Source of the DNA: a bacterium
Lineage (GTDB): Bacteria; Elusimicrobiota; Elusimicrobia; Elusimicrobiales; UBA9959
Direction: 5' to 3'
DNA: 32,809 nucleotides
Assembly (NCBI GenBank): GCA_021811405.1
Contig: JAJZOZ010000013.1
Span: 1 to 32,809 of the forward strand
Part shown: piece by piece, positions 1-32,809 of the stretch
How positions within the stretch are numbered: the stretch's first letter is position 1
How the letters are laid out: every line of letters starts with the position of its first letter
Translations under genes and position numbers: made by a program
Notes under the pieces: generated by a model
What the model was told of the DNA's origin: nothing
Seen by the model: only the letters and a program-made list of their open reading frames with translations
The model's database searches: none

Positions 1-2
1 AA

Positions 3-80
3 AGCGTGGGGGCGGATATCACCGGTGAAAGGGTACGGAAATATATAGAGTCGCATGAAACCCGCTCGAAGGGGAATTAA
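3..80 (+). pseudogene. tnpA: IS200/IS605-type transposase, C-terminal end only
   Basis: The only frame open from the window edge ends at TAA 78-80 and reads ..GADITGERVRKYIESHE.., followed by a short basic tail. This resembles the C-terminal helix of Y1 (HUH) transposases of the IS200/IS605 group, in which a 'V..YI..Q/H' helix follows the catalytic tyrosine region. The N-terminal part, with the HUH motif and tyrosine, lies outside the window, so I cannot say whether the gene is intact. It is followed by GC-rich hairpins of the kind found at the ends of such elements. The family call rests on about 25 residues and is moderate. Confidence 0.55.
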
Positions 81-97
81 GCGTACGATTGGATACG

Positions 98-113
98 CCG
101 GGGCTTGCCCCGG
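98..113. repeat. GC-rich hairpin after transposase, probable IS end structure
   Basis: CCGGGG (98-103), loop CTTG, CCCCGG (108-113). It starts 18 nt after the transposase stop. IS200/IS605 elements carry imperfect palindromes near both ends that the Y1 transposase recognises as single-stranded hairpins. There is no T-run, so it does not look like an intrinsic terminator. Confidence 0.5.
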
Positions 114-179
114 GGTAGTTCATAGTGGGAGCGGCGAAATGGGCGCGGGCAAGCGGGCGAGAACGAAAGCCTTACTGGT

Positions 180-199
180 CCCGGGGCGCAAGCCCCGGG
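180..199. repeat. Perfect 8-bp hairpin with GCAA tetraloop
   Basis: CCCGGGGC (180-187), loop GCAA (188-191), GCCCCGGG (192-199). The stem shares the CCGGGGC core with the hairpin at 98-113. No T-tract follows. It may be the second palindrome of the same mobile element or a REP-like unit. The stretch 81-273 otherwise holds no gene I can support. Confidence 0.5.
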
Positions 200-273
200 C
201 GTGGTAATTTGTTTCTCGGTGTGCCCATATGGGGAAAACATTTTTGCATTAGTTTATGAATAGGGTGGGATTT

Positions 274-1290
274 ATGAAAAGAATTGTCTTGTTCCTTTTT
301 GTTCTCTTTGCTTGGACTCCTGGTTTTGCACAGGCACCTAAAATCCACCCAGAAACACCTGAAGCCCGGGAGGCCTTCCAAAAGATGCTTGCCAGCATTG
401 AAACAGAAAAAGATCCGTATGATCTGGCGGACCGTCTGGACGATTTAGAGAAAAAAATCCTGGGGGAGTGGAATCACGGTATGCGCTTCCAGGCGCAGAC
501 CACACGGGAAATAGCAATCAGACTGATAAAAGTGTTCAACCAGTTAGATGATACGCCTATTGGTGGAGCTAATAAGGTAAGGATTATTGAAATGATTGGC
601 ATCAATGATAATAGCCAGGAGGCCCATGATTTCTTTCTGAACATCCTGGAAAATGGTACTGAGCGAAGTAAAAGCAGGGCTCTTTTAAGAATTTGGCCTA
701 GGGGTGTGCGCGGTGACGACATATATGACAAGGTCAAGAGCTTAGTGGACAAAGGACGGTTGAAGCGTCTGGATTCATTGGACCCGCTCAAACGGGCCAA
801 CCCTGAGCGGGCGATAAAAGAGATCCAGGATTATGTCCGCACAACAGAAGATGTCGCAGAATTTAAGGGTGTGGGGCAGTTATTAAGTGAATATGATCGG
901 CCGGAACTTATGGAAGTTGTAATTGATCGATATCCGGAGATGAAGAAAAAATGGAATGGGTATTTTGGAGATGATCCAGCTCGTTCAATCAAAACAAAGT
1001 TGCTGGTAAGAATTGTCGAGCTTAAAGAAGGCGCACGGCTGAAAACCGTGCTTGAAATGCTGAACCAGGACGGAACCAGCGGCGAGGAAACTCTGCCGAT
1101 CATAGCCAAAAAACTTGAAAGCAAAGATGCCATATCCAGGGAAGCCGCCGTTAATTTTCTGCGCGGTCAGGCGCAGCAGGGCAACATAAAATCCGACAAG
1201 ATAAAACCTATTCTGGAAAGCGCGCTTGAAAGAGAAAAGAACAAAGATATCAAGTCCAACGGCGAGAAACTATTGAAAGAACTGCGCTAG
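274..1290 (+). CDS. Secreted helical-repeat (HEAT-like) protein, function unknown
   Basis: A 338-aa protein starting MKRIVLFLFVLFAWTPGFAQ, a clear Sec signal peptide with a likely cut after GFA-Q. An ATG at 256 is in frame, but the G-rich AGGGTGGGA (261-270) sits just upstream of 274, so 274 is preferred. After the signal the protein is almost all charged amphipathic helix, with loosely repeated 35-40-residue units (for example around residues 85-120, 195-235 and 260-330), compatible with HEAT/armadillo-type repeats. No catalytic motif is seen. Its base composition is clearly AT-richer than genes right of position 1870, as is the next gene 15 bp downstream, and both follow a transposase remnant, so the pair may have been acquired together. 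Confidence is high that it is a gene and low on function. Confidence 0.75.
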   Translation: MKRIVLFLFVLFAWTPGFAQAPKIHPETPEAREAFQKMLASIETEKDPYDLADRLDDLEKKILGEWNHGMRFQAQTTREIAIRLIKVFNQLDDTPIGGANKVRIIEMIGINDNSQEAHDFFLNILENGTERSKSRALLRIWPRGVRGDDIYDKVKSLVDKGRLKRLDSLDPLKRANPERAIKEIQDYVRTTEDVAEFKGVGQLLSEYDRPELMEVVIDRYPEMKKKWNGYFGDDPARSIKTKLLVRIVELKEGARLKTVLEMLNQDGTSGEETLPIIAKKLESKDAISREAAVNFLRGQAQQGNIKSDKIKPILESALEREKNKDIKSNGEKLLKELR

Positions 1291-1305
1291 ACGTCTGGCA
1301 ACAAT

Positions 1306-1866
1306 ATGCTGAAACGTTCTGTAGGGATTCTGCTTTACAGCTTGGCGCTGGTCTTGCTGCCTGTGCGCGCTAGCGGCGTATTTTGGGGCAATCCGGAACA
1401 CCAGGAGCTGAGCGACGTCTTTTTCCGCGACCTGTCGCTAGCGATAGATCTGCATGGCGGCATATATGGCGGGCGGCTGGCCAACCGGTTGCCGGGTACT
1501 GTCTTCGACGACGAGGTGGTTGAAATGACCGGCGTTTTGAAGACCAGGCTTTGTCCTAAGCTGGTATGTGCGGACGTGGTGGCTGGCGTAAACGCGCTTT
1601 CCCTGCTGGAGTTCCAGAAGAAAGGCCAATTCTATTATGGTTCATTCAAGCACACAGATAATCTGCAACTCCTCAAGAGGAAAGCAATCCGAACAATTGC
1701 CTATGATGAATTTCTCTCAAAGTCCAAGCCCGCCGTCCCATACGTCGTACAGGACGGGGACGCTATGGCAAAGTTGTTCACAAAGTATCTCGAATATACG
1801 GACGATAATGGTGATGGTAAAATAGACCGCAACGAAATTATCAGAGGGGCGCTCGGCTTCGAGGGG
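1306..1866 (+). pseudogene. Secreted EF-hand protein, 3' end lost at a junction
   Basis: Starts MLKRSVGILLYSLALVLLPVRA, a signal peptide, with about 187 codons before the composition changes. A textbook calcium-binding EF-hand/dockerin-like loop, DDNGDGKIDRNE, lies at residues 166-177, with ligands at loop positions 1, 3, 5, 9 and 12 present and Gly at 6. Two cysteines (LCPKLVC) may form a disulphide. It has no stop of its own: from about 1846-1870 the DNA becomes GC-rich, and the frame reads Arg/Gly-rich nonsense through a broken porV gene lying in another frame, then by chance joins the LuxC-LuxE frame. It forms a unit with the gene at 274 (15 bp apart, similar composition). The true C-terminus is missing, through recombination or an assembly join. 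Confidence 0.6.
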
Positions 1867-1873
1867 GCGCTCC

Positions 1874-2428
1874 GGAGGCTTCGAGGCTTACGACCAGTCG
1901 GCAGGCGTGGCGCTGGCCAAGCGCTGCGGGGCGTACAGCTTCGGCGGCACCGTGAAATATATAGAGAGCTCCATAGCTGGCATCAAGGGCAGCGGCTACG
2001 CCGTGGACCTGGGGTTGAAGCGCGGGTTCAAGAGCGTCCCGGTGACCTTCGGTCTTTCGGTGCAGAACCTGGGCCCCGGGATAAAGTACCTCTCCCAGCG
2101 GGAGAAGCTGCCTGCGAGCGTCAGCGCGGGCATCATGTTCATGCCGCTGCAGGGGTTCACGCTGAACCTGGACGCGAAGAACTACGTCTACGACAGGACC
2201 ACTACGTTCAGCCTGGGGACGGAGTACGCGCTGTTCGGGGGGCCGGAGAGCGCGACGGCGCTCAGCCTGCGCGGCGGTATGAACGCCGGCGGGGCGAGCC
2301 AGTCCGCCGCGGGCGCTTTCACCGCCGGCGCGGGCGTGCGCCTGCTGAACCTGGACCTGGACTACGCGATGTCGCCGCAGGGGAACCTGGGCGGCACCCA
2401 GCGCATAACGCTGAAGAAAAAGTTCTGA
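1874..2428 (+). pseudogene. PorV/UPF0164-family outer-membrane barrel, 5' half missing
   Basis: In the +1 frame relative to the flanking ORF, the sequence reads GGFEAYDQSAGVALAKR and continues with alternating beta-strand patterns to ..TLKKKF and TGA at 2426-2428. It matches in layout the C-terminal ~190 residues of the intact homologue at 13193-14155 (there LGSFSPYDTSIGVGFACY aligns with the first visible residues), ending in a similar terminal strand with final Phe. About 125 N-terminal residues, including the signal peptide and the diagnostic PorV start region, are missing. The frame is open back only to a TAG at 1823-1825, and nothing upstream there looks like PorV. A GTG at 1907 could serve as a start but would give a barrel lacking half its strands. 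Best read as a fragment. Confidence 0.75.
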
Positions 2429-2463
2429 ACTTTGCTAATATTATATTTTCGCGTCTGCCAAGG

Positions 2464-5130
2464 ATGCGGCGGCTGACCTACGATGCTATGAAGATACACA
2501 ACACCTACCTGTTCGGCAAAGTCTCCGACAAGGCCTCCTGGACCCCGGCCGAGCTGGAGGAGATAGGCCGCCGGGCGCAGGCCGCGCGCGGGCCGCTGGC
2601 GGAGGCGTCCCAGGAATATATCCTGGGGACGCTGGCGAAGGCCGGCCGGCTGTTCGGCAAGGGCTCGAAATACCGCGAGGCCGCGCTGGCGCACCTCGCC
2701 GGGCACATCACTTTCTCCCGCCCGGTCATCGAGAAGAGCCTCGACGTGATACCCGAGCTGCTCGACAAGCGGGCGATGTCCAAGCGGATGAACATGGAGC
2801 TGTTCATCCCCTACGCGCTGGAGGCCCCCGTGGAGCGGCGCGGCTACGAGGGCCTGGTGCGCGCGATGCCGAAGGGCGTGGTGCTGCACGTCGGGGCGGG
2901 CAACGTCTTCCTGGGGATACTCGATTCCATGGTCATCGGCCTGCTGACCCGGAACGTCAATATCGTCAAGCTCTCCTCGGGCGGCTCCAACTTCATCAAC
3001 CTCTTCATGGACGCGCTCGCGGAGGCGGACGAGGAAGGCCTGCTGGCTAGGTCCTGCGCGGTGCTGTCCTGGAAGGGCGGCAGCCGGGGGCTGGAGGAAG
3101 CGGCCCTGAAGCACGTCAACGCGGTCTTCGTCTGGGGCGGCTACGACGCCGTGCAGAGCTACCGGAAGATCGCGCCTATAGACGTGCGCGTGGAGGGTTT
3201 CGGGCCGAAGACCAGCGTGGGGGTGGTCTTCGAGAGCTGCATAAAGCACGAGGGGATGGACAACGTGGCCCGCCGGGCCGCGCTGGACGCCTCGCTGTGG
3301 GACCAGGCCGCCTGCTCTTCGCTGCATACGCTATACCTGGTGGCCCCGAGGGAACGCCACGCGGAGCTGGCCGCGGATTTCCTCGCGAAGGCGAAGGGGC
3401 ATTTCGCCAAGCTCGCCGGGGAGCTCCCGCCGGGCAGGCTGTCCCCCGACGAGATGGTGGAGATAAGCCGGGCCCGCGAGCTCGCCCGCGTGGACCAGGC
3501 GCTGGGGAACGCCTCTTATATCAGCTCCGCGCCGAAGACGGACTGGACCGTGATCTACGAGAAGGACCCGGTCTACCGGGTCTCGCCGCTCAACCGCGTG
3601 CTGTACGTCAAGACGGTGGAGACGCTGGAGCAGGTGCGCGACCAGCTGCTCCCGCTGCGCGGCTACATCCAGACGGTCGGCGTGGGCGGCTCCATAGAGC
3701 GCAAGGCGGTAATGGAGACGCTGGGCCCGGCCGGCATAGCCCGCGTGGTGCGGCTGGGCAAGATGCTGGAGGAGGCCAACGGCTCGCCCCACGACGGGAT
3801 CTTCCCTATGATGTCGCTGGTGAACTGGCTGCCCATCGAGGAGGTCCCCTCGCAGCTCGACCGCCTCAGCGAGCTGGTAGAGCACGCCCGCGCCAGGAGC
3901 CCCTTCTACGGCCGGCACCTGAAGGGGGTGCCTAAGATAGTGACGATAGACGATTTCAGGGCGGTGCCTTTCCTGGAGAAGAACCACGTGCTGGAGAATA
4001 CCCCGCCGGACAGCGCCGACCTGCTGACCTCGAAGGTGCAGCGCGGCATCTTCTTCGCCAGCGGCGGCTCCACCGGCCAGCCTAAGTACGTCTTCTACGA
4101 CCAGCACGAGTACGACCACACCTGCCGGATGCTCGCCTACACGTACGAGGCGGCCGGGCTCGACGGGACGGACGTCATCGCCAACCTCTTCATAGCCGGC
4201 AACCTGTGGTCCAGCTGGCTGTCGGTGGAGAAGGCCATAGCGTATACCAAGGCGATCTCCGTTCCGGTGGGCAGCAACCTGCCGCTGAACAGCATAGTCG
4301 AGTACCTGGAGGACTTCAAGGTGACGGCGGTCATCGGGCTGCCGTCCTTCCTGGCCAAGCTGGCCGAGTTCGCCAAGGCCAACCGCGCCCGCTACAAGCT
4401 GAACATAAAGAAGATCTTTTACGGCGGGGAGTACGTGGGCGAGGAGATGGAGAAGTTCTTCCGCGACGCCTTTCCCGGCTCCTACGTCCGCTCGGCCGGC
4501 TACGCCACCGCCGACGCGGGCGTGATAGGCTTCCAGTGCCCGCACTGCGTGAAGGGGGAGCACCACCTGTTCTCGGCCAGCCAGTTCATAGAGTTCGTGG
4601 ACCAGGATACGCTCTCGCCGGTGGAGAAGGGCGGGGTGGGCGAGCTGATAGTGACCGGGCTGGCCAAGAAACACATGCCGATAATCCGCTACCGCGTGGG
4701 CGACCTGGGCCGCTGGCTGCAGCGTCCGTGCGCCTGCGGCCGCAAGGAGCCGAGATTCGAGATACTCGGCCGCTGCGACGACAGGATACACGTCGGCGGC
4801 GCGCACCTCTTCGTCAACGACATCCAGGAGGCGCTCGGCAAGGTGCCGGACCTGACCTTCAACTTCCAGGTAGTGATAGGCAAGAAAGGGCACCGGGACA
4901 CCCTGGCCATACGGACCGAGGTGGCCGACCCGGCGGCGCTCGCCCGCGCGGGCGAGCTCGGGGACCTGCTCTGGAAGGAGATGGTCAAGCACTGCGAGGA
5001 CCTGCACGAGAGCGTGCGGATGAAGTGGCTGGAGAAGCCGGAGATAGAGGTGCTGAAGCCCGGCGCGATAGAGCGCGTGCAGCGCACCGGCAAGATCCGC
5101 CGCGTGATCGACGGGCGGGTCAAGGTCTGA
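2464..5130 (+). CDS. LuxC-LuxE fusion: acyl-CoA reductase plus acyl-protein synthetase
   Basis: An 888-aa two-domain enzyme. Residues ~1-450 are a LuxC-type aldehyde-dehydrogenase-fold acyl reductase: HVGAGNVFLGI at 142-152 is the glycine-rich nucleotide region, and C284 in DQAACSSLH fits the acyl-enzyme cysteine. Residues ~465-888 are a LuxE/PaaK-like adenylating domain: SGGSTGQPK (533-541) is the ATP loop, YRVGDLGRW (743-751) and LGRCDDRIHVGG follow, and C692-x2-C695 with C756-x-C758 look like the PaaK-type zinc site. In Lux systems LuxE activates a fatty acid as acyl-AMP/acyl-enzyme and LuxC reduces it to the aldehyde; here both are one chain. No luxAB lies nearby, so the aldehyde must serve another purpose (unknown). 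The start is uncertain: AAGG sits against ATG 2464, and ATG 2488 is also possible. A strong terminator follows. Confidence 0.88.
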   Translation: MRRLTYDAMKIHNTYLFGKVSDKASWTPAELEEIGRRAQAARGPLAEASQEYILGTLAKAGRLFGKGSKYREAALAHLAGHITFSRPVIEKSLDVIPELLDKRAMSKRMNMELFIPYALEAPVERRGYEGLVRAMPKGVVLHVGAGNVFLGILDSMVIGLLTRNVNIVKLSSGGSNFINLFMDALAEADEEGLLARSCAVLSWKGGSRGLEEAALKHVNAVFVWGGYDAVQSYRKIAPIDVRVEGFGPKTSVGVVFESCIKHEGMDNVARRAALDASLWDQAACSSLHTLYLVAPRERHAELAADFLAKAKGHFAKLAGELPPGRLSPDEMVEISRARELARVDQALGNASYISSAPKTDWTVIYEKDPVYRVSPLNRVLYVKTVETLEQVRDQLLPLRGYIQTVGVGGSIERKAVMETLGPAGIARVVRLGKMLEEANGSPHDGIFPMMSLVNWLPIEEVPSQLDRLSELVEHARARSPFYGRHLKGVPKIVTIDDFRAVPFLEKNHVLENTPPDSADLLTSKVQRGIFFASGGSTGQPKYVFYDQHEYDHTCRMLAYTYEAAGLDGTDVIANLFIAGNLWSSWLSVEKAIAYTKAISVPVGSNLPLNSIVEYLEDFKVTAVIGLPSFLAKLAEFAKANRARYKLNIKKIFYGGEYVGEEMEKFFRDAFPGSYVRSAGYATADAGVIGFQCPHCVKGEHHLFSASQFIEFVDQDTLSPVEKGGVGELIVTGLAKKHMPIIRYRVGDLGRWLQRPCACGRKEPRFEILGRCDDRIHVGGAHLFVNDIQEALGKVPDLTFNFQVVIGKKGHRDTLAIRTEVADPAALARAGELGDLLWKEMVKHCEDLHESVRMKWLEKPEIEVLKPGAIERVQRTGKIRRVIDGRVKV

Positions 5131-5150
5131 CCCGCCTCGGGGAGAAGAAA

Positions 5151-5176
5151 AAGCCGGGCGGAAGCCCGGCTTTTTT
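5151..5176. terminator. Bidirectional intrinsic terminator between convergent genes
   Basis: AAGCCGGGC (5151-5159), loop GGAA, GCCCGGCTT (5164-5172), with T-run 5171-5176; the opposite strand also ends in T's because an A-rich run precedes the stem. It ends the LuxC-LuxE gene and the DUF4105 gene. Confidence 0.9.
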
Positions 5177-5195
5177 CATGACAGCCTCCGGCTGG

Positions 5196-6302
5196 TCAGG
5201 GCAAAAGCGTGTTCAGGGACTGGGCGTCGTGGATGTCCGCGAATTCTTTTCCGAGCAGGCCGCGCTTCTGCAGGTTGCCTATGACGAACTGCGGCAGGGT
5301 GGCCCTGACGTTGTAGACCATGTAGGGGATGGTCCACATCTTTATCCGCCGCTCCTTGGGCAGCACGCGGTTCATCAGGATGATCAGGTTGTTGGTGCAG
5401 TTGTTCTTGACCGTGTTGTAGAACTCGCCTTCCCTGTCCACGGCGGCCAGCTGCATGGCCTCGCGCAGCAGCTGCGCCTTCTGGTCGTGCGAGAGGAGGA
5501 CCGGGTAGGGGATCAGGCGGAACTTCTCGTGGTAGACGGTGCGGGCGGCGTACTCCTCCCAGGTGGACAGCGACCAGATGATGCCGAAGGACTTGCCCAG
5601 GCCGGTCAGCGGCGAGAAGCTCTGGCCCACGCGGGTGCGGCCCTCGATGCTCAGCGCCAGCGCCATCGGCTCGTTGCCGTCCGCGTCCTTAAGGGCGCCT
5701 TTCTCGAAAGTGAAGACCAGGAAGGAGTGGGCGGCTATGAACTCCGGCGGGAACGGCTTCTTGACGAAATAGACGTTCTTTATCCTGTCCGGATACATCG
5801 TCATCGAGGTCCAGTCGTAGGAATTCTCCTGCGGCACGGCGGAGCGCATCGTGCGCACGTTGCCCATCGTGATCAGGCCGTCCTTGTTCTCGAGCAGCAG
5901 GGCCTGGCGGCGGCGGGGCTGGTAGGGAGCGGGCTCTATCTCGCCGGCCTTGGGCAGGTACTCGGTTATCCTGCCGACCTTCAGGATGGAGAGGTCGTCG
6001 GCCTGGCGGGCCTGCGCCTCTATGACGACGGTCTTGCCTTCGAACCTGGCGGCCTTCCTCTCCGAAAGGTCCAGTTTGAACAGACGGCCGTCGACGGTGT
6101 TGATATAGGGGCCGTCCTCGGTGACGGAGATGACGCCCTTGAGGGTGTAGTTCGCGCCCCAGCTCTTGTCCGCGGGCAGCTGCAGGTCGGACGGGAGCCG
6201 CCTTATCTGGGCGGCGTCCAGGGTCCCGAGGACGTCGAAGTTGGTCTGGGCCGCGGCGGGTACGGCGGCGAACAAGAAGAGGAAAGAGAGGTTCTTGAGC
6301 AT
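5196..6302 (-). CDS. Secreted DUF4105 (Lnb N-terminal-like) protein
   Basis: A 368-aa protein with signal peptide MLKNLSFLFLFAAVPAAAQ. The C-terminal two thirds carry the DUF4105 hallmarks: AAHSFLVFTFEKG with H192, an SIEGRTRVGQSFSPLTGLGK segment, and YNTVKNNCTNNL with C302. This His/Cys pairing is typical of a papain/NlpC-like fold, and the C-terminal part is therefore a candidate periplasmic cysteine hydrolase; family members are largely uncharacterised. Residues ~20-125 form a separate beta-rich N-terminal region (..YTLKGVISVTEDGPYI..), possibly an OB-like fold. A -10-like TATCCT lies exactly 6 nt before the ATG, pointing to a leaderless transcript. The gene is alone on its strand except for the upstream gene at 6395-6967, transcribed the same way. 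Confidence 0.8.
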   Translation of the reverse strand: MLKNLSFLFLFAAVPAAAQTNFDVLGTLDAAQIRRLPSDLQLPADKSWGANYTLKGVISVTEDGPYINTVDGRLFKLDLSERKAARFEGKTVVIEAQARQADDLSILKVGRITEYLPKAGEIEPAPYQPRRRQALLLENKDGLITMGNVRTMRSAVPQENSYDWTSMTMYPDRIKNVYFVKKPFPPEFIAAHSFLVFTFEKGALKDADGNEPMALALSIEGRTRVGQSFSPLTGLGKSFGIIWSLSTWEEYAARTVYHEKFRLIPYPVLLSHDQKAQLLREAMQLAAVDREGEFYNTVKNNCTNNLIILMNRVLPKERRIKMWTIPYMVYNVRATLPQFVIGNLQKRGLLGKEFADIHDAQSLNTLLP

Positions 6303-6308
6303 AGCTAT

Positions 6309-6314
6309 AGGATA
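6309..6314 (-). promoter_or_regulatory. -10 box TATCCT, 6 nt before start codon
   Basis: On the minus strand the sequence reads TATCCT-ATAGCT-ATG. Normal -10 to start-site spacing would put the 5' end of the mRNA at the ATG. I see no good -35. Confidence 0.5.
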
Positions 6315-6394
6315 GCCTGCCCGGCGGCGGGACGGAAGCGGCCAAGGTCCCGGAATTTCCCGGCAAGTTTCCCAGGCCCTTCTAGGACTTTAGG

Positions 6395-6967
6395 TCAGCG
6401 GGTACGGCGGGGGGTTCCCCTGGCGGGGAGGTACTTGAGTTCTTCGGGGGAGGGTTCCGGTTCCCTGGCGCAGGGCTTTGCCCCGCAGTACGGCAGCCTG
6501 CCTAAGCCCAGGCGCAGCTCGCGGTCCAGTATGTCCTGGGCGGCCGTATCGTCGTTGGGGCCCCAGACATGCTCTTCCGGCAGTCCGGCCGAGTACTTCT
6601 GCAGGGCGGCCAGGGCGGAATCGGCGAAGCGGTCGAAGTCCTCCGTTCCCGGATAGGCGCGTTTCCCGCCCATGCCCTGCAGCCAGGAATTGTTCAGGCG
6701 CAGCGTCAGCCGCAGGCATACGCGCACGAGGTCCTTGTCCGGAGGCAGTTTTTGCGGGTACCTCTCGCGCAGCTGGCGGCAGAGTTCCAGCCGCGCTTTC
6801 ACAGCGGCCTGGCTCCACCCGGTCACGTAGAGCATGGGGGCGACCACGGTCTTGGTTATGGCCTTAAGCTGCGGGCCCGTGAGCGGCGCCGAAGAGGCTC
6901 CGACCTGCTGCGCACCGGCCGGGGCGGCCAGCAGGAAGGCCAGGAACGGGAATAGGTGTCGCGTCAT
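6395..6967 (-). CDS. Small secreted protein, unrecognised
   Basis: A 190-aa protein. The start at 6967 (MTRHLFPFLAFLLAAPAGAQ) gives a clean signal peptide; an in-frame ATG at 7009 would place 14 polar residues ahead of it and is less likely. The mature part is helical with four cysteines (ELCRQL, RVCLRL, PYCGAKPC), two of them close together near the C-terminus, and an Arg/Pro-rich tail. No family was recognised. It lies 92 bp upstream of the DUF4105 gene on the same strand and diverges from the M29 aminopeptidase, with about 110 bp between start codons. Codon pattern matches its neighbours, so it is probably a true resident gene. Confidence 0.7.
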   Translation of the reverse strand: MTRHLFPFLAFLLAAPAGAQQVGASSAPLTGPQLKAITKTVVAPMLYVTGWSQAAVKARLELCRQLRERYPQKLPPDKDLVRVCLRLTLRLNNSWLQGMGGKRAYPGTEDFDRFADSALAALQKYSAGLPEEHVWGPNDDTAAQDILDRELRLGLGRLPYCGAKPCAREPEPSPEELKYLPARGTPRRTR

Positions 6968-7034
6968 AGCGTACCTGATATTATTAGCAGAAAGGGCGCC
7001 CTTGCGCAACTGTTATTCGCGCGAGGCAATTAAC

Positions 7035-7074
7035 TATAATTCCCATAAGCCGCAATGCCTGCTATATCAGGAGG
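7035..7074 (+). promoter_or_regulatory. TATAAT -10 and AGGAGG ribosome site for the aminopeptidase
   Basis: A consensus TATAAT lies at 7035-7040; a weak TGTTAT sits about 18 bp upstream. AGGAGGG at 7069-7075 is followed by ATG at 7079, which fixes that start over the upstream in-frame ATG at 7055. Confidence 0.65.
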
Positions 7075-7078
7075 GAAC

Positions 7079-8284
7079 ATGGGAGTTTTTTCCAAAACGC
7101 AGCTCGAGAAATACGCCGACGCCCTTATCTGGGGCCTTTACACCGCCCGCCGGAAGGGCTTTAAGAAGCGGGAGAACATCCTGCTGCGCTGCGACCTGGA
7201 AGCCCGCGAGCTGGGCGAGGTAGTCTACCGCAAGCTGATAAAGCGCGGCTACAACGTGGTCTTCAACTTCCTGCCCACCCCGGGGCTGGAGCGCTCCTTC
7301 TACGAGCACTCCGACCCCGCGCAGCGGGCCTTCCTCGGCTCCTGGGACAAGGAGCTCTACGAGAACCTCAACGGCTACGTCTTCATCCACGCCCCGGCCT
7401 CGCTGACGCACCTTAAAGGGATAGACACGAAGCGGCAGAGCGAGGTGGCCATAGCCCGCAAGCCGCTGTTCAGGATCCGCGACGAGCGCGAGGAGAAAGG
7501 CAAGTTCGCCTGGACCCTGTGCACCTATCCCACGCCCGAGCTGGCCAGGCAGGCGAAGCTCTCCCTGAAGGGATACGCCGCCCAGATAGCCAAGGCCTGC
7601 TACCTCGACGAGCCCGACCCCGCCAAGAAGTGGGCCCAGGTCTACAGAGAGGTGACCGGCATAAAGAAGTGGCTCAACGGCCTGGGGATAGACACCATAC
7701 GCACCGAGTCCGCCTCCATGGACCTGGAGGTGAAGCTGGGCGAGAGGCGCAGGTTCCTCGGCGTCAGCGGGCACAACATCCCGAGCTTCGAGATCTTCAC
7801 CTCGCCGGACTGGCGCGGCACCCGCGGTACCTACTACGCCAACCTCCCGGCCTTCCGCGGCGGCAATTACGTGGAGAAGATCAGGCTCGAGTTCAAGGAC
7901 GGCCGCGCGGTGCGGATGTCGGCCGCCAAGGGCGACGAGTACGTCAGGAAGATCCTGGTGACCGACAAGGGCGCGGCCCAGCTGGGGGAGTACTCGCTGA
8001 CGGACCGGCGCTTCTCCAGGATAGACAGGTTCATGGCGGACACGCTGTTCGACGAGAACCACGGCGGGAAGCACGGCAACTGCCACGTGGCCATAGGCAA
8101 TTCCTACAGCGACACCTTCGCCGGGGACCCGGCGAAGCTGACGAAGGAGACCAAGGCGAAACTGGGCTACAACGACTCGGCCGTGCACTGGGACCTGATC
8201 AACACCGAGGACAAGAAGGTGACCGCCGCGCTCAAGAACGGGAAAAAGGTCACTATATACGAAAAAGGCCGGTTCAGGTACTGA
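7079..8284 (+). CDS. M29-family (AmpS/aminopeptidase T) metallo-aminopeptidase
   Basis: A 401-aa cytoplasmic protein, the usual length for peptidase family M29, which removes N-terminal residues from peptides using a two-metal centre. An N-terminal Rossmann-like region carries ENILLRCDLEARELGEVVYR. The C-terminal catalytic region shows the expected ligand motifs: FDENHGGKHGNCHVAIGNSY with H336 and the GYNDSAVHWDLI motif with H370 and D372, plus acidic residues in the preceding beta segment (..RMSAAKGDEYVRKIL). ATG 7079 is chosen for its strong Shine-Dalgarno sequence. It is monocistronic, with its own promoter and a strong terminator at 8305-8340. The insertion HGGKHG before NCH is longer than the common 'NAACH' form but keeps the key His. 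Confidence 0.9.
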   Translation: MGVFSKTQLEKYADALIWGLYTARRKGFKKRENILLRCDLEARELGEVVYRKLIKRGYNVVFNFLPTPGLERSFYEHSDPAQRAFLGSWDKELYENLNGYVFIHAPASLTHLKGIDTKRQSEVAIARKPLFRIRDEREEKGKFAWTLCTYPTPELARQAKLSLKGYAAQIAKACYLDEPDPAKKWAQVYREVTGIKKWLNGLGIDTIRTESASMDLEVKLGERRRFLGVSGHNIPSFEIFTSPDWRGTRGTYYANLPAFRGGNYVEKIRLEFKDGRAVRMSAAKGDEYVRKILVTDKGAAQLGEYSLTDRRFSRIDRFMADTLFDENHGGKHGNCHVAIGNSYSDTFAGDPAKLTKETKAKLGYNDSAVHWDLINTEDKKVTAALKNGKKVTIYEKGRFRY

Positions 8285-8304
8285 GCCGCAGGCGTCGTTC
8301 CGGG

Positions 8305-8340
8305 GAACTCCGCGGCTTCCGGGCCGCGGAGTTCTTTTTT
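8305..8340 (+). terminator. Intrinsic terminator after the aminopeptidase gene
   Basis: 12-bp stem GAACTCCGCGGC (8305-8316) with GCCGCGGAGTTC-compatible arm (8323-8334), loop TTCCGG, then six T's to 8340. Confidence 0.9.
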
Positions 8341-8424
8341 CCGTCCCGGCCCGCTGTTTACGCGCCGCCGGGAATTTAATATCATCCACGGAGGGGCAGA
8401 AATTCCGGCTTGGGGGGTTGGGAA

Positions 8425-10650
8425 ATGAAAAAACTCTGGACCTGGTTCATCCTTATTTGCGCGGGTTCTTTCGCGGTGCTCGGCCTGGTCGGCCGGGACA
8501 TATACCGCAACGCGCCGCCGATACCCGTCAGGGTGATCTCGGCCGGCGGGACGGCCGTGACGGACGACGGGGAGATAGGGCGCGGCCAGGCGGTCTGGCA
8601 GTCCATGGGCGGCATGGAGCTGGGCTCCGTATGGGGGCACGGCAGCTACGTGGCGCCGGACTGGACGGCCGACTGGCTGCACCGCGAGGTGGTCTTCGTG
8701 CTGGACGGGCTGGCGCAAAAGGAATACCGTTCCGCCTACGCCGCGCTCTCGCCGGAAAAGCAGGCCGCGCTGCGCAAGGAGACGGAGCTGATGTTCCGCG
8801 CCAACGCCTACGACCCGGCCTCCGGGACGCTGACCATACCGCCGCTGCGGGCGAAGGCCTTCCGGGAGAACCTGGCGCACTACTCCGGCATCTTCTCCGG
8901 CGGCTCGCCGGCCTTCGCGATACCGGCGGGGGCGCTGAAGGACCCCGCCAAGCTCAGGCAGCTCTGCGCGTTCTTTTTCTGGACCTCCTGGGCTTCCGCG
9001 GCGGACCGCCCCGGCGGCTCCGTCAGCTACACCAATAACTGGCCGCACGAGCCGCTGATAGGCAACGCCCCGACGGGCCAGGCCGTGGTCTGGACCGGCC
9101 TGAGCGTGATACTGCTGCTGGCCGGCATAGCCGGCATGGTCACTTTCTACGCGCGCAGGTCCTACGCGCACTCCCCGGCCGCGCCTCCGCCGGCCGCGGA
9201 CCCGTTCCTGGCGCTGCCGCTGACGCCGTCGCAGAAAGCCGTGCCGTACTATTTCGCGGTGGTGGCGCTGCTCCTGCTGGCGCAGATAGGCGTGGGCGCG
9301 GTGACGGCCCACTACGGCGTGGAAGGCAACGGGTTCTACGGCTTGCCGCTGGACCGCTGGCTGCCTTACGCGGTGACCCGCACCTGGCACATACAGCTGG
9401 GTCTCTTCTGGATAGCCACGGCCTGGCTGGCCTCGGGGCTCTTCATCGGGCCGATAATAGCCGGCCGCGAGCCGGCGGGGCAGGCCGCGGGGACTTACGC
9501 CCTGCTGGCGGCCCTCGCGGTCATAGTGGGGGGCTCGATGGCCGGCGAGTGGGCCTCCGTCTTCCACAAGTTCAAGGGCGACGCCTGGTTCTACTGGGGG
9601 CACCAGGGTTACGAGTACCTGGACCTCGGCCGGGTCTGGCAGGCCGGGCTCTTCGCTGGGCTGCTGCTCTGGCTGGCGCTGCTGGCCAGGTGCGTGCTGC
9701 CCGCCCTTAGGAAGAACGGCGAGGACAGGCACCTGCTGGGCGTCTTCCTGATGTCCACTTTCGCGATAGCGCTGCTCTACGGCGCCGGCCTGATGTGGGG
9801 CGTCCATACCAACCTGACGCTGGCCGAGTACTGGCGCTGGTGGGTGGTGCACCTGTGGGTGGAGGGGTTCTTCGAGGTCTTCGCGACGGTGGTCATAGCC
9901 TTCCTTTTCTACAGGATGGGCCTGGTGGAGCCGGGCGCCGCGGCCAGGGCCTCGCTGCTGTCGTCCACCGTCTACCTGTCCGGCGGCATCATCGGCACGC
10001 TGCACCACCTCTACTTCGCCGGCACACCGGCGGTGGCCATGGCCTTCGGCGCGGTCTTCAGCGCGCTGGAGGTGGTGCCGCTGGTGCTGATGGGCTACGA
10101 GGCCTGGGAGCACGTGCGCGTGGGCCGCATGGCGCCGTGGGTAGAGAACTACAAGTGGCCCATACGCTTTTTCATAGCGGTGGCCTTCTGGAACATGGTG
10201 GGCGCCGGGCTCTTCGGCTTCATGATAAACCCGCCGATAGCGCTGTACTACATGCAGGGCCTCAACACCACTCCGGTGCACGGCCACGGCGCGCTGTTCG
10301 GCGTCTACGGCATGCTGGGGATAGGCCTGATGCTCTTCTGCCTGCGGGCTATCAAACCCGAAGGCAGGTGGAAGGACGGCGCGCTGAACGCCGCCTTCTG
10401 GGGAATGAACGCCGGGCTGGGCATGATGATAGCGCTCAGCCTGCTGCCGCTGGGGCTGCTGCAGACGCTGGCCTCGGTGGACACGGGCTACTGGTACGCG
10501 AGGAGCGAACAGTTCATGCAGGTGCCGCTGATGAACTCGCTGCGCTGGCTGCGCGTGCCCGGGGACACGGTGTTCGCCGCCGGCGTTCTAGCGCTGGCGC
10601 TGTTCCTGGGCGGGCTGGTGACGGGCCATTCCTATGCCCGCGAGGATTAG
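8425..10650 (+). CDS. norZ: Quinol-dependent nitric oxide reductase (qNOR)
   Basis: A 741-aa integral membrane enzyme that reduces two NO to N2O with electrons from quinol. An N-terminal membrane helix and a ~190-residue periplasmic cytochrome-c-like domain without a CxxCH haem motif mark the quinol type (..GQAVWQSMGGMELGSVWGHG..). The catalytic barrel follows, with about 12 more helices. Visible ligands: H322 in TWHIQLG, H476 and the glutamate E480 in HLWVEGF, H527-H528 in GTLHHLYF (FeB), and H619/H621 in PVHGHGA (haem b and b3). ATG 8425 (MKKLWTW) is preferred over TTG 8410. No norQD, nnr or other denitrification gene is adjacent, so a stand-alone NO-detoxification role is likely (inference). 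Family confidence is high. Confidence 0.95.
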   Translation: MKKLWTWFILICAGSFAVLGLVGRDIYRNAPPIPVRVISAGGTAVTDDGEIGRGQAVWQSMGGMELGSVWGHGSYVAPDWTADWLHREVVFVLDGLAQKEYRSAYAALSPEKQAALRKETELMFRANAYDPASGTLTIPPLRAKAFRENLAHYSGIFSGGSPAFAIPAGALKDPAKLRQLCAFFFWTSWASAADRPGGSVSYTNNWPHEPLIGNAPTGQAVVWTGLSVILLLAGIAGMVTFYARRSYAHSPAAPPPAADPFLALPLTPSQKAVPYYFAVVALLLLAQIGVGAVTAHYGVEGNGFYGLPLDRWLPYAVTRTWHIQLGLFWIATAWLASGLFIGPIIAGREPAGQAAGTYALLAALAVIVGGSMAGEWASVFHKFKGDAWFYWGHQGYEYLDLGRVWQAGLFAGLLLWLALLARCVLPALRKNGEDRHLLGVFLMSTFAIALLYGAGLMWGVHTNLTLAEYWRWWVVHLWVEGFFEVFATVVIAFLFYRMGLVEPGAAARASLLSSTVYLSGGIIGTLHHLYFAGTPAVAMAFGAVFSALEVVPLVLMGYEAWEHVRVGRMAPWVENYKWPIRFFIAVAFWNMVGAGLFGFMINPPIALYYMQGLNTTPVHGHGALFGVYGMLGIGLMLFCLRAIKPEGRWKDGALNAAFWGMNAGLGMMIALSLLPLGLLQTLASVDTGYWYARSEQFMQVPLMNSLRWLRVPGDTVFAAGVLALALFLGGLVTGHSYARED

Positions 10651-10698
10651 GCGCCGCGCCGTGTCCCGGAGGAGAAGACCGGCCCGGAGCCGGCGGGA

Positions 10699-11784
10699 AT
10701 GACCGTGGAAGGCCTCGTCAGGGCCACCAGGCGCTTCTCCCGGGAGGCGGGGCGGCTGCGTTTCGGCGCGCCCGTGGCGCAGGTCTACAACCCGCTCGAC
10801 TACGCCCGCCTGCCCCACGAACAGTACCTGCGCCGCTACGCGGGCCCGGCCAGGACGGCCGTCTTCCTGGGGATGAACCCGGGTCCTTTCGGCATGGCCC
10901 AGACCGGGGTGCCTTTCGGCGACGCGGAGATGGCGCGGGGCTGGCTGGGCATAGACGCCCGGGTGGGCAGGCCGCCCCGCGAGAACCCGAAGCGGCCGGT
11001 GTACGGGTTCGCGTGCCCGCGCGCGGAGGTGAGCGGCAGGCGGTTCTGGGGCGCCATAGCCCGGCTGTACGGGACCCCGGAGGATTTTTTCTCCCGCTTC
11101 TTCGTAGCCAACTACTGCCCGCTGGTGTTCATGGAGGCCGGCGGGCGCAACCTGACCCCGGACAGGCTGCGCCGCGCCGAAAGGGAAGCACTTTACGCCG
11201 TCTGCGACGAGTACCTGCGGCGCAGTCTCGAGCTCTTCTCTCCCCGCTGGGTCGTGGGGATAGGCCGCTTCGCGGCGGGGCGCGCCGGGGAGGCCCTGGC
11301 CGGCGGCGGGGCGCGCATAGCCGCGGTCCCGCATCCCAGCCCGGCCAGCCCGGCGGCTAACAGGGACTGGGCCGGGGCTTTCGCCCGCAGGCTGGGAGAA
11401 CTGGGCCTGGCGGGTAAGGCCGGACCGGGAGGAAGCGCGATGGTGAGGATAAAAAGGATCTACGAAAAACCTTCGGCCGGGGACGGCCTGCGCGTCCTCG
11501 TCGACAGGCTCTGGCCGAGGGGAGTCTCGAAGGCGGCGGCGAAGCTGGACCTCTGGCTCAAGGAGGCCGCGCCCTCGGACGGCACCCGCAAGTGGTTCGG
11601 CCACGATCCGTCCCGCTGGGAGGGCTTCCGGGAGCGCTACCTGGCGGAGCTCGGGGCCCGGCCCGGCGCGCTGGCGCAGCTCCGGGAGCTGTGCGCCAGG
11701 GGCACCGTTACGCTGCTCTACGCGGCCAGCGACCCGGAGCACAATAACGCCGTAGTCCTCAGGGACCTGCTTTCCCGCGGCTAG
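10699..11784 (+). CDS. SMUG1-like uracil-DNA glycosylase fused to DUF488 domain
   Basis: A 361-aa protein with two unrelated parts. Residues 1-~235 are a SMUG1-type uracil-DNA glycosylase that starts base-excision repair: GMNPGPFGMAQTGVPFG at 58-74, with N60 in the active-site motif, and PHPSPASP with H212. Residues ~248-361 match the YeaO-like DUF488 family: IKRIYEKPS, VDRLWPRG with R270 and R274, KWFGHDPSRW and LLYAASDPEHNN. DUF488 function is not established. The joint is striking: GGGAGGAAGCGCG precedes an in-frame ATG at 11440 (M248), so the DUF488 part may also be translated alone. The gene lies 48 bp after the NO reductase in the same direction; NO-derived nitrosative stress deaminates cytosine to uracil, so a shared role is conceivable but unproven. 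Confidence 0.9.
   Translation: MTVEGLVRATRRFSREAGRLRFGAPVAQVYNPLDYARLPHEQYLRRYAGPARTAVFLGMNPGPFGMAQTGVPFGDAEMARGWLGIDARVGRPPRENPKRPVYGFACPRAEVSGRRFWGAIARLYGTPEDFFSRFFVANYCPLVFMEAGGRNLTPDRLRRAEREALYAVCDEYLRRSLELFSPRWVVGIGRFAAGRAGEALAGGGARIAAVPHPSPASPAANRDWAGAFARRLGELGLAGKAGPGGSAMVRIKRIYEKPSAGDGLRVLVDRLWPRGVSKAAAKLDLWLKEAAPSDGTRKWFGHDPSRWEGFRERYLAELGARPGALAQLRELCARGTVTLLYAASDPEHNNAVVLRDLLSRG
11440..11784 (+). other. Possible internal start giving a free DUF488 protein
   Basis: Within the SMUG1-DUF488 gene, GGGAGGAAGCGCG ends directly before ATG 11440, an excellent ribosome site with about 7 nt spacing. Translation from here gives a 114-aa protein equal to a stand-alone YeaO-like DUF488 protein. 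This is either a relic of two formerly separate genes or a functional second start. Confidence 0.4.
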
Positions 11785-11858
11785 TCCGGAGCGGGAAAGG
11801 AAAAGGCCCGGTCCCCCCGGTCCCGGCGCTATTTCCAGCGCCGCGCGGATATATGGTC

Positions 11859-11864
11859 TAATAT
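11859..11864 (+). promoter_or_regulatory. -10 box TAATAT, 6 nt before start codon
   Basis: Reads TAATAT-ACGACC-ATG, the spacing expected for a leaderless transcript. No Shine-Dalgarno sequence is present. A GGCGCT/AGCGCC hairpin at 11825-11842 lies just upstream without a T-run. Confidence 0.5.
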
Positions 11865-11870
11865 ACGACC

Positions 11871-13130
11871 ATGAGCACACTCCTTCAGGCTTTAAAGACG
11901 GAGCGCGGCCGCCACGTGGCGGGCGCCGTTTTCCTGGCGGGCCTGTCCGCCATGTTCCTGTTCTGCGGCTACGAGTTCATCCGCTCGCCCGCGGAGTCCA
12001 TCTTCATCGACAAGTTCGGCGCGGGCGCCAAGCCCTACGCCATAGCTCTCGTGCCGTTCATGATGGCCGCGATGATCTACGGCTACGGGCGCCTGCTTTC
12101 GGCCGTCGGCGCCAAGAAGGCGATGGCCGCGTCGATGTTGCTGAGCGCGGCCTTCTTCCTCGTGGCCTGGGCCATGCTGGGCCGCGCCGGGAAATGGTTC
12201 GCCTTCTTCCTGCTGGTCTTCAAGGAATCCTACGTAGTGATCATCTCTGAGCAGTACTGGTCCTTCGTCAACAGCGTGCTGAAGGACGAGGAGGGCAAGA
12301 TCTACAACGGCCCGGTGGCCGGGCTCGGCGCGCTCGGCTCGCTGTGCGGCGGCTGGCTGCTCGGCCATTACGCCGTGGGGCTGGGCACCAGGACCTTCGT
12401 GCTGTTCGCGGGCCTGGTGATACTGCCGGCGGCGGTGCTGTCGTGGCTGGGCTACGAGAAGGCCGGCGAGCCGAAACCGTCCGAGGCTGAGGCGGGCGGG
12501 AAGAAAGGGCACCTGCACCTGAGCATCCTGACCGAGAACCGCACCGTGCTGTTCATCGCGTTCATCATCTTCTCCGCGCAGGTGGTGGCCACCGCGCTGG
12601 ACTTCCGCTGGACCCAGCTGCTGCAGGACTTCCTGCCGGATATGGACGCGCGCACGGCCTACATGGGCCGCTTCTGGATGCACGTGAACATCTTCTCGTT
12701 CTCGATGCAGTTCCTGGCCACCCCGTTCCTGCTCAGATGGATACCGCGCCGGGGCATCCTGACCTTCATCCCCGCCGTGCATATAGTCACCTGCCTGCTG
12801 CTGTTCCTGCACCCGACGCTGGGGCTGGCCTCCGCGGCCTTCCTGCTGTTCAAGGGGATGGATTATTCCATCTTCCGGGCCTCCAAAGAGACGCTGTACA
12901 TACCGTTCTCCTACGATACCCGCTACCGCGCCAAGCAGGTGGCCGAGGCCTTCACCTACAGGTTCGCCAAGGGCCTGACTGCGACGTGGGTCTCCGCGCT
13001 GAAGACGCTGGGCACGGTGGCGCAGGGCTTCTACCCGGCGCTCGGGGCCATCTTCGCTTCCGCGTGGCTGGTGATGTCGTTCCCGCTCACGGCGGACCGC
13101 AGGCCGCCGGAGGAAAAAGCCGCCGCCTGA
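11871..13130 (+). CDS. Tlc/NTT-like (ATP:ADP antiporter family) membrane transporter
   Basis: A 419-aa polytopic membrane protein with roughly 10-12 hydrophobic helices and a polar linker near residues 200-225 (..EPKPSEAEAGGKKGH..) dividing two halves. The C-terminal half contains ALDFRWTQLLQDF and RASKETLYIPFSYDTRYRAKQ followed by a 'YRFAKG' segment, resembling the conserved 'R...KE.LY.P...YKAK..D...R' region of nucleotide translocases (AAA/Tlc family) and their MFS-like relatives in free-living bacteria. True NTT antiporters are usually near 500 aa and exchange ATP/ADP in intracellular parasites. This shorter form in a probably free-living organism may carry another substrate, so substrate is left open. 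A -10 box lies at the start codon; a shared terminator follows. Confidence 0.7.
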   Translation: MSTLLQALKTERGRHVAGAVFLAGLSAMFLFCGYEFIRSPAESIFIDKFGAGAKPYAIALVPFMMAAMIYGYGRLLSAVGAKKAMAASMLLSAAFFLVAWAMLGRAGKWFAFFLLVFKESYVVIISEQYWSFVNSVLKDEEGKIYNGPVAGLGALGSLCGGWLLGHYAVGLGTRTFVLFAGLVILPAAVLSWLGYEKAGEPKPSEAEAGGKKGHLHLSILTENRTVLFIAFIIFSAQVVATALDFRWTQLLQDFLPDMDARTAYMGRFWMHVNIFSFSMQFLATPFLLRWIPRRGILTFIPAVHIVTCLLLFLHPTLGLASAAFLLFKGMDYSIFRASKETLYIPFSYDTRYRAKQVAEAFTYRFAKGLTATWVSALKTLGTVAQGFYPALGAIFASAWLVMSFPLTADRRPPEEKAAA

Positions 13131-13149
13131 CGCCGCGCGCGGAGATAAG

Positions 13150-13178
13150 AAAGCCCGGGCAGGTCCCGGGCTTTTTTT
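13150..13178. terminator. Bidirectional intrinsic terminator
   Basis: AAAGCCCGGG (13150-13159), loop CAGGT, CCCGGGCTTT (13165-13174), with T's to 13178; A's flank the left arm. It separates the convergent transporter and PorV-like genes. Confidence 0.9.
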
Positions 13179-13192
13179 CGCCCGCGGCGGGC

Positions 13193-14155
13193 TCAGAACA
13201 CTATGGAGGCCGAGAACCGGTGCACGGTGCCGAGGTCGCCGAACGGCGAGAAGGCGTAGTCGAGCTGGTAGGAGGTGTAGCGGACCCCGCCGCCGAAGGC
13301 CACGTTGCGCAGGCCGCCCATGTCGGATATGGCCCGGGTATTGAAGCCGGCGCGCAGCGAAACGTCCATGTCCGCCCCGGCCGGTATGCGCAGCTCCGAG
13401 CCCATCGCGAGGAAGGGCAGCGCGTCCCGCGAGCCGACGATATCCGCCGTGACGGAGAAATGATCCCCGAGCTTCGTCAGCGTGCCCAGGCGCAGTATCA
13501 GCGGGAGGGGGGCCTCTTCCTTGTCGTAGCGCAGCGAGCCCATGATGTTCTGGGCCGACATCGACAGCAGGAAGGTGTTGTCGAACATGTACGGAAAATT
13601 CAGGCCTATGTCCGCCGAGACGGTGTTGTCGCCCGAGAGTATCTTGGACTTGACGAACTTGCCGGTGGCGCCCAGCACGAACCGGTCCTCCGGGTCCTTG
13701 TTGAAGCCGGTGATATAGCAGGCGAAGCCCACGCCTATGGAGGTGTCATACGGGGAGAAACTGCCCAGCGTGACGCCGCTGGGGTCGGTCCTGGTGATCT
13801 TGCCGTAGTCCATGTACTTGAAGGCCACGCCCCAGGCCCCGACGTCGCCGGCCGTCTCGGCGTAGCCGAAATACTCCAGGCTGGAGCCGGAGAGGTAGGG
13901 CGAGTGCATCAGGCCCATCGAATTCTTCTTTATGTGTATCAGGCCGGCGGGGTTCCAGTCCAGCGCGAAGGCGTCGTCGGCCAGGGCCGAGTAGGCCTCG
14001 CCCATGGCCGCCCCGCGGGCCCCCGAAGCCATCTTCAGGAACTGCCCGGAAGCCGTCCCCGCGGAGGAGCCGTCGAAGCCGGCGGCGGCCGGGCGCGGCA
14101 GGGCCAGGGCGCAGAGCGCCACGGCCGGCAGGGCCGCCCTCAGTGCTTTCCGCAT
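13193..14155 (-). CDS. PorV/UPF0164-family outer-membrane protein
   Basis: A 320-aa protein with signal peptide MRKALRAALPAVALCALALP. Right after it comes the family signature SGQFLKMASGARGAAMGE and ADDAFALDWNPAGL, known from PorV/PorQ-like and UPF0164 barrels, then about a dozen amphipathic beta strands ending ..FSASIVF with a C-terminal Phe typical of outer-membrane barrels. In Bacteroidota, PorV (LptO) is a shuttle or acceptor for type IX-secreted proteins. The start at 14155 is chosen because AAAAGGAG precedes it by 3-5 nt; ATG 14170 is in frame but overlaps this site. It lies 24 bp downstream of the giant fibronectin-III gene with no terminator between, so the two are probably co-transcribed. 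It is the intact relative of the fragment at 1874-2428. Confidence 0.88.
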   Translation of the reverse strand: MRKALRAALPAVALCALALPRPAAAGFDGSSAGTASGQFLKMASGARGAAMGEAYSALADDAFALDWNPAGLIHIKKNSMGLMHSPYLSGSSLEYFGYAETAGDVGAWGVAFKYMDYGKITRTDPSGVTLGSFSPYDTSIGVGFACYITGFNKDPEDRFVLGATGKFVKSKILSGDNTVSADIGLNFPYMFDNTFLLSMSAQNIMGSLRYDKEEAPLPLILRLGTLTKLGDHFSVTADIVGSRDALPFLAMGSELRIPAGADMDVSLRAGFNTRAISDMGGLRNVAFGGGVRYTSYQLDYAFSPFGDLGTVHRFSASIVF

Positions 14156-14179
14156 GGCTCCTTTTCCCATATCGCCGCG

Positions 14180-17100
14180 CTACCTCTCCAGCGCCACCTT
14201 GAAGCTCTTGGAGCTCTTCTTGTCGCCGGTCTGTATGAAAGCTATATAGACGCCGCTGGCGGCCTTGTTGCCGCTGTCGTTCCTGCCGTCCCAGTGCGTC
14301 ATGCCGTTGACGTCGGCCTTCAGGCTGCGCACCAGCTCGCCGAGGAAGGTGTAGATCTTGACCCTGGCGTAGGGCGGCAGCCCGGCGAAGTTCATCACGC
14401 CGGTGACCGAGCTCGGCCTGAACGGGTTGGGATATATCTTGACGGCGCCCAGCCCGGCCGGCGGGTTGCTCTGCATGATCTGGAAGGTGGAGAGATGCCA
14501 GGTCTGGCCTATCACCCTGCTGCGGGCCGTATCGGACACGGAGGGCAGCGGCACCCAGACGCGGTTGTCCTCGTCGTAAAGAGCCAGCACCAGCCGGGAG
14601 GCGTCGATACCCGCCGGCAGGTCGGCCGGCCTGTACGGCAGCGTTATCGTTATGGCCCCCAGCACCAGCGTGGGGGGGAAATGGTTGAGCGTCAGCCCGA
14701 TGCCTGTCGGCGTCAGGGCGGAGACGGCGGAATCCGGGGCCGGCAGCGTGGAGGTGGACGGGGTAAGGGTAAGGCGGGTGGAGCTGCCTATGGCCCCCGG
14801 CGGGATCAGGACCGAGATCTGGCCGTAGGAGGTCTCCAGCGTGACCAGGGCCCCGTCCTGCGCCAGCGCGTTCACGTTGGAGGAGAGCAGCGTTATCGTG
14901 GAGCCGGCCGCGATGAAGGCGGTCTTTACTCCCCCCTGGCCGATGGCCTGCACCTGGAGATAATAGGTGGTATCGATGGCCAGCCCCGAGAACGCGCAGG
15001 ACAGGCCCCGCGCCAGGCAGCTGGAACTGTAGACCAGGAAGGTGTCGTCGGTGGATACCTGTACGTTATAGATCGTGGAGGAGGAGTTGCCGTTGGGGCC
15101 CCAGTTGGCAGTGAAGCCGTCGGTCAGCATCCCGGTGAAGGTCTCTTCCTGGGAGAGCCGGTAGGCCGTGGCGGGCAGGGTCAGCGCGGAGCCCAGTGAG
15201 ACGGGCGGGTCCGTCGGCAGGCCGGCCAGGTTGAGGGCAGAAACGCGCAGGTAGTAGCTGGTATCGGACTGCAGCCCGTAGAACGTGGAAGACAGCGAGA
15301 GCGTGGTGGAGGAATTGACGGTGCCGGAGAAATCCGAATTGGAGGAGACATACGCCGTGTAGTAGGTGACCCCGGCCGGGTTGGCGCCGCGGCCCCAGTT
15401 GAGCGTGACCGAGCTGGCCCCGATCCCGGAATATACTCCGGCGACTGGGTCGTAGGCGCCGGTGGCGGTCGGGCTGAAATCAACCGCGGGCGTGGCGCGC
15501 CCTCGGCGGTTGATGGCGGTCACGCGCGAATAGTAGGTCGTATTGGGAATAAGCCCGGAGAAGGTGGCCGAGGAAAGGACGGTGGTGGAGGACGTCTGCG
15601 GCGACCCGTAGGCGGGGTCGTCGTCCATCTCCACGAGGTAGCGCGTGTCGGGCGGGTTGGAGTTGGAGGACCACCTCAGGTTGAGCGTCAGCGACGTGAT
15701 AGAGAAGCCCTGCTCCACCGGCGGGTTGGCCATGGTTGCCGTGGCGGCCATGGCGGCGTAGTTGATCGAGCCCTCCATGTTCACGGTGCCGGCGCGGAAA
15801 TAATAGCTGGTGTTGGGGGACAATCCCTCTATGGCGAGGCGGTCCAGCTGGATGCTGTAGGTGGCGGAGGAGAAGGCGGGGGAGGCGAACGCCGGGCTGG
15901 TGTCCGCCTGCAGCAGGTAGCCTTCAGCCGAGGCGCTCTGCGGAGAGACGGCCAGGGGGGTCCAGGACACGGTCACGCTGGACTGGTACACTTCCGGGTA
16001 GGCCAGGCCGGAGAGCGGCTGCGGCAGGGTCTGTTTGTAGGGAACGTCGGTGTTGGTGTAGATGGTGGCGCCGTTATAGAGCGCGCCGGCGCGGAAATAA
16101 TAGGTGGTGTTGGGGTCCAGCCCGTTTATCACCAGGCCCGAGGCGGTGGCGCTGGGGGTGGCGGAGCTCGCCGCTATCGCGGTGAAGAAACGGTAAACGG
16201 ACGCCTCGGCCACGTGGCCTTCGGCGGCCGTCCCCGGCGTGAAGGAGATAGCCGCGCTAGAGCTCCAGACGCCGTTCAGGGCTACGCCGGAGAGCTGCCC
16301 CGGGAAGCCCGTGGCGGTGGACGGCAGCAGAGAGTAGTTGGGCGTGCGCTCCCAGTTCAGCGTGGCCAGGCGCAGGTAATGGGTAGTGTTCGGGCGCAGG
16401 CCGCCGATGGCGAGCGTCCTGAGCCCGTCCTGGTAGGCGTAGGTGGCGGAGGAGAAGACGGTCGCCCCGGACCCGAACGGCGCGCTGGAGCCTTCCAGCC
16501 GGTAGCCCTCGCAGGCGAAGGCCTGGGGCGAAGCGGGCAGCGGCGTGAAGCTGACCGTTATCCGCTGGGGGTCCGCATAGGAGGCGGTAAGCGCCGCGGA
16601 CACCGGCAGCGCCAGCGTCACAGAAGAAAGGTAGGTCCCGTAATTCGGGGCGTTGGCCTTGTTCAGCGAACCAGCCCTGAAGTAGTAGGTGGTGTTCGGA
16701 TAGAGAGTGTTTATGGACAGAGTGCTGAGCTGCACGGCGTAGGTGGCCGAGGACTCGTAGAGCCCCGGCGTGGCGAAGCCGTCCGTGGAGGCTTCCAGCC
16801 TGTAGCCTATGGCCTCCGCCGGTCCCATGGCGGCCCAGCCGAGGGTGGCGCCTCCGTCGACGACGGAGATCCTGGAGAGGCCCTGGGGCGCCGCGGACAG
16901 CGTGGTGAAGCTGCGCAGTTCCGAGAGGTTCTCGGAGCCGCTCCAGTTGAGAGAGCCGACCTTGTAGTAATAGGTGGTGTTGCGCTGCAGGGAGACCGCC
17001 GCGGCGGAGGAGACCGTCTTGTCGGCCGTGGACCAGTCCGTGGCCAGCGACGAGAGCAGAGGGTCGCCGGAGAGCTTCAGGCGGTAGCCCTCTGAGTAGA

Positions 17101-17809
17101 GCGCCTGGGCGGGGCCGCCGTTCACCGCGGTCCAGGAGACGGTGGCGCTGGTCTCGCGGACGTCCTCCTCTATGCCGGAGAGGGCCAGCGCCAGGGTGGC
17201 GGTGGAGATGGGCGGGGTGAACGGGGTCCTGGTGCCGCCCGAGCCGAATGCCCGCACCTTGAAATAGTAGGTGGTATTGGCTTCGAGCCCGCCGAGCGTG
17301 ACGGGCGGATAGCCGAGCAGCGTCTGGCCGGCCGAGGCGAAAGAGGCGGACTTGTCGTAGAACAGCTCGTACCTGGTCCATTCCGGGTTGCCGCCGGTGT
17401 CCCAGCCGAGGCGGGCCGTGGCGGTAAAGGAGGAATCGGCGGTGAAATAGGCGGGGAGCGAGAAGAGGGCGGAAGGCGCGGCTACCCAGGTGGCGGTGGT
17501 GATGACGGAGGAGTAGAGGGTGTCCGGGTCCGCGGCGGTCTTGACCTTGAAATAGTAAGTGGTGTCCGGGGCCAGCAGCGGGTAGCCTGTGGCATTGCCG
17601 GAAACGGTGCCGCTGGCGACGCAGCCGGCGAACGAGGGCGAAGTGGAAAGGACGGCGACGTAAGGGGCGGCCCCGCCGGTCCAGGAGACATTTATACTGC
17701 CTGTGCTGACCGCGGTCAGTGACGGCGCCGGCATCGCCGCCAGGACGGGAGAGGCCGCCGCCGCGAGCAACGCGGCGGCCGCTGTCAGGTGTCTGGCCCG
17801 GGGGAACAT
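14180..17809 (-). CDS. Giant secreted fibronectin-III repeat protein with FlgD-like C-terminus
   Basis: A 1209-aa protein with signal peptide MFPRARHLTAAAALLAAAAS. Ten fibronectin-III-like modules of about 95-100 residues run from residue ~28 to ~980, each marked by a copy of the 'PNTTYYFRAG' strand (first copies near residues 82, 178, 277 and 371). A ZU5-like region (~985-1115, with VLIPPGAIGSSTRLTLTPST) follows, then a C-terminal domain, IYPNPFRPSS... VKIYTFLGELV... WDGRNDSGNKAASGVY, ending in a basic KSFKVALER. This is the FlgD-Ig/type IX-type C-terminal layout seen on secreted proteins of FCB-like bacteria. Probable role: surface adhesion or cell-surface structure (inference). It is followed 24 bp later by the PorV-like gene. 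The internal repeats make this region prone to assembly collapse or slippage. Confidence 0.9.
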   Translation of the reverse strand: MFPRARHLTAAAALLAAAASPVLAAMPAPSLTAVSTGSINVSWTGGAAPYVAVLSTSPSFAGCVASGTVSGNATGYPLLAPDTTYYFKVKTAADPDTLYSSVITTATWVAAPSALFSLPAYFTADSSFTATARLGWDTGGNPEWTRYELFYDKSASFASAGQTLLGYPPVTLGGLEANTTYYFKVRAFGSGGTRTPFTPPISTATLALALSGIEEDVRETSATVSWTAVNGGPAQALYSEGYRLKLSGDPLLSSLATDWSTADKTVSSAAAVSLQRNTTYYYKVGSLNWSGSENLSELRSFTTLSAAPQGLSRISVVDGGATLGWAAMGPAEAIGYRLEASTDGFATPGLYESSATYAVQLSTLSINTLYPNTTYYFRAGSLNKANAPNYGTYLSSVTLALPVSAALTASYADPQRITVSFTPLPASPQAFACEGYRLEGSSAPFGSGATVFSSATYAYQDGLRTLAIGGLRPNTTHYLRLATLNWERTPNYSLLPSTATGFPGQLSGVALNGVWSSSAAISFTPGTAAEGHVAEASVYRFFTAIAASSATPSATASGLVINGLDPNTTYYFRAGALYNGATIYTNTDVPYKQTLPQPLSGLAYPEVYQSSVTVSWTPLAVSPQSASAEGYLLQADTSPAFASPAFSSATYSIQLDRLAIEGLSPNTSYYFRAGTVNMEGSINYAAMAATATMANPPVEQGFSITSLTLNLRWSSNSNPPDTRYLVEMDDDPAYGSPQTSSTTVLSSATFSGLIPNTTYYSRVTAINRRGRATPAVDFSPTATGAYDPVAGVYSGIGASSVTLNWGRGANPAGVTYYTAYVSSNSDFSGTVNSSTTLSLSSTFYGLQSDTSYYLRVSALNLAGLPTDPPVSLGSALTLPATAYRLSQEETFTGMLTDGFTANWGPNGNSSSTIYNVQVSTDDTFLVYSSSCLARGLSCAFSGLAIDTTYYLQVQAIGQGGVKTAFIAAGSTITLLSSNVNALAQDGALVTLETSYGQISVLIPPGAIGSSTRLTLTPSTSTLPAPDSAVSALTPTGIGLTLNHFPPTLVLGAITITLPYRPADLPAGIDASRLVLALYDEDNRVWVPLPSVSDTARSRVIGQTWHLSTFQIMQSNPPAGLGAVKIYPNPFRPSSVTGVMNFAGLPPYARVKIYTFLGELVRSLKADVNGMTHWDGRNDSGNKAASGVYIAFIQTGDKKSSKSFKVALER

Positions 17810-17816
17810 AGTATAT

Positions 17817-17844
17817 AGTCTAACAGAGCGCTTGAAAAATTCAA
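17817..17844 (-). promoter_or_regulatory. Promoter of the fibronectin-III/PorV unit
   Basis: On the minus strand: TTGAAT (17844-17839), 16-nt spacer, TAGACT (17822-17817), then 7 nt to the ATG at 17809. Leader is nearly absent, and no Shine-Dalgarno sequence is seen. An inverted repeat TTGAA/TTCAA overlaps the -35. Confidence 0.6.
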
Positions 17845-17874
17845 TGACTAATATGTTACGCGAAAAGCGCCCGT

Positions 17875-17933
17875 TTGCGCGGAACGCGATTTCTATTATA
17901 TTATAACTTTAAATCCAAGCGGACCTTCCGGAG
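17875..17933 (+). promoter_or_regulatory. Promoter and ribosome site of the propeller-butyrate operon
   Basis: TTGCGC (17875-17880), 16 nt, TATATT (17897-17902) inside a very AT-rich run, then GGAG (17930-17933) 6 nt before ATG 17940. It is divergent from the fibronectin-III promoter. Confidence 0.5.
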
Positions 17934-17939
17934 TCAAGA

Positions 17940-19040
17940 ATGCGGTTCCAGGCGAAGACAGCGGGGCGGGCGGCGGCCAGAAAGGCGGCCTGCTTTGCCG
18001 TCATGCTCTTCACGGCGCTCGTCGCGCGGGCCGGGGATTTCCCGGCGTTCTCCGTGTCTTCCGGGACCCCGCTGCTTTCGACGCTCCCTTCCACCGGGGC
18101 CGTAGTGGCCCAGGGCGGGAATTTCTCGGCGCAGCTCGCGGACGGGCGCTCGCTGTGGGTGCTCAACAACGTCTGGACCGGGGAGATAGGTGCCGGCGGA
18201 GAAGCCAAGGCCTGGGGGCTGGTGGACGGCGCGGCGGCCTTTACGCCCAGCACGGCCGCCGCGGGCCAGCCAGGCTCCTTTACCTGGGTATCCGACGAGA
18301 ACGGCTGGCCGCTGCCGCTGCTCTCCGCCGGAATGGAGGAGCCGGGGCAGGTGCGCAAGTTCTGGCCGCGTTCGGCGGTCTGCGGGCCGGCCGGCTGCGC
18401 GGTGTTCTATTCCATCATGAACAATTTCGGCCCCGAGCCCTACGACTGCTTCCGGGTGGGCCAGGGCGTAGCGGTGTCGGCGGACCCGGCCGGGCCCTAC
18501 CAGAAGTCCAGAGAGGGCGGACGCTACAGCCTGTGGAACGACATAGAGCCGGCCTTCGGCTCGGCGGTCCTCGCGGACGAGGACGGCTGGGTCTACGTCT
18601 ACGGCCGCGTCCTCTCCGCGCCCGGGGAGTATTCCGTGCAGTTGGCCCGCGCGCGGCCAGGCGCGCTGGCCTCGAAGGCCGCCTATTCCTATTATTCCGC
18701 GGATGCGGCTACCTCCTCCTGGACGGGCGACCTCTCCGAGGCCTCGGACGTGATGAAGGACATGCCCGACGAGTTCTCGGTCTCCTACAACGATTTCCTT
18801 AAAGCCTATCTGGCGGTATATTCCTCGGCGCAGGATGGCGGAGCGATGGCGCGGCTGGCGCGCTATCCGTGGGGCCCATGGGGTGAGCCCTTCCGCCTGT
18901 TCTCCTGCGCGCCGGGGGATTACTGCTACGGCGCCAAGGAACAGCCGGGCCTGGCTGAAGAAGGGGGGAAACGGGTCTACCTTACGGCCGAGAAAAGGCA
19001 CTCGCCGTACCTGTACCGGGTAGATCTAAAACAGAGGTGA
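17940..19040 (+). CDS. Secreted propeller-like protein (DUF4185-like), function uncertain
   Basis: A 366-aa protein. A basic n-region and hydrophobic stretch (ACFAVMLFTALVARAG) form a signal peptide. The mature part has repeated short beta blades with aromatic/Asp patterns, such as GRSLWVLNNVW, FSVSYNDFLKAYLAVYSS, EDGWVYVYGRVLS and KEQPGLAEEGGKRVYLTAE, reminiscent of the five-bladed propellers of DUF4185/GH43-like proteins. Cysteine pairs (VCGPAGC, SCAPGDYC) are consistent with disulphides in an exported protein. The stop TGA lies only 4 bp before butyrate kinase, whose ribosome site overlaps its end, so the genes are probably co-transcribed although no functional link is obvious. The family call is tentative. 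Confidence 0.6.
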   Translation: MRFQAKTAGRAAARKAACFAVMLFTALVARAGDFPAFSVSSGTPLLSTLPSTGAVVAQGGNFSAQLADGRSLWVLNNVWTGEIGAGGEAKAWGLVDGAAAFTPSTAAAGQPGSFTWVSDENGWPLPLLSAGMEEPGQVRKFWPRSAVCGPAGCAVFYSIMNNFGPEPYDCFRVGQGVAVSADPAGPYQKSREGGRYSLWNDIEPAFGSAVLADEDGWVYVYGRVLSAPGEYSVQLARARPGALASKAAYSYYSADAATSSWTGDLSEASDVMKDMPDEFSVSYNDFLKAYLAVYSSAQDGGAMARLARYPWGPWGEPFRLFSCAPGDYCYGAKEQPGLAEEGGKRVYLTAEKRHSPYLYRVDLKQR

Positions 19041-19044
19041 GGGA

Positions 19045-20187
19045 ATGGAGGAATACAACGTATTGGTGATAAACCCGGGCTCCACGTCCGACGAGGTCAG
19101 TTTTTTCAAGGGAGCCAGGGAGCTTTTCCATAAGACCGTGCGCTACAGCCGGGCGGACCTGCAGCCGTTCGAGACCCTTAAGGTCTCGGCGCAGTACGAA
19201 ATGCGGCGCGACATGGCGCTGGCGGCGCTCAAGGAGCACGGCCTGGACACGGCCGAGGTGCACGCGGTCATAGGCCGCGGCGGCCTGCTAAGGCCCATCC
19301 CGGGCGGCGTCTACGAGGTGAACGAAGCTATGGCCGAGGACCTGAAGTCCGGGGAGAGGGGCGACCACCCTTCCAACCTGGGCGGCCTGATAGCGCGCGA
19401 GCTGGCGGGGAAGTTCGGCTGCAAGGCCTTCATAGCGGACCCGGTGGTGGTGGACGAGCTGGAGCCGCTGGCCAGGTACTCCGGGATGCCGGAGAACCCG
19501 CGTCTGTCCCTGCTGCACGCGCTGAACCAGAAGCGCATCGGCCGCCACGCCGCCAGGCAGCTGGGCAAGCAGTACTGGGAGTGCCGCCTCATCATAATGC
19601 ACGGCGGCGGCGGCATCTCCATCGGCGCCCACAAGGACGGCCGCATCGTGGACGTCAATAACGCGCTGGACGGCGACGGGCCTTTCACCCCGCAGCGCGC
19701 CGGCGGCGTGCCGGCGGGCGGCCTGGTGAAGATGTGCTTCAGCGGCAAGTACACACAGGAGGAGATCAAGCTGAAGCTCAAAGGGCGCGGCGGGCTGATA
19801 GCCTACACCGGGACGGCCGACTGCCAGGCGCTGGAGAAATACATCCTTACGGGAGAGGTGGTGCCGGGATCGGGGATAGACCCGGAGAAGCTGTCCCGCG
19901 AGAAGGCCAGGGAGGCCGTGCTGGCCATGGCCTACCAGATAGCCAAGGAGATAGGGGCCATGGCCGCCGTGCTGGAAGGCAAGGTGGACGCTATAGCGCT
20001 CACCGGCGGGCTGGCCTACGACAAGATCATCGTGCCGGAGATAAAGCGCAGGGTAGGGTGGATAGCGCAGGTGCTTTCCTATCCCGGCGGCGACGAGATG
20101 GCGGCCCTGAGGGCCGCGGCGGAGATCGCGCTGAGAACGCCGGCCTCCGTGAAAAAATACGATGCCGCCGGCGTGCCGGTGGCCTGA
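19045..20187 (+). CDS. buk: Butyrate kinase
   Basis: A 380-aa ASKHA-fold acyl-phosphate kinase that converts butyryl-phosphate and ADP to butyrate and ATP (or the reverse). Diagnostic stretches: VLVINPGSTSDEVSFF at the N-terminus (phosphate-1), VIGRGGLLRPIPGGVYEVN, FIADPVVVDELEPLARYSG, HALNQKRIGR, IIMHGGGGISIGAH and GDGPFTPQRAGGVPAG. Length is slightly above the usual 355-360. ATG 19045 follows GAGGTGAGGG, which overlaps the stop of the propeller gene. Phosphate butyryltransferase follows 13 bp later, completing the Ptb-Buk route. Relatives act on isobutyrate or other branched acids, so the exact acid is not certain. The same genes can run in the uptake direction. Confidence 0.95.
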   Translation: MEEYNVLVINPGSTSDEVSFFKGARELFHKTVRYSRADLQPFETLKVSAQYEMRRDMALAALKEHGLDTAEVHAVIGRGGLLRPIPGGVYEVNEAMAEDLKSGERGDHPSNLGGLIARELAGKFGCKAFIADPVVVDELEPLARYSGMPENPRLSLLHALNQKRIGRHAARQLGKQYWECRLIIMHGGGGISIGAHKDGRIVDVNNALDGDGPFTPQRAGGVPAGGLVKMCFSGKYTQEEIKLKLKGRGGLIAYTGTADCQALEKYILTGEVVPGSGIDPEKLSREKAREAVLAMAYQIAKEIGAMAAVLEGKVDAIALTGGLAYDKIIVPEIKRRVGWIAQVLSYPGGDEMAALRAAAEIALRTPASVKKYDAAGVPVA

Positions 20188-20200
20188 GGGAGGAACACTT

Positions 20201-21130
20201 ATGAAATTCAAGAACTTCGACGAACTGCTCGGCCTGGTGCGCGGCAAGACCAACCGCATCGTGGTGCCGGGCGCCAACAACGACGAGGTCCTCACCGCCT
20301 GCAAGATGGGCGTGGACCACGGCATCATCTCCGGCGGCATCCTGATAGGGCCGAAGGCGCAGGTGGAGGAGATGGCGAAGAAGGTGGGCCTGAAGCTCGC
20401 CATCTTCGAGATCATAGACCTGGCCGACTGCGCCGAGATCTGCAACAGGGCGGTGGACCTGGTCAAGGCCGGCAAGGGAGACTTCCTGGTGAAGGGCCTG
20501 GTGGACACGAAGTTCTACATGAAGGCCATTCTCCGCAAGGACATCGCGGCCGTGGCGGAGGGGACGGTGCTGAGCCACTTCGTGCTCTTCGAGCTGACCA
20601 ACTACCACAAGCTCTTCGCGGTCACGGACGCGGCCATCATGATAACGCCGAACGTGGACCAGAAGGAGATGATCCTTAACAACGCGGCGGACATGATGCG
20701 CCAGCTCGGAGTGGAAAAGCCGAACGTCGCCGTAGTCTGCCCCGTGGAGAAGGTCAACGACAAGATCCCCAGCACGCTGGACGCGGCCGAGCTGGTGAAG
20801 CGCAACAGGGAAGGGAGGATAAAGAACTGCACGGTAGAGGGGCCGTACGACATCTACATCTCCTTCTCGAAGGAGCTGGCGGCGGAGAAGGGCATAAAGA
20901 ACGCGCGGGTGCCGGGCGAGACCGACATAGCGCTGTTCCCCAGCCTGGATTCCGGCAACCCGGTATACAAGTGCCTGAGCTTCTTCGGCGCCGGCATGAA
21001 GTCGGCCACGCTGCTGGCCGGCTGCAACATCCCTGTGATACTGCCTTCCCGCACCGATTCGCCGATGACCAAGCTGCATTCGATCGCGCTCGCCTGCTTC
21101 CTGAAGGACCAGGCGAAGGTCGCGGCCTGA
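20201..21130 (+). CDS. ptb: Phosphate butyryltransferase
   Basis: A 309-aa member of the phosphotransacetylase/phosphotransbutyrylase family; it exchanges CoA for phosphate on butyryl-CoA, supplying butyrate kinase. Visible family features: [82 protein letters not shown] and the C-terminal SSG-like region [19 protein letters not shown] strong GGGAGGAACACTT precedes ATG 20201. It is flanked by buk upstream and a SEC-C protein 16 bp downstream, all in the same direction. No butyryl-CoA synthesis genes (thl, hbd, crt, bcd) are in the window, so where the acyl-CoA comes from is not shown here. Confidence 0.95.
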
Positions 21131-21146
21131 ACTTAAGGAGACTACC

Positions 21147-21608
21147 ATGGCCTGGAACTTCCTGAAGAAGCTGATAAAGAAAGAGGAGCAGGGCAAGCCG
21201 CACCCGCACGCCGCGCCGGAGCCGGCGCGGCAGGAGGAGGCCCCCAGGCCGCCGGCCCCGGCCAAGCCGGCCGCGCCGGCGAGGGAGAAGTCCCCGGCCG
21301 AGAAGACGGACGACGAACTGGCCGCCGAGCTGGACAAGATGTCGCCGCAGATCCTGGCGCAGGCCAGGGACCCGCAGATGCGCGCGCTGATCATCGGCAT
21401 CTACAGGAAGATGCTGCTCGACAACGTGAACATCAACGACGACCGGGAAGTGAAGAAGTGGATGAAGAAGCACCCCGAGGTGCTGCAGGGCGGCGAGACC
21501 GTGAAGGTGGAGACCGTCAGGCGCGAGGAGCCGAAAGTGGGCAGGAACGACCCCTGCCCCTGCGGCTCGGGGAAAAAGTACAAGAAGTGCTGCGGCGCTG
21601 GCAAGTAG
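21147..21608 (+). CDS. Small SEC-C zinc-knuckle protein
   Basis: A 153-aa soluble protein. The N-terminus is a short basic helix ([14 protein letters not shown]) and an Ala/Pro-rich linker (~residues 18-50), then a helical segment (~55-125), and the last ~22 residues are a SEC-C motif, [19 protein letters not shown], with C137, C139, C148 and C149. In SecA this motif binds zinc and SecB/ribosomes; stand-alone copies occur in many small proteins of unknown role. TAAGGAG lies 7 nt before ATG 21147. It ends the butyrate operon before a very strong terminator. A metabolic link to Ptb-Buk is not evident; SecB-like or chaperone-linked work is only a guess. Confidence 0.85.
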
Positions 21609-21623
21609 CGCGCGGCCGCAATA

Positions 21624-21661
21624 AAAGAAGGACCCCGGCTTTCAGGCCGGGGTCCTTCTTT
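21624..21661. terminator. 16-bp bidirectional terminator
   Basis: AAAGAAGGACCCCGGC (21624-21639), loop TTTCAG, GCCGGGGTCCTTCTTT (21646-21661). It is shared by the convergent SEC-C gene and the secreted-paralogue gene. Confidence 0.88.
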
Positions 21662-21678
21662 CTGGTAGCCTTAACGGT

Positions 21679-22479
21679 TCAATACCACTTTATCTCTTTG
21701 GTCTCCAGCGGCGTGATCTCGGGTATCTGCTTGGCCAGCTCGCGGTTCTCCGCGGTCAGGTCCCTGAAGCCGCCCAGGCCGTCGACGCCGTAGGTCCAGA
21801 CGGAGCCGTTCGTGGAGAAGGGAGTGGACACTATGTAGTTCAGGTCGGACTGCAGGTAGGCCACCGGGTCGGCGCCGGGTGCCGCTATGTTCATCGGGTC
21901 CGACATGCGGACGTTAAGCGAGAACTTCCAGCCCCACTTTATGTTCATCGCCAGCGGGCGGACGGTGAAGTTGGTGATGTAGTGGCCCTTGATGATGTCG
22001 CGCTGGGCCTGGCTGCTGAGGGGGTCGGTGCCGGGTCTTCCCTGCACCACCAGGTTCTGGCCGTTGTAGTAGTAGGAGACCGCGAACTTGATCTTTATGA
22101 CGTCCACCTGCATCAGGTTGGTCACGGTGTAGGTGTAGACGGCTTCCTTCTTCTTCCAGCCGCTGAAATTGGCCCAGTTGAAGCTGAAGCCGGGTATCGC
22201 GCTGGCGTAGGAACTGGAGAGGTTGGCGTCCGGCTTGCCGCTGTTGATGACGTTCCAGGCCTGCACGCCGCCGTTCACTATGGCGGCGGCCGGGCCCACG
22301 CGCTCCCCGTCCGCCCTCATCGGGATGACAGCGGCGCCGGCTTCCGCGACGTCGCTCTCCGTGACCTCGGAGGTGAGGTTCACGGTCCCTGTCCTGAAAT
22401 AGTCGTCGTCCGCGGGGCCGGCGGCGGCCAGCGGCGAGAGAGAAGCGCAGAGGGCGGCGGTAAGTAAAAGGTTTTTCAC
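21679..22479 (-). CDS. Secreted protein, tandem paralogue A, unrecognised family
   Basis: A 266-aa protein with a GTG start at 22479 supported by TAGGAGAAG just upstream; signal peptide MKNLLLTAALCASLSPLAAA. After a ~30-residue low-complexity region comes a mildly hydrophobic block ending in QAWNVINSGKP, then SSYASAIPGFSFNW, a beta-rich central domain (..YTYTVTNLMQVDVIKIKFAVSYYYNG..), GHYITNFTVRPL and IKWGWKFSLNVRMSDPMNI. These same motifs recur in the upstream paralogue. No enzyme motif is seen; Tyr/Trp-rich alternating strands suggest an exported beta-sandwich or an envelope protein. It has its own -10 (TATATT, 22511-22506). No named family was recognised. Confidence 0.75.
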   Translation of the reverse strand: MKNLLLTAALCASLSPLAAAGPADDDYFRTGTVNLTSEVTESDVAEAGAAVIPMRADGERVGPAAAIVNGGVQAWNVINSGKPDANLSSSYASAIPGFSFNWANFSGWKKKEAVYTYTVTNLMQVDVIKIKFAVSYYYNGQNLVVQGRPGTDPLSSQAQRDIIKGHYITNFTVRPLAMNIKWGWKFSLNVRMSDPMNIAAPGADPVAYLQSDLNYIVSTPFSTNGSVWTYGVDGLGGFRDLTAENRELAKQIPEITPLETKEIKWY

Positions 22480-22505
22480 GGTTCTTCTCCTATGCTCCGG
22501 TCTTG

Positions 22506-22511
22506 AATATA
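22506..22511 (-). promoter_or_regulatory. -10 box for paralogue A
   Basis: Minus strand ACTATATTCAAGACC contains TATATT about 26 nt before the GTG start. No convincing -35 was seen. Confidence 0.35.
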
Positions 22512-22569
22512 GTTTAGCTCCCGCAGAAAATCCCGCAAGTGCCCCGGGTCCCAGGAGCGGCCTGGGCCT

Positions 22570-23331
22570 TCAGTCCCATTTCACCTGAGGCGCGTCCGCG
22601 CGCTGCTCTCCCGCCGGCACCGGCGCGATGGTCAGGTCGCCGTAGGATTCCTCGCCCAGCTCCCCCAGCCCGTTGACGGAAACCGAGTTCATGCCGATCT
22701 TGGGCGTGGTGCTGAGGGGCTTGGCGTACTGCCATTTCAGGTCGGCGTTGAGCATGGCCACCGGCTCCTCGGCCGTCCCTATGTTCATCGGGTCCGACAT
22801 GGCCGCGGTCAGGGCCACTTTCCAGCCCCATTTGAGGTCGATGACCTCTGGCTTTATGACGAAATTGGCCAGGTAGTGGCCGCGCAGCTTGCCGCCGGGC
22901 AGGGCGATGGGGCCGTAATAATAGGAGAGCTCGTAGACTATGTCCACCGCCCGGCCCTGCAGCCAGTGGTCTATGGTGAAGCGGTATTTCCTGGTCACCT
23001 TCTTCCAGGCGGAAAGCTCGTTCCAGTTGAAGTCGAAACCGGGTATCGCGCTGGCGTAGGCGGAGGCCAGGTCCGCGCTGGGGCGGTTATCCATGATGAC
23101 GTTCCAGACCTTGGCGCCGGCCAGGATTATGAGCGCTGCCGGGATAACGACGACCTTTTCGCCGCGCGGCGCGGCGACGGCCATGGCTTCGGCCGGGGTC
23201 AGGGGGGAAACGGTCTCGCTTAGCAGGGTATTGCTCTGTACGGTCTCCTCCCGCTCGGCCGCGGCGGCGCAGGCCGGCAGGGCGAAGGAGACGGAGAGCA
23301 GGGCGGTGAGCGCGGTCCTTAATAGCGTCAT
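22570..23331 (-). CDS. Secreted protein, tandem paralogue B, unrecognised family
   Basis: A 253-aa protein. The start at 23331 (MTLLRTALTALLSVSFALPA) gives a signal peptide and follows a -10 box; the upstream in-frame start at 23376 would add 15 unlikely residues. It shares with paralogue A: a hydrophobic block VVVIPAALIILAGAKVWNVI, SAYASAIPGFDFNW, a YYY-containing strand, GHYLANFVIKPEVIDLKWGWK, MSDPMNI and NADLKWQYAKPLST. The two genes therefore arose by duplication and then diverged strongly. The gap between them is about 90 bp. Function is unknown; export and the hydrophobic block suggest the envelope. Confidence 0.75.
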   Translation of the reverse strand: MTLLRTALTALLSVSFALPACAAAAEREETVQSNTLLSETVSPLTPAEAMAVAAPRGEKVVVIPAALIILAGAKVWNVIMDNRPSADLASAYASAIPGFDFNWNELSAWKKVTRKYRFTIDHWLQGRAVDIVYELSYYYGPIALPGGKLRGHYLANFVIKPEVIDLKWGWKVALTAAMSDPMNIGTAEEPVAMLNADLKWQYAKPLSTTPKIGMNSVSVNGLGELGEESYGDLTIAPVPAGEQRADAPQVKWD

Positions 23332-23339
23332 GCGGCTAT

Positions 23340-23368
23340 AGTCTACAGCGCGCCGCCCGGCCCGGCAA
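23340..23368 (-). promoter_or_regulatory. Promoter of paralogue B
   Basis: Minus strand: TTGCCG (23368-23363), 17 nt, TAGACT (23345-23340), then 8 nt to the ATG at 23331. The same TAGACTATA core sits before the fibronectin-III gene. Leader is nearly absent. Confidence 0.55.
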
Positions 23369-23427
23369 GCGCCCAACGGCCTACCCGCCGCGCGGAAATG
23401 GGCCCAGGCCCGGTACCCGGTGGGCCC

Positions 23428-23456
23428 TTGACAAAAGTCAGCATGCCCTTTATCCT
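23428..23456 (+). promoter_or_regulatory. Near-consensus sigma-70 promoter of the kinase gene
   Basis: TTGACA (23428-23433), exactly 17 nt, TATCCT (23451-23456). This is the best -35/-10 pair in the window. An ATG at 23461 lies 4 nt after the -10, and the preferred start at 23491 about 28 nt after the expected transcription start. Confidence 0.75.
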
Positions 23457-23490
23457 ATTGATGTCGCAGATAAGTGTATCCTTTATTTTT

Positions 23491-25959
23491 ATGAGGAAGA
23501 TGCTTTCTGTCGTTTTCTGTTTTGCCTTGCTGGGTCCTGTCCGGGCCGGGCTAGCCGCGGACGGGGACCGGCCGGGGCGCCCGCCGGCGGAAGCGGTGCC
23601 CGGGCCCGGCAGCGTGCAGCCCGGCGCGGGCAGCTCCGGCGCCGTGCTGGGCGAAAGCGACATGGACGTCTTCCGGCTCAATACCGCGGACCACCCGCTG
23701 GAATCCGCGGGAGCCCTTGCCCGCCTGCTCGAGGGCAAGCCCAAGGCGGAAATTGACAGTTTCAGGCAGCAGCACTGCGGCAAGATAGCGGAGCTCATGT
23801 TCTCGCTGCACCGCGCGGTCAGGGAGCAGCGCATCAGCAGGGAGGAGTTCCTGCAGGCGGTGACCGAGCTCTCCCCCTTCGACCTGCGCCCGCCGCTCGA
23901 GCGCGGCCTGGCCGTCGGCCCGCCTCCCGGCGGCAAGAAGCGCGACGCCGTGGACGCGCTGGTGGAAGTGCGCATGGCCGCGGACTCCGGTGACAAGGAC
24001 AGGGCCGAAAAGGTGCTGGACGCCGCCGTCCAGACCTACCCGCAGAACCCTTCCGTGAGGACCGCCGCCGCCAACTATTACAACGAGGCGAAGGATTATT
24101 CCAAAGCCCAGGAGAGCGCCACCGCCGCGATACGGCTGGACGACAAGGACCCCGACGCCTACAAGGCCCGCGCGCTGGCCAGGGCCTCCCTGAACGACCG
24201 GAAGGGGGCCATAGAGGACATCAAGAAGGCGATGAGCATGGACCCGCAGGACGAGTCCGCGCGCGTGCTCGGGGCGCTGCTGGAGAGCCGGAAGTCCACG
24301 GCCAGCCTGAAGACCATATCCTCGGTCGGCGACATCAGGCGGGCTTTGGGCGACGCCGGGGACGACGCGGCCGTCATCGGGGCGGGCGGCCGGCAGGCCG
24401 ACGCCGCGCCGGGCGGAGCGGGCGCGGAAGTGGAGACGGCGGCGCCGGCCGTACAGGATTTCGCCAGGTCCAAGGCCTACCTGAAGACCGCGCTGGCCAA
24501 GAACCACCTGGGCGACTACCAGGGCGCCGCCCATTACGCCACGCTGGCCATAGAGAAGGACCCCGCCAACTACGAGGCGTACCTGGAGCGCGCCAACGCC
24601 AGCAATTTCCTCGGCCGCTACGACGACGCCGTGCGCGATGCCGGCTACGTGATAGAGAAGGACCCTTCTAACATGCAGGCCTACAACATGCGCGCCTGGG
24701 CGCTGAACCGGAAGGGCCAGGCCCAGGACGCCGCGAGCGACGCCAGCCGCGCTATAGGCATCAACCCCGGCTACGCGGACGCCTGGTTCAACAGGGCCCT
24801 CGCTTACGAGAAGCAGGGCGACTACAAGCGCATGCTGGAGGACTTCAAGCAGGCGGCTTCGCTTAGCGACGCGTATTCCAGCCGCTACCAGGACGCCGTG
24901 GCGCAGTACGGCCCGCGCGTGCCGGGCTTCGCCGCCGACGCTACGGCGGCCAGGATGGCGGCCGGCAGGCCGGGGGAAGGCGCGCCCCCGGCCGGCGGCA
25001 GCCCGCTGCGCCGTTTCCTCACGCTGATGTTCTTCACTCTCACGGGCGGCGGACTGGTGGCCGCGGGCCTGCTGCATATCATGTCCTCGAGGGGTCCGGC
25101 GGAGGCTGAGCGCGAGCCGCGCAGCACCCATCCGGACGTCCTCTCGCCTTCCGTGTTCTACGAGGGGGTGGCCACCGGCAAGTACAAGATCGAGCGCAAG
25201 CTGGGGGCCGGCGCGATGGGCGTGGTATACGAGGCCACGGACCAGTCGCTGGGCCGCAAGGTCGCGATCAAGAAGATGGGCGACGAGATAAAGGTGAACG
25301 AGCGCGAGAAGCAGCGCTTCCTGGAGGAGGCCCGCACCGTGGCCCTGCTGCACCATCCCGGCATAGTGGAGATCTACACCATCTTCGAGGAAGGCGAAGA
25401 CATCTACCTCGTCTTCGAGCACGTCGGCGGGGAGACGCTGGACCGGCTGATAGAGAAGGAGGGCCGCCTGCTCCCGGACAAGGCGCTGAAGATCTTCGTG
25501 GAGGCCGCCGGCGCCCTGGCCTACGCCCATTCGAAGAACGTGGTGCACAGGGACCTGAAGCTCTCCAATATCATGATGAACGCGGAAGGAGCGGCCAAGG
25601 TCATGGACTTCGGCCTGGCCTTCAGGGCCAGGGAGTCGTCCGCCCGCCTCTCGCACAGCGAGGTGGTAGGTTCGCCGGCCTACATGGCGCCCGAGCAGGA
25701 CCTCGGCGCGGCCTCGGCCCAGTCGGACATCTATTCGCTGGGGGTCTGCCTGTACGAGGCGCTCAGCGGGGTGCTCCCTTTCCAGGGGCCGGACTTCCAC
25801 CACCAGAAGGAGCGCATGGCCTTTCAGAAGCTCTCGCAGGCCGTGCCCGGCCTGCCGCAGGGCATCGACGACGTGATAGCCCGCTGCCTGGCCCCGGACC
25901 AGGAGGGCCGCTACCGCAGCGCCGAGGAGCTCAGAAGCGCGCTCTCCCTGCTGCTGTAG
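23491..25959 (+). CDS. Transmembrane Ser/Thr protein kinase with N-terminal TPR domain
   Basis: An 822-aa protein. [20 protein letters not shown] is a signal peptide; no Shine-Dalgarno precedes it, and ATG 23461 is an alternative. Two TPR blocks (~169-270 and ~324-460, about seven repeats) are followed by one membrane helix (~511-531) and a complete Hanks-type kinase domain (~565-822): GAGAMGVVY at 572-580, K594 in [13 protein letters not shown] with D688 and N693, DFG D706, and APE 733-735. All catalytic residues are present, so it should be active. The order (exported sensor first, kinase last) is the reverse of PASTA-type kinases. TPRs outside the membrane may bind a peptide or envelope protein. 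It is monocistronic between its own promoter and terminator, with no phosphatase gene nearby. Confidence 0.92.
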
Positions 25960-25979
25960 TGCCGCCCGCCGCGCCGGAG

Positions 25980-26004
25980 GGCCGGGTTCCACCCGGCCTT
26001 TTTT
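25980..26004 (+). terminator. Intrinsic terminator after the kinase gene
   Basis: GGCCGGG (25980-25986), loop TTCCA, CCCGGCC (25992-25998), then six T's. Confidence 0.88.
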
Positions 26005-26032
26005 ATCGCCTATACGCGGCCGCAAAAACCGC

Positions 26033-26038
26033 TATAAT
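26033..26038 (+). promoter_or_regulatory. TATAAT -10 for the tdh operon
   Basis: TATAAT in ..CCGCTATAATGTAAGC.., with GGCGGAGGAACCACC ahead of ATG 26081. No clear -35. Confidence 0.5.
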
Positions 26039-26080
26039 GTAAGCGTCGGCGGACTGCATCGTAACGGCGGAGGAACCACC

Positions 26081-27112
26081 ATGAAAGCCCTTGTCAAAGC
26101 CAAACCGGAGAAAGGCCTGTGGCTAGAGGACGTGCCCAAGCCGGAACCGGCGGATAACGAAGTCCTGATCAGGATAAAGAAGACGGCCATCTGCGGCACC
26201 GATGTCCACATCTACCAGTGGGACGAGTGGGCGCAGAAGACCATCCCCGTGCCGATGCACGTGGGCCACGAGTTCGTGGGCGAGATAGCCGCGCTGGGCA
26301 AGGCCGTTAAGGGCCACTTCGTGGGCGAGCGCGTCTCCGGAGAAGGCCACATAGTCTGCGGGCACTGCCGCAACTGCAAGGCCGGCCACCGGCACCTCTG
26401 CATCAACACCAAGGGCGTAGGCGTCAACCGCCCGGGCTGCTTCGCCGAGTACCTGGCGATCCCCGCCGAGAACGTCTTCTCCATCCCCGAAGGCGTCTCC
26501 GACGACGAGGCCGCCATCCTGGACCCGCTCGGCAACGCGGTGCATACCGCGCTGTCCTTCGACCTGATAGGCGAGGACGTGCTGATCACCGGCGCGGGCC
26601 CCATCGGCATCATGGCGGGCGCGATAGCCAACCACGTGGGCGCGCGCCACGTGGTGATCACCGACGTCAACGACTACCGCATGGCGCTGGCCGGGAAGCT
26701 CGGGATAAGGAACGTGGTGGATTCCCGCCGCGAGAAGCTGCCGGACGTGATGAAGGCGCTGAAGATGACCGAGGGCTTCGACGTCGGCCTCGAGATGAGC
26801 GGCAACGCGCAGGCCTTCAACGACATGATAGCCAACGTCAAGATGGGCGCGAAGATCGCGCTGCTCGGCATCCTGCCGCCCAACACCACGATACCGTGGG
26901 GCAGCGTGATCTTCAAGGCGCTGACGATGAAGTGCATCTACGGCCGCGAGATCTTCGAGACCTGGTACAAGATGTGCGCGATGCTGACCAGCGGCCTGGA
27001 CATCAAGCCGGTCATCACGCACCGTTTCCCGGCGAAGGATTTCCGGGAGGGTTTCGAGGTGATGTCCTCCGGCAAATCCGGCAAGATCATCCTCGACTGG
27101 ACGGGGATCTGA
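26081..27112 (+). CDS. tdh: L-threonine 3-dehydrogenase
   Basis: A 343-aa zinc-dependent medium-chain dehydrogenase; it oxidises L-threonine with NAD+ to 2-amino-3-ketobutyrate. Features: catalytic zinc ligands in [14 protein letters not shown] and GHEFVGE, structural zinc cysteines in [15 protein letters not shown], and the Rossmann loop [12 protein letters not shown]. The YQWDEWAQ signature and the exact 341-345 length separate Tdh from sorbitol and alcohol dehydrogenases. A strong GGAGGAA ribosome site is present. Its usual partner kbl (2-amino-3-ketobutyrate CoA ligase) is not adjacent. It starts a three-gene unit with a flavin-reductase-like gene 4 bp downstream. Confidence 0.93.
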
Positions 27113-27116
27113 GGCC

Positions 27117-27614
27117 GTGCGCTACGACGAGAACTTTGAGAAGCTGTGCGAGGCCCTCGAGGGCCCCGGCGCTTTTCTCGTGGTCGAGTCGCAGGGGCGC
27201 GTCAACGCTATGACCATAGGCTGGGCGCAGGCCGGGGTGATCTGGGGCCAGCCCGTGATGACCGTGCTGGTAAGGCCGTCCAGATATACGCACCGCCTGC
27301 TGGAGAAGGCGAAGCATTTCAGCGTCTGCGTGCCGCGCCGCGGCGAGCTGAAGAAGGAACTCGCTTTCTGCGGCTCCAGGTCCGGCCGGGACCACGACAA
27401 GATACGGGCCTGCGGCCTGAAGGTGGCCGAGGGCCGGGACGGGGTTAAATACCTGGAAGGCTGCGGGCTGGTCTACCTGTGCGAGGTCTGCGGCCGGACC
27501 GAGCTCCGGGACGGCGCCGTCGCCGAACCGGCGCTGGGCAGGTACTACCCGGACCCGGCGGACCTGCACACGCTCTATTTCGGCAGGATCATAAGCGCGG
27601 AGAGCTCCGCATGA
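27117..27614 (+). CDS. Flavin-reductase-like FMN-binding split-barrel protein
   Basis: A 165-aa protein with GTG start 4 bp after tdh. The split-barrel FMN-binding fold of the flavin reductase/HpaC-like family is recognisable: GRVNAMTIGWAQAGVIWGQPVMTVLVRPSRYTH-type pattern near residues 28-60 and HFSVCVPRR further on. Such proteins reduce FMN/FAD with NAD(P)H or are electron carriers. It has five to six cysteines, including YLCEVCGR near the C-terminus; C-x-x-C pairs are not typical of HpaC but occur in anaerobe relatives, and may bind metal. It ends in an ATGA overlap with the lipoprotein gene. The substrate or partner protein is unknown. Confidence 0.8.
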   Translation: MRYDENFEKLCEALEGPGAFLVVESQGRVNAMTIGWAQAGVIWGQPVMTVLVRPSRYTHRLLEKAKHFSVCVPRRGELKKELAFCGSRSGRDHDKIRACGLKVAEGRDGVKYLEGCGLVYLCEVCGRTELRDGAVAEPALGRYYPDPADLHTLYFGRIISAESSA

Positions 27615-28840
27615 GATGCCGGCGGCTTGGACTGGCGGCCATGGCCGCGCTGCTGCTGTCGGGCTGCGGCCTGGCCAGGCAGAAGGCCGCAGGGTACTAT
27701 CTGTCCAAGGCGCGCAGGACCGCCGAAGCGCGCGATCCCGCCCCCCAGGAGCTCCAGGCCGCTTTCGCTTATCTCGACAAGGCCCTGGCCTACGCTCCCG
27801 GCTCCGAGGCGGCGGTGGAGGTGCTGGGCCGGCTGGCGGAGGTCTCCGCCAACACCGGCTTCCAGGGCGCGCAGGAGCTGCAGTCCGCCGCGCTGCGCAA
27901 GGCCCTGGCCGGCGCGCCGTTGAACTGGGCGGCCCGCGAGGCCCTGACCGACTTCTACGGCGCCCGCGGGGACACCGGCGGCCTGGAGGCTATGGCCGCC
28001 CAGGCGCGGGAGCTCTACGGTTCCCAGGACCCGGCCACCAGGTACTGCGCCCTGCTGGCGGAACTGGAGGCGACGGCCTCCGCGCTGCCGTGGATAGAAT
28101 CCGAGGCCTACCTGAGCCTGAACAAGTCCCCTGAGACGCTTTTCGAGAAGGCCGCTTCCTATACCGGCGTCGCCGCCAAGGTGGCCGGGTTGAAGGCGGA
28201 ACTGGACAGGCTGAACGCCTCCGACCCGTCGCTGAAGAAGCGCGCACCCCGGGAACTGGCCTCTGCCGCCGAGGTGGCAGCAGCGGACGCCCTTAAGGAC
28301 CCGCAGGGCCGCGCCGCGATAGCCGCTTTCAGCGCCAGGACCGCTTCCGACGAGGCGTTCAGGAAGGCCGTGGAAATGACCGTGCGCGGCAACGCCTCGC
28401 TGGTGAAGAAGGATTATCCCCAGGCCAGGGCCTTCTACCGCGGCGCGCTGGCCCAGTTCCCCGGACTGATAGACGCCAGGCGGCAGCTGGCCGAGACGGA
28501 TTTCCAGGAAGGGGCCTCGCTGGCCGCCGCCGGGGAGGGCGGCAAGGAGGCTTCGCGCCTGCTCTACAAGGCCTACGCGGATTCCGCCGCCGTGATAGCT
28601 GAGGCGGGCCGGACCGGGAACCTGATCCCCTTCGTCGGTACTGCGAGGTTCCTGGGCGAGGCTTACGCGCTGAAGGCCGCCTCGCTGGCGGCGCTGAGCG
28701 CCGTGGAAGGCCGGCGCCTGCGCGGCCGGGCCCGCCTGGAGGCGGACTTCAAGGCCTCCCTCGACGAGGCGCTGAAGCTCAGCCCGGAAGGGGGGCTGGC
28801 GCGCGAGCTGCTGGAGAGATACAGCAAGGACGGCTTTTAG
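27611..28840 (+). CDS. TPR-like lipoprotein, function unknown
   Basis: A 409-aa protein starting MRCRRLGLAAMAALLLSGC; LLSGC is a lipobox with Cys at residue 19, so a lipid-anchored envelope protein is expected. The start codon overlaps the flavin-reductase stop (ATGA), showing translational coupling. The body is an almost all-helical chain of roughly 35-residue repeats rich in Ala/Leu (for example LQAAFAYLDKALAYAPGSE, and LVKKDYPQARAFYRGALAQF, typical TPR signatures). Frequent Ala and Arg suit TPR superhelices that bind other proteins. It ends before a strong terminator at 28861. No link with threonine metabolism can be read from the sequence. Confidence 0.8.
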   Translation: MRCRRLGLAAMAALLLSGCGLARQKAAGYYLSKARRTAEARDPAPQELQAAFAYLDKALAYAPGSEAAVEVLGRLAEVSANTGFQGAQELQSAALRKALAGAPLNWAAREALTDFYGARGDTGGLEAMAAQARELYGSQDPATRYCALLAELEATASALPWIESEAYLSLNKSPETLFEKAASYTGVAAKVAGLKAELDRLNASDPSLKKRAPRELASAAEVAAADALKDPQGRAAIAAFSARTASDEAFRKAVEMTVRGNASLVKKDYPQARAFYRGALAQFPGLIDARRQLAETDFQEGASLAAAGEGGKEASRLLYKAYADSAAVIAEAGRTGNLIPFVGTARFLGEAYALKAASLAALSAVEGRRLRGRARLEADFKASLDEALKLSPEGGLARELLERYSKDGF

Positions 28841-28860
28841 CCCGCCGTAACGGAAAGCGA

Positions 28861-28889
28861 AAGGGCCCGCCGGAGCGGGCCCTTTTTTT
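28861..28889. terminator. Intrinsic terminator, 10-bp GC stem
   Basis: AAGGGCCCGC (28861-28870), loop CGGA, GCGGGCCCTT (28875-28884), with T's to 28889. It sits between the convergent lipoprotein and receiver/PEP-synthase-like genes. Confidence 0.9.
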
Positions 28890-28905
28890 CGCGCCGCGCC
28901 GCCCG

Positions 28906-31857
28906 CTATAACGAGATGGCCGCCCGGCCTTCCGAGCCGTCTATCCTGATGTCCAGCGGCGACTGGAACCTTAGATGGCGGATGTAGGAGAGCTCCTCCA
29001 CCGGTTTCTCGGCCTGCAGGCGCTTCCAGTCTATGAAGGAATCCGGGCCGGCCTCGTTCACGGTCAGGTAGCCGATGCCGAGCGAGGTCACGTTGTGGAA
29101 GAAGTGGGTGCCGTAGGAGGGGTCCACCGTGAAGTCCCCGTACGCGGCCTCTATGATTATCCTGGAGGACGAGATGTGGTTCCATTTGACCGGTATGCCC
29201 AGGCTGGGATCGCTGGAACCCCACCGCCCGGGTCCGATCACGACGTACGACCGCTTCTCGTCCCGCAGCCTGGCGTTCAGCGCGCCTATCTCCTCCGCGA
29301 TATCGAGGGTCTTCATCCTGTCGAACTTCTCCGGGATGACGTAGATCAGGTCCGTTATTCCCTTGATGGAGCCGTTGCCCAGCGCCTGCTTCGTCAGGCA
29401 GAGCAGGTTCTCCCGGCGGAGGTCCTTCAGCGAGACCTTCTTGACCGCGCTGCGGGCCACCATCGGGCGCATCTGCAGTATGTTGAAGGAGGCGTTGCCC
29501 GAACCCGGGTCGTAGTCGCAGGCGAATTCCATCTCGATGTTGGCGCCCATCGCGTCCTTCCCCAGCTCGGCCAGGGTCCGAAGTATCTCCGACAGCGGGA
29601 GCACCTCGTTCTTCAGGACCGGGGCGAAGGTTATCAGGCGGCGGCCGGGCGTGGAGACGTTGTCGTACACCCTGTCGTTCTCCGCGGAGTAGGTGGAGCC
29701 CGCCAGCTCCAGCGTGCCGTCCGCTTCGGCCTCCCCTATGCCGGCCTCCTCCAGCGCCGGCTCCGAGTTGTAGCCCAGTTTTACGTCGTTCCTGTCCCGG
29801 CGCAGCGCCACGAACTTCTTCTGCGAGTTGGCCAGGAAGTCGGTGATGGTGGAGAACTGGTGGAGGTTGTGCGGGTGGGCGGGCGAGAAGCGCAGCGCGT
29901 TGTGGCCTTCCACTATGGTCTTTCCCAGGCCGAGCGCCACGTGGACGATCGGATCTGCGGCCTCGAGCGGCGGCACCGGGTAGAAGTTGTAGGACTGCAT
30001 CACCCCGGAGAAGGCCGGGTAGAAGCGTCCGTCCTTGCCGTGGACGCGGCCCACTACCCGCTGGATCGCCACCGCCATCTTCTCGTCGTCTATCAGCGAC
30101 GGGTTGAGCCTGCGGTAGGCGCGCGCCTCCTGCGAGAAGACCGAGGCGTAGATCAGCTTGATGGCGTGGGAAAGGTCCCGCAGGCGCTGCGCCGGGTCCG
30201 GCGAACTGTTAGGCAGCATGTACGTCTTGTAGACGCCCGCGAACGGCTGGGTCTTCGAGTCCTCGAGCAGCGAGGACGAGCGCACCGCCAGCGGCCCCTT
30301 CAGGCGCGTGACCAGCACCTCAAGGTCGCGCTTGACGTAGTCAGGCAGCCTGGCGTTCTCGAAAAGCGCGGCGGTCTCCTCGCTGGTGTTCTTCTCGTTC
30401 ACCAGCGAGTCCAGCCCGTTCTGCTCCATGAAGAAATCGAACACGTCGGTGCCGATCACCACCGTGTTGGGGACGGTCACCGTGATGCCGGGCCAGCGGT
30501 TCTCGATGTCCGTCTTCGAGAGCAGGAAGTCCACGAAAGCCAGCCCGCGCGCCTTGCCGCCGATGGAGCCGCCGCCTATCTTGGAGAGCGGCGTGGAGTC
30601 GTCGAACAGCTTGTTGTCGAACTTCAGCACCGTGCCCAGCTGCGTGTGGTAGATGAACTGGTGCATCGTCTCCACCAGGTACTTGCGCAGCTGCTCCGGG
30701 TTGCCGAACTCCGAGATCTTCTTGGGCCGCAGGTTGTAGGCTATCTCGAACTCGGTGCGCGCGAACAGCCACTTGGAGAAATGGTTGCGGCCGGCGTGGT
30801 ACAGCACGGACTCCACCGGCACTATCTGCAGCAGCTTCAGCATCGTGCCCAGGTCGGAGGCCCTGGCCAGCTCGGCGCCCGAGGCGTCGGAGAAGATGAA
30901 GTCGCCGAAGCCGAAATAACGGACGATGAAGGCGCGCAGCTGCTTGGAGAGGTCGGGGGCGGCCTTGTGCATGAAGGAGGCCTCGAGCGCGGCGGCGCCC
31001 GGGGCGTAGGACATGTTGAAGGACTGCAGCAGCACCGGCATGTCCGGGGTGTCCGCCTTGATGCGGCGGGTCAGTTCCAGGCCGGCCTCGGAGGTGGAGG
31101 AGCCGCCCTTCGGGTACTCGATGTCGGTTATCACGCCGAGCAGGTTGGATTTGTACTTCTCGTAGAGGGCCCAGGCCTCCTCGTAGGTGCTGCAGAAAAG
31201 CACCTTGGGGCGCGCGCGCAGGCGCAGCATCTTCTTGGCCGGGTTCAGTTCCTCGGCCATGACTATCTGCGTCTGCTTCATAAGCTCGGAGTAGATCGTC
31301 GGGAGGTAGGAGGAGTAGAACTTGATGTTGTCCTCCACCAGCAGCACGGCCTGCACGCCCACCTTGGAATCGTGCTCGAAGTTGAGGGCGTCCTCGATGA
31401 TGTTGATTATAGCGGAGAAGATGCGGGTGTCGCCGCTCCAGAGGTAGAGGCCGTCGGCCAGGGCGCAGGCCTCCTCAGGGATGCTGGCTATGTCCTGCGT
31501 GTTAAAGGAGAGCAGGACCACCGGCAGGCCCGGTTTGGCGGCCTTCAGTTTCCTGAAGAAATCCCCCATGTCGGTCTCGCCCACCTGTATCATCGCTATC
31601 ACCAGGTCGTAGGAGCCGCGCCGGAGCTTCTCCATGGCCTTCTCGGCCGTGGAGACGCGGGTTATGCGCGGCGCCGAGCGCGGGGAGGAGTCCAGCAGCT
31701 CCCCGAAGAGCGCCTCGTTCAGGCGGTCGTCGTCCGCCAGCAGGAAGGAGTCGTAGAGCGAGGCCACCAGCAGGACGTTCTTTATCCTGTGCGGCATCAG
31801 TTTCTCGAACCCGCCGAATTCCACCTCGTAGTCGCCAGCGCGCTTGTTGTTCTCCAT
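28906..31857 (-). CDS. Receiver-domain protein joined to PEP-synthase-like nucleotide-binding domain
   Basis: A 983-aa cytoplasmic protein. Residues ~25-155 look like a degenerate receiver domain (no acidic pocket). Residues ~168-312 are a second receiver with a fuller set: E175/D176 in LLVEDN, D245 in ITDIEYP as likely phospho-acceptor, and K298. After a ~110-residue linker, residues ~425-800 are the ATP-binding (PPDK_N) domain of PEP synthase/pyruvate phosphate dikinase: GGGSIGGKARGLAF with K435, LAVRSSSLLEDS with R526, and QPFAGVYKTYML. The swivelling phospho-histidine domain and the PEP-binding barrel are absent. A C-terminal ~180 residues (VVIGPGRWGSSDP..) is unlike classic PpsA. A kinase or phosphotransfer activity controlled by phosphorylation is plausible but unproven. 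A -10 box lies 8 nt before the ATG. Confidence 0.88.
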   Translation of the reverse strand: MENNKRAGDYEVEFGGFEKLMPHRIKNVLLVASLYDSFLLADDDRLNEALFGELLDSSPRSAPRITRVSTAEKAMEKLRRGSYDLVIAMIQVGETDMGDFFRKLKAAKPGLPVVLLSFNTQDIASIPEEACALADGLYLWSGDTRIFSAIINIIEDALNFEHDSKVGVQAVLLVEDNIKFYSSYLPTIYSELMKQTQIVMAEELNPAKKMLRLRARPKVLFCSTYEEAWALYEKYKSNLLGVITDIEYPKGGSSTSEAGLELTRRIKADTPDMPVLLQSFNMSYAPGAAALEASFMHKAAPDLSKQLRAFIVRYFGFGDFIFSDASGAELARASDLGTMLKLLQIVPVESVLYHAGRNHFSKWLFARTEFEIAYNLRPKKISEFGNPEQLRKYLVETMHQFIYHTQLGTVLKFDNKLFDDSTPLSKIGGGSIGGKARGLAFVDFLLSKTDIENRWPGITVTVPNTVVIGTDVFDFFMEQNGLDSLVNEKNTSEETAALFENARLPDYVKRDLEVLVTRLKGPLAVRSSSLLEDSKTQPFAGVYKTYMLPNSSPDPAQRLRDLSHAIKLIYASVFSQEARAYRRLNPSLIDDEKMAVAIQRVVGRVHGKDGRFYPAFSGVMQSYNFYPVPPLEAADPIVHVALGLGKTIVEGHNALRFSPAHPHNLHQFSTITDFLANSQKKFVALRRDRNDVKLGYNSEPALEEAGIGEAEADGTLELAGSTYSAENDRVYDNVSTPGRRLITFAPVLKNEVLPLSEILRTLAELGKDAMGANIEMEFACDYDPGSGNASFNILQMRPMVARSAVKKVSLKDLRRENLLCLTKQALGNGSIKGITDLIYVIPEKFDRMKTLDIAEEIGALNARLRDEKRSYVVIGPGRWGSSDPSLGIPVKWNHISSSRIIIEAAYGDFTVDPSYGTHFFHNVTSLGIGYLTVNEAGPDSFIDWKRLQAEKPVEELSYIRHLRFQSPLDIRIDGSEGRAAISL

Positions 31858-31865
31858 AGACTGAT

Positions 31866-31871
31866 ATTCTA
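31866..31871 (-). promoter_or_regulatory. -10 box TAGAAT, 8 nt before start codon
   Basis: Minus strand reads TAGAAT-ATCAGTCT-ATG. No -35 match was seen. Near-leaderless layout. Confidence 0.45.
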
Positions 31872-31938
31872 CAAAAACCCGCGCCTGCCCGCGGCCGCGC
31901 CGCGCCCGGGGGGGGGTGTCACAGCCCCTGAAAATATT

Positions 31939-31992
31939 TATAATTATATGCGTGAGGGAAAAACAGCAGTAAGACTATTTTCAAGTCCAGGA
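31939..31992 (+). promoter_or_regulatory. TATAAT -10 and ribosome site of serC
   Basis: TATAAT at 31939-31944 in an AT-rich block; CAGGAGAA about 10 nt before ATG 32001. A conventional leader of roughly 50 nt. Confidence 0.6.
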
Positions 31993-32000
31993 GAACAACT

Positions 32001-32809
32001 ATGGAAAAACCAGTCAGGAAACCAGGCTGCCCCAACTTCTCTTCCGGCCCGTGCGCCAAGCGCCCCGGCTGGACCGTGGACGCGCTGAAGAACGCGCTGG
32101 TCGGCCGCAGCCACCGCTCCAAGGAGGGCAAGGCCCGCCTGCAGGAAGTTTCCGACCGCATGAAGGGTGTGCTGAACCTCCCCGCCGACTACCGCATAGG
32201 CGTAGTCGCCGGCTCGGACACCGGGGCGGTGGAGCTGGCGATGTGGAGCCTGCTCGGCCCCAGGCCCGTGGACATCTTCGGCTGGGAGTCCTTCAGCAAG
32301 GGCTGGATCATCGACGCGGTCAAGTACCTTAAGCTCCCGAAGGTGAACGAGTACAAGGCCGATTACGGCAAACTGCCGGACCTGAAGAAGGCCAACCCCG
32401 CCAACGACATCGTCTTCACCTGGAACGGCACCACCTCGGGGGTGAAGGTGCCGAACCTCGACTGGCTGCCGAAGGACCACGACGGCATCGTGATCTGCGA
32501 CGCGACTTCCGGCGTGTTCGCGATGGACATAGACTTCACCAAGCTCGACGTCGTGACCTTCTCCTGGCAGAAGGTGCTGGGCGGCGAGGCCGCGCACGGC
32601 GTGATCATCCTGTCGCCCAGGGCCGTCAGGCGCATGGAGGAGCAGAACGCCAAGATCGCCTGGCCGATGCCCAAGATCTTCCGCCTCGTGGACGAGAAGA
32701 AGCTGCTCCCCGGAGAGCTCGAGTACAGCACCATCAACACCCCGTCGATGCTCTGCGTCGAGGACGCCATCGACGCGCTGAAGTGGGCGGAGTCCATCGG
32801 AGGCCTGCC
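32001..32809 (+). CDS. serC: Phosphoserine aminotransferase, cut by window end
   Basis: The first 269 codons of a PLP enzyme that converts 3-phosphohydroxypyruvate and glutamate to phosphoserine in serine synthesis. The start [18 protein letters not shown] with the GRSHRS segment is typical of the SerC subgroup found in alpha-proteobacteria and methanogens. D167 (ICDATSG) contacts the PLP ring nitrogen, and K191 in [11 protein letters not shown] is the PLP lysine. The usual length of this group is near 370-380 aa, so roughly 100 codons are missing at the right edge. serA might follow outside the window, but that cannot be seen. Strong start signals are listed separately. Confidence 0.92.

What the first reader, a model, noticed from the sequence alone, without database searches (positions are those of the whole stretch)
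10699..11784. Uracil-DNA glycosylase SMUG1 fused to DUF488
SMUG1 (base-excision repair) and YeaO-like DUF488 (no established function) are joined in one frame. The fusion offers a guilt-by-association hint that DUF488 works in DNA repair or nucleotide damage. It sits right behind an NO reductase, and NO chemistry creates uracil in DNA.
Basis: partly seen in the sequence, partly recalled or inferred. Interest (0 to 1): 0.7.

Follow-up and report, generated by a model that had tools for sequence, protein, structure and literature searches.

The report
Repair-enzyme fusion in nitric-oxide operon
In one lineage of Elusimicrobiota bacteria a DNA-repair enzyme that removes damaged bases has become fused, right behind a nitric-oxide-removing enzyme, to a small protein of unknown role (DUF488) whose own recurrent gene neighbours in several phyla are nitric-oxide-defence genes rather than repair genes.

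Summary
Window 10699-11784 is one frame of 361 codons: a complete SMUG1 (aa 1-237, 290 bits to Geobacter SMUG1, both catalytic motifs) plus a complete DUF488-N3i domain (248-359), 48 nt after a quinol NO reductase. A congeneric genome (88% aa identity) has the same stop-free fusion behind the same norB; both halves are under purifying selection. In another genus of the family the two genes are separate and overlap by 14 nt out of frame, so the fusion came from a coupled pair. A Shine-Dalgarno sequence and start codon at the DUF488 boundary persist in all three, so free DUF488 may still be made.

The inference that DUF488 works in DNA repair is not supported: among the 80 best SMUG1 loci across GTDB only that overlapping pair has DUF488 nearby, and in 18 genomes of two other phyla with both genes they are never adjacent. 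Instead DUF488 recurs beside hemerythrins, NO reductases, ScdA/DUF2249 proteins, haemoglobins and NnrS (18 of 89 loci versus 2 of 67 controls). Best reading: an operon-born fusion joining two parts of a nitrosative-stress response, NO removal and base repair. Activity and NO induction are untested.

The parts
8410..10650 (+). norB, quinol-type nitric oxide reductase (listed from TTG 8410; ATG at 8425 is the likelier start)
   Evidence: Pfam NorB_cytochrome_c-like 209 bits and COX1 183 bits; same gene in same place in G007
10699..11784 (+). SMUG1-DUF488 fusion gene, 361 aa
   Evidence: same fusion in G007, 88% identity
10699..11409 (+). SMUG1 domain (aa 1-237); motif I GMNPGPFGMAQTGVPFG (N60), motif II HPSPASPAANRDW (H212)
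   Evidence: phmmer to GmeSMUG1 5h93 E 1.6e-85 with both motifs aligned; dN/dS 0.13
11410..11439 (+). linker, aa 238-247; fastest-changing part, same length and no stop in both fused genomes
   Evidence: dN/dS 0.37 over 10 codons
11428..11442 (+). GGAGG plus ATG/GTG: likely retained internal ribosome-binding site and start codon of DUF488
   Evidence: also present in G007 (GGAGG..GTG) and, as true gene start, in G151; pattern not expected by chance in the window
11440..11781 (+). DUF488-N3i domain (aa 248-361), no active-site cysteine
   Evidence: alignments; dN/dS 0.18; model pLDDT 94, best structural matches RapZ C-terminal domain

Best explanation
The gene is a genuine, recent fusion of two previously separate, probably translationally coupled genes, lying in an NO-reductase operon. 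SHOWN: the fused frame in two species; an overlapping two-gene, ancestor-like arrangement in a third; purifying selection on both halves; NorB directly upstream in both fused species; DUF488-N3i in this phylum and some others sitting in NO/hemerythrin clusters. INFERRED: when NO rises, NorB reduces NO to N2O, SMUG1 removes uracil and xanthine left by nitrosative deamination as an add-on to the housekeeping UDGs, and DUF488, a rhodanese/phosphatase-like fold without the catalytic cysteine, acts as a binding or regulatory part of the same stress response. The fusion mainly fixes co-expression. Because the DUF488 ribosome-binding site is kept, some DUF488 is probably also made alone.
For: Fusion conserved in G007, same length, no stop. 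G151: SMUG1 248 aa and DUF488 116 aa as separate genes overlapping 14 nt in another frame. The DUF488s of the three form one supported clade, SH-aLRT 95, so one origin. dN/dS 0.13 and 0.18. NorB adjacent in both fused genomes; G007 also has a DUF438-hemerythrin-PAS gene beside the fusion. In another Elusimicrobiota family qNor-DUF488-cupin-hemerythrin (L144) and Crp/FNR, ScdA_N-DUF2249, COX1-like, hemerythrin around DUF488 (L147, L150). Desulfobacterota L368: NorB-hemerythrin-PAS-DUF488 on one strand. Plasmids: Hmp-DUF488 adjacent, 2 nt between the genes; DUF488 in nor/nnr clusters and beside trHb, hemerythrin, NnrS. Totals 18/89 versus 2/67 controls, p 0.0009; without loci that supplied query seeds 13/84 versus 2/67, p 0.009. 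The own genome has two other UDG-superfamily genes. Published: NO damages DNA bases repaired by Ung/Fpg (PMC2680585); SMUG1 excises xanthine (PMC12699328).
Against: NO genes are near only about a fifth of sampled DUF488-N3i loci, and only 2 of 32 in Pseudomonadota. Outside Elusimicrobiota alone the total is 8/70 versus 1/47, p 0.06. SMUG1 in general has no NO neighbours (0 of 93 loci). The unfused pair in G151 has no NO genes nearby. No expression or activity data.
Confidence: 0.55

Rival explanations
1. Fortuitous read-through fusion: two operon neighbours lost the stop between them by a small indel in the overlap. The joined protein has no joint function and DUF488 simply rides along as a tolerated C-terminal domain.
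For: Only two genomes carry the fusion; the overlap state in G151 makes fusion a one-indel event; the linker is fast-changing; the internal start signals are kept. SMUG1 and DUF488 are not associated elsewhere.
Against: The fused frame has survived synonymous divergence of about 0.44 with no stop or frameshift, both domains are constrained, and the NO operon setting fits both halves.
Confidence: 0.25
2. DUF488 is itself a DNA- or nucleotide-damage factor working with SMUG1, e.g. processing ends or binding abasic sites.
For: Physical fusion; the RapZ-C/DUF488 clade has been proposed, as I recall from a 2023 comparative study that is not held, to act on sugar-phosphates and nucleic-acid ends; the model matches the C-terminal domain of the RNA-binding protein RapZ.
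Against: No repeated SMUG1-DUF488 linkage: 1 of 80 SMUG1 loci and 0 of 18 genomes with both genes in two other phyla. N3i lacks the active cysteine. Recurrent partners are NO genes.
Confidence: 0.12
3. The fusion product matters little: the cell mainly uses free DUF488 made from the internal start, so functionally these are still two proteins.
For: GGAGG with 7-nt spacing before ATG (window), GTG (G007), and the true start ATG in G151.
Against: No stop codon lies between the halves, so full-length fusion must be made whenever SMUG1 is; SD-like sequence is easy to come by in GC-rich DNA.
Confidence: 0.08

Closest known systems
Geobacter metallireducens SMUG1 (PDB 5h93; uracil/xanthine DNA glycosylase)
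   Same: Whole SMUG1 half aligns, both catalytic motifs present
   Different: The Geobacter enzyme is a free 240-aa protein; in the Geobacter genome searched here SMUG1 and DUF488 lie 292 kb apart
DUF488-N3i family (PF22752; the family model also rings in E. coli, the YeaO group)
   Same: Full-length domain hit, conserved DRLWPRG, APS and HNNA-type motifs, cysteine lost
   Different: Normally a free protein of about 115 aa; here fused behind SMUG1
NO-detoxification clusters (norB, hmp, NnrS, ScdA/Ric and hemerythrin genes)
   Same: NorB directly upstream; hemerythrin gene adjacent in G007; DUF488 is a member of such clusters in Elusimicrobiota, Desulfobacterota and alphaproteobacterial plasmids
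   Different: None of the others found here carries SMUG1
RapZ C-terminal domain (structural relative of DUF488)
   Same: Best structural match of the model, Z 5.7 over 85 residues
   Different: 9-10% identity; Z in the range the tool calls middling; RapZ is an RNA-binding regulator

Membership tests
SMUG1 (family 3 UDG) | Motif I GMNPGPFGMAQTGVPFG with catalytic Asn | tested here: met
   N60 in GMNPGPFGMAQTGVPFG, aligned to the GmeSMUG1 Asn that differs in chain 5h99; invariant in alignment A2
SMUG1 (family 3 UDG) | Motif II HPSP-x-P-x-AN with catalytic His | tested here: met
   H212 HPSPASPAANRDW
SMUG1 (family 3 UDG) | Excises uracil or xanthine from DNA | not testable with these tools
   needs enzyme assay
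DUF488-N3i (PF22752) | Score above curated cut-off and above sister N3a model | tested here: met
   136.1 bits versus cut-off 27; N3a 83.1 bits
DUF488-N3i (PF22752) | Active-site cysteine of the N3a type absent | tested here: met
   LLYAASDPEHNNA here versus LLCACRNESRCHR in an N3a-like domain, L155
Rhodanese/phosphatase-RapZ fold | Rossmann-like fold related to RapZ-C and dual-specificity phosphatases | tested here: inconclusive
   confident model (pLDDT 93.9); RapZ-C and DUSP/PRL-2 among top matches but Z only about 4-5.7, Foldseek no E below 0.001
True gene fusion | In-frame, no stop, in more than one genome, both domains constrained | tested here: met
True gene fusion | Single polypeptide made in the cell | not testable with these tools
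   needs proteomics; internal start signals kept
General SMUG1-DUF488 functional pair | Repeated adjacency or fusion in unrelated lineages | tested here: not met
   1/80 SMUG1 loci, that one being the same family; 0 of 18 genomes with both genes in Myxococcota and Desulfobacterota
NO-stress gene cluster | Adjacent NO-reducing or NO-responsive genes, more often than control regions | tested here: met
   18/89 DUF488 loci versus 2/67 controls, p 0.0009; 13/84 after removing seed loci, p 0.009; mostly carried by Elusimicrobiota
NO-stress gene cluster | Expression induced by NO | not testable with these tools
   needs expression data

The most novel reading that the evidence does not exclude
DUF488-N3i (YeaO-like) proteins are a previously unrecognised component of bacterial nitrosative-stress defence, working with hemerythrins and NO reductases, and this lineage physically couples that component to a base-excision glycosylase: an NO-dedicated repair protein.
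Probability: 0.3. Interest if true: 0.7.

Novelty: new variant of a known kind. Interest (0 to 1): 0.45.

Why it matters
DUF488/YeaO is widespread and has no known function. The fusion points at a context that comparative genomics then supports: NO removal and hemerythrin genes, in at least three phyla. That gives a concrete, cheap hypothesis (NO sensitivity of a yeaO deletion) for an orphan family. If the fusion works as proposed, NO removal and repair of NO-damaged bases would be wired into one operon.

Tried and rejected
Assembly or sequencing error as the cause of the fusion: rejected, a second genome at 88% aa identity has the identical layout. General SMUG1-DUF488 association: rejected. 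NO genes near SMUG1 in general: 0 of 80 GTDB loci and 0 of 13 Elusimicrobiota SMUG1-only loci; weak reductase-domain hits of the Hmp query were discarded as non-globin. NO-linked DUF488s as one clade: not supported, the label is scattered on a poorly resolved tree. PDB sequence relatives of DUF488: none convincing. Foldseek PDB search: no match with E below 0.001. Viral relatives: SMUG1 none; DUF488 47, most at contig ends, probably host genes beside prophages. A combined SMUG1+DUF488 alignment for a full-length model misaligned the fragments and was not used. The comparative study that I believe lies behind the N3 subclade names could not be read. No held paper joins DUF488 with NO biology or with glycosylases in a relevant way (the one paper with both DUF488 and nitric oxide was not read). 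A few calls failed on coordinates or handles.

Full report
WHAT IS THERE. The frame 10699-11784 (+) codes for 361 residues without a stop. Residues 1-237 are a complete SMUG1: phmmer E 1.6e-85 to Geobacter metallireducens SMUG1 (PDB 5h93), with motif I GMNPGPFGMAQTGVPFG (N60) and motif II HPSPASPAANRDW (H212) intact. Residues 248-359 are a complete DUF488-N3i domain (Pfam PF22752, 136 bits against a cut-off of 27). The gene starts 48 nt after the stop of a quinol-type NO reductase (NorB_cytochrome_c-like 209 bits).

IS IT MORE THAN A ONE-GENOME ACCIDENT. In G007, same genus, the identical 361-codon fusion occurs at 88% identity, again behind NorB. In G151, another genus of the family, SMUG1 (248 aa) and DUF488 (116 aa) are separate genes on one strand that overlap by 14 nt in different frames. 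In G017 and G001, same genus, SMUG1 stands alone and no DUF488 was found in the genome at the search threshold. Across 341 genomes of the phylum, SMUG1 or a SMUG-like relative occurs in about 15 and DUF488 in 18; the three genomes with both are exactly the fused or overlapping ones. The three DUF488s form one supported clade. So the pair arose once, as an overlapping, presumably translationally coupled pair, and most simply an indel in the overlap later fused it.

SELECTION AND START SIGNALS. Between the window and G007, dN/dS is 0.13 for SMUG1, 0.18 for DUF488 and 0.37 for the ten-codon linker (few sites); dS over the gene is about 0.44. Both halves are thus under constraint. At the boundary the window has GGAGG-AAGCGCG-ATG, G007 GGAGG-GAACGCG-GTG, and G151 GGGGGAGG before the real DUF488 ATG. 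The internal start probably still works, so the cell may make both the fusion and free DUF488. This is inference.

DOES THE FUSION SAY THAT DUF488 IS A REPAIR PROTEIN. Among the 80 best SMUG1 loci in GTDB genomes, with up to 6 kb of flank on each side, only one has DUF488 nearby, and it is G151 itself. In 189 Myxococcota and 198 Desulfobacterota genomes, 18 hold both genes and none has them adjacent; where they share a contig they are 0.29 and 2.6 Mb apart. So there is no general SMUG1-DUF488 partnership, and the guilt-by-association argument towards DNA repair fails as stated.

WHAT DUF488 IS ASSOCIATED WITH. In an unsupervised clustering of genes near 65 DUF488 loci, the recurrent partners in Elusimicrobiota were NO-related. 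Pfam confirmed, around L147 and L150, Crp/FNR-type regulators, ScdA_N (DUF542)-DUF2249 proteins, a COX1-like membrane protein (Pfam hit in L150, homologue in L147 without one) and hemerythrins, and around L144 a cupin and a hemerythrin; L144 also has qNor. G007 has a DUF438-hemerythrin-PAS gene next to the fusion. In Desulfobacterota L368 a single strand reads NorB, hemerythrin, a PAS-like protein, DUF488; L365 and L375 have a hemerythrin gene directly next to DUF488. On plasmids, DUF488 follows flavohaemoglobin Hmp with 2 nt between them (Komagataeibacter), lies in nor/nnr denitrification clusters (Agrobacterium) and beside truncated haemoglobin, hemerythrin or NnrS. Other plasmid loci showed no such partner.

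NUMBERS AND THEIR LIMITS. With one set of NO-module query proteins, DUF488 loci with at least one hit were: Elusimicrobiota 10/19, Pseudomonadota 2/32, Desulfobacterota 4/24, Myxococcota 2/14. Control windows from such genomes: 1/20, 0/28 and 1/19. Together 18/89 versus 2/67, Fisher p 0.0009; removing the loci that supplied query proteins, 13/84 versus 2/67, p 0.009; hemerythrin alone outside Elusimicrobiota 7/70 versus 0/47, p 0.024; all NO genes outside Elusimicrobiota 8/70 versus 1/47, p 0.06. Loci are not fully independent (some genomes are related; the Pseudomonadota set of 32 includes one Geobacter and one Myxococcota locus), the query set was extended after seeing Elusimicrobiota neighbourhoods, and plasmid loci were picked from a search, so they are not in these totals. 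Presence of qNor and DUF488 in the phylum also correlates (5 versus 1.5 expected, p 0.010). The association is real in Elusimicrobiota, suggestive elsewhere, and far from universal.

HOW IT PROBABLY WORKS. Published work shows that NO damages cytosine and guanine in bacterial DNA and that base-excision glycosylases matter for surviving it (Salmonella, PMC2680585). SMUG1 enzymes excise uracil and also xanthine, and GmeSMUG1 was crystallised with xanthine (PMC12699328). The genome has two other UDG-superfamily genes, so SMUG1 here is an add-on. The simplest account is a NO-response operon: NorB lowers NO, SMUG1 clears deaminated bases, and DUF488-N3i contributes a non-cysteine function of the NO/hemerythrin module, perhaps ligand binding or protein regulation. 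The DUF488 model is confident (pLDDT 94) and its best structural matches are the RapZ C-terminal domain, with dual-specificity phosphatases further down, at modest Z (about 4-5.7). The cysteine loop of the active subclade (LLCACRNESRCHR in L155) is replaced by LLYAASDPEHNNA. The biochemical role of DUF488 remains the weakest step.

CONCLUSION. Observation confirmed; interpretation partly supported. The fusion is a lineage-specific, operon-derived variant of two known families. The more useful result is the recurrent NO/hemerythrin context of DUF488-N3i; the held literature showed no mention of it, though the most relevant comparative study could not be read.

Noticed in passing
L368:6920-10953: Desulfobacterota strand reading qNor, hemerythrin, PAS-like protein, DUF488-N3i, next to a superoxide-dismutase-like gene: an independent parallel to the window's NorB-DUF488 arrangement.
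   Followed up: partly
L147:491-4658 and L150:6897-12430: Elusimicrobiota clusters of Crp/FNR regulator, ScdA_N-DUF2249 proteins, a COX1-like membrane protein (the L147 copy has no Pfam hit) and hemerythrin around DUF488: an apparent NO-stress island.
   Followed up: partly
L137:4983-6397, L138:4959-7106, L139:4345-6382: In Rhodobacterales plasmids DUF488 sits directly before nitronate monooxygenase and, in two of three, beside 5-formyltetrahydrofolate cyclo-ligase.
   Followed up: no
L316-L359 (position 1 of most loci): A DUF488 (YeaO-like) gene lies exactly at the edge of many predicted prophage contigs, suggesting a recurrent integration site beside it or prophage boundary miscalls.
   Followed up: no
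G000:C46:5124-5642: The window's genome holds a second quinol NO reductase besides the one at 8410-10650.
   Followed up: no
window 11871-13130: Gene downstream of the fusion is an MFS/ATP-ADP-translocase (TLC)-like transporter; only a weak TLC score (27 bits).
   Followed up: no
L200 and L216 (G403:C1:2264000-2288000): One Pseudomonadota genome has two DUF488-N3i genes about 10 kb apart in a region with nitrate-transporter-like genes and norCB.
   Followed up: partly
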